Source: Candidatus Nitrosopelagicus sp. (lineage in GTDB: Archaea > Thermoproteota > Nitrososphaeria > Nitrososphaerales > Nitrosopumilaceae). Taken from it: a stretch of DNA of 48,938 nucleotides. The position numbers were made by a program, and so were the translations under genes. The notes under the pieces are model-generated. The model ran no database searches. It had not been told where the DNA came from and saw only the letters and a program-made list of their open reading frames with translations. Location of the stretch: the NCBI GenBank assembly GCA_028345095.1, contig JAOMCQ010000007.1:1-48938 (forward strand). The letters run 5' to 3'. Shown here one piece after another: positions 1 through 48,938 of this stretch (within the stretch, counting starts at the first letter, position 1; each line of letters starts with the position of its first letter).

Positions 1-371
1 TCACAGACTTTATTGGTTAAACGATCCATATCCATTTTTTCAATAGTGAAATTTCGTATTTGTTCATCAGAAAATTGTTCTTCTAAATCATCCTCAGGAG
101 TTCTCTCAGCAGCTTCTTTTGCTGCTTTTGCTTCAGCTTCAGCTTTTTCTTTTTCAGCTTTAGCATCTTTCCTTGCTTGTGCTAATTCAGCTTTTGTTGG
201 TTTTTTTGGTTTCTCTGCTTTTGGTTTAGCTACTTTCTTTTTTGGTTTCTCTGCTTTTGGTTTAGCTACTTTCTTTTTTGATTTTTTCTGACTTTCTAAT
301 TGAGCTCTCAATTCTGCCAATTCTTTTTTAATTTGATTTGCTGTTTCTGGATCAATTTCTTTTTTTACCAT
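1..371 (-). CDS. Lys/Ala/Glu-rich protein, C-terminus cut by window edge
   Basis: The reading frame starts at an ATG (complement of 369-371) and stays open to base 1, so the C-terminus lies outside the window. The visible 123 residues are highly charged. A helical stretch (about 1-30) is followed by two exact copies of the 12-residue unit KKKVAKPKAEKP (residues 32-43 and 44-55) and then a Lys/Ala/Glu segment resembling a long helix or coiled coil. The last part (about 95 onward) is more ordinary in composition and may begin a small folded domain. There is no signal peptide or membrane segment. I do not recognise the family. Nucleic-acid binding or a flexible linker is only a guess from composition. 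Confidence 0.75.
   Translation of the reverse strand, partial: MVKKEIDPETANQIKKELAELRAQLESQKKSKKKVAKPKAEKPKKKVAKPKAEKPKKPTKAELAQARKDAKAEKEKAEAEAKAAKEAAERTPEDDLEEQFSDEQIRNFTIEKMDMDRLTNKVC
208..279 (-). repeat. Two tandem 36-bp in-frame repeats
   Basis: Bases 208-243 and 244-279 are identical 36-mers. They encode two copies of a 12-residue Lys/Ala/Pro unit in the truncated protein. The perfect identity suggests recent duplication by slippage. This is not a CRISPR-type repeat because there is no spacer. Confidence 0.9.
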
Positions 372-390
372 TTAATTTTCACCTATTAAC

Positions 391-861
391 CTAATTTACA
401 CGTAAACTTTTAGTCATACTAATATTTTTAGAGTATTTTTCATCAAAAATTTCGACATGAATTTCATATGTTCCAGATTTAGTAATTAATTCAGAGAAAT
501 TATCACCAACAGGTAATATATCATTATTCTGAGTGAAACATTGTTTCAAGAAACCGCTTTGAGTTAGAACCTGTTTTTCAGAGGTCGATACATCATAAAT
601 TGTAATATAAAGATCACCACAATTAAAATCTGAATTTGAGAAATTTATTCTAAATTCAAGATTAGAATTTTGTTCAATTTCAGAATTAAACCCAATAAGA
701 TTTATTTCATTTTTAGGATTAAGAGATTCTTTACCACCAAATTGTAAAAAATTTAATTCTCGATCTGAACTACCTAGTGTTTCAGCCATTACAGCAGTAC
801 CTAATGATACAGAGAGTACTATAGGAAGTATGTAAATTACAAAGACAGAAGCTTTAACCAA
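391..861 (-). CDS. Secreted hypothetical protein with signal peptide
   Basis: 156 aa. Residues 1-26 form a typical signal peptide: a Lys near the start, a hydrophobic core, and a VMA|E cleavage-like site. The mature part is beta-rich with alternating polar and hydrophobic residues. It has two cysteines (FNCGD and LKQCF) that could form one disulfide outside the cell, and it ends in a strand-like segment typical of small Ig-like or beta-sandwich extracellular domains. It starts 19 bases upstream of the Lys-rich gene on the same strand, so co-transcription is plausible. The family is not recognised and the function is unknown. Confidence 0.75.
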   Translation of the reverse strand: MVKASVFVIYILPIVLSVSLGTAVMAETLGSSDRELNFLQFGGKESLNPKNEINLIGFNSEIEQNSNLEFRINFSNSDFNCGDLYITIYDVSTSEKQVLTQSGFLKQCFTQNNDILPVGDNFSELITKSGTYEIHVEIFDEKYSKNISMTKSLRVN

Positions 862-951
862 GATGATTCAAGTTCAATTCTCACGTATATCAAATTTGTC
901 ATATTTTTTTATCCCAATTATGTTTATTTTAGGAAGGAAATTTGATAAATC

Positions 952-1068
952 ATGACAAAAAAGGTGTGTAAAAATGGACAATGTGAAGTCGATATTCCAG
1001 ATCTAAATTCAGATGAAAAAATAGAGAGAGAAGTGGACAAAAAGGATTCGTCAAAACGTCTAAGATAA
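952..1068 (+). CDS. Small acidic ORF, 38 aa
   Basis: An ATG-to-TAA frame of 38 residues starting MTKKVCKNGQCEVDIPDL and ending in a charged tail. A TATA-like TTTATT at 923-928 lies about 27 bases upstream of the ATG, the spacing expected for a leaderless thaumarchaeal mRNA. The two cysteines (C6, C11) could bind metal or form a disulfide. There is no hydrophobic segment. It is divergent from the secreted protein and sits just ahead of the ATPase gene. Function unknown. The evidence is the promoter spacing and the protein-like composition. Confidence 0.5.
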   Translation: MTKKVCKNGQCEVDIPDLNSDEKIEREVDKKDSSKRLR

Positions 1069-1110
1069 TTTGGTCATTTGAGTTAAATTCTAGAAAACAA
1101 TAATTTTTTC

Positions 1111-3195
1111 GTGCGATTAAGGAAGTTTAGAGCTCGTGCCTATCGTTGTATTCACGATTCAGGCGAAATTAGAGTGGGGGATCTTGCAGCTTTTGTTGGA
1201 CGAAATGAAAGTGGAAAAACTACAATTTTGCAAGCATTAACCTTACTTAACAAAGATCAACAAATCTCGGATCTAGATTTATGTGATGAAATGACAGAAG
1301 ATTTGAAACAAGAAATTAGATTAGCTGAAGGAGAATTTCAACTAAATCATAATGAAATTAGACTCATCAAAGAAACATTTCCATCAATTCCAGATATAAA
1401 GAAAATTAAGATTTTTCGAACTAATAAAAATCCAATACCACAATATGATTTTGGGGACATAGAGATTAGTGATGCTGAAAATAGTGGATTAAATTCATGG
1501 GAGAATTTTAGAGAAAAATTTCTTTCATTTTTAGATACCATTCCAAATCATGTCCAAATAAAATTGGATACCGGATTTTTTCAAGGTCAAGCACCAGAAA
1601 CAGAAGAAATGTTTAGAAATGAAATGGCAGAATTTGGAAATAATCTACAAGTACTAGCAGCTGATGAACCACAAGTCATAGAAGAATGGAATAAGATTTC
1701 AGAAGAAAATGATTCAAATTTTCAAAGTTTACTTGTTGGCACCACAGAAAAAATGGCCTTAGAAAATTTCATAGATTCTAATTTACATCCAAGATTTGTA
1801 TATTTTTCCGATTATAAGAAAATTATAGGTAATGTAAACTTGAATGAATATAGAAAAGAAAGAACAGATCCAAGTATAGAATTTACAGAAGATGAATTTG
1901 ATAAGGCAGATACTGTAGATAATTTATTTTATCTTGCAGAATTAGATGTAGATGAATTGGAAGAGGCAAAAAATAGCCCATCACAACTAATTAAATTACT
2001 TAATACATGTAGTAAAAGACTAACTGAGAAACTAAATCCAGCTTGGAAAGGAGATCCAATTCATGTAGAATTAAGATTGAATCCAAATAATGTGATGAGT
2101 GTTGTTATATCAGACGTACATAAAGATGGAACAGTTACAAATACAGGATTGTTGAATAGACGAGCTGAGGGATTTAAATGGACATTCTCATTTATTGTGA
2201 ACTTTGCAGCAGAAACTCAAAGAGCTGAATTGAAAGAGGCAATTTTGCTTTTGGATGAACCTGCAAGAAATTTGCATCCAACACAACAACGAGGAATATC
2301 AGATTTGTTGAAAAGTTTAGCAGGTTCAAATCAGGTGTTATATGCCACACATTCACCTTACATGATTTTTGATTATGCTCCAGGTAATCTCTTAGTCGTC
2401 GAATTAGATAAGAAAAAACATTTGAGTCGAATATATTATGATTATTGGAATGCCGATGATTTAACATTAACACCAATTCTTTATGGTTTGTCAAGAGGGT
2501 TAGTAGAATCAATTCTAGATAGACAAATAGGATATAATTCTAGACCAGTAATTATTGTAGAAACTATTTCAGATACAATGTATCTTAATGCATTTGATAA
2601 ATTTTTAGAAGACCCAAACATCTCGATGAATCCTCTTAACATAGTAGCAGCATATAATAAAAATTCTGTTTTACCATTATCAATTTTTTATAGAAATCAT
2701 GGCTACAATACATTTGTATTATTAGACAATACTGAAGAATCTAAAGAAATTTCTGCTCAACTAATTGCAAATGAATTTTCAAAAACACAAACAATTTTCT
2801 TTGAAGAAAAATCAAAAGCTCTACAATCAATTGAGGACTATATGATTATAGAAGATTATCTGTATGCAGTAAATCAGACTTATGCAATTAAATTAAGAAA
2901 AGAAGGATATGTCAATTTAACAGAACAAGATATTCAATCAAGAAATAAGAGTGGAATCATAGATAGTCTTCATTCAATATGGGAAGAGCATAAAGAAGAT
3001 GGATGGGAGAAATTTGATAGTGAAGAAGTAACACGATATATTTGTGAAAAAATTGCTATAGGAGAAGCTGATTTTCTTTCAGACAAGACAAAAGACAAAT
3101 TTAGATCACTCTATAGGCTAATTGCTGAGAGAATCAGGCAACAACAAAATCTAATGGCAAGTCAAAATTCAGATAAGAAAAAGATGAGTGTTTAG
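1111..3195 (+). CDS. AAA ATPase with OLD-like C-terminal TOPRIM region
   Basis: 694 aa, GTG start. The N-terminus is an SMC/RecF-type ABC ATPase: Walker A GRNESGKTT at residues 30-38, Walker B LLLDEP ending at D382-E383, and an H-loop ATHSPYM around H414, with a long helical insert between. The C-terminal part resembles the OLD-family TOPRIM domain: VETISD gives the first acidic residue (E484) and LLDNTEE supplies D539. The second aspartate of the usual DxD pair is replaced (D539-N-T541), so nuclease activity may be weakened or absent. Relatives include OLD nucleases and GajA of the Gabija defence system. No GajB-like helicase lies beside it. The stop codon overlaps that of the next convergent gene. 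Confidence 0.8.
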   Translation: MRLRKFRARAYRCIHDSGEIRVGDLAAFVGRNESGKTTILQALTLLNKDQQISDLDLCDEMTEDLKQEIRLAEGEFQLNHNEIRLIKETFPSIPDIKKIKIFRTNKNPIPQYDFGDIEISDAENSGLNSWENFREKFLSFLDTIPNHVQIKLDTGFFQGQAPETEEMFRNEMAEFGNNLQVLAADEPQVIEEWNKISEENDSNFQSLLVGTTEKMALENFIDSNLHPRFVYFSDYKKIIGNVNLNEYRKERTDPSIEFTEDEFDKADTVDNLFYLAELDVDELEEAKNSPSQLIKLLNTCSKRLTEKLNPAWKGDPIHVELRLNPNNVMSVVISDVHKDGTVTNTGLLNRRAEGFKWTFSFIVNFAAETQRAELKEAILLLDEPARNLHPTQQRGISDLLKSLAGSNQVLYATHSPYMIFDYAPGNLLVVELDKKKHLSRIYYDYWNADDLTLTPILYGLSRGLVESILDRQIGYNSRPVIIVETISDTMYLNAFDKFLEDPNISMNPLNIVAAYNKNSVLPLSIFYRNHGYNTFVLLDNTEESKEISAQLIANEFSKTQTIFFEEKSKALQSIEDYMIIEDYLYAVNQTYAIKLRKEGYVNLTEQDIQSRNKSGIIDSLHSIWEEHKEDGWEKFDSEEVTRYICEKIAIGEADFLSDKTKDKFRSLYRLIAERIRQQQNLMASQNSDKKKMSV

Positions 3196-3644
3196 AACGA
3201 GTCCCCATCTTCAAGATAATTCTTTTTTGCTTTTCGTGGTCGAGTTTTTAGTAATTTAGTACCAAAAATCATAATAGGAATTGAAACGCCCATGAATATT
3301 ATAGGTACCATTTCAACAGAAGAATCTACAAGACTAGGTTTTAGATCTTCTATCATAGTGTATGAATAGATCATTCCAAGTAATACAATTAACCCACTCA
3401 CGATTATTAACATTCCATTTAATTTAGAACCATAACGTTTTGATAAGTGAAATGAAACACCCATCATTATTGTAGCAGGAGCAATACTAAGTGAAATGAA
3501 TTGATATAATTTTGGAGCTGCTTCAAACCCAAATGAATCATTATCTGCAGGATCAATCATGAAATTAAATAAAGTAATAATTTCTGCAACAAAGAAAATA
3601 GATAGTACTAGACCTGCAATTGCCATATATTTTTCTAATGCCAT
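3192..3644 (-). CDS. Four-helix membrane protein, hypothetical
   Basis: 150 aa with four predicted transmembrane helices at about residues 7-28, 45-65, 75-95 and 112-130, and a Lys/Arg-rich tail that should face the cytoplasm. No catalytic or metal-binding motif is visible. It is convergent with the OLD-like ATPase and the two stop codons share bases 3192-3195. Family and function are not recognised. Confidence 0.75.
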   Translation of the reverse strand: MALEKYMAIAGLVLSIFFVAEIITLFNFMIDPADNDSFGFEAAPKLYQFISLSIAPATIMMGVSFHLSKRYGSKLNGMLIIVSGLIVLLGMIYSYTMIEDLKPSLVDSSVEMVPIIFMGVSIPIMIFGTKLLKTRPRKAKKNYLEDGDSF

Positions 3645-3686
3645 AATAACAAATTTTTTTTTGATGTAATAAACTATAACTTAATT

Positions 3687-4703
3687 TTAAAGAATTCCCA
3701 CTAGTGCTGAAAGCTCTTTTCTACATGCAGCGCCTAATTCTTCTGCAGCTTTTTCAGGTGTCAGCTCATTTATGAATATCCCAAATCCAAGTTCCAAACC
3801 AGACCAAGGAATAGTTTGTGGGTAAACCTCCACATGCCAATGAATTTGTTTACTATTTTTCTTTTCAGGAGATAAATGAAATGCAATGTTAAAGGAAACG
3901 TCTTTGATAGAATTAGATAAACCTCCCAAGGTAGCTCTCAAGATTAAGGCTAGATCATTAATTTCTTTTTGAGAGATTTTTGAAAAACTAGTTGCATGTT
4001 TTTTTGGACATATCCAAAATTCATATGGATGTGATGGAGCCCATGGGGACAATGCAATGAATCCCTCAGTTTGAAGAATTTGACGTGGACCCCCCGATTC
4101 AGAAGTTACAACTTGACTCATTGGGTATACACCTTTTTCATTTAAAATTCTATGAGAAGAATTTGCTTCTTCCTCAATTTTTGGAGGAATAGTTGAAAAA
4201 GACATCATGTGCAAGTGTGGATGTTCAACTTTAGTCCCAGAGTGTTTACCACTATCAGCATAAATTGCAACATATGCAACACCTTTTTGAGTATAAAGCC
4301 ACCTAAGTCTGTCTTGTACTACAGATAATACATAACCCCATTGTTCAACATCAATTGTTGCTAAATTTTTAGTTTCATCAGGGGAAGCAATAATGTTGTA
4401 ATGATAACCATATGCAGGTTCACTGTATAATGGATGATCAGAATATGTATTCTCGGTTTCAGTATCTACTGCTGGATTAATTGCAGGGACTACTCGAACA
4501 GTCCAATTTTTTACAGAAGTACCGTCATCATCTTGTAATCTTTGTAACATTCCATCTTTTAGAACTAATGATAAAACAGAAGGATTTGTCATAGATTCAT
4601 TTCCAGGTTTAAATGGATTTTTCTTTGTTTTGGAGGGTTTTGTTTGTGATGGATTTACAATAACAAATCTTTCGGCTACATGATCTTTTCTTAAATTGCC
4701 CAC
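3687..4703 (-). CDS. Galactose-1-phosphate uridylyltransferase-like (HIT superfamily)
   Basis: 338 aa, close to the usual GalT length. GalT moves UMP between UDP-glucose and galactose-1-phosphate through a uridylyl-histidine. The active-site signature HWHVEVYP is at residues 288-295, an upstream HPHLHMMSF fits the first HIT-like half, and PFKPGNE near the N-terminus matches the family block usually written CPFCPGNE. Here the two cysteines are Asn29 and Lys32, so the structural metal site common in the family is lost. The enzyme may act on another sugar-1-phosphate or nucleotide. It is divergent from apgM across about 100 bases. Family assignment is firm; substrate is uncertain. Confidence 0.75.
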   Translation of the reverse strand: MGNLRKDHVAERFVIVNPSQTKPSKTKKNPFKPGNESMTNPSVLSLVLKDGMLQRLQDDDGTSVKNWTVRVVPAINPAVDTETENTYSDHPLYSEPAYGYHYNIIASPDETKNLATIDVEQWGYVLSVVQDRLRWLYTQKGVAYVAIYADSGKHSGTKVEHPHLHMMSFSTIPPKIEEEANSSHRILNEKGVYPMSQVVTSESGGPRQILQTEGFIALSPWAPSHPYEFWICPKKHATSFSKISQKEINDLALILRATLGGLSNSIKDVSFNIAFHLSPEKKNSKQIHWHVEVYPQTIPWSGLELGFGIFINELTPEKAAEELGAACRKELSALVGIL

Positions 4704-4773
4704 TCAATAATTACAAAAAAATTCATTAAAAAGTGTTGAAACGATCTATACAAAAAATACTAGATCTTGAAGA

Positions 4774-4780
4774 TTTAAAA
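4774..4780 (+). promoter_or_regulatory. TATA-like box of apgM
   Basis: TTTAAAA centred about 27 bases before the TTG start at 4804. This fits leaderless transcription and supports the TTG as the true start. Confidence 0.45.
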
Positions 4781-4803
4781 TGAACATTATATTTTGAAAG
4801 ACG

Positions 4804-6090
4804 TTGACTGACAATTCTCAGATCAAAATAGTCTACATTTTACTAGATGGAGTAGGAGATCTACCACATCCAGATATAGAAAATATGACTCCATTACAAG
4901 CAGCAAAAACACCAAATATGGACAAACTAGCAAAAAATGGCAAAATGGGTGAAGTAATTTCAGTGGGAAAAGGAATCGCTCCAGAATCAGATATTGCAGT
5001 TTTCAATATGTTAGGATACAAATTTCACCATGCAGATTATGCAGGTAGAGGTGTAATCGAGGCAATAGGTACAGGAATAGATTTCAAAGATGGAGATTTA
5101 GCACTACGTGGAAACTTTTCAACATTAGATGAAAAAGATGTAATCATTGATAGAAGAGCAGGACGTCACATTAAAAGAGAAGATGCAAAGGCTGTATCTG
5201 AAGAAATTGAACAAAAATTAAAATTTTCAAATCCACTTGCATCGGTAGTTGTTTCCCCAACTATTGGTCATAGAGTTATTGTTAGAATAAGAGATGAACA
5301 TCCATTATCTCCAAACGTTACAAACACAGATCCAGCTTACTCTAGAGTAGATGGAATGGGAGTAGCAAAGGCCGTAGGAGATTTTCTAAAAATTGAGAGA
5401 TGTTTACCTTTAGATGAAACAGATGCTTCCAAATTATCTGCAGAATTAGTCAATGAATTTACAGAAAAATCATTAAAAATTCTAAAAGAAAGTGAAATAA
5501 ATAAAAAAAGAAATTCACAGGGGGAAAAATTACTGAATAGTATTTTGTTGCGAGATGCAGGAAACAAATATCCAAAAGTTGAGACAATTAATGAGAAATA
5601 TTCTATGAATTTTTCATGTATTGTTGATATGCCAGTAGAAATTGGTATATCAAATGTTCTTGAAATGAAAGCATACAGTGCAGGAGGATTAACAGATTAT
5701 GAAGAAAAAGCAACGGTTGCAGCAAAATCTATGGAAACAGAGAATGCAATTTATGTTCATTTGAAGGGACCAGATGAATTTGGTCATGATGGAGATGCGA
5801 TAGGAAAAATGAAAAATATTGAAGAAATTGATGAAAGATTTTTTGGTACACTTTTAAAAAATATTGATACCAACAAAGTAACAATTATGATTTCAGCAGA
5901 TCATTCAACCCCATGTATTAACAAAGGACATAGTGATGATCCAGTACCAGTATTAATTTCAGGAGATAAAATTGAAAATGATGGATCAGAAAGATTTACA
6001 GAAGAATTTGCTAAAAAAGGTGAAATCGGATTATTAGAAGGTGCCCAAGTAGTAGATAAAGCAATAGAGATTATTAAATTAAAAAACTAG
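4804..6090 (+). CDS. apgM: 2,3-bisphosphoglycerate-independent phosphoglycerate mutase, archaeal type
   Basis: 428 aa, TTG start. The enzyme interconverts 3- and 2-phosphoglycerate in glycolysis/gluconeogenesis. It belongs to the alkaline phosphatase superfamily: ILLDGVGDLP gives the metal-binding Asp (D15) and APESDIAVFNMLGY holds the likely nucleophile Ser62. The late blocks KGPDEFGHDGD and ISADHSTPC carry the remaining metal-binding Asp/His residues. Length fits the archaeal ApgM family. The TTG start is supported by a TATA-like box at matching distance. The 3' end overlaps the convergent DUF309 gene by 17 bases. Confidence 0.92.
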   Translation: MTDNSQIKIVYILLDGVGDLPHPDIENMTPLQAAKTPNMDKLAKNGKMGEVISVGKGIAPESDIAVFNMLGYKFHHADYAGRGVIEAIGTGIDFKDGDLALRGNFSTLDEKDVIIDRRAGRHIKREDAKAVSEEIEQKLKFSNPLASVVVSPTIGHRVIVRIRDEHPLSPNVTNTDPAYSRVDGMGVAKAVGDFLKIERCLPLDETDASKLSAELVNEFTEKSLKILKESEINKKRNSQGEKLLNSILLRDAGNKYPKVETINEKYSMNFSCIVDMPVEIGISNVLEMKAYSAGGLTDYEEKATVAAKSMETENAIYVHLKGPDEFGHDGDAIGKMKNIEEIDERFFGTLLKNIDTNKVTIMISADHSTPCINKGHSDDPVPVLISGDKIENDGSERFTEEFAKKGEIGLLEGAQVVDKAIEIIKLKN

Positions 6091-6637
6091 ATACATCTTT
6101 TGAATTTATCATTTCAGTAATAGTTTTTTTGATTTTATCAATGTCAATATTGTGATATTCACCATTTGAGTTTTCTAACTTTTTTAATGCACGATTAAAA
6201 ATGCTTATACAAATTGAATCTTCATCTTTTTGATAATGAACCAATCCAGCTGCAACTAAAATTATGCCTTGAACTAAAAATTTTTCATTCCCATCACAGT
6301 TTTTCCAAACACCTTCAAGAATTTCATGACATTCCCAAAAACGTTCATTATTAAAATAGTCTATACCTTCAGAAATTGCTTTTTCTTTTTCAACAAGTTC
6401 TTCAATCACATGTTTTGCATGATCTAATGGACCAATAGATGATAATTTTTCTATTAATTCATCTAAATCTGATTTAGATATAGTAGTATCAAATTCAACG
6501 TATTTTTTTGACACTCTACAATCGCGTAAAGTTAAATTCATTCCAGAAGCAATAACTCGAGATTTTCGTAAAATATCTTTTGCCATTTTACGATTTAGAT
6601 CTGATGAGTTTTTGAGATGAAGCATGTAACGTTCCAT
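6074..6637 (-). CDS. DUF309 family protein
   Basis: 187 aa. The C-terminal half holds the DUF309 signature: FNNERFWECHEILEGVWK at about residues 95-112, followed by a helix rich in small residues (LVQGIILVAAGLVHYQK). DUF309 is a small all-helical domain of unknown biochemical role. The first 90 residues form a separate mixed domain. The gene is convergent with apgM (17-base overlap) and divergent from rps24e. Family assignment is good; function is unknown. Confidence 0.8.
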   Translation of the reverse strand: MERYMLHLKNSSDLNRKMAKDILRKSRVIASGMNLTLRDCRVSKKYVEFDTTISKSDLDELIEKLSSIGPLDHAKHVIEELVEKEKAISEGIDYFNNERFWECHEILEGVWKNCDGNEKFLVQGIILVAAGLVHYQKDEDSICISIFNRALKKLENSNGEYHNIDIDKIKKTITEMINSKDVSSFLI

Positions 6638-6686
6638 GACTATTAGGAATTAGAATTTCTTAAATTTCTTGTTAATTCATTGAAGA

Positions 6687-6693
6687 TTTATAA
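6687..6693 (+). promoter_or_regulatory. TATA box of the S24e-S27ae operon
   Basis: TTTATAA centred 27 bases before the ATG at 6717. Together with the short gap and no Shine-Dalgarno motif, this indicates a leaderless ribosomal-protein transcript. Confidence 0.65.
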
Positions 6694-6716
6694 GAACTAT
6701 TCAGAGGTTTTGCTAT

Positions 6717-7106
6717 ATGTCAATGATTCAGACAGTGAGTGATGTTGAAAATTCATTCCTATCAAGAAGGGAAATTACTTGTAATTTTCAAGGTCTCGGA
6801 GGAAAACTGAAGAGAAAAGAGGCTATCGAGATGATTACAAAAGAGTTCAACTTAGCAAATAAGACAGTGATTGCAATAAATATGAAAAATCAAACAGGTA
6901 GACCAAATGTTACAGGAATGTTTTATGTTTATGATAATGAAGAACTAGCAAAGAAACAGGTTAATCCAACAATATTTGAAAGATTGGAAAGACAAGCAAA
7001 GAAAGATGCTGAAGCAGCACCTGCTGAAGAAAAAGCAGCTGAAGCAGCACCTGCTGAAGAAAAAGCAGCTGAAGCAGCACCTGCTGAAGAGGAGAAAAAA
7101 GAATAA
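6717..7106 (+). CDS. rps24e: Small-subunit ribosomal protein S24e
   Basis: 129 aa. The N-terminal 95 residues match S24e: NSFLSRREITCNF, then helix RKEAIEMITKEFN, then strands ending in GMFYVYDNEE. The rest is an unusual acidic tail with the ten-residue unit AAEAAPAEEK repeated nearly three times, ending EEEKKE. Eukaryotic and most archaeal S24e tails are basic instead. The ATG lies 27 bases after a good TATA box. The stop overlaps the S27ae start by one base (TAATG), so the two genes are translationally coupled. Confidence 0.93.
   Translation: MSMIQTVSDVENSFLSRREITCNFQGLGGKLKRKEAIEMITKEFNLANKTVIAINMKNQTGRPNVTGMFYVYDNEELAKKQVNPTIFERLERQAKKDAEAAPAEEKAAEAAPAEEKAAEAAPAEEEKKE
7008..7090 (+). repeat. 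30-bp tandem repeat encoding the S24e tail
   Basis: A 30-base period runs through about 2.7 copies. The two blocks 7021-7050 and 7051-7080 are identical. It encodes AAEAAPAEEK units and is a likely slippage-prone site. Confidence 0.85.
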
Positions 7107-7288
7107 TGCCTGTAGAAAAAAAAGGTCACAAAGGTGTTAGCCCTAAAGTAAGTCAATATTACAAAGTAGATAATGATAAAGTATCAAGAGAAAGAAAATC
7201 ATGTGCCAGATGTGGAAAAGGTGTTTTTATGTCCCAACATAAAAATAGAAGAACTTGTGGAAAATGTGGCGATACTGAATTTATTTAA
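7106..7288 (+). CDS. rps27ae: Small-subunit ribosomal protein S27ae
   Basis: 60 aa, zinc-ribbon ribosomal protein. CARCGKGVFMSQHKNR and CGKCG supply a four-cysteine zinc site, and the basic N-terminus matches archaeal S27ae. Its start overlaps the S24e stop by one base. S24e-S27ae is a common archaeal gene pair. It is convergent with the metallopeptidase-like gene, sharing a TTAA stop overlap. Confidence 0.93.
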   Translation: MPVEKKGHKGVSPKVSQYYKVDNDKVSRERKSCARCGKGVFMSQHKNRRTCGKCGDTEFI

Positions 7289-7989
7289 TAAAGTTTTTTC
7301 TTTCGTAGTTTAGAATCTTTTGTTTTAATTATTTCAAGTTGTTGTAAAAGAAGCTCATCAAATTTTATGTTAGACAATTGTGTTGCATTTAATTTTACAG
7401 TATTAGTATCAAGAGAGATTTTAGATACAGGTAATTTTTGTTCAACCCAAAATTTAAGAACTTTATCTTCTAACTTGTAGTCACGAAATCCGGAAGGAAA
7501 TCTTTTTGTGATATGTGATATCAAAGTATTATCATTGAAAACACTTCTAGGTTCAAGTAATCTAGTATTATCAAAATAAACATTTTCAAATAAATTACTT
7601 GAAATTTCGTCAGAAATTAATTCATTATTTGACAAACGTGTTACTAATTCAAGATAATGGAGAAATTCGTGTGCCAATATTGCATGAATAGTTCCTTTAA
7701 GACCATAAGCAACTAGAGGGGCAGATAGTTGAATTACCACATGAATTGAATCATCACTGATTAATGGAATGGTTCTAGCATATAGAATTCCTATATCAAG
7801 AGAATTTGTATTTCCAGAAACAATAATTGATGGCTCTACGTAAATAATTGGATATTTTATTGAAGATGCTTTTTCAATTCTCATAATTCCATCGGATACA
7901 AGAGAGAATCTTTTTTGAATTAATTCATAAGTTGTTTTTGGTATTATATCATTTTCAAAAGATTGTGATACTTTTTCTAGTGGATTCAT
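7285..7989 (-). CDS. Putative zinc metallopeptidase-like protein (HEFLH)
   Basis: 234 aa, soluble. The hydrophobic helix ILAHEFLHYLELV carries an HExxH motif, the signature of gluzincin/metzincin proteases, in the middle of the protein at about residues 105-117. A downstream acidic segment (ELISDEIS) could supply the third zinc ligand. The C-terminus is basic (KLRKKKLY). There is no signal peptide, so action inside the cell is likely. I do not recognise a named family. Peptidase activity is inferred from the motif and its helix context. Confidence 0.55.
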   Translation of the reverse strand: MNPLEKVSQSFENDIIPKTTYELIQKRFSLVSDGIMRIEKASSIKYPIIYVEPSIIVSGNTNSLDIGILYARTIPLISDDSIHVVIQLSAPLVAYGLKGTIHAILAHEFLHYLELVTRLSNNELISDEISSNLFENVYFDNTRLLEPRSVFNDNTLISHITKRFPSGFRDYKLEDKVLKFWVEQKLPVSKISLDTNTVKLNATQLSNIKFDELLLQQLEIIKTKDSKLRKKKLY

Positions 7990-8029
7990 GTTTAAGATTG
8001 AAAAATTACTATAAAAAAGCTTGATTTAT

Positions 8030-9172
8030 TCAAACAATGATATTTTTGAAGTCAATTTTTCTGCAGTTACAACGATTCTGTAATAAACCAGATACATTAG
8101 GAGTTACATCAGAACTTTGGATAAAAGATTTGATATGAATCCCACCATCTGCAAATAAATCTAAACGGAAAGAGGTTTTTCCTAATGTTTTGTAACGTAT
8201 CTGATAGATTTGTTTGTTAAGACTTTTCTTATCTTTTGAAGGATCATGAATTTTGGCATTTTCTAGAATATCTAATTTTTTTAAATAAGTTAACAAAATT
8301 GGCTTTTCAGTATCAACAATTATCGAAACTTTAGATTTGAATGGAATAGAGCCTTTAGGTTGAACTAGTATTTTTTTTAATTCTGATAGAGAAATACCTT
8401 CTAAGTTTGAAGATTTACGTAGTATTCTATTACGTTTTTTTGGGTTTAGTATTTTTGCAAAAAATGGTCTCCCATTACCAAGAACTAAACTAGATTGATC
8501 CTCACCACCTATCCAGTTAATTTTTACCTGATTACCCTCAAATTTTTTTGTTAGAAGATTTGAAATTTTACCTTCTATACTTTCTATGTTTTCTAATCCT
8601 TTAAAATTACAATTATGACAACCAATTCCATGACAACTTTTACATGACATGTGTTTTTGAGGAAGTTTTCTAATGTTTTTATTATATCGTCCATATACGA
8701 AAATGGGTTTTGTTCTAATAGTAGAAGATTCATCCTTGAAATTTGCTTGTATGAACAGTTCAGGATCATTCATAATTCTTTTAGATTTTGTTCTTCGAGA
8801 AATTTTTTTTGACATCTCTCTAGATAGTGCAAATTTAATATTTTCAATTCCTTTAATTTTAAATTTTGATTTTATTAGATCATCCCGTTCTAGAAATGAA
8901 TTTTTTAGAATTAAACCGAGATTGAAGGTTTTAAAATCAAGATTATATAATTTTTCATAAATATTAGATAACATGAAATCAATATCATCAAAGATATTTT
9001 TGCATATGTAGCATTTATTATCAGATAATTTACCAAATTTTTTGATATATTTTTTTCCTAGTAATTTAGATGTAGGTTTACGAACGAATTTTGATACTAT
9101 TCTACCTGTGCAATATTCACACAAATTATAATTTTCCAGTATTTTAGAAATAGTATCAGATTCAGGTTTCAC
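8030..9172 (-). CDS. pus10: tRNA pseudouridine synthase Pus10
   Basis: 380 aa. Archaeal Pus10 makes pseudouridine 54 and 55 in the tRNA T-loop. An N-terminal zinc/THUMP-like region has two pairs of cysteines (CEYC near residue 18 and CYIC near 53). The middle has CKSCHGIGCHNC. The catalytic block GGEDQSSLVLGNGRPF contains the nucleophilic Asp in the family pattern. The C-terminus has the expected DLFADGGIHIKSFI strand. It is the last gene of a minus-strand block with SRP54 and Dph6. Assignment is confident. Confidence 0.9.
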   Translation of the reverse strand: MKPESDTISKILENYNLCEYCTGRIVSKFVRKPTSKLLGKKYIKKFGKLSDNKCYICKNIFDDIDFMLSNIYEKLYNLDFKTFNLGLILKNSFLERDDLIKSKFKIKGIENIKFALSREMSKKISRRTKSKRIMNDPELFIQANFKDESSTIRTKPIFVYGRYNKNIRKLPQKHMSCKSCHGIGCHNCNFKGLENIESIEGKISNLLTKKFEGNQVKINWIGGEDQSSLVLGNGRPFFAKILNPKKRNRILRKSSNLEGISLSELKKILVQPKGSIPFKSKVSIIVDTEKPILLTYLKKLDILENAKIHDPSKDKKSLNKQIYQIRYKTLGKTSFRLDLFADGGIHIKSFIQSSDVTPNVSGLLQNRCNCRKIDFKNIIV

Positions 9173-9211
9173 ATAATAATGTAAATCAATGATTTAATGA
9201 GTATTTGTTGA

Positions 9212-10537
9212 TTAACCCATTCCAAGTTTACGAAGCATACCCTGCATCTGTCTACCTTTTGAGGCTTTCATCATTGTTTTGGAGTTTTTATAATTTTTTA
9301 AGAGTTCTTTTACTTCATGTTCAGGCCAACCTGAACCTCTTGCAATTCTTTTGATTCGTGAAGAATTAAGTAAATCAGGATCAGCTTTCTCCTCTTTATT
9401 CATACTTTGAATAATGTATCTCCATTTATCCATTCTTTTTTCCATCACTTCAAGTTGATCTTCTTTAACCATACCTGATAATCCAGGCATTGTTTCCATC
9501 AAACTTTGAAGAGAACCTACTTTAGTTACTTCTTCAAGTTGATAAAAGAAGTCTTCCATATTCATTTTACCGCTAGAAATTCTTTTCATACGAACTTCAT
9601 CGGCTTCATCACCAAGTCTTTTCGCAAGATCAAGTACTGCTTGTACATCACCCATTCCCAAGAGCCTACCAACAAATCTAGTAGGTGAGAATTGTTCTAG
9701 ATCATCAATTCGCTCACCAGTTCCAACATACATCACTTGTGCACCTGTTGCAGCAGAAGCAGCAAGTGCTCCACCACCTTTTGCAGAACTATCAAGTTTT
9801 GTAATTACTATTCCGCCAACTGGAACTATTTTGTTAAATGCTTCAGCCTGTGAGAAACATTGTTGTCCAATTGTGCCATCTATAACAAGTAATGCTAGAT
9901 CAGGATTTGTAACTTTTGAAATCTCTGTCATCTCATCCAGAAGATCTTTTTCTTCTTTATGTCGTCCAGCAGTATCAATCAATACCACATCAATGTTTGA
10001 ATTTTCAAAATGCTTAAGACCATTTTTAACGATTTCAGCTGAATTTTTATTATTTTCTTCACCATAAACTTCTACATTAGATTTTTCACAGTTTGTTCTT
10101 AATTGCACTAATGCACCAGGTCTATACGTATCAGCACCAATTGCTCCAACTCTATATCCTTGTTTTGTAAGAAATTTTGCTAGTTTTGATGAAACAGTTG
10201 TTTTACCACTTCCTTGAATTCCAAGCATCAAAACTTTGTTAATTTTTCCAGATTTAAAATGAAATTCAGTGTCATTTCCTAATAATTTTGATAATTCATC
10301 ATATAATATTTTAACAATATGATCTTTTCGAGATAAACCAGGTGGCGGAGTTTCACTAATACAACGTTCTTGAAGATTTTTTGTAATTTCAAGAACAAGT
10401 TTCACATTTACATCAGATTGGAGCAATGAACGTTGAACATCTTTTGCTAATTCTTTAATTAATTCTTCGTCGATTCCAGAAGAGCTGACAATTTTTTTTA
10501 TTGCAGATCTTAATCCGTCTTTTAGATTATCAAGCAT
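9212..10537 (-). CDS. srp54: Signal recognition particle GTPase SRP54
   Basis: 441 aa. SRP54 binds 7S RNA and signal sequences and docks with FtsY. The order is N domain, then G domain with P-loop GIQGSGKTT at about 107-115, DTAGR and TKLDSSAKGG, then the methionine-rich M domain ending MQGMLRKLGMG. Length is normal. The start overlaps the 3' end of dph6 by 8 bases. Srp19 lies separately at 15476. Confidence 0.95.
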   Translation of the reverse strand: MLDNLKDGLRSAIKKIVSSSGIDEELIKELAKDVQRSLLQSDVNVKLVLEITKNLQERCISETPPPGLSRKDHIVKILYDELSKLLGNDTEFHFKSGKINKVLMLGIQGSGKTTVSSKLAKFLTKQGYRVGAIGADTYRPGALVQLRTNCEKSNVEVYGEENNKNSAEIVKNGLKHFENSNIDVVLIDTAGRHKEEKDLLDEMTEISKVTNPDLALLVIDGTIGQQCFSQAEAFNKIVPVGGIVITKLDSSAKGGGALAASAATGAQVMYVGTGERIDDLEQFSPTRFVGRLLGMGDVQAVLDLAKRLGDEADEVRMKRISSGKMNMEDFFYQLEEVTKVGSLQSLMETMPGLSGMVKEDQLEVMEKRMDKWRYIIQSMNKEEKADPDLLNSSRIKRIARGSGWPEHEVKELLKNYKNSKTMMKASKGRQMQGMLRKLGMG

Positions 10538-11219
10538 TATCTTTTAATTTAGCCTCCAATATTTCAAATCTTCCCCTATATCCATCCCATTCAGTAGTAA
10601 AATTTTGTATTAACAATGGTTTTTCAAATAAAGGACAGTTAATTACAAATGTTTCAGCCTCTCCACCTTCAAAATTTAAATTAAAATCAAATTTACTTTG
10701 CAATTTTTTAAGTTCCTCTAATCCATTATTATCAATTTTTCGTCCAAGCCAAGAATCATTCAACCCATTAGAACTTACACTAGAGATAATATACTCAAAA
10801 TTTTCATGTAATAATTCCTTCATATATGATTGAGATTCTTTATTCCATAGAGGAGATATTATCTCTAAATCATTTTTTTCACAAATTAGAGAAAAATTAT
10901 CTTTTTGATATTTACTTAGAATTCCACCATGAACTATTCCTTCAATAGAATATTTTTCTTTGGCAAGAATTACCAAATTATTTAATTTTTCAGATTCATT
11001 TTTAGAATTATTGGATGTTATTTTTTCTATTAACTGTGGAATTTTCATAGATTCAGATTGTAATTTTGTAAATGTGATATTTGGATAGTGAAGTAAATGA
11101 CTTTCATCAGAATAAGGATATAATGTCAATAATACATCAACCGAATGTCCTAATTTTTTTGCAAGAAAAATTGAATATGTACTATCTTTTCCACCCGAAA
11201 AAAATGCAGCTAATTTCAT
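10530..11219 (-). CDS. dph6: Diphthine--ammonia ligase (Dph6/ATPPase)
   Basis: 229 aa from the chosen ATG at 11219. An upstream in-frame start at 11246 would add nine atypical residues, while MKLAAFFSGGKDS is the standard family N-terminus. It is an ATP-pyrophosphatase: SGGKDST forms the PP-loop. VHGGILS, the SWLGR block and GGEAETFV are the conserved Dph6/DUF71 motifs. It completes diphthamide on elongation factor 2. It overlaps SRP54 downstream by 8 bases, within a minus-strand translation-linked cluster after aIF5A. Confidence 0.88.
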   Translation of the reverse strand: MKLAAFFSGGKDSTYSIFLAKKLGHSVDVLLTLYPYSDESHLLHYPNITFTKLQSESMKIPQLIEKITSNNSKNESEKLNNLVILAKEKYSIEGIVHGGILSKYQKDNFSLICEKNDLEIISPLWNKESQSYMKELLHENFEYIISSVSSNGLNDSWLGRKIDNNGLEELKKLQSKFDFNLNFEGGEAETFVINCPLFEKPLLIQNFTTEWDGYRGRFEILEAKLKDNA

Positions 11220-11242
11220 TTTATTATAAAAAATAGGATGCC

Positions 11243-11347
11243 TCAAAACTCATAATCTTCATCAGAAATCAGTTGGCTTTTCCAATCATCATTAGCATCC
11301 AATTTAGGATGTTTTAATTCGCATGATTTTAGTTCTTCCCATAACAT
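11243..11347 (-). CDS. Possible 34-aa ORF overlapping the end of the aIF5A gene
   Basis: An ATG-to-TGA frame of 34 residues, starting MLWEELKSCELKHPK and ending in an acidic DEDYEF. Its first half overlaps the last 44 bases of the aIF5A gene in another frame. The rest fills most of the otherwise empty gap before dph6. Composition is protein-like (two Trp, acidic end). There is no independent promoter, so it would rely on read-through. Low confidence; chance is possible. Confidence 0.25.
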   Translation of the reverse strand: MLWEELKSCELKHPKLDANDDWKSQLISDEDYEF

Positions 11348-11717
11348 TCCAATATTCAATATCTTGACCCTGCTCTAATTTTCCATCAACCTCTTCATCG
11401 ACCATTTGTATATCAACAGTTTCAAATGTTTCTCCATCCATAACTTGAACTTCAGAACCAATTATTGAAATGATTTGACCTACTCTTTTATCGATTAGTG
11501 GTACATGAATTTGCATACTTACAGGACCTACATGTGGTCGCTTTGCACCATCAAATACACCTACTCCAACAATTCGTGCTTTTGCTGCACCGTGTTTTCC
11601 GGGTTTACTTGTATCATATTCAGATATTCTACAAGGTTCTCCAGTTGGTTGATCACTGACGGGTAATAAAATGTAAGAACCAATTTTTAATGAACCTAAG
11701 TCAGAAGGTTTGCTCAT
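11304..11717 (-). CDS. eif5a: Translation factor aIF5A
   Basis: 137 aa. The protein promotes peptide-bond formation at difficult sequences and carries hypusine/deoxyhypusine. The modification loop SKPGKHGAAK places the target at Lys41. The rest has the two-barrel eIF5A fold, ending in an OB domain. It is followed on the same strand by dph6 and srp54. Length is typical of archaea. Confidence 0.94.
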   Translation of the reverse strand: MSKPSDLGSLKIGSYILLPVSDQPTGEPCRISEYDTSKPGKHGAAKARIVGVGVFDGAKRPHVGPVSMQIHVPLIDKRVGQIISIIGSEVQVMDGETFETVDIQMVDEEVDGKLEQGQDIEYWNVMGRTKIMRIKTS

Positions 11718-11751
11718 AAGAAAATAATTTTTGAGGGGTATTTACATTTTT

Positions 11752-12363
11752 TTATTTCATTATTTCAAGGATTGAGAGACTAACAAGATTATTCATAACA
11801 ATTCCTTTTCTACAAATATCACGTCGAGTTTGTTCACAATACTTGTTATCACTTTGATGACTCTTATCACTTGAAATTTCTAACATAACAATATGATCGC
11901 TATATGGAAAAGCAAACTTTGGAGATTCTTTAGATAACAATGTCATGTTTCCAAATCCAGCACGATATACTTTTTCTCTTCTAGCAACATGCGCAGATAC
12001 ATCTCGAAGATCAGATTTTGAATCTCCATATTCCAAATAATATATTGATACAAAATTGGTTTTTTCAGTTAATGGCCTATCAAATATTGAATCATCTATT
12101 TTAAAAAGAAACGAAGGTTTATCGGTATTTTGAGAAAGGATGTCTTTAGAAATTTTTTCTGGATCCTTGAATTTAGCTAAGATGTAATGATTTGATGAAG
12201 TTGAAAAGTAAGGTTTGCTATCTTCAGAAAAAGTGGCAGTAACAAAATAAAGAGATTCTACATTTTTAGATGAAACCCAATTATCTTTAAGTTCAATCGA
12301 ATCATGATCATGAAGATATGGAGCACATGCATATCCACCAAGAGTTCGAGATTTACCACTCAT
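11752..12363 (-). CDS. Conserved-looking hypothetical protein
   Basis: 203 aa from the ATG at 12363; a TTG three codons upstream is a less likely start. The sequence is soluble and mixed alpha/beta with aromatic-rich strands (SLYFVTATF, FVSIYYLEYG). A region with RDVSAHVARREKVYRAGFGNM and the Cys-containing tail KYCEQTRRDICRKGIV may bind metal or nucleic acid, but no standard motif is complete. It lies 34 bases upstream of aIF5A on the same strand. Family not recognised. Confidence 0.65.
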   Translation of the reverse strand: MSGKSRTLGGYACAPYLHDHDSIELKDNWVSSKNVESLYFVTATFSEDSKPYFSTSSNHYILAKFKDPEKISKDILSQNTDKPSFLFKIDDSIFDRPLTEKTNFVSIYYLEYGDSKSDLRDVSAHVARREKVYRAGFGNMTLLSKESPKFAFPYSDHIVMLEISSDKSHQSDNKYCEQTRRDICRKGIVMNNLVSLSILEIMK

Positions 12364-12452
12364 GAATCTCAAAATTGGCGAAAGTAATTAAATTTGTTCA
12401 AAATTGGACAAAACTAATAATTAATAAATCAAAAAAACATCCGAAAATAAGT

Positions 12453-12572
12453 CCCCACTTAGCTCAGCCTGGTAGAGCTTCCGACTGTAGTTGTCGGCTT
12501 AGGGCTGAATAACAGTAGTCTACTAGGCATACAGAAATCGGGTTGTCGAAGGCTCAAATCCTTCAGTGGGGA
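12453..12572 (+). tRNA. tRNA-Tyr (GUA) with a 46-nt intron
   Basis: The acceptor stem CCCCACT pairs perfectly with AGTGGGG, with discriminator A at 12572 and an encoded CCA at 12573-12575. D stem is GCTC/GAGC. Anticodon stem is TCCGA (12480-12484) with TCGGG (12538-12542). T arm is GAAGG/CCTTC with loop CTCAAAT. The anticodon loop reads C-T-G-T-A-G then intron then A, giving anticodon GTA. The C1-G72 pair and A73 are archaeal tRNA-Tyr identity elements. The mature RNA would be 74 nt before CCA. Confidence 0.92.
12491..12536 (+). other. tRNA-Tyr intron with bulge-helix-bulge splice sites
   Basis: The 46-nt intron lies between positions 37 and 38, the canonical site. CTGT (12485-12488) pairs with ACAG (12531-12534) as the 4-bp central helix. 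The 5' bulge is A-G|T and the 3' bulge is A-A|A, matching cleavage after the second bulge base. The inner helix TGTC/GGCA is weak, with one extra T at 12530, so the motif is slightly relaxed. Confidence 0.8.
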
Positions 12573-12586
12573 CCATTATTTTTTAA

Positions 12587-13636
12587 TTAAGGATTAATTA
12601 CTGCACGGCCCAAAATTTTTCTATTTTTTAAATCATCAAGAGCATGAGTCGCTTCATCCAAAGTATAATGTTTTGATACAATTGGATTAATAACGCCTTT
12701 TTTGGCAAGATCAATTAATTCAACCATATCGTTATAATTTCCAGTATAAGCACCCTGAATTGTTATTGCTTTTAGCGGTACAGACACTAAAGGTAATTCA
12801 ACAGAACCACCAAACAAACCAACTAGGATTATGTTTCCACGTTTTCTAATTACAGATAAATCTAATTTTACAGTTGGAGGGGCATTTACAAAATCAACTA
12901 TACTATCAACACCTTTTTCATCACATATTGACATTATTTTTTGTGATGCATTACTTTCTTTTGTATTAATCACATGTGTTGCACCTAATTCTTTTGCAGT
13001 GTTTAATTTTTGATCATCTAGATCTGCACAAATAATTTTACATTTTGTCATATGACTCGCTAGTTGTACACCCATCAGACCTAAACCACCAGCACCAACA
13101 ATTAAAATAGATTCAGGATTATTCACTAATGCTTTTTTGATTGCAGTATATGCAGTTAAACCTGAACATGCTAATGATGATGCGGAATCAGGATTTACAT
13201 CTCCAATATTTGCTAGAAATTTATAATCAGGAACAATGACTTTTTCAGCATATCCACCATCTTGAAAGACACCTAATGATCTTGGAGTTTCACAGAGATT
13301 TGTATCACCTTTTTGGCAAGTTGAACAATTACTACATCCAATCCAAGGATAAACCAAAACAGTGTCACCAATTTGTACATCTTTTACAGATTCACCTATT
13401 TTTTCAATGGTACCAACAACTTCATGACCAGGTGTTACAGGAAATTTTACGCCTCTGTCTGTAACTTTCATAAATCCGTCGCCTGTGTCATATCCACCTT
13501 CCCACAAATGTAAGTCACTATGACATACGCCTGTAGAGAGTACTTTGATTAATACTTGTGTTCCAGTAGGGTCAGAAATTTCAACTTGATTTAGTTCAAG
13601 TGGCTTATCGGGTTCTATAATTCGTGCTGCTTTCAC
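12587..13636 (-). CDS. Zinc-dependent alcohol dehydrogenase (MDR family)
   Basis: 349 aa. The catalytic zinc ligands lie in GVCHSDLH and PGHEVVG. The structural zinc cluster is CSNCSTCQKGDTNLC. The NAD(P)-binding Rossmann motif is GAGGLGLMG. In ammonia-oxidising archaea such enzymes are candidates for semialdehyde reduction in the 3-hydroxypropionate/4-hydroxybutyrate CO2-fixation cycle, but this sequence alone does not prove the substrate. The gene ends a few bases from tRNA-Tyr on the opposite strand and is divergent from scpA. Confidence 0.85.
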   Translation of the reverse strand: MKAARIIEPDKPLELNQVEISDPTGTQVLIKVLSTGVCHSDLHLWEGGYDTGDGFMKVTDRGVKFPVTPGHEVVGTIEKIGESVKDVQIGDTVLVYPWIGCSNCSTCQKGDTNLCETPRSLGVFQDGGYAEKVIVPDYKFLANIGDVNPDSASSLACSGLTAYTAIKKALVNNPESILIVGAGGLGLMGVQLASHMTKCKIICADLDDQKLNTAKELGATHVINTKESNASQKIMSICDEKGVDSIVDFVNAPPTVKLDLSVIRKRGNIILVGLFGGSVELPLVSVPLKAITIQGAYTGNYNDMVELIDLAKKGVINPIVSKHYTLDEATHALDDLKNRKILGRAVINP

Positions 13637-13667
13637 AAAATGAATTTTTCATTTTATAATATAAGAG

Positions 13668-14399
13668 TTGACTGATGATGAAAAGAAAATAGAGTCGATA
13701 GATATTATTCAATTAAAACTTGAGAGATTTGTGAGTCACGAAGAAACAAAATCACTTATTTCTAAAGTTCCAATTAATGTATTATTTAATCCAGAAGGAA
13801 TTCAAAAAAGAGACGTTTGGGACATAGATCTTATTCAAATTTTATCAATGCTATTAAAAATTCTAGAAAAGACAGATAAAAAGGATCTCAGAGTAGCAGG
13901 GATGGCAGCATTATCATCATCGTTAATTTACAAATTAAAAGTGGAAAGTATTTTTGCATTACAAAAAGCAGCGATGGAGAAGAAACCACTTCGTCAACGA
14001 ACAGATGTTGATATAGATATTCTTGAGTTTCCATATAGACACGAATCAACATATCCTGTAAGTTTAGATGAATTACTGGATTTACTTGAAAATCTAATCG
14101 GTACAATTGCAAATCCTAGAGAAAGAAAAGGTAACAAACTAAGATTTGAACCAATAGAACCACCAGATTTTAAGAAGTATTTCAATAATCTTGAGAATAT
14201 AATAGGCGAGTATCAAGATTTGATATTAAAAAAACTTCAAGCAAATGGCTCTCTTTTACTTGAAAAAATTGTGGAAGATTTAGGTACTACAGATTCTATC
14301 AGATGTTTTTTTGCAATATTATTTTTGGCAAGAGACGAAAAAATAGACATTATGCAAGAAGATGGAGAAGAAGAGATTAGGGTCACCCTAATCAAATAA
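13668..14399 (+). CDS. scpA: Segregation and condensation protein A (ScpA)
   Basis: 243 aa, TTG start. ScpA is the kleisin that bridges SMC heads with ScpB. Visible family features are the N-terminal helical SMC-binding region (IDIIQLKLERF), the central DVWDIDLIQILSMLLKILE block, and the C-terminal winged-helix segment with the RCFFAILFLARD helix typical of kleisins. The next gene is scpB, 66 bases downstream, which supports the assignment. No smc gene lies in the window. A strong TATA-like TTTATAAT lies only about 13 bases before the TTG, so the exact start is uncertain. Confidence 0.8.
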   Translation: MTDDEKKIESIDIIQLKLERFVSHEETKSLISKVPINVLFNPEGIQKRDVWDIDLIQILSMLLKILEKTDKKDLRVAGMAALSSSLIYKLKVESIFALQKAAMEKKPLRQRTDVDIDILEFPYRHESTYPVSLDELLDLLENLIGTIANPRERKGNKLRFEPIEPPDFKKYFNNLENIIGEYQDLILKKLQANGSLLLEKIVEDLGTTDSIRCFFAILFLARDEKIDIMQEDGEEEIRVTLIK

Positions 14400-14455
14400 T
14401 AATTTACAATTTGATCAACGATATGAAAAGGATGATTTTAAGTCAATTTCAAAAT

Positions 14456-14461
14456 GGAGGT
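14456..14461 (+). promoter_or_regulatory. Shine-Dalgarno motif deciding the scpB start
   Basis: GGAGGT lies four bases before the ATG at 14466. It makes that ATG, rather than the in-frame ATG at 14454 that overlaps the motif, the likely start. Confidence 0.7.
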
Positions 14462-14465
14462 AACC

Positions 14466-15026
14466 ATGGTAAAAATTGATAATGAAAATGAAGCAACCGC
14501 ACGAATAGAATCTGCACTATATTCAGCAGGTAGACCACTAAGTATAGAGGATCTAATTAGAGCATCAGGAACTGAATCAAGAGTAAAAACATTAAATTTA
14601 CTTACAAAATTAATTCAAAAAACAAAATCAACGTTTAAAGCAATTGAAATAACTAACTTGCCAGACGGTTCATATGTTTTCCAATTAAAACCAGAATATA
14701 GTTCAACAATTGGAAGGAAGTATGCATCAAGACCTATGTTGGCAAGAGCAACTCAAAAGACATTATCTTACATTGCATACGAACAACCAATTTCTAGTAA
14801 ACAATTAGTGGAAGTTAGAGGTACAGGAGTTTATGCACATTTGAAAGAATTAACTCAACTTGATTTTATAGAGCATCAGACTGTAGGAAGATACAAAATT
14901 TTTACTACAACTGAAAAATTTAAAAAATATTTTGGAATTCAAGGAGATGACGATACATTAAGACAGAAATTATTCAAAAAAGTACGAACAAGAAATACTA
15001 CCCCTAAAACGGTTAATTATAATTAA
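14466..15026 (+). CDS. scpB: Segregation and condensation protein B (ScpB)
   Basis: 186 aa from the ATG favoured by the Shine-Dalgarno motif; starting at 14454 would add four residues. ScpB has two winged-helix domains. The first includes ARIESALYSAGRPLSIEDL, the family's typical opening. The second contains TLSYIAYEQPISSKQLVEVRG, ending in a VGRYKIFTTTEKFKKYFG hairpin. It acts with ScpA and SMC in chromosome compaction. A basic tail follows (KVRTRNTTPKTVNYN). It is in an operon with scpA. Confidence 0.87.
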   Translation: MVKIDNENEATARIESALYSAGRPLSIEDLIRASGTESRVKTLNLLTKLIQKTKSTFKAIEITNLPDGSYVFQLKPEYSSTIGRKYASRPMLARATQKTLSYIAYEQPISSKQLVEVRGTGVYAHLKELTQLDFIEHQTVGRYKIFTTTEKFKKYFGIQGDDDTLRQKLFKKVRTRNTTPKTVNYN

Positions 15027-15087
15027 TATACGTGAAAGTTCTCAAATCTTGCGTTTTGTATAAATTAGAGTAATTCAAAAACATACC

Positions 15088-15471
15088 ATGAAGAAATCTG
15101 TAGAAAATCTAAAGACAAGTAAAATTACCGGTGGTCTCAGACATCCATTAAAAACTAGACAGAAATTTGAAACAGATAGATATCCAAACGAGGCAGAAGG
15201 TGGCGAAGAACAACAAACAGTAACAAGAAAAACTCGAGGAAATAATAGAAAAACTGGTTTGAAAATTGCAAGCTTTGTGAATTTAGTTATGGCTGATTCT
15301 AAAGTAAAGAAATCAAAGATTATCAAAGTTCTAGAGAATCAAACAAACAATGATTATCAAAGACGTGGTATTATTACAAAAGGTGCAATTATTGAAACAG
15401 AAGATGGAAAATGTAAAGTTGTATCAAGACCTGGTCAAAGTGGAACAGTTAGTGGAATTTTAGTAAAATAG
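15088..15471 (+). CDS. rps8e: Small-subunit ribosomal protein S8e
   Basis: 127 aa. Archaeal S8e features include the early TGGLRHP and KRQ-like basic segment, VTRKTRGNNRKTGLK, and the late RRGIITKGAIIETEDG, ending GQSGTVSGILV. It is encoded 4 bases ahead of srp19, so they form an operon. A TATA-like TTGTATAAATT lies upstream at about 15055-15065. Confidence 0.93.
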   Translation: MKKSVENLKTSKITGGLRHPLKTRQKFETDRYPNEAEGGEEQQTVTRKTRGNNRKTGLKIASFVNLVMADSKVKKSKIIKVLENQTNNDYQRRGIITKGAIIETEDGKCKVVSRPGQSGTVSGILVK

Positions 15472-15475
15472 AGAT

Positions 15476-15778
15476 ATGAAAGATTACGAACATGTCGTAA
15501 TCTGGCTTGATTATTTTAACAAGACATTACCACGTAACAAAGGAAGAAGATTATCAAAAGAAAAATGTGTTTTTGATCCATCATTGAAAGAACTAATTGA
15601 TGCATCAAATGCTGCAGGATTACAACCTAATGAAACTGAAGAACAAGTAAGATTTCCAAAGAGACCATACGTTAGATCTGGTTACATTGTTTTACCTAAA
15701 ACACAAAAAAAGACAGAAATGTTAGAAAAAATTTCACAAAAATTAGTTTCCAAACGAGCAAAACAAACAAAACAGTAA
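15476..15778 (+). CDS. srp19: Signal recognition particle protein SRP19
   Basis: 100 aa. SRP19 binds 7S RNA and helps SRP54 assemble. Family marks are VVIWLDYFNKTLPRNKGRRL near the start and KRPYVRSGYIVL in the middle, plus a basic tail. It lies directly after rps8e. Length is typical. Confidence 0.9.
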   Translation: MKDYEHVVIWLDYFNKTLPRNKGRRLSKEKCVFDPSLKELIDASNAAGLQPNETEEQVRFPKRPYVRSGYIVLPKTQKKTEMLEKISQKLVSKRAKQTKQ

Positions 15779-15848
15779 TGAAAATAGCTACAAACTAAAG
15801 TTTTGTTGACAGAACTTAATGAAAACTATCAAAACTCTTGAATTTTAA

Positions 15849-16112
15849 TTGCAGGAGGTAGGTGAAGTTATGCACTTAGCCAATAGTGGCAGAGTCATTG
15901 TACGACTCAACTCAGAGGTACCTGAAGGTCAAATTCTTTGTGATAGCAATAGTCAAAAAATTGCTAAAGTCACAGAGTTGATTGGACCAGTATCAAGTCC
16001 CTTTGCGTCAGCCATACCACTAACAAATAACTTGAGAAAGATTAGTGGGAAAAAAGTTTTTGCGCTTGATCAAGCTCCTGCAAAGAAAAAAAGCAGGAGA
16101 AAATATAGATGA
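15849..16112 (+). CDS. gar1: H/ACA ribonucleoprotein protein Gar1
   Basis: 87 aa from a TTG start. Gar1 is part of box H/ACA RNPs that guide rRNA pseudouridylation. The small barrel fits archaeal Gar1: VGEVMHLANSGRVIVRL, then VTELIGPVSSPFASAIP, then VFAL, then a basic tail KKKSRRKYR. The ATG at 15870 has a GGAGG motif (15854-15858) ahead of it, but starting there would delete the conserved first strand, so the TTG is preferred. The stop overlaps the TFB start (ATGA). Gar1 next to TFB is a common archaeal pairing. Confidence 0.85.
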   Translation: MQEVGEVMHLANSGRVIVRLNSEVPEGQILCDSNSQKIAKVTELIGPVSSPFASAIPLTNNLRKISGKKVFALDQAPAKKKSRRKYR

Positions 16113-17071
16113 ATACACTAGAAATACAATCTTGCTGCAATGAATGTAAATCTCCAGTAGTAGATGACATTCATAATGGTGAGAGAATTTGTTCCGGATG
16201 CGGCATTGTCGTTGATGAACAAATGGCTGATTTGGGTCCAGAAACAAAAACATCAAATCTTGAAGATAAGATGAAATTAGCAAGAGCCACTGGACAAACA
16301 ACACTAGCACAACACGATATGGGAATTGCAACTGATATCTCAATTGCATCCACAGATTACAGTGGAAAAAAAATCTCTAGTTCAGTTTCCAATCAAATGC
16401 AAAATTTAAGAAAATGGCAACAAAGAGTACGAGTGACGTCTCCACGTGAGAGAAGACTGACTAATGTTTTAGGAAAAATTTCTGAAACATGTGAAAGTTC
16501 AAGTCTTCCAAAAAATGTGGTTGAGACAGCATGTATGATTTATCGAAGCCTAGATGGGAAAAATATAGAAGTAAAAGGTAAATCAGTCATAAGCATTACT
16601 ATAGCAGTAGTGTATATGGCATGCAAACAATGTGGAATAGTTAGATCATTAGAGGAAATTTGCAAGAATGTTTGTGCACCAAAAGATGTAAAAGCAAAAA
16701 CAAAGCTAGCTGCAAAGTATTACAGAAATCTTGTTTTAGAGATAGGAAATGTAGCAACTCCAATAGTAACTATGGACAAATACATTTCAAAGATCGCAAA
16801 TCTAACTAGAACAGATGTAAGAATTGAGCGACTTGCTTTAGAAATTGCTGCAAAAACAGAGACACAAAGTATTACAGATGGTAAAGCACCAAACGGAATA
16901 GCTTCAGCATATCTGTACATATCTTCAGTTTTGTTAGGACAAAATGTTCTACAAAGAGATGTATCTTCAGTTTCTGGCATCACAGAAGTAACAATCAGAA
17001 ATAGAGTCAAAGAGATTCTTTCAACACATAAGATAACTTTGACATTAAGACCTATTTTAGCCAAAAAATAA
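16109..17071 (+). CDS. tfb: Transcription initiation factor TFB
   Basis: 320 aa. The N-terminal zinc ribbon uses C10/C13 and C28/C31 (CNEC...CSGC). A B-finger linker follows, then two cyclin folds (about 110-205 and 210-300) with ETACMIYRSLDGKNIEVKGK-type and NGIASAYLYISSVLLG helices and the second-repeat helix-turn-helix SSVSGITEVTIRNRVKEI. TFB recruits RNA polymerase to TATA/BRE promoters. The start overlaps gar1 by four bases. Archaea of this group often have several TFBs; only this one is visible here. Confidence 0.94.
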   Translation: MNTLEIQSCCNECKSPVVDDIHNGERICSGCGIVVDEQMADLGPETKTSNLEDKMKLARATGQTTLAQHDMGIATDISIASTDYSGKKISSSVSNQMQNLRKWQQRVRVTSPRERRLTNVLGKISETCESSSLPKNVVETACMIYRSLDGKNIEVKGKSVISITIAVVYMACKQCGIVRSLEEICKNVCAPKDVKAKTKLAAKYYRNLVLEIGNVATPIVTMDKYISKIANLTRTDVRIERLALEIAAKTETQSITDGKAPNGIASAYLYISSVLLGQNVLQRDVSSVSGITEVTIRNRVKEILSTHKITLTLRPILAKK

Positions 17072-17096
17072 TCCCCCCCTTTCTCTTTATTTTACA
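17072..17096 (+). terminator. Pyrimidine-rich tract after tfb
   Basis: A run of seven C, then TTTCTCTTTATTTT, directly follows the TFB stop. T-rich tracts end archaeal transcripts. No stem-loop is seen. The C-run is unusual in such AT-rich DNA. Confidence 0.4.
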
Positions 17097-17122
17097 TTAG
17101 GATTAGCTAAAATTCGTCGAGA

Positions 17123-17129
17123 TTATATA
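17123..17129 (+). promoter_or_regulatory. TATA box of sufC
   Basis: TTATATA centred 26 bases before the ATG at 17152, fitting a leaderless transcript. Confidence 0.6.
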
Positions 17130-17151
17130 CGAAGATCAAAAGGTAAATTCA

Positions 17152-17925
17152 ATGGCAGTATTAGAGATAAAAGATTTACACGTACAAAGAGAAGGAAAAG
17201 AAATTCTCAAAGGCGTAAATTTGAAAACAGGTCCAGGGGAAGTTCATGCAATTATGGGTCCTAATGGTTCTGGAAAAAGTACATTGTCATATACTCTCTT
17301 GGCACATCCAAAGTATGAAGTAACCAAAGGCGATATACTTCTTGATGGAGAAAGTATTTTAGAATTAACAGCTGATGAAAGAGCAAAAAAAGGATTATTC
17401 TTGGGATTTCAGTATCCAACAGAAGTTTCAGGTGTTGGTTTTTCGCATTTTCTTAGAACATCTTACAATGCATTAAGTAAAGCAATGAAAGGAGATGATA
17501 GAGAAGTATTCATCACAGTAAGAGAATTTCAAAATTATCTTAAAGAGAATGTAAAATCTGTAGGATTGAGTGAAGAGTTTCTTTCTAGATATTTGAATGA
17601 AGGATTTTCAGGTGGAGAGAAAAAACGTGCAGAAGTTTTGCAGATGGCAGTATTAAAACCAAAAATTTCAATTTTAGATGAACCAGATTCTGGATTAGAC
17701 ATTGATGCAGTACAATCAGTTGCAAAAGCAATTAGTCAGGTCTCAGATAAAGATTCAACAACAATAGTAATTACACATTATGCAAGAATTCTAAATTTCT
17801 TAGATAAATTAGACCACGTTCATGTATTTGCAGATGGTAGAATTTTAAAAAGTGGTGACGCATCTCTTGCACAAGAACTTGAAAAACGTGGTTATGATTG
17901 GGTTTTAGAAGAAGCCAAATTATAG
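17152..17925 (+). CDS. sufC: Iron-sulfur cluster assembly ATPase SufC
   Basis: 257 aa ABC ATPase. Walker A GPNGSGKST at residues 36-44, the SufC-specific LFLGFQYPTEVSGV, signature FSGGEKKRAEVLQ, Walker B ISILDEPDSGLD and a THYARI switch. SufC drives the SufBCD scaffold that builds Fe-S clusters. SufB and SufD are usually adjacent but are not in this window; instead a heme-protein-like gene follows. Length and motifs are complete. Confidence 0.94.
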   Translation: MAVLEIKDLHVQREGKEILKGVNLKTGPGEVHAIMGPNGSGKSTLSYTLLAHPKYEVTKGDILLDGESILELTADERAKKGLFLGFQYPTEVSGVGFSHFLRTSYNALSKAMKGDDREVFITVREFQNYLKENVKSVGLSEEFLSRYLNEGFSGGEKKRAEVLQMAVLKPKISILDEPDSGLDIDAVQSVAKAISQVSDKDSTTIVITHYARILNFLDKLDHVHVFADGRILKSGDASLAQELEKRGYDWVLEEAKL

Positions 17926-17967
17926 AATTAAAAATTATTTTAAATATTAGACAACAAATGAATGATC

Positions 17968-18642
17968 ATGTCTGAAGAAAATAAAAGATATTTTTTTAAT
18001 TTTTCATTCTTCAAAATAGATCCAAAATGGAGATGGATGGCAGACTTAGCAAAAGAAGAATCTGCAAGAGAATTAGAAAATATATTACAAAATGCACCAG
18101 TGAAAATTAGAACATATTCAACATTAGGATTAAGAGATGATGCAGATTTTTTAATTTGGTTCATGTCTGAATCGATAGAAGACATTCAAGACACGATTTC
18201 AAAAATATACTTAACAGTGGTTGGAAAATATATTACGCCATCCATAGTATATTTTTCATCAACGCGGCCATCAATTTATGCCCAAACAAATCGAATTCAT
18301 TCATTTGTAGGTGGCCTAGAGGCTAAAAAATATGCGGTAGTCTATCCGTTTATCAAAACAAGAGAATGGTATCTTCTTCCTCTTGAACAACGAAAACAAA
18401 TGATGGATGAACATATCAAAGTTAGTCAAAAATATCCACAAGTTGAACTAAACACAACATATTCCTTTGGCATACATGACCAAGATTTTATGTTAGCATT
18501 TGAATCAGATGATCTAAATATTTTCCAAGACATGGTAATGGAGCTTAGAGGAACAAGAGTTTCTGCATTTATCAAAGAAGACACTCCAATGATAGTTTGT
18601 GTCAAAAAAGATATAGTTCCTATAATTACGAGTCTTGGATGA
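17968..18642 (+). CDS. Chlorite dismutase-like / coproheme decarboxylase family protein
   Basis: 224 aa from the ATG at 17968, about 27 bases after a TTTTAAATA TATA-like box; an ATG at 17962 is the alternative. Family blocks include REWYLLPLEQRKQMMDEHI, SFGIHDQDFMLAFESDD and FQDMVMELRGTRVSAF. The Cld/ChdC family binds heme or coproheme; members either detoxify chlorite or decarboxylate coproheme III. The proximal His is likely within the conserved central part, but I cannot assign the catalytic Arg/Tyr from sequence alone. It follows sufC and overlaps the DUF1802 start by four bases. Confidence 0.82.
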   Translation: MSEENKRYFFNFSFFKIDPKWRWMADLAKEESARELENILQNAPVKIRTYSTLGLRDDADFLIWFMSESIEDIQDTISKIYLTVVGKYITPSIVYFSSTRPSIYAQTNRIHSFVGGLEAKKYAVVYPFIKTREWYLLPLEQRKQMMDEHIKVSQKYPQVELNTTYSFGIHDQDFMLAFESDDLNIFQDMVMELRGTRVSAFIKEDTPMIVCVKKDIVPIITSLG

Positions 18643-19187
18643 TGTATGCATTAAAAGAATGGGCAACAGTTGTAAAGGCTCTGGAACAAGGAGAACAAAC
18701 TGTAATTTTGCGAAAAGGTGGAATTTTAGAAACTGCATCAGGATTTAATATTGAATCAAAAAAATTCTTTTTATTTCCAACATGGGAACATCAAGAAACA
18801 AAATATGTAAAACCAAAATTTCATGAGTTTCTAAAAGAAGTGTTAAACAAAAAACCAGATGAAGGTTTTAACAAGGTTACATCATATGCCGAAATTTTAT
18901 TTGAAAAAGATATAGAATCAAACGATGTAATCAATAATTTATCATCATTTCATGTTTGGAGTGATTCGTATATTCAGGAAAGAAGAAACTGGATGCCTGA
19001 AAAACCAATGAAAGCAGTATTTCTAAAAACAGTAAAGATTCCAGAATTTAATTTACCGTTAGAACCAGAATTCCAAGGATGTAAATCTTGGATAGAATTA
19101 AATTCTAATTTTCAAGAAGGTGAATCAGCTTTGAAAGATAATAAAATTAAAGAGAAATTGGAAGAATTCAAGGAGATTGTTGGATGA
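18639..19187 (+). CDS. DUF1802 family protein
   Basis: 182 aa from the ATG at 18639, which overlaps the previous stop (ATGA); a start 42 bases earlier would extend far into the upstream gene. The signature runs YALKEWATVVKALEQGEQ, ILRKGGILE, and FFLFPTWEHQ. DUF1802 has no established function. It ends overlapping the aldo/keto reductase start by four bases, so sufC through the reductase probably form one transcript. Confidence 0.8.
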   Translation: MMYALKEWATVVKALEQGEQTVILRKGGILETASGFNIESKKFFLFPTWEHQETKYVKPKFHEFLKEVLNKKPDEGFNKVTSYAEILFEKDIESNDVINNLSSFHVWSDSYIQERRNWMPEKPMKAVFLKTVKIPEFNLPLEPEFQGCKSWIELNSNFQEGESALKDNKIKEKLEEFKEIVG

Positions 19188-20188
19188 AATATAAAAAATT
19201 AGGAAAAAGCGGAATTAAAGTTTCTGAGATTGGTTTTGGAGCATGGACAATTGCATTGAATTGGTGGGGAAAAGAAATTGATGAAGACGAAGCTAAGAGA
19301 ATGTTAAAAAAAGCATATGATTGTGGGATAAATTTTTTTGAGACAGGAGATATGTATGGAAAAGGTAAGAGTGAACGTTTGATTGGTGAAACATTCAAGG
19401 ATATGAGAAATGAAGTTATAATTTCAACTAAGTATGGTTATGATTTTGAACAAGTAAAACAAATCGGACATACGGAACTTCCACAACAATTTGACGATGA
19501 GTTTACACGCAAAGCACTAAACAATAGTCTAGATAGACTAAAAACAAATTATGTAGATATGTATGGATTACATAATCCAAAGATGCATCATATTAAAGAT
19601 GATTCAATTTTTAATACATTGGATAAGTTAATTGAGGAAGAAAAAATCAGAACATATCAAATTGCATTAGGACCTGCAATAGGATGGACTACAGAAGGAT
19701 TAGAATCAATGAAAAGAAAAAATGTTACTGCAGTTCAAACTGTGTTTAATATTTTAGAGCAAACCCCAGGAAATGAACTATTGAATTCAGGTATAAAAAA
19801 TAATGTAGGAATTTTAGTTAGAGTTCCAGATGCATCTGGAATTCTAACAGGTAAGGTTAATGCAGATACAAAAATTGACGAAAAAGATCATCGTTCTGTA
19901 AGGAAAGGAGAATGGATCAAAGCTTCATTGAAAAAAGTTGAAGAATTAAGACCAATTGCAGACAGAAATGGATTAACGATAAAAGAACTAGCAATAAAAT
20001 TCATTTTATCAAAACAAGGAATTTCATCAGTTTTTCCAACAGTGATAAGTGAAGAAGAAATTCAAACATTTTCAGATATGTCAGATGGAAAATATCTAAG
20101 TAATTCAGATATGAAAGAGATTGACCAATTATACACTCAATGGTGGTCAGATAATCCATATGAACTAAAAGCAACTCAGGTTGCATAA
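19184..20188 (+). CDS. Aldo/keto reductase
   Basis: 334 aa TIM-barrel oxidoreductase. The usual catalytic tetrad appears as E53 (in FFETGDMYG), Y58, K83 (ISTKYGY) and H130 (GLHNP). The first member is normally Asp. The NADP-binding end includes the conserved QGISSVFPTV region. Physiological substrate is unknown. It overlaps DUF1802 by four bases and is the last gene of the sufC cluster. Confidence 0.85.
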   Translation: MKYKKLGKSGIKVSEIGFGAWTIALNWWGKEIDEDEAKRMLKKAYDCGINFFETGDMYGKGKSERLIGETFKDMRNEVIISTKYGYDFEQVKQIGHTELPQQFDDEFTRKALNNSLDRLKTNYVDMYGLHNPKMHHIKDDSIFNTLDKLIEEEKIRTYQIALGPAIGWTTEGLESMKRKNVTAVQTVFNILEQTPGNELLNSGIKNNVGILVRVPDASGILTGKVNADTKIDEKDHRSVRKGEWIKASLKKVEELRPIADRNGLTIKELAIKFILSKQGISSVFPTVISEEEIQTFSDMSDGKYLSNSDMKEIDQLYTQWWSDNPYELKATQVA

Positions 20189-20252
20189 AATTGGAAATTT
20201 CACGAATCAATTCTCATTAAGATTTAATTGTAGATAATAGAAGATTACTATA

Positions 20253-22373
20253 ATGGGCTCATATTCAGTTGCGCTTTTTTCTTTATTATTAATTTCATCA
20301 ATTGTGTTAATATCTTCTTTTGAAAGTAGTTTTGCAGATGAAATTATTGCTACAAGTACAGGATTTGAAAGTTCAACAATACTTGAATTAAAAAATATTA
20401 GAGGAAATACTGCAAATATAGACACGGTAAGAATCTGGTTAAGTGAAGAAAATGAATTCAAATCTTTTAAAACAGAACAAGGATGGATTGGTAAAAATAC
20501 ACCACAAGGAGTAATCGTCTTTACATCTCAAAAAGAAGTGAATCCAGGGGAAGGAGTAAAATTTGGGATTAAGACTGAACAAGAAAATCCAATAATTAAT
20601 TGGAAAGCACTAGATTCAGAAGGTGAAATAATTAGTTCAGCAAGTACAACAGTTACAGAATTTGAAACACCACAAAATAAACCAGAATTAAATCAACCAA
20701 AAATTGTTACAATTAAAGATGAATCAAATTTTAGATTTATTCCTGAGAAACCAACATCAAATTCAGACTTTAGAGTTGTTGGGGAAAACTTTGTTCCAAA
20801 CCAATCTTTAGATTTCTATATCGAAAATAAATTAAAAAAATCAATCAAAGTGGATTCTGACGGTAAAATTTTATTTACAGCAAAAGCACCGGTCACAAAA
20901 AATGATGAAAGAACAGAGTTTATTTTAAGAGATTCTGGAGGAAATGAAAAAACACTTAGTATAAGAATTCCATTATTAGAAAATAGAGAAATTCCAGACA
21001 TAATTAAATTATCACTTGGAAATACACCACAACAAGTGAAACGTGGAGATACTATCACTCTAACAGGTATGGCCACACCAAATACAACATTAACAATTAC
21101 ATCAAAACACACAAACGGAAATATTCTTGCAATATCTACTATTGAAGTTGGATTTAATGGTAAATGGAATTATGATAACTTATTTTCTCCAGATTTAGAA
21201 TTAGGTCAGATTTCAATTGAAGTAGATGATGGCAAAAGTACTGCATTAAGAAATATTGAAGTAATTAGTGCAAAATTAATCAATATTTCATCCATTGAAA
21301 CAATGTATGAACCAGGCGAGAAGGTAACTATTGATGGAACAGCTATTCCAAATGAAGAAATGTCAGTAATTGTAGAAGATTCCATAGGTGCAGAAATTTT
21401 TTCGAGAACAGTATCTGTTAGTGATTCAGGAAATGTAAATTTTGATGTAGATATTCCTCGTGGTGCAGTTGAGGGCACTTACGTATTATTAGCATTTCAG
21501 GGAAATGAAGAAGGAGTTACAATATTTGGAATTGGTCAGGAACCAGAACCAATTTTAATTCTTAGAACATCAAGTTTGAATTTTCCATCAAATGAAAATG
21601 CAAGAGTTACAATCCAAGGTCAACCTAACGCTCAAGTTTCAATTATCTTAATTGATTCAGCAGATAGAGAAAAGTTTTCAGATTCAATAAACTTGGGACC
21701 AAGTGGAAGAGTGACTTATGAAGTTGAAACAGTTGGATTACCAGCTGGAGCATATACATTAAATGCTAAAAGAGGAGAAAGTTCAGGTTCAGTAGTATTT
21801 ACAACAGGATTAAAAACAGGATCAGGTGCAATTTCAGTTCAAACAACAAGAGATGATTACAAATTAGGAGAGCATGTATTAATTTTGGGTAACACTGGTT
21901 CAATTAACGTACTATTAGATATTATAATTTCTAATCCAGATGGAACTGTAATTAAAAAAGTTGAAACATTTTCAGATAGATTTGGATTATTCAAAATAGA
22001 TAACTTTCGAATTCCATTAGATGGTGAAATTGGAAAATGGACAGTTAATGCAAAAAGTGGCGGTAATTTCAAAGAGACTGAATTTCGTGTTTCAGGAGAA
22101 AGCACGACATTATCAATATTAACAGATAAAAATGAATATGAACCTAATGAACTAGTTAACCTTAGTGGAACTGGTGCAAGATCATCAGCAACAATAACAA
22201 TGAAAATATTTGATGCAGAAGGAGAGAAAATTACTGAATTGAATATTAATGCAAAAAATAATGGGGATTATATTACAATTTGGCAAATTCCAGCAGATTT
22301 GGAACCAGGAGAATATGAGATTACTGCCGATGATGGTGCATCAAATACATCTACGAAATTCATCATAAACTGA
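20253..22373 (+). CDS. Large secreted Ig-like repeat protein
   Basis: 706 aa. Residues 1-28 are a signal peptide ending near SSFADE. The rest is almost pure beta-sheet repeats about 90 residues apart. The recurring block, roughly 'E.V.I.G.A.PN', begins near residues 169, 264, 352, 447, 537 and 629, for example PGEKVTIDGTAIPN and PNELVNLSGTGARS. There is no C-terminal anchor. Such proteins coat thaumarchaeal cells or take part in adhesion, but binding partners are unknown. It stands alone between the sufC cluster and apt. Confidence 0.8.
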   Translation: MGSYSVALFSLLLISSIVLISSFESSFADEIIATSTGFESSTILELKNIRGNTANIDTVRIWLSEENEFKSFKTEQGWIGKNTPQGVIVFTSQKEVNPGEGVKFGIKTEQENPIINWKALDSEGEIISSASTTVTEFETPQNKPELNQPKIVTIKDESNFRFIPEKPTSNSDFRVVGENFVPNQSLDFYIENKLKKSIKVDSDGKILFTAKAPVTKNDERTEFILRDSGGNEKTLSIRIPLLENREIPDIIKLSLGNTPQQVKRGDTITLTGMATPNTTLTITSKHTNGNILAISTIEVGFNGKWNYDNLFSPDLELGQISIEVDDGKSTALRNIEVISAKLINISSIETMYEPGEKVTIDGTAIPNEEMSVIVEDSIGAEIFSRTVSVSDSGNVNFDVDIPRGAVEGTYVLLAFQGNEEGVTIFGIGQEPEPILILRTSSLNFPSNENARVTIQGQPNAQVSIILIDSADREKFSDSINLGPSGRVTYEVETVGLPAGAYTLNAKRGESSGSVVFTTGLKTGSGAISVQTTRDDYKLGEHVLILGNTGSINVLLDIIISNPDGTVIKKVETFSDRFGLFKIDNFRIPLDGEIGKWTVNAKSGGNFKETEFRVSGESTTLSILTDKNEYEPNELVNLSGTGARSSATITMKIFDAEGEKITELNINAKNNGDYITIWQIPADLEPGEYEITADDGASNTSTKFIIN

Positions 22374-22413
22374 TTAACAACGGTTTTTATTTCTCAATTT
22401 TTCGTCTAATTTT

Positions 22414-22926
22414 ATGAACTTAAAAGATAAAATTGCAGATTATCCAAACTTTCCAAAAAAAGGAATTTTATTTAGAGACTTTTCACCAATTTTAGGTGAT
22501 CCGTCAGCACTTTCATTTGTTGTAGATGAATTTAGTAAAAAATTTCATCCAAATGATGTAGATGTTTTTGCAGGGATTGAATCTAGAGGATTTATTTTAG
22601 CATGTGCGTTAGCAATAAAGTATAACAAAGGAATGATTCTTTTACGTAAGCCAGGAAAATTACCAGGAAAAATAGTCAAGACGTCATATACGCTTGAATA
22701 TGGAAAAGCGTCATTGGAGGTTCAGAAAAATGTCATTCAAGAAGGACAACGAGTTCTAATTTGTGACGATTTACTTGCAACAGGTGGAACTGCTAAAGCA
22801 GCCGCAAAGTTAATTGAGAAAATTGAAGGTACAATTGTAGGATTTGCATTCATTATAGAATTACTTGATCTTAAAGGACGAGAAAAAATTAAAGAATATA
22901 GATCAGAATCATTGGTGGAATACTAA
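22414..22926 (+). CDS. apt: Adenine phosphoribosyltransferase
   Basis: 170 aa. It converts adenine and PRPP to AMP. The opening [19 protein letters not shown] is characteristic, ESRGF is the adenine site region, and [16 protein letters not shown] is the PRPP loop. The stop overlaps the next gene by one base. The following MTA phosphorylase releases adenine, the substrate of this enzyme. Confidence 0.93.
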
Positions 22927-23717
22927 TGGAAGAATCTGCAGAGATTGGAATTTTTGGTGGTACAGGAATTTATGATTCAGGATTATTAAAAGAACCAAGA
23001 GAAATTTCAATAGACACACCATATGGAAAACCTTCAGATTCAATAACAATTGGTGAATTTAATGGAAGAAAAATTGCATTTTTACCAAGACATGGAAAAA
23101 AACATACAATTCCACCACATATGATAAACTATAGAGCAAATATTTGGGCATTCAAAGAATTAGGAGTAAAAAGAATTATTGCACCATCAGCAGTTGGAAG
23201 TTTGAAAGAAGAATTTGCCCCACGTGACTTTGTATTACCAACACAATTTTTAGATTTTACAAAATCAAGAAAAGGTTCATTTTCTGAAGATGGAAGAGTG
23301 ATACATATTTCAGTTGCAGATCCATTCTGCCCAGAATTACAAAATGCAATTTTGGATGTAGCAAATGAACAAGAATTAAAAATTCACAAAAAAGCAACAT
23401 ATGTCTGCATTGAAGGACCAAGATTTTCAACTAAAGCAGAATCAAAATTTTATAAAAGTACAGGTGCAGAGATTATTGGTATGACATTAGTTCCTGAATG
23501 TCAATTAGCAAGAGAAGCACAAATCTGTTATGCATCAATTTCAACAGTAACTGATTATGATGTATGGGCAGAAAAACCTGTTACTGCAAAAGAGGTAATT
23601 GAAACATTATCAAAAAATGTTGAATTAACAAAAAAACTTCTCACTGTATTAATTGATAAGATTCCAGTTTCAAAATCATGTTCATGTGAAAAAGCATTAG
23701 AAGAAGCAGAATTTTAA
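22926..23717 (+). CDS. mtaP: S-methyl-5'-thioadenosine phosphorylase
   Basis: 263 aa, PNP/UDP phosphorylase superfamily. It cleaves methylthioadenosine to adenine and methylthioribose-1-phosphate. [32 protein letters not shown], and [11 protein letters not shown] are diagnostic, and the C-terminus carries a CSCEKAL cysteine pair seen in thermostable archaeal enzymes. Translationally coupled to apt, so adenine is recycled directly. It shares a TTAA stop overlap with the next convergent gene. Confidence 0.92.
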
Positions 23718-23998
23718 TCGTCAGCAAAAGATTCTCTTTGTAATCCCTCAGGAAGAGTAAGATCACCTTGAATTAGATTTTTTTGTAGAGTATCAATTAC
23801 AACATCAAGATCATAACCCAAGTCTTTGATGTTTTTTTCAACATCTTCAGAAAGTTTTACGCCTATATTTTGACCTCCAATTCTTCCAAATGCAATTCCA
23901 GTGAAAGGAAATGAATTTTCATCGACGATAAAATTGCCAACAATTTTTGCAGCCATTTGAGTACCAGTAATTTCTTGAACGTTAACAGTAATTTTCAA
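23714..23998 (-). CDS. Small hypothetical protein
   Basis: 94 aa, starting [19 protein letters not shown] beta-strand-rich N-terminal part is followed by helices and an acidic end. It has no cysteines or membrane segment. It is two bases after the next minus-strand gene, so they are likely co-translated. Family not recognised. Confidence 0.7.
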
Positions 23999-24000
23999 GA

Positions 24001-24483
24001 TTAAATTTCAACTGCAGTGTGTATATGATCTAATACAAGAAAACTTGAATGAAAATCATCTACAATTTTATAATCATTAATTTTTAGATCAATGAGTTTT
24101 TCATCAGAGGTTTCAAATTTTATCATTCCAGTTTCTTTTAATTTAACTAATTTCCATTTGTCTTTTCCTTTTTGTAATTTACTTACAATAACTGCCCATT
24201 TTTCATCATCTTCAATTCGTGGCATTCCAACTATATCAGAGATAGAATCAATTCCTAATGTTTTTTCTTCACAAAATGCTTTCATACATGCAGCACATCT
24301 CCAAACATCAACTGATCCGATTGTTCTTTCATCAATGTTAATGTTAACAGGAGCAAGATATGTTATCTGAGGATTATTACAACATTTGTAAATTTCAGGT
24401 GCTTTTGGTTTTTCATCAGAATCACCTAAAGTTTTTCTAGTATAGCTTTGAGGTTTTCCAGAAGGTGCGTCAGATTCACTCAT
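24001..24483 (-). CDS. Cys-containing hypothetical protein
   Basis: 160 aa. A flexible N-terminus (about 30 residues) leads to KCCNNPQITYLAP and then DVWRCAACMKAFCEE, giving pairs of cysteines that could form a zinc site. The C-terminal half is helix/strand with no recognised motif. It precedes the small 94-aa gene by two bases and follows the regulator gene by eleven, so a minus-strand operon is likely. Confidence 0.7.
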   Translation of the reverse strand: MSESDAPSGKPQSYTRKTLGDSDEKPKAPEIYKCCNNPQITYLAPVNINIDERTIGSVDVWRCAACMKAFCEEKTLGIDSISDIVGMPRIEDDEKWAVIVSKLQKGKDKWKLVKLKETGMIKFETSDEKLIDLKINDYKIVDDFHSSFLVLDHIHTAVEI

Positions 24484-24494
24484 ATTTTTTCATT

Positions 24495-24857
24495 TTATTT
24501 GTTATATTTAGTCCTTGCATCATCATAAGATACTTCAAGTGCAACACCAATGTTATCTATGTTCAAATTTTTTTTGAACTCTTTTTGTTCACGTTCACAC
24601 ATTTTTCTATACATGTTAACTGCAGTAAATCTAGGATGCATTGCCTCAAATTCATCATTCGGCATATCAATGAATCCACCTAACTCCACTAATTTTTTTG
24701 AATTTTGAATTGCATCATCAAGAGAAATATTCAGATCACTTGAAAGTTTAGATGTATTCATTTTACCATGAATTACAATATGTAGAAAAATTTTTGCTTG
24801 AATTTCAGTTAATTTTATTTCAGATACAAGAGTTTTGATTATTTGTGATAGATTCAT
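24495..24857 (-). CDS. TrmB-like winged-helix DNA-binding protein
   Basis: 120 aa. LTEIQAKIFLHIVIHGKMNTSKLSSDLNI-type pattern resembles the TrmB family helix-turn-helix, followed by a winged-helix and a C-terminal helix that may dimerise. No sugar-binding domain is present. It probably acts as a small transcription regulator. It is in a minus-strand run with three small genes. Target is unknown. Confidence 0.65.
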   Translation of the reverse strand: MNLSQIIKTLVSEIKLTEIQAKIFLHIVIHGKMNTSKLSSDLNISLDDAIQNSKKLVELGGFIDMPNDEFEAMHPRFTAVNMYRKMCEREQKEFKKNLNIDNIGVALEVSYDDARTKYNK

Positions 24858-24865
24858 TTCATTAA

Positions 24866-25105
24866 TTATAATTCAAAATCATCTTTTGGTTTTTTAACAA
24901 ATTTTTTAGTTACGATTTTAAATGAAATACCTAATGTAATGAAATTGGTTATGAGTCCAGCAACACCACCAAAAATTAGATCACCAGTTAGGGTCCATAT
25001 AGCAAAAAATACAATCAATGTAGGGACAGCGATAATTATTGCAACTAAGGAGCCCTTAGTGATTAGATCCTTTGATGTTACTTTTTTTGCAGGGTTTTCA
25101 GTCAA
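24866..25105 (-). CDS. Two-helix membrane protein, hypothetical
   Basis: 79 aa. Two hydrophobic helices at about residues 18-38 and 42-64, then a Lys-rich cytoplasmic tail (KKFVKKPKDDFEL). No motif is seen. It is the first gene of a minus-strand run. It is divergent from the Hsp20-like membrane protein, whose function may relate to it. Confidence 0.65.
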   Translation of the reverse strand: MTENPAKKVTSKDLITKGSLVAIIIAVPTLIVFFAIWTLTGDLIFGGVAGLITNFITLGISFKIVTKKFVKKPKDDFEL

Positions 25106-25145
25106 CAGTTTAAGATATGATTCTGCCTATAAAAATCAAAGATGC

Positions 25146-25152
25146 TTTATAT
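25146..25152 (+). promoter_or_regulatory. TATA box of the Hsp20-like membrane protein gene
   Basis: TTTATAT centred 28 bases before the TTG at 25177. It lies inside the longer ORF that begins at 25117, which argues against that earlier start. Confidence 0.5.
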
Positions 25153-25176
25153 TTGGTAAAACTAATTTTGTGTGTA

Positions 25177-25650
25177 TTGAGTAAATATGCAAATGCAACA
25201 CAACCAACTGAAAAATCGCTAAATTATGTAATACCTATAATTTTGCTAGTTTTTTTTGGATTAGTGTATGCAATGTCACTACGAGCAGATAATGGATTTG
25301 TTAGTTTCATATTAATTGGAATTGCTCTAGTCACAATAGTTTACTGGACCAAAGTAATCAAGAAAATGGTTATCACTCAAAAACCAAAATTTACTGCAAG
25401 AGAACAAGAAACAAAGAACTGGGTATATGATTTAATCAAAGGAGATAACGAAACAGTTTTTGTTGCAGAAGTTCCAGGACCAGAAGACAAAATTGCCGTC
25501 AGATTAATCGATGGTACTTTATACATCAGAGGCTCACAAGGATTTTCAAAAGAAGTTCAAATCGAAGGATCAAAAGAAATGGAAATCGGAGATTTCAAAT
25601 ATAGAAATGGTGTATTGACATTAAGAATTAAAACATCAGAAGCTCTTTGA
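25177..25650 (+). CDS. Membrane-anchored Hsp20-like domain protein
   Basis: 157 aa from a TTG at 25177; the frame could begin at 25117 but a TATA-like box lies between. Two hydrophobic helices occupy about residues 16-36 and 42-64. The soluble C-terminus resembles the alpha-crystallin/Hsp20 fold: VFVAEVPGPEDKIAVRLIDG, TLYIRG, and GVLTLRIK in the family order. A small heat-shock domain on a membrane anchor may protect membrane proteins; that is inference. It overlaps top6A at its 3' end by 15 bases. Confidence 0.6.
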   Translation: MSKYANATQPTEKSLNYVIPIILLVFFGLVYAMSLRADNGFVSFILIGIALVTIVYWTKVIKKMVITQKPKFTAREQETKNWVYDLIKGDNETVFVAEVPGPEDKIAVRLIDGTLYIRGSQGFSKEVQIEGSKEMEIGDFKYRNGVLTLRIKTSEAL

Positions 25651-26757
25651 TTCTTCTAACTTTTTTGGTAAATATTTTTCAGTAATATTGTTAAGACCAT
25701 ATTTAGAAAATGCTTCTAGTTCTGCTTTTCTCTTGATTTTTATGAATACTTCAAGTTCTCTTTTCCATAATCCTTCTTGATATCTAGGATCTTTCAATAA
25801 ATCATAGCAACGTTTGATATCAGATTCGGTCATTGGGATTGTAGGAAGTTTGAATTTATCAATATCTGTAGCCCATACACCCATCCATTTTGCGTCAGGT
25901 ACGGTTAATCCTTTTAGATGAGCTGCATTTGCTGAGCCAGATTTTATAACCATTGCAATATGTTCCCCGTACACATCTCCATCAGTCAAGATTACAACAG
26001 GCAAACTCATTTCATCATGTAATCTTTTTAACAAAGTACGAGTTGAACGAGGAGCTTGACCACCGGTATTGATAATTATTGATTTAAATTTTTTGTCAAC
26101 TTGTTCTTCTACAAATCTAGTGAACAAACCACCTTTTTCTATTGCAATTACAAGTTCAGCACTAGTATCAACTAATTCTGCAGAAGTCATACTTGGACCA
26201 ATTGCATATCCATCAGGATGACTAGAAAGATTCTGTGTCTTTCCTTCATATCCAGGAATTGTGTATTCTATTGTTAAATCACCAAAAATACTACTTCTCT
26301 CTTCAGGAAATACATAGAAATCTTCTCTAGGTTGAGACAAAACAGCTTCTAAATCAACTATGATATTATCAGATTCACCTTGGTCCTCAAAGTCTACAGC
26401 AAATGCTTGAGAAGAATAATAAACGTCTCGAAGAGTAGAGGATTTTTTTTCATGTGTTAATTTGTTGGCAAAAAATGCAAGCCATAATAATTGAGTGAAT
26501 GAACGCAATTGCGAGCTATTTCTTGAACTTCTTAGAGAAGTATTAGTTCCAAGTACATACTGTCTTAATTTTTTATCATAAATGATATTGCTGATGGAAC
26601 GATTTGGGATTGAGAATTTTGGGAATTCGCCATTTTCAAGATCTTCATACACTTGAGCACCATGTTTTTTGAGAAGACTAATCAAATTTTTTGATTTATC
26701 AATTTTCTCTTTTTTAGTCTGTTTTTTGGTTTCTTTTTTAGTCTGTTTTTTAGCCAT
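25636..26757 (-). CDS. top6A: DNA topoisomerase VI subunit A
   Basis: 373 aa, Spo11/Top6A family. It cuts both DNA strands to relax supercoils and decatenate. The winged-helix domain carries TLRDVYYSSQ with likely catalytic Tyr114. The TOPRIM domain has IEKGG and LTDGDVYG. A Lys/Thr-rich N-terminal tail (KKQTKKETKKQTKKE) is unusual and arises from a short internal repeat. It is the last gene of the aIF2-beta to Top6 operon, overlapping top6B by eight bases. Confidence 0.95.
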   Translation of the reverse strand: MAKKQTKKETKKQTKKEKIDKSKNLISLLKKHGAQVYEDLENGEFPKFSIPNRSISNIIYDKKLRQYVLGTNTSLRSSRNSSQLRSFTQLLWLAFFANKLTHEKKSSTLRDVYYSSQAFAVDFEDQGESDNIIVDLEAVLSQPREDFYVFPEERSSIFGDLTIEYTIPGYEGKTQNLSSHPDGYAIGPSMTSAELVDTSAELVIAIEKGGLFTRFVEEQVDKKFKSIIINTGGQAPRSTRTLLKRLHDEMSLPVVILTDGDVYGEHIAMVIKSGSANAAHLKGLTVPDAKWMGVWATDIDKFKLPTIPMTESDIKRCYDLLKDPRYQEGLWKRELEVFIKIKRKAELEAFSKYGLNNITEKYLPKKLEESKSF

Positions 26758-28621
26758 TCTTTTTTACCTCTTCTATTGATCCATCTGAATTAGTCAATGC
26801 AGTTTCTTCTTTTATCATTTCTTTATAGTTTGGTTCTTTTTTGTTTCCAGATAATTCAGTACAAAATTGTGCAACAAGCGGCAAATATTTTGAATATAGA
26901 TTTGCACGTTTTTTTGCCATTTCAGCTTGACCTTTTTTAGACATATATCCAGAAAGTTTTCTTGATAAAAATTGAAGTGCCAATCTAAGTTCTTTTTCAA
27001 TTTCAGGTCGGTCTGCAACATTTTCTTTTCCTACTGTTTTGTATGGTACCCTAGTTGAACAAATATGAGAAACAATAATCATAGGTGCAGAATCATTTTT
27101 CACTTTATAGCGATTCCAATCAGTATCTTTTACAACCTTTAGTACCACATCACTACCTTCATCATATAATAATGGAATTCTATTTGCAAATCGGTAAACA
27201 GTAGTACCACGTGTTTCAATTTTACCTCCATATGCGATTCCCATTTCAATAACAAATGGAAATCCAGAATATGCAGATGCAGTTCTTTGAACTACAGCCA
27301 TAAAATCAGGTTCGAATCTTCTCTCAATTCCTTTTTCAAGTGGACCATCACCAAGCGGTGCTAAACATGTAGGATCAGGAGATCTAAATCCTTCATATGT
27401 TTGCAATGCATCGCTTAATTTTACTAATTCTTGGTCAGTCATATTTCCAACTCTAGTTTCTGGTTTAAACTTGGCAAATTTACAAAATTCCAATGCAGCT
27501 GTTGGACCTACTCTTTGGAATCTTTTAGATAAAAAGTGGGTGAGAGACTCACCTTGAACAGTATTTGCCAATTGTTTGTAGTAATGACTTTCAACATCCA
27601 TATCAGCTACAAGGGTTTGAGAAGTGCTGTAATCCCAATAAATTAATTTATTATTTCTAAGATCAACATCTTCAATTCTAATTCTTTGTAATTTTTCAAA
27701 ATCTGCTTCAAGGAATGACATTAGAGCAATCACAACACGTACAGGTCTGGTAAGTGATTTCCATTTTTTTTCTGTCTTTTTCATGATTTCATCGTATGTA
27801 AATTTCTTTTTTGACATTCCAAGTTCTTTTCTAACTTTTTCAATCATTTTATCATCAACATTTGGAATTTGATAGTGTGTATCTACAAGCATCCGACGAA
27901 TTGTTTCAACATCAATTCCATAAGGATGAGGTGCAATAATTGTCGGGGCAGGTGGCATTGAACGAATTATTGCTTTATGATGGAATTTCTCACCTTTAGG
28001 ATCATCAAAAGATATAGTTGCATATGGAGTAATCAACGAAGTTTGATAGACATAATCACGAATTTTTGTACCTGCTTTGGAATAATCACCATCTAAACAA
28101 ATACTCACACTCAATCCTTTTTCAGAACTAGATGTTTCTTGTTTTTTTAGTATGACAGGTTTATTTTTTTGTATATCAAGTAGCATTTCATAATCAAAAC
28201 GAGTTTTTCCATCTGCATTGCTTTTTACTTTTACAGCTTTGTTTGTAGTAATTTGCCCATACAGTATAGCCATTGTTGCACCTAATCCAAACATTCCACG
28301 AGCTTGTTTAAGACCAAATTTTGAACCATACAAAACAGTTCCAAATGCAAGAGGGACATGTTTTGAAGGAATTCCAGGACCATTGTCTTTTACAGTTAAG
28401 ATGTACTGTTTTGGGTCAGGTTTTTCTGGATCTACTGCTTTAATTGTCATGTGAATATTAGGTAAGATTCCACTATGATCACACGCATCAAGTGAATTTT
28501 CTACAAATTCACGTACTGCAGTGTATAATGAACGAGTAGGATTACTAAATCCTGCAAGATCACGATTACGGTAAAAGAACTCACTAGGAGAAATTTGATT
28601 AAATTGTTCCTTAGAAGACAT
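26750..28621 (-). CDS. top6B: DNA topoisomerase VI subunit B
   Basis: 623 aa from the ATG at 28621 (MSSKEQFNQISPSEFF), the usual family opening; a longer ORF to 28735 adds 38 residues that read antisense-like and overlap the KH gene deeply. GHKL ATPase motifs: VREFVENSLDACD, VKDNGPGIP, FGLGATMAI. A helical H2TH region and a transducer domain follow, then a charged tail. It forms A2B2 with Top6A. The start overlaps the KH gene by 11 bases. Confidence 0.95.
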   Translation of the reverse strand: MSSKEQFNQISPSEFFYRNRDLAGFSNPTRSLYTAVREFVENSLDACDHSGILPNIHMTIKAVDPEKPDPKQYILTVKDNGPGIPSKHVPLAFGTVLYGSKFGLKQARGMFGLGATMAILYGQITTNKAVKVKSNADGKTRFDYEMLLDIQKNKPVILKKQETSSSEKGLSVSICLDGDYSKAGTKIRDYVYQTSLITPYATISFDDPKGEKFHHKAIIRSMPPAPTIIAPHPYGIDVETIRRMLVDTHYQIPNVDDKMIEKVRKELGMSKKKFTYDEIMKKTEKKWKSLTRPVRVVIALMSFLEADFEKLQRIRIEDVDLRNNKLIYWDYSTSQTLVADMDVESHYYKQLANTVQGESLTHFLSKRFQRVGPTAALEFCKFAKFKPETRVGNMTDQELVKLSDALQTYEGFRSPDPTCLAPLGDGPLEKGIERRFEPDFMAVVQRTASAYSGFPFVIEMGIAYGGKIETRGTTVYRFANRIPLLYDEGSDVVLKVVKDTDWNRYKVKNDSAPMIIVSHICSTRVPYKTVGKENVADRPEIEKELRLALQFLSRKLSGYMSKKGQAEMAKKRANLYSKYLPLVAQFCTELSGNKKEPNYKEMIKEETALTNSDGSIEEVKKNG

Positions 28622-29180
28622 CTTGATTTTCCCACAATAATGCTTTATCAGCTTTTTCACGTCTTCTAGCAGATTCCAGTTTACTGTAAACTGGACCATG
28701 CATACTACCACTACAAAGTGAAGCAATTGCATCAACTGCTAAGCGTAATTGATTTGGTTCTCCAATTATTCCAACAGTTCTACCATAAACAGAAATTGTT
28801 GCACCAGTTAAATTTTCCATGTTTAACCTAGCCGTTCCATTTTCACCAATAATTCTTCCTTTAATTCGTTCAATTTGATCAGGTGATTTTCCACCAAACT
28901 CACGCAAATCAATAACATGTAGACTATTTTCTCCACGTAAAAGTCGTAATGCATTTTCTGGTGAGAACCCCCTACCAATTGCAGAAACAATTTCAACTGA
29001 TTTGAATGGGCTTATGTTTCCATCAATTTTATCACTAGTAATCATTACTTCACCTGTTTCACTATCTATATTCAAATCAACATGACATTTTTTTTCGATT
29101 TGACGTTTGGTGTTTCCAGATTTTCCTATGATGACGCCAATTCTTTCAATTGGAATTCTAATTAATTTTTCAAAGCTCAT
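28611..29180 (-). CDS. KH-domain RNA-binding protein (Dim2/Pno1-like)
   Basis: 189 aa with two KH domains. GVIIGKSGNTKRQIE and GRIIGENGTARLNME hold the GxxG loops. The archaeal/eukaryotic Dim2 family binds the 3' end of pre-16S rRNA during small-subunit maturation. It is encoded directly after RIO1 (four-base overlap), also a 40S maturation factor, which supports that role. Confidence 0.88.
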   Translation of the reverse strand: MSFEKLIRIPIERIGVIIGKSGNTKRQIEKKCHVDLNIDSETGEVMITSDKIDGNISPFKSVEIVSAIGRGFSPENALRLLRGENSLHVIDLREFGGKSPDQIERIKGRIIGENGTARLNMENLTGATISVYGRTVGIIGEPNQLRLAVDAIASLCSGSMHGPVYSKLESARRREKADKALLWENQDVF

Positions 29181-29956
29181 TTTGTTATCCTTTCGAGAAT
29201 ATCAGCAGGATTTTCTACTGTTAATCCTCGTTTTACAAAGAAGTTGGTTATGTTATTAATGTCTCTTTTCAAAAAATTCATTGTATTAGGGTGCGTTGTA
29301 TCAACTGCAGATCCCAAATCAAACAATTTTAGACCAGTTTTTGTTTTAAAAATATTATATTCTGAAAAATCACCATGAACTAATTTTGCTTTTTTGAATA
29401 AATCAGAAATTAAAGTGATTGATTGACGGTAATCATTTTCATCAACTTCAGATTCCAATAGAGTATTCTCAGGTTTTCCATCTTTTCCCTCGAAATCCAT
29501 TATGAGTATATTTTTTGATACATGTCTAGGTTTTACCACAGATATTCCACAGTCATAACATTTTGAAATATTTTGGAATTCTTTTCTAGCCCAGAGATAA
29601 ACTAGATTTTTTGTTCCTTTTTTAACATTGGTAAATCTAGGATCACCCATAACATATTGACTTCTTTTTTTAAAATTTGATGTGGTAACCAAGTAAATTT
29701 TTAATGCTATATCATTATTTTCAGCATCTTTTGCCCAAAATACTACAGATTCCTTTCCAGCTTTTACAACTCCATTAACATAAGAAATTATTTTTGAGGT
29801 GATTAGATCATAAAGTTGCATTACAGTAATTTTATCTAAAACCTCATTGACTACTTTATTTTTTTTAAATCCATCATCAAGAGTTTTCTTTTTTTTCTTT
29901 TGTTCAAGTTTAGATTTTACCTTTAATTCAATTTTTTTTTCAGAATTATTAGACAT
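29177..29956 (-). CDS. rio1: RIO1 serine protein kinase
   Basis: 259 aa. A Lys-rich N-terminus is followed by the RIO kinase core: the degenerate ATP loop VKAGKESVVFW, catalytic Lys in ALKIYL, the RIO1-specific FKKRSQYV flexible loop, HGDFSEYNI catalytic loop, and LFDLGSAV metal loop. RIO1 acts late in small-subunit assembly. Genes on both sides (aIF1A, Dim2-like) are translation-related. Confidence 0.92.
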   Translation of the reverse strand: MSNNSEKKIELKVKSKLEQKKKKKTLDDGFKKNKVVNEVLDKITVMQLYDLITSKIISYVNGVVKAGKESVVFWAKDAENNDIALKIYLVTTSNFKKRSQYVMGDPRFTNVKKGTKNLVYLWARKEFQNISKCYDCGISVVKPRHVSKNILIMDFEGKDGKPENTLLESEVDENDYRQSITLISDLFKKAKLVHGDFSEYNIFKTKTGLKLFDLGSAVDTTHPNTMNFLKRDINNITNFFVKRGLTVENPADILERITK

Positions 29957-29996
29957 ACCTTATATCATATCTACAAATAATAAATCATTTCTGGGA

Positions 29997-30308
29997 TCAA
30001 AAGTCTTTTGGGATATGATCATTATCTTTCAGCCAATCCACTTGAGGTAAGGTAAATCTCCAAACTATATCTCCACGTTCATCTTGTTTGAAATCCCATG
30101 GTGCAATTACTACAACATCATTGTCTCTAATCCAAATTCTTCGTTTTAGTTTTCCACGAATTCTTCCTCTTCTAGTAATATCATCAGTACATTTTACAAG
30201 AACCTGATCACTTCCTAAAAGTTTGATAACTCTACCATACATTTCACCTTCTTCAGCTAATCTAATTTCTTTTAATGCACTTTCATTGAGTACTTTGCGT
30301 TTTCCCAC
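29997..30308 (-). CDS. eif1A: Translation initiation factor aIF1A
   Basis: 103 aa OB-fold protein. EMYGRVIKLLGSDQVLVKC, GRIRGKLKRRIWIRDNDVV and ending IPKDF match archaeal aIF1A. It promotes scanning-like start-site selection and subunit binding. It precedes rio1 by 40 bases on the same strand. Confidence 0.94.
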   Translation of the reverse strand: MGKRKVLNESALKEIRLAEEGEMYGRVIKLLGSDQVLVKCTDDITRRGRIRGKLKRRIWIRDNDVVVIAPWDFKQDERGDIVWRFTLPQVDWLKDNDHIPKDF

Positions 30309-30344
30309 GCAAAAGATATGTAAATTTTGTATATAATTGTGGTG

Positions 30345-30641
30345 TTACATCTTAAAGACTAGTAAAAATGGAATACCTTCTATTCGTCTTATACTTTTTT
30401 CAGAACCAATTCCTAAACTTGTTGCTAATGAAATTGTTTTTTCACCAACCATATTAATAGAATTACATTTTTTTAGTAAATTTTTTGCCTCATGTTCATC
30501 AACATCTCTTTCAGCATAATAATTTGGATTAATTTTGATTTTTGTATTTCCATCATGAAATGTTTTATCAACTAATTCAGAATCACAAATATTCAGCATT
30601 AAGTTTCCACTTGCGCTAATAACTTTTGTAGAAAAAAGCAT
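30345..30641 (-). CDS. DUF424 family protein
   Basis: 98 aa. The DUF424 pattern is visible: VISASGNLMLNICDSELVDK, then a middle YYAERDVD segment, NMVGEKTISLATSLGIG, and IEGIPFLLV. The family is found in archaea next to translation genes but has no clear function. Its start overlaps the aIF2-beta stop by one base, pointing to translational coupling. Confidence 0.85.
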   Translation of the reverse strand: MLFSTKVISASGNLMLNICDSELVDKTFHDGNTKIKINPNYYAERDVDEHEAKNLLKKCNSINMVGEKTISLATSLGIGSEKSIRRIEGIPFLLVFKM

Positions 30642-31060
30642 TATGCATATTTACCTTTAATGGTAGACTTTGCTCCACATGCCTCACATATTAAAAAAGA
30701 AATTCTATTTTCTTTTTCTACTTTAGTATCAGGACTTTGACATGTTGGACATTCAACATAATCTTTCAAGTATATTCCAAACAATCTAGTAAAATCATCA
30801 GGATCACGTTTACCAACAAAGATTGCTTTTTCACCAACACGATCAGCAGGGACTGCAAATTCTTTTGACAAGTATTGTAAGATTATGTTAGGTTCTCTTC
30901 TCAATGCTTTTGGAAAATCTGCAAAGTTTCTGAGAATTGTTTTTTTTCCTTCCCAAGTAATATCAATTGGCGGTAATTCAAAACGTTTACCTGATGAAGA
31001 TGTGTTTGAAATATTTTTTTCAATTCTTTTTAATAAATTCTCATAATCAGATTTTGTCAT
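30641..31060 (-). CDS. eif2b: Translation initiation factor aIF2 subunit beta
   Basis: 139 aa. aIF2-beta is part of the aIF2 complex that delivers initiator tRNA. The alpha-beta core includes KTILRNFADFPKALRR. The zinc ribbon is CPTC...CEAC near the C-terminus. It heads a likely seven-gene minus-strand operon ending with top6A. A TATA box lies upstream (31083-31089). Confidence 0.94.
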   Translation of the reverse strand: MTKSDYENLLKRIEKNISNTSSSGKRFELPPIDITWEGKKTILRNFADFPKALRREPNIILQYLSKEFAVPADRVGEKAIFVGKRDPDDFTRLFGIYLKDYVECPTCQSPDTKVEKENRISFLICEACGAKSTIKGKYA

Positions 31061-31082
31061 AACTAACAGTTGTTCAAATCCC

Positions 31083-31089
31083 CTATATG
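31083..31089 (-). promoter_or_regulatory. TATA box of the aIF2-beta operon
   Basis: On the minus strand CATATAG lies about 26 bases before the ATG at 31060, the spacing for a leaderless start. Confidence 0.5.
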
Positions 31090-31116
31090 GGTTTAGTTAG
31101 AAAAAGGAAAGGGTGT

Positions 31117-31260
31117 CTAAGGTTTACCTATTCGGAAAACTTTAGTTCCGCATTCGCCACACACGCCTTTTACAGCTGGACGACCATTTTTTAATTTAGT
31201 CTCTTCTGCGTTTTGAATTTCTCTTTTTTGTCTGCATTTTACGCAATATGCTTCAGTCAT
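31117..31260 (-). CDS. Small zinc-ribbon protein (DUF5679-like)
   Basis: 47 aa. CVKCRQKREI near the start and VCGECGTKVFRIG near the end give four cysteines in two CxxC knuckles, typical of small archaeal zinc ribbons (DUF5679-like). It lies 56 bases upstream of aIF2-beta on the same strand. It is too short for many gene callers but fills the gap cleanly with good composition. Role unknown, possibly in translation. Confidence 0.75.
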   Translation of the reverse strand: MTEAYCVKCRQKREIQNAEETKLKNGRPAVKGVCGECGTKVFRIGKP

Positions 31261-31352
31261 ATATCAAACCCAAAACAATCTTCTATTTGAAAAGAGAATG
31301 TGAATATTATTTCACTTTAGACTAGAACTGAAGGATTTTTTTTATAAACTAA

Positions 31353-31380
31353 TTTGAAAAATTTTCAAAATTTGATCAAA
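31353..31380. promoter_or_regulatory. Two adjacent palindromes in an AT-rich promoter region
   Basis: TTTGAAAA-A-TTTTCAAA (31353-31369) is an exact inverted repeat and is followed at once by the perfect palindrome TTTGATCAAA (31371-31380). The 199-base gap holds no gene and separates the divergent zinc-ribbon and membrane-protein genes. It is a candidate operator; AT-richness makes chance possible. Confidence 0.35.
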
Positions 31381-31459
31381 AATCTTGAATTATTTAAAAA
31401 ATTAGTGAAAATCCAAATAAAATAGATCAGTATTATAATGATCAAAGCTTAAAACTGAT

Positions 31460-31963
31460 ATGAGTTCTAAACGAGGAGTTGGAATTACAGTAGCAATATT
31501 AGTTATAATCACAATTGCAAGTTTTTCGGTTTGGATAGTAAATAATACAACAAATACAGAAATGACAATCGTGGTAACTGATTTTGAGAATCATCAAGAA
31601 GGTATTTCAGAAAGACATAAGGTAATTGCAAACGCAGTTGTAGAATCATTTTCAGAATTAATTAATGAACAAATTTCAACAGAAGAATATATCAGAATTG
31701 CAGAAGTTTCGTCATCACAGAATAATTCATTGTTAATGGAATTAGCATATAGTGATGCACCAGAAGAATGGCAAGAAAATTACATTAATCGTATTGCATC
31801 ACTCAAATCATTTGAGGCATATATCATAGAAACAATGGTAATTGCAAATTTAATTGAGAATGATGGTAAACAAGAACAAAAAACCGAGATTATGAATAAT
31901 ATAGAAAAATTGAAACAAGAATCAATCCTATATGCTCAGATGGCAGATACATCAAAACCATGA
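31460..31963 (+). CDS. Membrane-anchored hypothetical protein
   Basis: 167 aa. One N-terminal transmembrane helix (about 8-28) follows a short basic start MSSKRG, so the remainder is outside the cell. The external part is mostly helical and acidic (LINEQISTEEYIRIAE), with no cysteine. Function not recognised. The next gene, DUF373, is 70 bases downstream. Confidence 0.7.
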   Translation: MSSKRGVGITVAILVIITIASFSVWIVNNTTNTEMTIVVTDFENHQEGISERHKVIANAVVESFSELINEQISTEEYIRIAEVSSSQNNSLLMELAYSDAPEEWQENYINRIASLKSFEAYIIETMVIANLIENDGKQEQKTEIMNNIEKLKQESILYAQMADTSKP

Positions 31964-32033
31964 GTAAATACAAAAAATACTATATTCATTAGTTGGAAAT
32001 CATTAAAAGGTAATTTTGTAATTAATATTCATA

Positions 32034-33173
32034 ATGTCCGAGAACAAGAAATTAGAAAGAGACATAGAGTCTACTATTGCTTCAAAATTACTTGTAATTT
32101 GTGTAGATAGAGATGATGATGTTGGTAAAAAAGCAGGAATTACAACTCCAGTTGTGGGTAGAGATTCATGCATTAATGCTGCACAAAGACTCGCTTTAGA
32201 GGATCCAGAAGATGCGGATTCAAATTCTATATTTTATGCTGTAAAAACTTATGAAGATTTGGTCAGTAAAGGATACAATGTAGAAGTTGTAGTTGTTGCA
32301 GGAGTAGATAAAAGAGGTGTTCAAGCAGATGAAAAAATTGTTAGTGAAATAAAATCAGTTTTACAAACATTTTCAGCAAATGGAGCAGTTATTGTTTCAG
32401 ACGGTGAAGATGATGAAATGGTAATTCCAGTTATTCAAAATGTCATACCAGTAGTATCTGTCCAAAGAGTTGTGATGCAAGTTAGTAGAACAATTGAACA
32501 CTCCTATGCAGTATTTGGAAAATTTTTGAAAACAGCAATATATGATAAAACATATTCAAAATTCTTTTTGGGTGTTCCAGGAATTTTATTATTAATTGGA
32601 GGTATTGGAACAGTGGTAGGTTATACTGCAGAAATTTTTGCAGTTTTAGTTAGTATTCTTGGAGGTGCATTTTTAATTCGTGCATTCGATATAGATAAGT
32701 CATGGTCCAATTGGACAAAAGCAACTCCTACTGGTTTCATTAGAATATTTGCACTAATAACAGGAGCAATATTGATTCTTGCATCAGTTCCTGCAGGTGT
32801 TACAAATATTGATCCACAATTATTTGAAACAGGAATGGATTTCACACAATCAGTATCAAATCAAGTAATAGTGGGACAATTTCTTCAAGGTTTATTTCCA
32901 TTTTTGTGGATGGGACTTGGAACAATTTCAGCTGGTATCTTGATTAGTAATTGGTTAAATAGAAAATTAAAACATATCAGTGATGTTTTGAGAATTATTG
33001 TATTAGCAGCAATTTATCCAACTGTTGCACAATTTACAAATATACTAACAACAAATGATAGTTCATTTACATTAATTCCACCACTTTTAGTTGGTGCAGC
33101 AATAACACTGATATCAGCCACACTACTTTTCCGTAGATACAGGAGAAGAGGTGGCAAATTATTAACGGAATAA
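32034..33173 (+). CDS. DUF373 family membrane protein
   Basis: 379 aa. The N-terminal 170 residues are a soluble domain with VICVDRDDDVGKKAGI, VVVAGVDKRGVQADE, and VSDGEDDE, diagnostic for DUF373. The C-terminal half has about six transmembrane helices (from about residue 185) and a basic tail RRYRRRGG. The family is archaeal and uncharacterised, often near isoprenoid genes, as here beside uppS. Its last bases hold a Shine-Dalgarno motif that may serve uppS. Confidence 0.85.
   Translation: MSENKKLERDIESTIASKLLVICVDRDDDVGKKAGITTPVVGRDSCINAAQRLALEDPEDADSNSIFYAVKTYEDLVSKGYNVEVVVVAGVDKRGVQADEKIVSEIKSVLQTFSANGAVIVSDGEDDEMVIPVIQNVIPVVSVQRVVMQVSRTIEHSYAVFGKFLKTAIYDKTYSKFFLGVPGILLLIGGIGTVVGYTAEIFAVLVSILGGAFLIRAFDIDKSWSNWTKATPTGFIRIFALITGAILILASVPAGVTNIDPQLFETGMDFTQSVSNQVIVGQFLQGLFPFLWMGLGTISAGILISNWLNRKLKHISDVLRIIVLAAIYPTVAQFTNILTTNDSSFTLIPPLLVGAAITLISATLLFRRYRRRGGKLLTE
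33148..33153 (+). promoter_or_regulatory. Shine-Dalgarno motif ahead of uppS
   Basis: GAGGTG inside the end of the DUF373 gene lies 4 bases before ATT 33158 and 7 bases before ATT 33161, in the uppS frame. No ATG, GTG or TTG lies in frame downstream until 33251. Confidence 0.5.
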
Positions 33174-33952
33174 AAGACGCGGCACTATATCTTTCAGGAT
33201 TTTATTCAATCTATTCCAATAGATTAGAAAACCATATTCTTCAAGGCGATATGCCTAATCATATAGCAATAATTCTAGATGGAAATAGACGATGGGCAAA
33301 GAGAAACCTAACAATTCAAGAAAAAGGTCATTTCAAAGGTGCCGATGCTGTAGAAAATTTATTAGATTGGTGTGAAGAGTTCGATATTAAAATTATTACA
33401 TTATATGTCTTGTCAGCCGAAAATTTAGATAGAAAAAATGAAGAATTAGATTATCTCTATGAATTAATCCGAAAGAGATTAGAAAAATTGTACAATGATC
33501 CTAGGATACACAAGAACAAGATGAGAGTAAAAGCATTAGGAACTATAGAATTACTACCAAAATCAATAAAAGATGTTCTTAAAAAATTAGATGAAGTTAC
33601 CAAGAATTATGATAATCATTTTTTGAATATTGCTATAGCTTATGGAGGACAAAATGAATTGGTAGATGCAGTAAAAAAAATTGGAACAAAAATTAAGAAT
33701 GGCGAACTAGATGCAGAAAAAATCAATAAAGAAGTTATTGAATCCAATTTATACACATCACACTTACCTCAATCATCACCAGATATGATTTTAAGAACAT
33801 CAGGAGAAAAACGAATGAGTGGATTTTTGCTTTGGCAAAGTGCATATAGTGAATTAGTATTTTTAGATATTTTTTGGCCAGAATTTAGGAAAATTGATTT
33901 AATGAGAGCAATTAGAACATTTCAAAAACGAAAACGAAGAGTAGGTAAATAA
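33161..33952 (+). CDS. uppS: Isoprenyl (polyprenyl) diphosphate synthase UppS
   Basis: The first in-frame ATG (33251) gives 233 aa starting MPNHIAIILDGNRRWAKR. The frame stays open upstream and encodes AALYLSGFYSIYSNRLEN, then HILQGD, the N-terminal helix normally preceding this motif in archaeal UppS. So translation probably begins at the ATT at 33161 or 33158, behind a GAGGTG motif (263 or 264 aa). The cis-prenyltransferase core includes DGNRRWAKR, YVLSAENLDR, and RTSGEKRMSGFLLWQ. It makes the lipid carrier for glycosylation. It ends one base before the Nudix gene. Confidence 0.85.
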   Translation: MNGIKDAALYLSGFYSIYSNRLENHILQGDMPNHIAIILDGNRRWAKRNLTIQEKGHFKGADAVENLLDWCEEFDIKIITLYVLSAENLDRKNEELDYLYELIRKRLEKLYNDPRIHKNKMRVKALGTIELLPKSIKDVLKKLDEVTKNYDNHFLNIAIAYGGQNELVDAVKKIGTKIKNGELDAEKINKEVIESNLYTSHLPQSSPDMILRTSGEKRMSGFLLWQSAYSELVFLDIFWPEFRKIDLMRAIRTFQKRKRRVGK

Positions 33953-33953
33953 A

Positions 33954-34373
33954 ATGAAAGAAGAAATTTCTGCAGGAATTATTTTATTTAATAAAGTAAA
34001 TGGGAAATTCCTTCTATTGAATTATCCATCCAAACATTGGGATTTTGTAAAAGGTAAAATGGAAAAAGGAGAAACACCACATGAAACAGCACTTAGAGAA
34101 ACTAATGAAGAGACAGGTATTTCAGATGTAGAATTTATTGATGGCTTTGAAGAAGAAATTGAGTATTATTTTTATGCAAATAATCAAGAAATACATAAAA
34201 AAGTTATATTTTTTCTGGGAAAAACAAAAACATTAGAGATTATTTTATCACATGAACATTTGGATTACATTTGGCTAGAATTTAATAATGCATTGGAAAA
34301 AACAACATATGAAAATGCAAAAAATCTTTTAAAAAAATCTAAAATATTTTTAGAGAATAGAATCAGTAACTAA
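33954..34373 (+). CDS. Nudix hydrolase (Ap4A hydrolase-like)
   Basis: 139 aa. The Nudix box GX5EX7REUXEEXGU is complete: GKMEKGETPHETALRETNE, then ETGI. The family hydrolyses nucleoside diphosphates linked to another group; the first residues (SAGIILFNKVNGKFLLL, WDFVKGKME) resemble bis(5'-nucleosyl)-tetraphosphatases. It directly follows uppS. Its 3' end overlaps the convergent pyrF by 24 bases, an unusually long antisense overlap. Confidence 0.85.
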   Translation: MKEEISAGIILFNKVNGKFLLLNYPSKHWDFVKGKMEKGETPHETALRETNEETGISDVEFIDGFEEEIEYYFYANNQEIHKKVIFFLGKTKTLEIILSHEHLDYIWLEFNNALEKTTYENAKNLLKKSKIFLENRISN

Positions 34374-35087
34374 ATTTTTTGTTGTTTCTAGAGGATTTTT
34401 AGAATTAAGAATTGTTCTACCTACAATAAGATAATCAGAACCAAGTTTTTTTGCTTTTGATGCATTTCCACCTTGTGTACCTATCCCAGGTGAAAAAAGT
34501 GATAATTTTCCACGCACAGATTTCTTGCAATAAGATATAATTTTTGGATAAGTTGCTCCAACAATTATTCCGTCAACATGACTAGTGAGTGCCCAATCTA
34601 AAAATAGTTGATAAAGTTGTTGTTTCTTTGAATGATTTTTAATTTCTAATTCATATGATAGCTTTGCTTCTGGTGCACTCATATGACATAATGATATTAC
34701 TCCTTTGTTTTTCTTATGAGATAACTCTACTAAATTTTTTAGACTTTTTTTACCCATAATTGGATTAACAATTACTGCATCAAATCCCATATTCCATAAA
34801 TTTTCAGTAGTAATAAAATTTGTATTTCCAATATCATTTAATTTAATGTCAGCAATACATTGTAAACCAAAATCATGTGCAGTTTTGTTAATTTTGGAAA
34901 TTTGTTTTTTGTCTAATTGTAAAAGAAGATGAAAATTAATTTTTATTCCACACAAATAATTATTTAGAAGTTTGATGTTACGCAATGTTTTTGATTCAAT
35001 ATTTGTTGTTTTTGGATCATAATCATTTGCTAAAATGATCGGAGATGTTTTTGCAGATTTTTTCAGTCTATCACTGAATTTGGTCAT
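34350..35087 (-). CDS. pyrF: Orotidine 5'-phosphate decarboxylase
   Basis: 245 aa TIM barrel. It makes UMP from OMP. LANDYD, GIKINF, ADIKLNDIGNT (the D-K-D catalytic array), SPGIGTQGG and IVGRTIL (phosphate site) are present. It overlaps the upstream hypothetical gene by 17 bases, and the Nudix gene at its 3' end by 24 bases. Assignment is firm, though the sequence is Lys/Asn-rich and divergent. Confidence 0.9.
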   Translation of the reverse strand: MTKFSDRLKKSAKTSPIILANDYDPKTTNIESKTLRNIKLLNNYLCGIKINFHLLLQLDKKQISKINKTAHDFGLQCIADIKLNDIGNTNFITTENLWNMGFDAVIVNPIMGKKSLKNLVELSHKKNKGVISLCHMSAPEAKLSYELEIKNHSKKQQLYQLFLDWALTSHVDGIIVGATYPKIISYCKKSVRGKLSLFSPGIGTQGGNASKAKKLGSDYLIVGRTILNSKNPLETTKNLVTDSIL

Positions 35088-35733
35088 AATCGACCAATGG
35101 ATGTGAGTCTTTTAACTTTATTATTTTGATGTAAGAATAACCATGTTCACCAGTGTGGGTAACAAATTCAGGTTCTGAATTTTTAGAAGTGGTATATTTT
35201 AGAAATGGTTTTGTTGGTTCCTCATCTAAGCTAACGTGACAAAAGTATGATGGTCCATCTTCGTTGAAGTTAAGAAAAACTCCCATGAACCATTTATCCT
35301 TCTGTTTAAACGCAAATAGTGGAAATGGTGCCTCTTCATAACCAAAGCTTAGTTTAGCTAAACTAGAAAGATCTTCCAATTCAATTGGGTTGTATTTTTC
35401 TTTTGATGCTTCAATATCAGGTTTTAGAGATGCAGGTAGAGATTTAATTTTAATTATTGGCGAATAAAGTTTAGAATTATCTAATGTAGTATCTACTAAT
35501 TCGAGTTTTTCTTGACCAGAATTAAATCCATAACAAAGATAATGACCGATATTTTCAATTGGAGTGAAATAGATCACAGGTTTTTCTTTTAGTAAATCCA
35601 TTTGAACAGATAACACTTTTTTTCCATTATGTTCATGTAGAAATGATACCCTTGGTGAACGCTCCAATGCACACACCAAACGGGTGAATTCTAAAGGAGA
35701 CTCCAATTGTACATAATTTGGAAGAGTGGCCAT
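35071..35733 (-). CDS. Conserved hypothetical protein upstream of pyrF
   Basis: 220 aa from the ATG at 35733 (a TTG one codon earlier also possible). It is soluble, with a helical start (PNYVQLESPLEFTRLVCALE), beta strands KVLSVQMDLL and VIYFTPIENIGHYLCYGF, and a KDKWFMGVFLNF hairpin. No known motif. It overlaps pyrF by 17 bases, so the two are translationally coupled. Confidence 0.7.
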   Translation of the reverse strand: MATLPNYVQLESPLEFTRLVCALERSPRVSFLHEHNGKKVLSVQMDLLKEKPVIYFTPIENIGHYLCYGFNSGQEKLELVDTTLDNSKLYSPIIKIKSLPASLKPDIEASKEKYNPIELEDLSSLAKLSFGYEEAPFPLFAFKQKDKWFMGVFLNFNEDGPSYFCHVSLDEEPTKPFLKYTTSKNSEPEFVTHTGEHGYSYIKIIKLKDSHPLVDYDQIQ

Positions 35734-35778
35734 CAAATATTTTTTTAAGATTTCTAAATTAAAGCTTACTGAAAAAAA

Positions 35779-36780
35779 TTATGTGCGTAAATCAATTACA
35801 TCATTCACGCCTGCGCCAGTTCCAATTAATGTAACAGGCACACCTAGTTTCTCTTCAATATTTTTTATGAATGATTTTGATTCAGAATCTAATTGATTAA
35901 TTGATTGTGCGCCTGCACATTGAGGAAATCTTACATCTAATTTTGTAATTGAGATTTGATTTGCACTACTTAGCATTATTGCACGACTAGCTAAATCAAA
36001 GTCAAACTCAGCTGCACGTCTTAATCGTCCAGTTACAGTTCCAAATTCTTCCCAACCTTTTTCAGATGTTTCTTCAGGACTAAGTTCACCATCCATAGGA
36101 CCAGTGCCGACTCTAGTCAAATATGATTTAAAAACAACAATGATATCATCAATTCTTTTTGGGCCTACCCCTACATCAGCACAAATTCCAGATGCAGTTA
36201 CATCTTTTGTAGTTACAAATGGGTATGTTCCATGCCAAAGTGAGAGATGAGTACCTTGAGTTCCTTCTATTAACACATTTTCATTTTTATCTAGAGCAGT
36301 GTTAATTTCTAAAGGAACGTCAATAAGATAATTTTGTAGTGATTCAATTTCTTTTGCCATCTTTAAAGTTCTCATTGCACGTTCAGCATTAGCAGGTCCA
36401 GTACCTGAACCAGTACTACCAATTTTCTCTTTTAATCTACCTTGAGAATCAGCTTCAAGATGATGTTTTTCTATTATTCCACAATTATTATCAAGGAAAG
36501 ATCTTCCATCAGTTCCAAAATCATTAATTTCTTTAAGAAAGACTTCAGGATTTACAACTACACCAGGCCCAATCATTACTCTAGAATTTTTATTCAAAAA
36601 ACCACTTGGAAGCATTCTAACTTTGAAAGTTTTATCTCCATCCTTGATAGTATGGCCTGCATTTGGGCCAGCACCACCTCTAACAACTATAGAAGGATTA
36701 TCTTTTTTTGCCAAATGTGATATGATTTTTCCTTTACCTTCATCTCCAAAAAAACCACCAACAACAATTGTAGCACCCAT
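35779..36780 (-). CDS. purA: Adenylosuccinate synthetase, archaeal short form
   Basis: 333 aa from the ATG at 36780; an upstream TTG would add five atypical residues. PurA joins IMP and Asp using GTP in AMP synthesis. The P-loop-like GGFFGDEGKGK, GGAGPNAGHT, IGSTGSGTGPANAERAMR, and late RLRRAAEFDFDLASRA are conserved. Archaeal enzymes lack segments of the ~430-aa bacterial form, explaining the length. Confidence 0.93.
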   Translation of the reverse strand: MGATIVVGGFFGDEGKGKIISHLAKKDNPSIVVRGGAGPNAGHTIKDGDKTFKVRMLPSGFLNKNSRVMIGPGVVVNPEVFLKEINDFGTDGRSFLDNNCGIIEKHHLEADSQGRLKEKIGSTGSGTGPANAERAMRTLKMAKEIESLQNYLIDVPLEINTALDKNENVLIEGTQGTHLSLWHGTYPFVTTKDVTASGICADVGVGPKRIDDIIVVFKSYLTRVGTGPMDGELSPEETSEKGWEEFGTVTGRLRRAAEFDFDLASRAIMLSSANQISITKLDVRFPQCAGAQSINQLDSESKSFIKNIEEKLGVPVTLIGTGAGVNDVIDLRT

Positions 36781-36853
36781 AGTACAAATTTTCAAATCAC
36801 ATATTTAAGCTAAAGTGCATTACGGTTAATATCAAGTCTTCAAGATTCATAGT

Positions 36854-37315
36854 GTGTCAGAACCTAATTTTGCAGGAAACATCATCGTAAATCTCGCTAG
36901 TTTACCAGATTTTCTAAGAACGCCGATTCTCAAAAAAAGAATGACAGAGTTTTTTTCAAAAAATGATGATGAAAAAACTGAGATCATAGTTAATGCATTA
37001 AATGCAGGTCCAACCATTCCATTTCCAAATTTTTCAAAGTTATTTAAAACATGGCTAGAAGTACTTGCAACCATCAATAATGAAAATAGGGAAGATATGT
37101 TTGTAAATTACTTTAAACATATTTTACTATCACCAGAGAAGATTATTCTTTTTAATTTAGATGCTATTTTTGAGATATTTTTACAAGTGGATAATGAAAA
37201 ACAGCAAATTTTGATATCTACAATAAAGACAGTTTTTGATAGATTAGATGAAAAATCAAAAAGAAAGATGATTTTATTATCACCAGATTCTGCGAGATTA
37301 CTTTTTAACTTCTAA
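36854..37315 (+). CDS. Helical hypothetical protein
   Basis: 153 aa, GTG start. Almost entirely helical, with repeats of amphipathic helices (EIIVNALNAGPTIPFPNFSKL, TWLEVLATINNENREDMFVN-like) resembling a small HEAT-like or helical-bundle fold. It has no cysteine and no membrane segment. It is divergent from purA and convergent with the zinc-knuckle protein (4-base stop overlap). Family not recognised. Confidence 0.65.
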   Translation: MSEPNFAGNIIVNLASLPDFLRTPILKKRMTEFFSKNDDEKTEIIVNALNAGPTIPFPNFSKLFKTWLEVLATINNENREDMFVNYFKHILLSPEKIILFNLDAIFEIFLQVDNEKQQILISTIKTVFDRLDEKSKRKMILLSPDSARLLFNF

Positions 37316-37590
37316 GATTGTTTTTCTTCAGGATTTCTATTATCTTCATTTGTGAAGTCAACATAATCACCTTCAGGAGTCATTACTCCAGCAAATATTT
37401 TTTCATGTTTTCGAAGAACCTTGCGGTGATCTGATAGAGATAGATCAAGATGCATTTCATTAATTACCATGATTTTCATCTCTTTCCACTCATCCCAACA
37501 TTTTGGACAAATTGGATATTTTTCTGCTTGTGATTCCAACTCTTGAGTTTCAGGAATTTCTTGTTTACATTTTGTACATGTTTTACTCAA
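37312..37590 (-). CDS. Zinc-knuckle protein with YggX-like segment
   Basis: 92 aa, TTG start. The N-terminus has CTKC (C5, C8) and CPKC (C28, C31), a zinc knuckle. WDEWKEMKIMVINEMHLDL, then HRKVLRKHEKIFAG, follows the pattern of bacterial YggX/Fe(2+)-trafficking protein, which protects Fe-S enzymes from oxidation. The combination is unusual. An inverted repeat overlaps its start codon. Function is inferred from weak similarity. Confidence 0.65.
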   Translation of the reverse strand: MSKTCTKCKQEIPETQELESQAEKYPICPKCWDEWKEMKIMVINEMHLDLSLSDHRKVLRKHEKIFAGVMTPEGDYVDFTNEDNRNPEEKQS

Positions 37591-37629
37591 TAAGATACAA
37601 AAATTTTATTTCAATTTATCTCTTATTGA
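37587..37629. promoter_or_regulatory. Inverted repeat between two divergent zinc-protein genes
   Basis: TCAATAAGA (37587-37595) and TCTTATTGA (37621-37629) are perfect complements with a 25-base spacer. The left arm covers the TTG start of the minus-strand gene. Suggests an operator or RNA hairpin; AT-rich composition makes chance possible. Confidence 0.35.
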
Positions 37630-37664
37630 TAAAAGCAATAATACTCAATGGATGAAATTAGAAT

Positions 37665-37877
37665 ATGAAAATTAAGTGTCCAAAATGTAAGGAGAATGCA
37701 GAGTTAGCTCCAGATTTTTCATATGTAGAATGTAAAAAATGTGGTTTGGATATGAGTTATGGAGAATATGTAAGATTTGTAGCACATAATGAAGCAAAGT
37801 ATTCAGATATTCTAAGCGACTATACTGGAAGTACAGAAGGTGAAACAGCTGGAACTTTAGACGAATGGGAAGACTAA
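37665..37877 (+). CDS. Small zinc-ribbon protein
   Basis: 70 aa. CPKCKENAEL and VECKKCGLDMSYGEY supply four cysteines in two CxxC pairs for a zinc ribbon. The acidic C-terminus (EGETAGTLDEWED) is disordered. Likely binds nucleic acid or protein. Divergent from the YggX-like gene. Confidence 0.75.
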   Translation: MKIKCPKCKENAELAPDFSYVECKKCGLDMSYGEYVRFVAHNEAKYSDILSDYTGSTEGETAGTLDEWED

Positions 37878-37947
37878 ATGAAATTAATCATTTTATGAAT
37901 CAATTTTCTATAAGACTTAATTAATTTAGGAAATGGCAAGTAATTAA

Positions 37948-38613
37948 ATGGAATTCTTACTTGAAAATATTTTGAATCTTGTAGGATTCATTATTGGAAT
38001 AATAATTGGTGTGTTTGCGTATGTTGGTTATAAAAATACAGGTAGTCCAGTTTTATTTAGATTAACTATTGCGTTTATAGCAATTGGTATTGGTTTTGGA
38101 ATAATTTGGACAGGTTATCTTATTGATGATGTATTTCTCCAAGAAGGAAAAATTAATCGTGGATTACAAGCTTTAGGTTTAGGAATACAAACAATCGGAT
38201 ATTTTTTTATTGCATTTTCACATACGATAAAATCATTCTTCCCAAAATCACGATATTTTAGATCAGTTGGAATTCTTCCGTTGTTTGTATTATCATCTAT
38301 GAATATAGAACATATCATAAGATCATTTTCTTTTATTTTACTTGTTTATGGTGCAATTGAAACATTTGTTTCATTTTTAGAAGGAAAACAAAAGGGAGCG
38401 TTAGCAGTTGGAACTGGTCTTGCATTATTAGCATTCGGAGAATTCATTGCATGGTATTCGTTAGTTTTTCCAGAATCAATTCTTTATTCAGTTTCAATTT
38501 TGCTGAAAATATCTGGATTAATCTCATTATTTTTACCAATCTCAAGATTACCTCTGAGAAAAATAAAATTAGATAATTTAGATGAAGATGAAGATGAAAA
38601 AATTGACAAATAG
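37948..38613 (+). CDS. Seven-helix membrane protein, hypothetical
   Basis: 221 aa. About seven hydrophobic helices fill residues 5-200 and an acidic tail (DNLDEDEDEKIDK) follows. The pattern of seven helices with short loops resembles small archaeal sensor-type membrane proteins, but no retinal-binding Lys or other signature is seen. Function unknown. The next gene is a winged-helix regulator 92 bases away. Confidence 0.7.
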   Translation: MEFLLENILNLVGFIIGIIIGVFAYVGYKNTGSPVLFRLTIAFIAIGIGFGIIWTGYLIDDVFLQEGKINRGLQALGLGIQTIGYFFIAFSHTIKSFFPKSRYFRSVGILPLFVLSSMNIEHIIRSFSFILLVYGAIETFVSFLEGKQKGALAVGTGLALLAFGEFIAWYSLVFPESILYSVSILLKISGLISLFLPISRLPLRKIKLDNLDEDEDEKIDK

Positions 38614-38705
38614 GCATGGATTTTTTAAAGTCAAAAAAGTTTACTCACTTTGTTCATTGAATAGATTGAATAAGATCATAGCGAAAACAAATAAAAATTT
38701 CTTAG

Positions 38706-38993
38706 ATGGGCGTATATAGAAAACAGATTCAAATTGTTGGAGATATTTTATATGCTGCAGAAGAGCTCACGATTGATCAGAATGGTGCATCAATCACAAA
38801 TCTAATTCAGAAAGCAAATATTTCTCACAGTAGAATTTCAAAGATTTTAACAAATTTGGTATCACAGGGATTATTAGAACAAATAGATTCTAAGCGAGCT
38901 TGTAAATATAAAATAAGTATGACTGGAAAAAATTTCTTAAGAGAGTATAGAACATTTTCGGAATTTACAGATAACTTTGGTCTAACAATTTAG
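38706..38993 (+). CDS. Winged-helix transcription regulator
   Basis: 95 aa. The helix-turn-helix is ITNLIQKANISHSRISKILT followed by a wing (LLEQIDSKRACKYKIS) and a C-terminal helix. It is the same family as the protein at 45834 (shared pattern I..I..AN.SHSR, YKF..TE.G..FL..Y..FS....FGL). This small regulator type is abundant in thaumarchaea. Target unknown. Confidence 0.8.
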   Translation: MGVYRKQIQIVGDILYAAEELTIDQNGASITNLIQKANISHSRISKILTNLVSQGLLEQIDSKRACKYKISMTGKNFLREYRTFSEFTDNFGLTI

Positions 38994-39037
38994 ATAAATC
39001 AAATAATATAATTATTCATGAATGTTAGATTTCTAAT

Positions 39038-39637
39038 ATGAATATAATATCATGTGATGATCATGAAAAAAATTGTATTATAGATGCATATGAAAATGGT
39101 AAAATTATTGCATTTCCTACAGATACAGTTTATGGGGTAGGCTGTGATCCGTTCAATAAAGAGAGCATTTCAAGAATTTATAATTTAAAAAAGAGAGAAG
39201 GTGGAAAAAGATTTCCAATTTTAGGATTATCTAAGATTGAATTAGAAAAAATTGTAGAATTTAATTCAGATGCAGAAAAGATTTCAGAAAGATTTTGGCC
39301 AGGACCAGTGACATTAGTACTCCCAGTTAGAAAAGAAATAAGTGAAAAAATTGAAAATAATGGAAAATTAGCTGTGAGAGTTCCAAATAACGAATGTATA
39401 CTATCAATTCTAAAACAATGTAAATTAATTGTTGGAACAAGTGCAAATATTTCAGGTGAAAAATCAATTTTAGATTCAAATGAGATTAAAACAAAATTAT
39501 CAGAAGTTGATCTTTTAGTAGATGGTGGAAAAATAATCAGCTCAGGAGAATCAACAATTATTGATTTTGTCAATAATGAATTGAAAATTATTAGAGAAGG
39601 TTCTATTTCTAAGTATGAAATAGAAAAAGAGTTATGA
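39038..39637 (+). CDS. tsaC: L-threonylcarbamoyladenylate synthase (Sua5/TsaC)
   Basis: 199 aa YrdC-type domain. It makes threonylcarbamoyl-AMP, the first step of t6A37 tRNA modification. IIAFPTDTVYGVGCDP, LKKREGGKRFPIL, FWPGPVTLVLP, LAVRVPNNE and GTSANISGE are the family blocks. The extra C-terminal Sua5 domain is absent, so it is of TsaC/YrdC length. It overlaps the THUMP gene by four bases and faces a Cgi121-containing gene. Confidence 0.9.
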   Translation: MNIISCDDHEKNCIIDAYENGKIIAFPTDTVYGVGCDPFNKESISRIYNLKKREGGKRFPILGLSKIELEKIVEFNSDAEKISERFWPGPVTLVLPVRKEISEKIENNGKLAVRVPNNECILSILKQCKLIVGTSANISGEKSILDSNEIKTKLSEVDLLVDGGKIISSGESTIIDFVNNELKIIREGSISKYEIEKEL

Positions 39638-40155
39638 ATTTAATTATTACATGTCAAAGAAATCTTGAAGAATTAACTATTTCAGAAATCCAGAATATAT
39701 TAGAAAGATTAGGCGATACAGATGCAATTATTGAAAAAACTATATTTTCAGGAATAATTCAAATTAAAACCAAACTGGATAACATGAAGATTATAGAGGG
39801 TTTTAAGGAAATAATTGAGGATGAACCCTGGTTAATCAAATATTGTTCAAGAATAATTCCTATTCAAGAAGAATGTGAATCAAAGTTAGATGAAATAAGA
39901 AATAAAGTAATTGGTTTATCAAACATAATTAAAAAAAATGATACATATAGAATTACGATAGAAAAACGACAATCATCATTACACAATAAAGAAATTATTT
40001 CAAAAATTGCAGATTCATTATCAAATAAGGTCTCATTAGAGAATTCAGATTGGGAAATAATTATTCAAATACTAAGAAATAAAACCGGAATAAGTATAAT
40101 TCCTCCAAATTCAATTTTAAGTGTTCATAAAGAAAAGCGTATTGATCTAGATTAG
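39634..40155 (+). CDS. THUMP-domain RNA-binding protein (Tan1-like)
   Basis: 173 aa. The order of strands and helices (MNLIITCQRNLEELTISEI, SGIIQIKTKL, then RNKVIGLSNIIKKNDTYRI, and ISIIPPNSILSVHK at the end) fits the THUMP fold, which binds tRNA acceptor ends. Tan1/THUMPD1 relatives help acetylate C12 of tRNA. No catalytic domain follows. It is coupled to tsaC by four bases. It overlaps the convergent fusion gene by nine bases. Confidence 0.72.
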   Translation: MNLIITCQRNLEELTISEIQNILERLGDTDAIIEKTIFSGIIQIKTKLDNMKIIEGFKEIIEDEPWLIKYCSRIIPIQEECESKLDEIRNKVIGLSNIIKKNDTYRITIEKRQSSLHNKEIISKIADSLSNKVSLENSDWEIIIQILRNKTGISIIPPNSILSVHKEKRIDLD

Positions 40156-40917
40156 TATAGATGCTTTTTCAACAAGGAGATCAACAAGTGGAGTTTTAGA
40201 GTCTATTGAATTCAGAGTTTGATTTGATATTTTAAAATATTTTTTAAGGAAACGCGAATTATTATTTCTGAATAATATATCTAAATCATCATATATTGTT
40301 TTATGTAATTTTATTAGATTAGATTTGGTTCCTATAACAATTAAAATAAAATTTTCAGTTTTGGATATTCCAACATTTTTTATTGCATCATTAATTTGAG
40401 TAGTATTAGAAAATCTTAGAAGTAAATCAATTTCAATTTTGTCAGATAACATTTGGTTTTTTAGTTTCTTATTTATAGAAATCATAATAATCTTTTTTGA
40501 ATGTTCTTTATCAAGAATGAATTTAGATGATATTGCTTGTAGATATAATTTAGAATGTTTTTTTCTTAATAACAAAAGATATTCTTTATTTGCATTAAAT
40601 TTTTTAATTGCGAATAAGCCAACTTGGTAATTTTTTATTCTAAATGAAACATTTGTTTTTGAGCCTCCATGAATTATTGGAATTATATTTACAACATCGT
40701 CAGACTTTAACTTAGTATGAATTCCATCAAGAGCAGAGGAATCAATTCCATTGACTGCAATCAATAGATTTTTCCCATCAAAATTAGGAGTATTGTTAGG
40801 TTTTCGAGATATAAGATGTGTTATAAGCTCAGAAATAGTAGATGTGTCTTGAGTAATTTTTAATGAATTAGTTTGAAATGATTTTCGTGCGCCACCTGTA
40901 AAGTTTACGGTAATCAT
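40147..40917 (-). CDS. Fusion: Urm1/MoaD-like ubiquitin-like domain + Cgi121 (KEOPS)
   Basis: 256 aa. Residues 1-85 are a beta-grasp domain of the Urm1/MoaD/SAMP type: TVNFTGGARKSF, then AVNGIDSS, then DDVVNIIPIIHGG with Gly84-Gly85 where a free ubiquitin-like protein would end. After a short linker, residues about 90-256 match Cgi121, the KEOPS subunit: YLQAISSKFILDKEHS, DLLLRFSNTTQINDAIK, VGISKTENFILIVIG, and a final LLVEKASIL. KEOPS, with Sua5 encoded opposite, makes t6A. The fusion may hold, or release, a ubiquitin-like tag. Domain calls are firm; the joint function is inference. Confidence 0.8.
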   Translation of the reverse strand: MITVNFTGGARKSFQTNSLKITQDTSTISELITHLISRKPNNTPNFDGKNLLIAVNGIDSSALDGIHTKLKSDDVVNIIPIIHGGSKTNVSFRIKNYQVGLFAIKKFNANKEYLLLLRKKHSKLYLQAISSKFILDKEHSKKIIMISINKKLKNQMLSDKIEIDLLLRFSNTTQINDAIKNVGISKTENFILIVIGTKSNLIKLHKTIYDDLDILFRNNNSRFLKKYFKISNQTLNSIDSKTPLVDLLVEKASILI

Positions 40918-40953
40918 GATGAATGATTATTTTTCCTAAATTAATTGATTTTG

Positions 40954-41301
40954 TTATTCAGATTTTGATTCATCAACAATTTCTTCAGCTACTGTTTTTT
41001 CATTAGTTGCAATATGTTCTGGTTCGGCTGCTGGTTCGGCTGCTGGTTTAGATTTTTTAGTTGTTGATTCTTTATGTTCTTGTGATTTCTTTTCATTATC
41101 AATTATCATTTGTTTTCTTTCTTCAAATTTAGCTTGTCTTTGAAGCATTTTTGTGATATAACCAGCAATTTTGTTTTTTAAACCTTTTGAACGAACAACA
41201 GAAATTTCATTTAATGATTGTTTGTTGGTTAAAAAATCAGTTCCAAAACGTTCAGAATATTCTTTCAAAACTTCATTTGAAATTCGTTTTATCCTATCCA
41301 A
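40954..41301 (-). CDS. rps17e: Small-subunit ribosomal protein S17e
   Basis: 115 aa, TTG start. The first 62 residues match S17e: RIKRISNEVLKEYSERF, DFLTNKQSLNEI, SKGLKNKIAGYITKM. A long acidic/Ala-Pro tail (KPAAEPAAEPEHIATNEK) follows, with a 12-base tandem repeat. The unusual tail resembles that of S24e here. It is encoded 36 bases upstream of the Urm1-Cgi121 fusion gene, so both could be on one transcript with tatD. Confidence 0.9.
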   Translation of the reverse strand: MDRIKRISNEVLKEYSERFGTDFLTNKQSLNEISVVRSKGLKNKIAGYITKMLQRQAKFEERKQMIIDNEKKSQEHKESTTKKSKPAAEPAAEPEHIATNEKTVAEEIVDESKSE

Positions 41302-41338
41302 TAGCAGTTTGATTTTTTGGTTTTTTATATATGTACCA

Positions 41339-42094
41339 TCAAATACCTAGAAATCTCTTCGAATTATCTTCAATTTGTAAGAGTAATTTTTCATATGATG
41401 TATGAAGAATTTTTGAAGCACAGAAAATTATACTTGGTACAAACATAGTTTCAGTAGTTTTATAATCAAAACAATGTGAAAATTTTACAGGGCCGTCAGT
41501 TTCAACTAAAAGTTGTGACAGATCTGTTTTTGTTAGTAAGACCTGTTTATCATTTGCATAGACTAAGAGAGGACCATAAGATACAAAATATTGATTATCC
41601 ATGGCAGTTTTTAATTGAGATTTATTTCCATCAAACCAATGTAGTAAAATTCCAGGTATTTTGTAAGAAGGTAAAATTTCAAAAATATCAGGTAATGTCT
41701 TTCTTGAATGAATGGATACAGGTTTGTTAAATTTCTCTGCTAGAGACAGTTGTTTTGAAAAAACATCTTTTTGAATTTTCCATTTGTTTTCAGAATCAAT
41801 GTAAGTTCTATCTAATCCAATCTCACCAATTCCTATAATAATTTCATGATTTTTTTCAATTAGATCATAAACAGGTGAAGAATCTTTTTGAGCCATTTCA
41901 GGATGTATTCCAATGAAGGGTAAGACATTTTTTGATTTTTCATATAAATCGATTGTCTTATTGGAAGTTTCAAGATCCATCGAAACACAGCATACTTTAA
42001 TTTTTAATAAATTCATATAATTTAGAATCATATCAATATCAGATTTGTATTCAGGATCAGAGAGATGAATATGTGCATCATAAATCCAACTCAT
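41339..42094 (-). CDS. TatD-family metal-dependent hydrolase
   Basis: 251 aa TIM barrel. Metal ligands of the family are visible: DAHIHL, GEIGLD, PVSIHSRK, LLHWFDG and VETDGP. TatD proteins are DNases or other hydrolases. It is the first gene of the minus-strand run into rps17e and the Cgi121 fusion. Confidence 0.88.
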   Translation of the reverse strand: MSWIYDAHIHLSDPEYKSDIDMILNYMNLLKIKVCCVSMDLETSNKTIDLYEKSKNVLPFIGIHPEMAQKDSSPVYDLIEKNHEIIIGIGEIGLDRTYIDSENKWKIQKDVFSKQLSLAEKFNKPVSIHSRKTLPDIFEILPSYKIPGILLHWFDGNKSQLKTAMDNQYFVSYGPLLVYANDKQVLLTKTDLSQLLVETDGPVKFSHCFDYKTTETMFVPSIIFCASKILHTSYEKLLLQIEDNSKRFLGI

Positions 42095-42198
42095 GATTAA
42101 TTACAAGATTATCTTCCTAAAATAGTCTGTACAAATCTATCGTTATGTTAGATTTTTTTAGTCAAAGTATTTTATCATGACTTTTTTTCATATTCATT

Positions 42199-42420
42199 AT
42201 GAATGCGTCAAATTTTGGACTACCTGCAATGTATAGGATTTTGAAAAAAGCTGGTGCAGAGAGAGTTAGTGATGAATCAGCAAAGGAATTAGGTAGAATT
42301 ATGGAAGATATTGGAGTAGAGATTGCCAAAAATGCAGTAGAAATGAGTAAACATGCAGGTAGAAAAACAGTAAAAGCTGAAGATGTCAAATTAGCATCTA
42401 AAACATCAGGAAAGATTTGA
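42199..42420 (+). CDS. Archaeal histone
   Basis: 73 aa. The histone fold is complete: [38 protein letters not shown], and [14 protein letters not shown]. It packages DNA as dimers or longer stacks. Sequence is of normal length with no tail. A TATA-like TTTATC lies about 27 bases upstream. tRNA-Cys follows 40 bases downstream. Confidence 0.93.
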
Positions 42421-42460
42421 AGTAAAGAGTTTAATTGCAAATATTCGTTTTTTAAATTGC

Positions 42461-42532
42461 GGTGACGTGGCAGAGCGGTTATGCGTGAGCCTGCAAAGCT
42501 TATCTAAAGGGGTTCGACTCCCTTCGTCACCT
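42461..42532 (+). tRNA. tRNA-Cys (GCA)
   Basis: Acceptor stem GGTGACG pairs with CGTCACC, discriminator T at 42532, typical of tRNA-Cys. Anticodon stem TGAGC/GCTTA with loop CTGCAAA gives GCA. T arm AGGGG-TTCGACT-CCCTT is standard. No CCA is encoded and no intron is present. The last six bases are shared, antisense, with the end of the cupredoxin gene. Confidence 0.95.
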
Positions 42533-42946
42533 TTCTACTTTGATATTTCCTGCCATCCAAGGATGTAGGGTACAGTAGTAAGGATGCATTCCAGTCTCTT
42601 CAAATTTGTATGAAAAAGTTCCATAAGGATCCATATGTCCACTATCAAACATTCCATCAGGTTCTCCATAACTTCCACTAGTTACACTGTGAAATGCAGA
42701 ATCTTCATTTTTCCAAACTACAGGTTCATCAAGTTTCGTGACATAATACGATGGAATGTAACATTCAGGGTGGGGTCCACATGCAGGTCTTGCAGCTTTT
42801 ACAGGGATTGTAATCATGGCCTCAACTTCTTCAACTGTTTCAATTTCAACAATTTCTGTTTCAGTTTCTTCAAAATTCATTTGAGAAACTGCCCCAATTA
42901 TGGCAATAATTGCTATGATAGGGATAATGGCGATTTTCTTATTCAT
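42527..42946 (-). CDS. Plastocyanin-like blue copper protein
   Basis: 139 aa. Residues 1-22 are a signal anchor (hydrophobic run after MNKK). The cupredoxin domain has the type 1 copper ligands: His in SAFHSV, then C, H and M in YYCTLHPWM. An acidic linker (ETETEIVEIETVEEVEA) separates anchor and domain. Ammonia-oxidising archaea use many such proteins as electron carriers outside the cell. The stop codon lies inside the tRNA-Cys acceptor stem on the other strand. Confidence 0.9.
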   Translation of the reverse strand: MNKKIAIIPIIAIIAIIGAVSQMNFEETETEIVEIETVEEVEAMITIPVKAARPACGPHPECYIPSYYVTKLDEPVVWKNEDSAFHSVTSGSYGEPDGMFDSGHMDPYGTFSYKFEETGMHPYYCTLHPWMAGNIKVER

Positions 42947-43065
42947 ACCGGGTATAATCCATTTAGGAATTTAGAGCTAACCAATTGTCAAATAATTTCG
43001 GCGGGCTCTATAGGTCAATACTCAGTCATATCAATTTCTAAAAAGTACTTCTGATTAGTCTATGA

Positions 43066-44868
43066 ATGACACTAAGGTTATCTCGTAATCACCCTATTCT
43101 TCTTAAGGATGAATTAAAAGAAAAATCAAAAATGCCACCTAAGGTAATTAGTCTTTTCAACTACAGTGAAGAGGGACGCAGTATCATTGCAAAAAATGAA
43201 CCTCTTCAAGGATTCAAGAAATCTGTTCGAGATTCAATAGATGATGCAGTTAGTCATGCAACAAGTTCAGTTGGGAAAGGTCATGATTATCTAATTTGGA
43301 TGTTAACCAATATTTTTGAAGAAACAGAAGAAAATGCAGAGAATGCAATAATTGATGGTGCAAATGATTGTGGAATTGATGCAGTATTACGTTATGAAAA
43401 AGAAATTTTACTTATTCAATCAAAATTTGGAGAATCTCACGATATAGGAATGATTGATAAATTTGTTAAAGACGTTGAACGATTCAAAAATGCAGAACAA
43501 TCCATTATCAAGCGTAATGAATTGTCATATCTTTGGAACGAGATTAATCAAAAAGGTGTTAAAATCAATCTCGCATACATCACAGATCAAGAGGCGGAAT
43601 ACCAAAGCGATGTCGTCAGAGTCATAGACTTTGATGAAACTTGTCGTGAGTTAAATCAACGTAAAATGAGACCTGAAAAAGACCAAAAAGTAACTCTGAA
43701 TTACATAGAGGGTTTTTCGATAGATAATATTTTTCAATGTTACATGGATGCAGCAGAAGTAGCTAAATTAGTAGAGAAAAATGCGTGGATTACAGATAAT
43801 AATCTTAGACATCATTTAGGGCACAGGGTAAAAGTAAACAAAGGAATTAAGCAAACCTTAGAAGAATGTCCTGAGAGATTTGCTGAATATAACAATGGAC
43901 TTACAGTAACATGTGTAGAAAATGAACATAATAAAAATAGGAAACAGATGACATTAGATTCACCAGTAATTGTTAACGGTGCTCAAACTTCACATCAAAT
44001 ACTAGACAGATCTAAAAAAACAAAAAACATGATAGCAAAAGTTCCTGTAAAAATTGTCATAACAAGAGATGTAGAACAGCAAAAGAATATCACGCGATTT
44101 AGTAACACTCAGAATGCAGTCAAAGGAAAAGATCATTTAGCCTTAGAAGATTTTTGGAAATCTATTAGCTTTCAAATGGAAACACGTGTTGGTTACTTTT
44201 TTGAATACCAAACAGGCTCTTGGGATTCAAAATTAGACGCCGGTCAAAAAGCAAAATTCCATGGTAATGAAGTTTTTAATCAATACCTACCGGTAAGCCA
44301 TAAAAAGAAACTAACAGCAAAAGATGCAATTCAAACTTTTGTCTCATATTTCAAACAAAATCCTACTGGAGCATACCAATCAATTTCTAAATTTTTACCT
44401 GGTGGCGCAGAATATGATAAGATCTTCACCGAAGAAATAATGGATGATTATAGGACATTCTTGTATCCTACTCTAATAATGGAATGTGCTAAAAATGAAT
44501 TCGAGTATGGTCCTAAGAATAAAGTTCACCCATTCAAACGATATTCAACAATATTTTTTGTTGCAGTTGCGGGTAAAATTATCCACGAGTATATTTTAGA
44601 AACATCAGAAGAATTTGAAAATGATATAGATAGAATGGAGAACATCATTAAAGACGTCGAGTTATTCAAGAAAATTTTGAGCCTCATAGACACTGTTGTA
44701 ACCCAAGTATTGTCCAGTCCAGATTTAATAAAAGAATTAGAAAAAGTAAACAATTCTCCTCATAATCTATTCGCAAGTGGAATTTGGAATAATGATATGA
44801 AAAAAGTAATCCAACACTATATTGGATTCCAAGAAAAAGAAATTGATGAAATTAAAAGTTTGATTTAG
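43066..44868 (+). CDS. AIPR-family putative abortive-infection / phage-resistance protein
   Basis: 600 aa. The N-terminus has a restriction-nuclease-like core: DGANDCGID at 97-105 and IQSK at 117-120, the D...QxK pattern of Mrr-type nucleases. The AIPR signature follows: FAEYNNGLTVTC (about 272-283) and SPVIVNGAQTSHQI (about 299-312). The rest is helical. Family members act against phage, but the mode of action is poorly known. It has no adjacent methylase. Codon use shows slightly more CGN Arg than neighbours, a weak hint of transfer, and it lies 0.5 kb from tRNA-Cys. Confidence 0.85.
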   Translation: MTLRLSRNHPILLKDELKEKSKMPPKVISLFNYSEEGRSIIAKNEPLQGFKKSVRDSIDDAVSHATSSVGKGHDYLIWMLTNIFEETEENAENAIIDGANDCGIDAVLRYEKEILLIQSKFGESHDIGMIDKFVKDVERFKNAEQSIIKRNELSYLWNEINQKGVKINLAYITDQEAEYQSDVVRVIDFDETCRELNQRKMRPEKDQKVTLNYIEGFSIDNIFQCYMDAAEVAKLVEKNAWITDNNLRHHLGHRVKVNKGIKQTLEECPERFAEYNNGLTVTCVENEHNKNRKQMTLDSPVIVNGAQTSHQILDRSKKTKNMIAKVPVKIVITRDVEQQKNITRFSNTQNAVKGKDHLALEDFWKSISFQMETRVGYFFEYQTGSWDSKLDAGQKAKFHGNEVFNQYLPVSHKKKLTAKDAIQTFVSYFKQNPTGAYQSISKFLPGGAEYDKIFTEEIMDDYRTFLYPTLIMECAKNEFEYGPKNKVHPFKRYSTIFFVAVAGKIIHEYILETSEEFENDIDRMENIIKDVELFKKILSLIDTVVTQVLSSPDLIKELEKVNNSPHNLFASGIWNNDMKKVIQHYIGFQEKEIDEIKSLI

Positions 44869-44915
44869 AATAAAGGTAACAATCCGGCCAGTGTAAAATC
44901 TTGCAGGAGGTTACA

Positions 44916-44960
44916 TTGACCAGACTATTACCGATCATCATATCAGATAGTAGTATTTAA
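44916..44960 (+). CDS. Possible 14-codon mini-ORF with strong Shine-Dalgarno
   Basis: AGGAGGT (44905-44911) sits four bases before a TTG that opens a 14-aa frame ending TAA at 44960. There is nothing else in the 144-base gap except the promoter of the next gene. It could be a leader peptide or chance; low confidence. Confidence 0.25.
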   Translation: MTRLLPIIISDSSI

Positions 44961-44983
44961 CGTCATTTTTTTCGGCAAATGAT

Positions 44984-44990
44984 TTTATAA
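44984..44990 (+). promoter_or_regulatory. TATA box of the 55-aa zinc protein gene
   Basis: TTTATAA centred 26 bases before the ATG at 45013. Confidence 0.6.
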
Positions 44991-45012
44991 CCAAATTTGC
45001 TCTGGAGATTGT

Positions 45013-45180
45013 ATGGGTAAATGTACACAATGTAATCAAGACGTTGGAGAAACTCCTTACAATCCAATGCCAGAATGGAAAATGGAAGCACCACTATGCA
45101 GTAAATGTTATTCCAGTAAACTTGAAGAATTTTATCCTGGTGAACATATCAGAGTTAATCGTTTAACTGAAAATGATTAA
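45013..45180 (+). CDS. Small zinc-binding protein, 55 aa
   Basis: An ATG-to-TAA frame. CTQCNQDV and LCSKCYSS supply two CxxC pairs, so one zinc site is likely. A well-placed TATA box (44984-44990) supports it as a leaderless gene. It shares a TTAA stop overlap with the next convergent gene. No known family beyond small zinc ribbons. Confidence 0.75.
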   Translation: MGKCTQCNQDVGETPYNPMPEWKMEAPLCSKCYSSKLEEFYPGEHIRVNRLTEND

Positions 45181-45761
45181 TTAGTTTTAGAGTATTTATT
45201 TCTGTTAAGACAATTCCATGCTAATGCATCATCTTTCACATCATCTTCTGACAAAAATTTGATATTTGTTACTACCTTTTTCTTTTTTAGTATATTCAAT
45301 TGGAATGTATCAAATTTTGTACAGTCACAAATTTCGTACAGGCATGCATTATTCTCATCATGGTCGTCTTTTCGGTGTCCACAATCACATAATGCATCAT
45401 TTTTTACTTTTTTTATATCTCTGGTATAAATTCCAAAGCGCATGTATGCACTTCCTTGATGACCTTTTTTGAAACGCTCATAATTTCCAGATTTTTCTAG
45501 TATTTTGTAAAAGTATTTGTTAGTGTCTGGACGTCTAGAGTCAGCACCCATTACAAACCAATAATCATCGCCAGTTTCCACAAATCGAATTTTAATTGTA
45601 TGATCGTTCCACCAGTGCATAGTTTCATACCATAGATCTCGAGCTGGTTTGTTTTCATTAAACATTAAAACTATATTCATCCGAATGTCAAAATATCGAT
45701 ATGCAACTCCAAGAAAATCCTCATACCAAGAGATCGATGGACTTTCAGACACGTTTGACAA
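45177..45761 (-). CDS. Hypothetical protein with Cys/His cluster
   Basis: 194 aa. The N-terminal 120 residues are aromatic-rich with charged strands (MHWWNDHTIKIRFVETG, DDYWFVMGADSRR). The C-terminal third has CDCGHRKDDHDENNACLYEI and CDC, giving C125, C127, H129, H134, C140, C145 and C147, a likely zinc cluster. No family is recognised. It lies in the accessory stretch next to the AIPR gene. Confidence 0.7.
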   Translation of the reverse strand: MSNVSESPSISWYEDFLGVAYRYFDIRMNIVLMFNENKPARDLWYETMHWWNDHTIKIRFVETGDDYWFVMGADSRRPDTNKYFYKILEKSGNYERFKKGHQGSAYMRFGIYTRDIKKVKNDALCDCGHRKDDHDENNACLYEICDCTKFDTFQLNILKKKKVVTNIKFLSEDDVKDDALAWNCLNRNKYSKTN

Positions 45762-45793
45762 ACAATTTTTGCCTATTTATCTCATCATAGATT

Positions 45794-45804
45794 GAGTAAT
45801 ACTC
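45794..45804. promoter_or_regulatory. Palindrome next to a TATA box (possible autoregulatory operator)
   Basis: GAGTAATACTC is an exact 5-1-5 palindrome directly before TTATAT (45805-45810), which is 27 bases from the ATG at 45834. Position over the BRE region suggests an operator for the winged-helix protein encoded downstream. Confidence 0.45.
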
Positions 45805-45833
45805 TTATATCTCATTAGAGAATTTGTTGATAT

Positions 45834-46112
45834 ATGACCTATAGAACTAGTATGCAAATTGTAGCAGATGTACTAACAGTTACGGAACAAACAGGTCAAG
45901 AAGGTATTAAAACTACATCACTTCTTACAAAGGCTAATCTTTCACATTCTAGATTAGAGAAATTTGTGAAGAATTTGACTGGTGCAGGATTAATAAACAA
46001 AATAGAATTTGATGGTAGAAATACATTCGTCATAACTGAAAAAGGTAGACAATATCTAGAGTCATATGAGAAATTTTCAGATCTAGCAGGATCTTTTGGA
46101 CTAGATTTATAA
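45834..46112 (+). CDS. Winged-helix transcription regulator (paralogue of 38706)
   Basis: 92 aa. Helix-turn-helix TTSLLTKANLSHSRLEKFVK, wing NKIEFDGRNTFVITE, and final helix ending GSFGLDL. It closely follows the pattern of the 95-aa regulator at 38706. It probably represses or activates a nearby gene, possibly its own, given the palindrome. Target unknown. Confidence 0.8.
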   Translation: MTYRTSMQIVADVLTVTEQTGQEGIKTTSLLTKANLSHSRLEKFVKNLTGAGLINKIEFDGRNTFVITEKGRQYLESYEKFSDLAGSFGLDL

Positions 46113-46113
46113 T

Positions 46114-46332
46114 TTATTTTCTGAATTTCTTTCTTCTTTCACGTCTAAGTCGTTGTTGTTCTTTACGTGTTTGCATAGAACTGTAAAGTATAATGACTAT
46201 TGCACCACCTATTGATACAAAGAATAGACCGGTGTAAGGTTCTTCACGTAAACCACCTTCAGTTGGATCAACATATGCAATAGGGATTCCTATCAACATA
46301 CAACAGAGTATAACCATAAGATACTTGTTCAT
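46114..46332 (-). CDS. Small two-helix membrane protein
   Basis: 72 aa. Two hydrophobic helices (about 4-21 and 35-52) and a strongly basic tail (RKEQQRLRRERRKKFRK). Function unknown. It starts 45 bases from a similar divergent small membrane protein at 46378, which also has two helices and a basic end. Confidence 0.65.
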   Translation of the reverse strand: MNKYLMVILCCMLIGIPIAYVDPTEGGLREEPYTGLFFVSIGGAIVIILYSSMQTRKEQQRLRRERRKKFRK

Positions 46333-46377
46333 GATAATACAAAATCATTAAATCATTTATCTGTTTTATCATTATTG

Positions 46378-46560
46378 ATGTCTAAAGGATTAGAGTTAGT
46401 AGGTTTTGCATTAATTGGAGGAACAATTGTTTCATTTATTGGTATGGGGGATTCAGAATTACGTTGGCCAGTTTTTTGGGGATGCGCAATAGGTGCACTT
46501 GCAATTATATTTTATAGAAAGCGTCAAAGAAAAAAACAAGATCAGAATTTCTCAAAATAG
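46378..46560 (+). CDS. Small two-helix membrane protein
   Basis: 60 aa from the ATG at 46378 (a TTG one codon earlier is less likely). Helices at about 5-24 and 30-46, tail YRKRQRKKQDQNFSK. Same layout as the divergent neighbour at 46114. Function unknown. Confidence 0.6.
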   Translation: MSKGLELVGFALIGGTIVSFIGMGDSELRWPVFWGCAIGALAIIFYRKRQRKKQDQNFSK

Positions 46561-46594
46561 ATCAATAGCTCAATCAAAACTACACCGGCAGATC

Positions 46595-46600
46595 TATAAA
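46595..46600 (+). promoter_or_regulatory. TATA box before a 24-aa ORF
   Basis: TATAAA, about 31 bases before the ATG at 46629. It is preceded by a short gene-free stretch. Confidence 0.4.
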
Positions 46601-46628
46601 GGACTAAGGAAACATTTTCTTAGTAAAC

Positions 46629-46703
46629 ATGGAAGAAAAGATCGAATGGTGGAAAGGATTAGGAGAAGAGCTCCAAACAGATATTGAAATTTTAATAGAA
46701 TAA
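46629..46703 (+). CDS. Possible 24-aa acidic ORF
   Basis: An ATG-to-TAA frame of 24 residues starting MEEKIEWWKGLGEELQT, amphipathic and acidic. It follows a TATAAA box. A longer basic 64-aa reading in another frame across this region has no promoter. Real expression is uncertain. Confidence 0.35.
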   Translation: MEEKIEWWKGLGEELQTDIEILIE

Positions 46704-46717
46704 AATTATTACAGATG

Positions 46718-47866
46718 TTACAGATTTTTTATTACAAGGTTTTGTTGTTTTTTAGTAATTTGAGGGTAAAGAGGTAATGATAAAAATTCTTTAAAGAGTT
46801 TTTTGCTATTAGTTTTTCCATATTTTTTATATACAGAAAATTCATGTAGAGGTTTATAATGAACAGAACTCCGTATTCCGTTTTTCAGAAATTTTTGAAA
46901 AACCATATCTCGAGAATATGATTTAGATTTTTTGATTCTTAAAACATAAAGATGACATGAGTGAACTTCATTCTTTTCCATTTTGGGAGTGATTAGACCT
47001 ATTTTTTTCTTAAGAGATAAATTGTAATAATGAAACGCATTTTGTCGTTTTTTATTATTTGGGATTAATCTTTTAAGCTGATTTGCTCCTAATGCAGATC
47101 TTATTTCATCTAATCTATAATTATAACCAGGAAGTAAAACATCATAATCCCAAGGTTTTCCCTTGTTAGAGAATCTATCTTGCAAAGATTTCATTATTCC
47201 ATGATTCCGTAAAAGTTTTATTTTTTCTGCAATTTTTTTAGAGTTTGTAATTACCATTCCACCTTCAAAAGTGGTTAAATTTTTTGTCGGATAGAAACTA
47301 AAGCATCCTGTTTCACCAAAAGTTCCAACATGTTTTTTATTAATTCGACTTCCAATTCCATGTGCACAATCCTCAATGATTTTCAGATTATATTTTTTGG
47401 CAAGATTTTTAATTTTTAACATTTGACATGGTTTTCCTGCAAAATGAACAGGAATAATCGCTTTAGTTCTTTTTGTGATGGATTTTTCTATTGAAGAAAG
47501 TGATATGTTGAAATCATCTTCAGAAACATCTGCAATAACAGGAGTTGCATTAGTAAATATTACAGCATTTGCCGTAGCAACAAAAGTAATGTCAGGAACA
47601 ATCACTTCATCACCTTTTCCAATACCAATTGCTTTTAATGAAAGTTGGAGTGCTGCAGTAGCATTAGATACACCAATTGCATACTTGGATCCCGTAAATT
47701 TTGCAAATTTATTTTCAAAGTTTTTTAGATTTGGTCCATCAGTGAGTAAATTATTATTTAATACTTGAAGAATTATTTTTTTGTCATTACTAGTTATTTC
47801 TGGCAAAACAAATGGGACTTTAATTTTTGAGTCGTTAAATGCATCAATTTTTTTTGTTTTTTTCAT
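46718..47866 (-). CDS. DegT/DnrJ/EryC1/StrS-type aminotransferase
   Basis: 382 aa PLP enzyme. GVSNATAALQLSLKA binds the cofactor phosphate, PDITFVATANAV is typical, the active-site Lys is in SFYPTKNLTTFEGG, and the C-terminal GYNYRLDEIRSALGANQL block is diagnostic. It makes amino sugars (NDP-4-amino sugars) for surface glycans. The glycosyltransferase upstream on the same strand supports a glycan cluster. Confidence 0.9.
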   Translation of the reverse strand: MKKTKKIDAFNDSKIKVPFVLPEITSNDKKIILQVLNNNLLTDGPNLKNFENKFAKFTGSKYAIGVSNATAALQLSLKAIGIGKGDEVIVPDITFVATANAVIFTNATPVIADVSEDDFNISLSSIEKSITKRTKAIIPVHFAGKPCQMLKIKNLAKKYNLKIIEDCAHGIGSRINKKHVGTFGETGCFSFYPTKNLTTFEGGMVITNSKKIAEKIKLLRNHGIMKSLQDRFSNKGKPWDYDVLLPGYNYRLDEIRSALGANQLKRLIPNNKKRQNAFHYYNLSLKKKIGLITPKMEKNEVHSCHLYVLRIKKSKSYSRDMVFQKFLKNGIRSSVHYKPLHEFSVYKKYGKTNSKKLFKEFLSLPLYPQITKKQQNLVIKNL

Positions 47867-47888
47867 AATATTACATATTTTTAATAAT

Positions 47889-48938
47889 TTATCTATTAAT
47901 CAGTTTATTATAGACCTTAAGAATTTTTTCAGTCATGGATTTTGAGTTACATTCATTCTGTACTAACTCATAACCAGCTTGCCCCAATCTCGTACATTCA
48001 TCCGGATTATCAACTAATTTCATAATCTGAATTGCTAAATTTTTAAAATCTTCATTTTCAACTAACACACAATTTTCTCCATTGCTAATTGTAGAAGGTA
48101 TTCCATGTACATTTGTACTAATAACAGATTTTTTAAAAACAAATCCTTCTAATGGTGTTAATGGCGATAATTCCCATCTAGATGGTAAAACTAAAAATTC
48201 TGTTTCACGGTAAGCAGCTATCACATCATTTCTACTTGGATTCTTAATTACACATACTATATCTTCAAGATTAAATTTTTTTATAATATCAAACATTTGT
48301 TTTTGAAATCCAAAATCAACACCCATTATAACAAATTTAATTTTGTTTGAAAGATTTGTATTTTTAATAATTTTTATAGAATTTAATAAAATATCAATTC
48401 CTTTTACTTTTGCAAATCTACCAAGAAATAGAATAAATGGTACATCAATATTGTATTTTTCTTTGAAATTAAGGGTATCAGTTGTAAATGATGATATATT
48501 CACACCATTTTTTATAATAGAAATTTTTTTTGTATTATCTAAACTAAGACGATTATCAAGAAAGATTTGTTTTTCATATTCATTAGCCACAATAATTTTT
48601 GATGCCTGTCTAATGATAAATTTGATAAAAGGAGATTGTAATCTATAAAGAAGTTTTTGGAGTACGGAATTACCAATAAGATCAGGATGTGTTGTGAGAC
48701 CTCCCTGATCAGATATGATTAATGGGATATTCTTTTTTCTTGCAACAATTGCGGCTACAAATGATTGAAAACTTCTTAATCCAATCGTATGTATTATATC
48801 ATTATTATCATGCATCATTTGAAAATATATTCCAGGATTTACAAAAAATAATTGTATGTGAAACCAAACATGTGAACGTATTATATGAAAATTATCAATT
48901 TTTTCTTTTTTTGGTAAATTTTTGTTAAAGGTATGAGG
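47889..48938 (-). CDS. Glycosyltransferase family 4 protein, 5' end beyond window
   Basis: The frame is open through base 48938, so the N-terminus is outside the window; ATG codons at 48815-48818 are internal. Visible: HTIGLRSFQSFVAAIVARK, ISDQGGLTTHPDLIG, KIIVANEYEK, the start of the second Rossmann lobe ILFLGRFAKVKGIDILL, and ELSPLTPLEGFVFKKSVI with the nucleotide-sugar binding Glu. It likely builds a surface polysaccharide or glycoprotein glycan. Confidence 0.9.
   Translation of the reverse strand, partial: PHTFNKNLPKKEKIDNFHIIRSHVWFHIQLFFVNPGIYFQMMHDNNDIIHTIGLRSFQSFVAAIVARKKNIPLIISDQGGLTTHPDLIGNSVLQKLLYRLQSPFIKFIIRQASKIIVANEYEKQIFLDNRLSLDNTKKISIIKNGVNISSFTTDTLNFKEKYNIDVPFILFLGRFAKVKGIDILLNSIKIIKNTNLSNKIKFVIMGVDFGFQKQMFDIIKKFNLEDIVCVIKNPSRNDVIAAYRETEFLVLPSRWELSPLTPLEGFVFKKSVISTNVHGIPSTISNGENCVLVENEDFKNLAIQIMKLVDNPDECTRLGQAGYELVQNECNSKSMTEKILKVYNKLINR

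Follow-up and report, generated by a model that had tools for sequence, protein, structure and literature searches.

The window, by which we mean the whole 48,938-nucleotide stretch of DNA analyzed here, carries on its minus strand a single uninterrupted frame of 256 amino acids (positions 40147–40917), the plus strand of the same interval being broken by many stops. A sequence-only reading of this DNA had described the frame, without naming a strand, as an Urm1/MoaD-type beta-grasp domain joined to the KEOPS subunit Cgi121, and both assignments stand. The features of the fusion gene and of its neighbors are listed in window coordinates.

39038–39637, plus strand: Sua5/YrdC (threonylcarbamoyl-AMP synthase, which starts t6A synthesis); PF01300, 3e-51
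39634–40155, plus strand: THUMP-domain protein, convergent with the fusion gene and overlapping its 3' end by 9 nt; PF02926, 4e-6
40147–40149, minus strand: stop codon of the fusion
40150–40644, minus strand: Cgi121 (KEOPS subunit) domain, residues 92–256; NF011465, PF08617, Foldseek
40645–40662, minus strand: linker, residues 86–91 (SKTNVS), hypervariable; alignment, model
40663–40671, minus strand: His83-Gly84-Gly85 (CAT GGA GGC), with the predicted cut after Gly85; invariance in relatives
40663–40917, minus strand: Urm1/MoaD/ThiS-type beta-grasp (ubiquitin-like, Ubl) domain, residues 1–85; PF02597, TIGR01687, NF053661, structure matches
40954–41301, minus strand: ribosomal protein S17e, a neighbor conserved across the class; PF00833, 1.5e-16
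41339–42094, minus strand: TatD-family DNase, conserved neighbor; PF01026, 4e-49, synteny
42199–42420, plus strand: archaeal histone, conserved neighbor; PF00808, 1e-12, synteny

The order histone–TatD–S17e–ubl–cgi121, convergent with THUMP–Sua5, recurs in whole or in part at most of the inspected loci of the class, which points to an old arrangement and a derived fusion; S17e is probably cotranscribed with the fusion gene. Beyond the histone gene, positions 42527–42946 (minus strand) code for a small cupredoxin/plastocyanin-like protein that looks secreted and matches no Pfam family at 0.01, and positions 43066–44868 (plus strand) for a 600-aa protein that by eye resembles AIPR-type abortive-infection proteins.

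The N-terminal half matches the Pfam ThiS profile PF02597 over residues 15–85 (E = 6e-9; 36.8 bits, cut-off 22.5), and the alignment ends on the last profile position (76/76) exactly at Gly85, in agreement with the earlier proposal that the HGG at residues 83–85 lies where a free Ubl would end. The isolated domain also reaches the Urm1 profile PF09138 (22.0, cut-off 21.8) and matches TIGR01687 below its cut-off. With the NCBIfam Urm1 equivalog NF053661, which 56 of 58 Cgi121-linked Ubl relatives match at E ≤ 0.01, the window's domain scores 27.8 bits, below the curated cut-off of 70 bits, and we therefore term it only Urm1-like. The C-terminal half exceeds the cut-offs of both CGI-121 PF08617 (E = 3e-8; 34.2 bits, cut-off 25) and NCBIfam Cgi121 NF011465 (2.7e-30; 105.5 bits, cut-off 40). 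An AlphaFold2 model made with 72 homologues consists of two well-folded domains (mean pLDDT 92.6), with values below 50 only at residues 84–86. In Foldseek searches of the PDB the Cgi121 half retrieves KEOPS Cgi121 chains (E to 5e-8, TM (target) about 0.7) and the Ubl half retrieves Ta0895, Urm1, MoaD and SAMP1 structures; a profile from the 58 Cgi121-linked Ubls matches MoaD only at ~1e-3, against 1e-10 to 1e-11 for Ta0895 and the Urm1 structures. In the primary translation the Gly-Gly pair is internal, at residues 84–85 of 256, and it would become an actual C terminus, as in Urm1, MoaD and ThiS sulfur carriers, only after cleavage.

Fused and split gene pairs

A Ubl–Cgi121 fusion with an S17 neighbor was reported in Thaumarchaea by Makarova and Koonin in 2010, whose passages on it describe it as conserved across all Thaumarchaea available at that date (PMC2948915). 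The window gene agrees with the fusion of those passages in architecture, lineage and S17 neighbor, with the Ubl N-terminal, Cgi121 C-terminal and the S17e gene 36 bp upstream; the fusion as such was therefore already known, and the sequence-only reading erred in knowing of no description. The same passages do not discuss Gly-Gly invariance, split ancestors or covariation with the protease JAMM1. A 2024 survey of archaeal fusions (PMC11237513) does not name the Ubl–Cgi121 fusion in its main text, and a search of the post-2010 literature returned no paper tying Cgi121 or KEOPS to Thaumarchaea and to this fusion. The contribution made here is new comparative evidence, drawn from genome sequences, on whether the chain is cut.

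In the window's own family (f1, with named matches in Nitrosopumilus, Nitrosopelagicus, Nitrosotalea, Nitrosotenuis and Nitrosarchaeum) the fused form is the rule. It is found by tblastn in dozens of named records and also in single-contig genomes, its full-length frame is retained at 181 of 181 family fusion loci, and the closest named relatives of the window fusion are Candidatus Nitrosopelagicus, at about 75–79% identity. The window comes from a fragmented, 66%-complete MAG, which might suggest a sequencing error, a mis-assembly or a chance similarity, but the same fusion in single-contig genomes and dozens of named records shows that it is no assembly error of this MAG, curated cut-offs are passed for both domains, and the fusion was published in 2010; we regard the probability of an artefact as negligible. 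The frame is broken in two f1 genomes: in G026 an in-frame TGA directly follows HGG-Ala, and in G094 the frame changes, in either case possibly as a result of sequencing error.

Other Nitrososphaeria mostly carry two neighboring genes, adjacent or overlapping, with the Ubl first and usually ending exactly at HGG-stop; the remaining free Ubls beside cgi121 carry tails of 1–9 aa. With more genomes at hand than in 2010, the fusion described in those passages of PMC2948915 is thus seen as one form of a gene pair whose members, outside the Nitrosopumilaceae, are mostly separate. Genus g26 of family f3 includes three fused and three split genomes, which implies that fusion arose at least twice. In six split pairs (L062, L064, L084, L087, L091, L097) the Cgi121 start lies out of frame within the HGG codons (cATGGnGGn), so that a small indel or the loss of a stop would fuse the pair; this overlap may also couple the translation of ubl and cgi121. 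An unfused f20 genome has ubl, cgi121 and E1 in a row, and in other classes of Thermoproteota an HGG-ending Ubl is adjacent to Cgi121, or about one gene away from it, at 12 of 30 loci; wherever a gene clearly intervenes, it looks like a phosphoribosyltransferase.

There are several variations on this arrangement. Several other lineages have a phosphoribosyltransferase-like gene separating ubl from cgi121 (L202, L209, L212, L215, L221, L089, L090); the free Ubls of f2 genus g21 (L062–L066) end in HGGCI, HGGCL or HGGGCL, with a tail that begins with Cys or Gly-Cys and is longer in L064; and in f3 genus g22 (L078, L080–L082) Cgi121 is without an adjacent Ubl, other ThiS-family genes being located elsewhere in those genomes. 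No GG-less Ubl was seen with the class-wide HMM, which was built from HGG-bearing fusions and which a very divergent Ubl of that kind could escape.

The Gly-Gly junction

Three grounds for abandoning it had been named beforehand by the sequence-only reading, a first part without a beta-grasp match, a second part without a Cgi121 match, and loss of the Gly-Gly among relatives. None of them applies: both halves match their families, and HGG is invariant in 137 of 137 distinct fusion proteins (181 loci). Its codons vary freely (CAT 160, CAC 21, and all four Gly codons at both Gly positions), and selection therefore acts on the protein. Across the 58 fused and free Cgi121-linked Ubls the only invariant columns are those of HGG. 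Residues 86–92, immediately downstream, are the most variable part of the fusion (entropy 2.17; the Ubl has 1.32 and Cgi121 1.57), and Gly85 is followed by Ser in 84 and by Ala in 34 of the 137 proteins (118 with either). The junction thus has the form of a JAMM-processed precursor, a conserved Gly-Gly followed by a variable extension. An internal translation start producing free Cgi121 was considered and set aside: 111 of the 137 fusions have no in-frame ATG, GTG or TTG in the 12 codons after HGG, the GGAGG-like codons are not conserved, and such a start is not general.

Packing does not explain the conservation of HGG, since the model has low confidence only at GG-S, and an invariant HGG in a disordered linker, at the point where free homologues end, is best explained as a tail that becomes, or is recognized as, the C terminus of the Ubl. 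The Gly pair could serve instead as a flexible hinge, which would speak against cleavage, but a hinge leaves the invariant His unexplained.

Two readings had been offered from the sequence, a processed precursor and a permanent fusion, and the indirect comparative evidence favors the first over the second. In a permanent fusion the Ubl would never be released and would act as an adaptor or docking module on KEOPS, bringing to it, for example, tRNA-thiolation or proteasome components, or would substitute for a small KEOPS subunit. Such a role is in keeping with the full-length frame kept at all 181 loci, with the repeated fixation of the fusion and with the 111 of 137 proteins that lack an in-frame start just after HGG, and a coordinated function of KEOPS and the Ubl was also weighed in the 2010 passages (PMC2948915). 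It fails to predict, however, an invariant HGG in a disordered linker, the natural splits in f1 (G026, G094), the free HGG-ending homologues, or the link between Ubl extension and JAMM1 described below, and we consider it unlikely.

JAMM proteases and activating enzymes

Two cleanly separated clades, JAMM1 (motif type HSHP..PS.TD) and JAMM2 (motif type HSHPSG), hold most of the JAMM proteins; other classes also contain a third type. A JAMM-type protease had been suggested as something to look for, and the window's own genome codes for one JAMM1 and one JAMM2; the JAMM1 (G000:C2:21335, HSHPKSIALPSNTD) has an intact metal motif, E...HSHP...S..D.

Outside f1, 42 genomes were scored for JAMM1 and for whether the Ubl is extended, either by a tail of 1–9 aa past the GG or by fusion, or ends exactly at HGG-stop. 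An extended Ubl occurs in 15 genomes with JAMM1 and one without, and an exact end in 12 with and 14 without (Fisher p = 0.0024, in a test devised after the data had been seen). Coarse corrections for kinship give 10, 0, 8 and 11 (extended with and without JAMM1, exact with and without) and p = 0.0035 when each genus is counted once, and p = 0.019 when each family is. The sole exception, G152, is extended and without JAMM1; it is 91% complete and its four congeners have JAMM1. Family f18 holds both states, with JAMM1 and the tail QEAYGSVK in G019, and HGG-stop without JAMM1 in G004 and G025. The scored f1 genomes, all fused or tailed, all have JAMM1, where the sequences read fall in the JAMM1 clade and the remainder were assigned from strong Prok-JAB matches. 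The pattern is as predicted for a maturation protease and suggests, from gene content, that a Ubl extension is affordable only where the protease is present; JAMM1 may instead serve mainly the other fused Ubl (Ubl-E1), or deconjugation.

That second Ubl forms the N-terminal part of an E1 fusion protein of about 450 aa with an internal conserved AGG-S (L260, L261, L263–L266, Nitrosopumilaceae), and together with the Cgi121-linked Ubl it accounts for the ThiS-family matches in the f1 genomes checked, where no free-standing Ubl was found, barring one short frame in the fragmented G130. Frames of Ubl-E1 size were seen only in JAMM1-bearing genomes, and E1 is of unfused size in JAMM1-lacking ones. 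Of the 137 family genomes, 127, the window's included, carry the TIGR00269 thiolase (NcsA), and 104 carry E1, which all single-contig relatives checked also have. No cognate E1 was found in the window's own genome, a fragmented MAG that is 66% complete, and for this genome we infer E1 activation from its relatives.

The 33 of 137 family genomes without E1, of which those read keep HGG, were considered as a natural experiment in E1 loss, which would have uncoupled HGG conservation from activation, but the idea was rejected because the gap comes from assembly or binning. E1 is flanked by threonine synthase (thrC) and an S-layer gene (L263–L266), and of 28 E1-less drafts tested 22 have no threonine synthase and four others only a truncated one. 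With the adjoining gene absent or truncated in 26 of 28, and no single-contig genome without E1, the apparent loss is a draft gap. The thrC–E1–S-layer stretch drops out of many family drafts in a way that resembles gene loss, and studies of gene presence and absence should allow for this.

A proposed processing route and its precedents

We think it probable, on comparative grounds, that JAMM1 divides the chain after Gly85 into an Urm1-like modifier and Cgi121. The sequences show that the fusion gene comes from an ancestral ubl–cgi121 pair, side by side or sharing the HGG codons, in which a stop or frame boundary was lost. In the proposed route, a JAMM1-type metalloprotease would cut the product post-translationally behind Gly85. 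The Urm1-like part, its HGG tail now free, would undergo activation by E1 and would then act in tRNA thiolation with the NcsA/TIGR00269 thiolase, in protein tagging, or in both, and the released Cgi121 would take its place in KEOPS for t6A37. Parts for two anticodon-loop modifications would thereby come from a single transcript at a fixed ratio.

Cleavage might instead serve mainly Cgi121, with the Ubl as a folding or expression partner in cis or as a temporary inhibitor of KEOPS, and JAMM1 as the activator of Cgi121. The N-terminal placement of the Ubl, as in ubiquitin–ribosomal protein fusions, would fit such a role, as would the reactivation of MPT synthase from SAMP1–MoaE by HvJAMM1, an instance of reversible inhibition (PMC4443979). 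The Ubl is, however, otherwise a bona fide Urm1-like carrier, is elsewhere a separate gene with a free HGG end, stands in a row with E1 in the f20 genome, and is, apart from Ubl-E1, the only Ubl seen in the checked genomes of the window's family, bar the short frame in G130; we judge a cleavage of this kind to be quite improbable.

The favored route may extend to the second fusion. We suggest tentatively that the Nitrosopumilaceae possess no Ubl gene with a free C terminus, and that the two Ubl domains found per genome, N-terminal in HGG/S-Cgi121 and AGG/S-E1, are both matured by one JAMM, which would couple t6A37 (KEOPS) with s2U34 or protein tagging (Urm1 route). In the literature searched there is no report of cleavage, of free Urm1 or of a conjugate in any Thaumarchaeon. 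The question left by the 2010 report is now directly testable, with a proposed protease (JAMM1), a proposed site (between Gly85 and Ser86), and a matched set of genomes that either have or lack JAMM1. If the chain is cut, it would be a natural archaeal parallel to the eukaryotic ubiquitin fusion precursors, in highly abundant ocean archaea, and one gene and one protease would link two universal anticodon-loop tRNA modifications.

The eukaryotic ubiquitin–ribosomal protein fusions have an N-terminal Ubl, a translation-related partner and a Gly-Gly junction, and are cut after the Gly-Gly, but the resemblance is one of layout only, as the Ubl here is of a different family (Urm1/MoaD-like) and the partner is unrelated. 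The best-scoring solved relatives of the Cgi121-linked Ubl profile, along with Ta0895, are the Urm1 proteins of S. solfataricus (4wwm), yeast (2qjl) and T. brucei (2k9x); the archaeal and eukaryotic Urm1 proteins share the length of the domain and the position of the Gly-Gly, but are free proteins in which the Gly-Gly is the true C terminus. MoaX of M. tuberculosis, a MoaD–MoaE fusion, is cut between Gly82 and Ser83 (PMC4326299). It is similarly built, with an N-terminal Ubl, an internal Gly-Gly and an enzyme subunit as partner, and the Ser behind its Gly-Gly matches the most frequent residue at that position in Ubl–Cgi121; the partner, however, is MoaE (molybdopterin synthase) rather than Cgi121, and the cut is demonstrated in MoaX and predicted in Ubl–Cgi121. 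In an engineered linear SAMP1–MoaE fusion of haloarchaeal origin HvJAMM1 cuts after the GG in vivo, and deletion of the GG blocks this (PMC4443979); in Caldiarchaeum, CsJAMM cleaves CsSAMP precursors, and the CsUb and CsSAMP precursors are cut by CsRpn11/CsJAMM (PMC6043591). These are archaeal Ubls extended past the GG and matured by JAMM proteases, those of Caldiarchaeum being the same kind of tailed precursor, but they are an engineered fusion and short tails, whereas Ubl–Cgi121 is a natural fusion to a tRNA-modification subunit.
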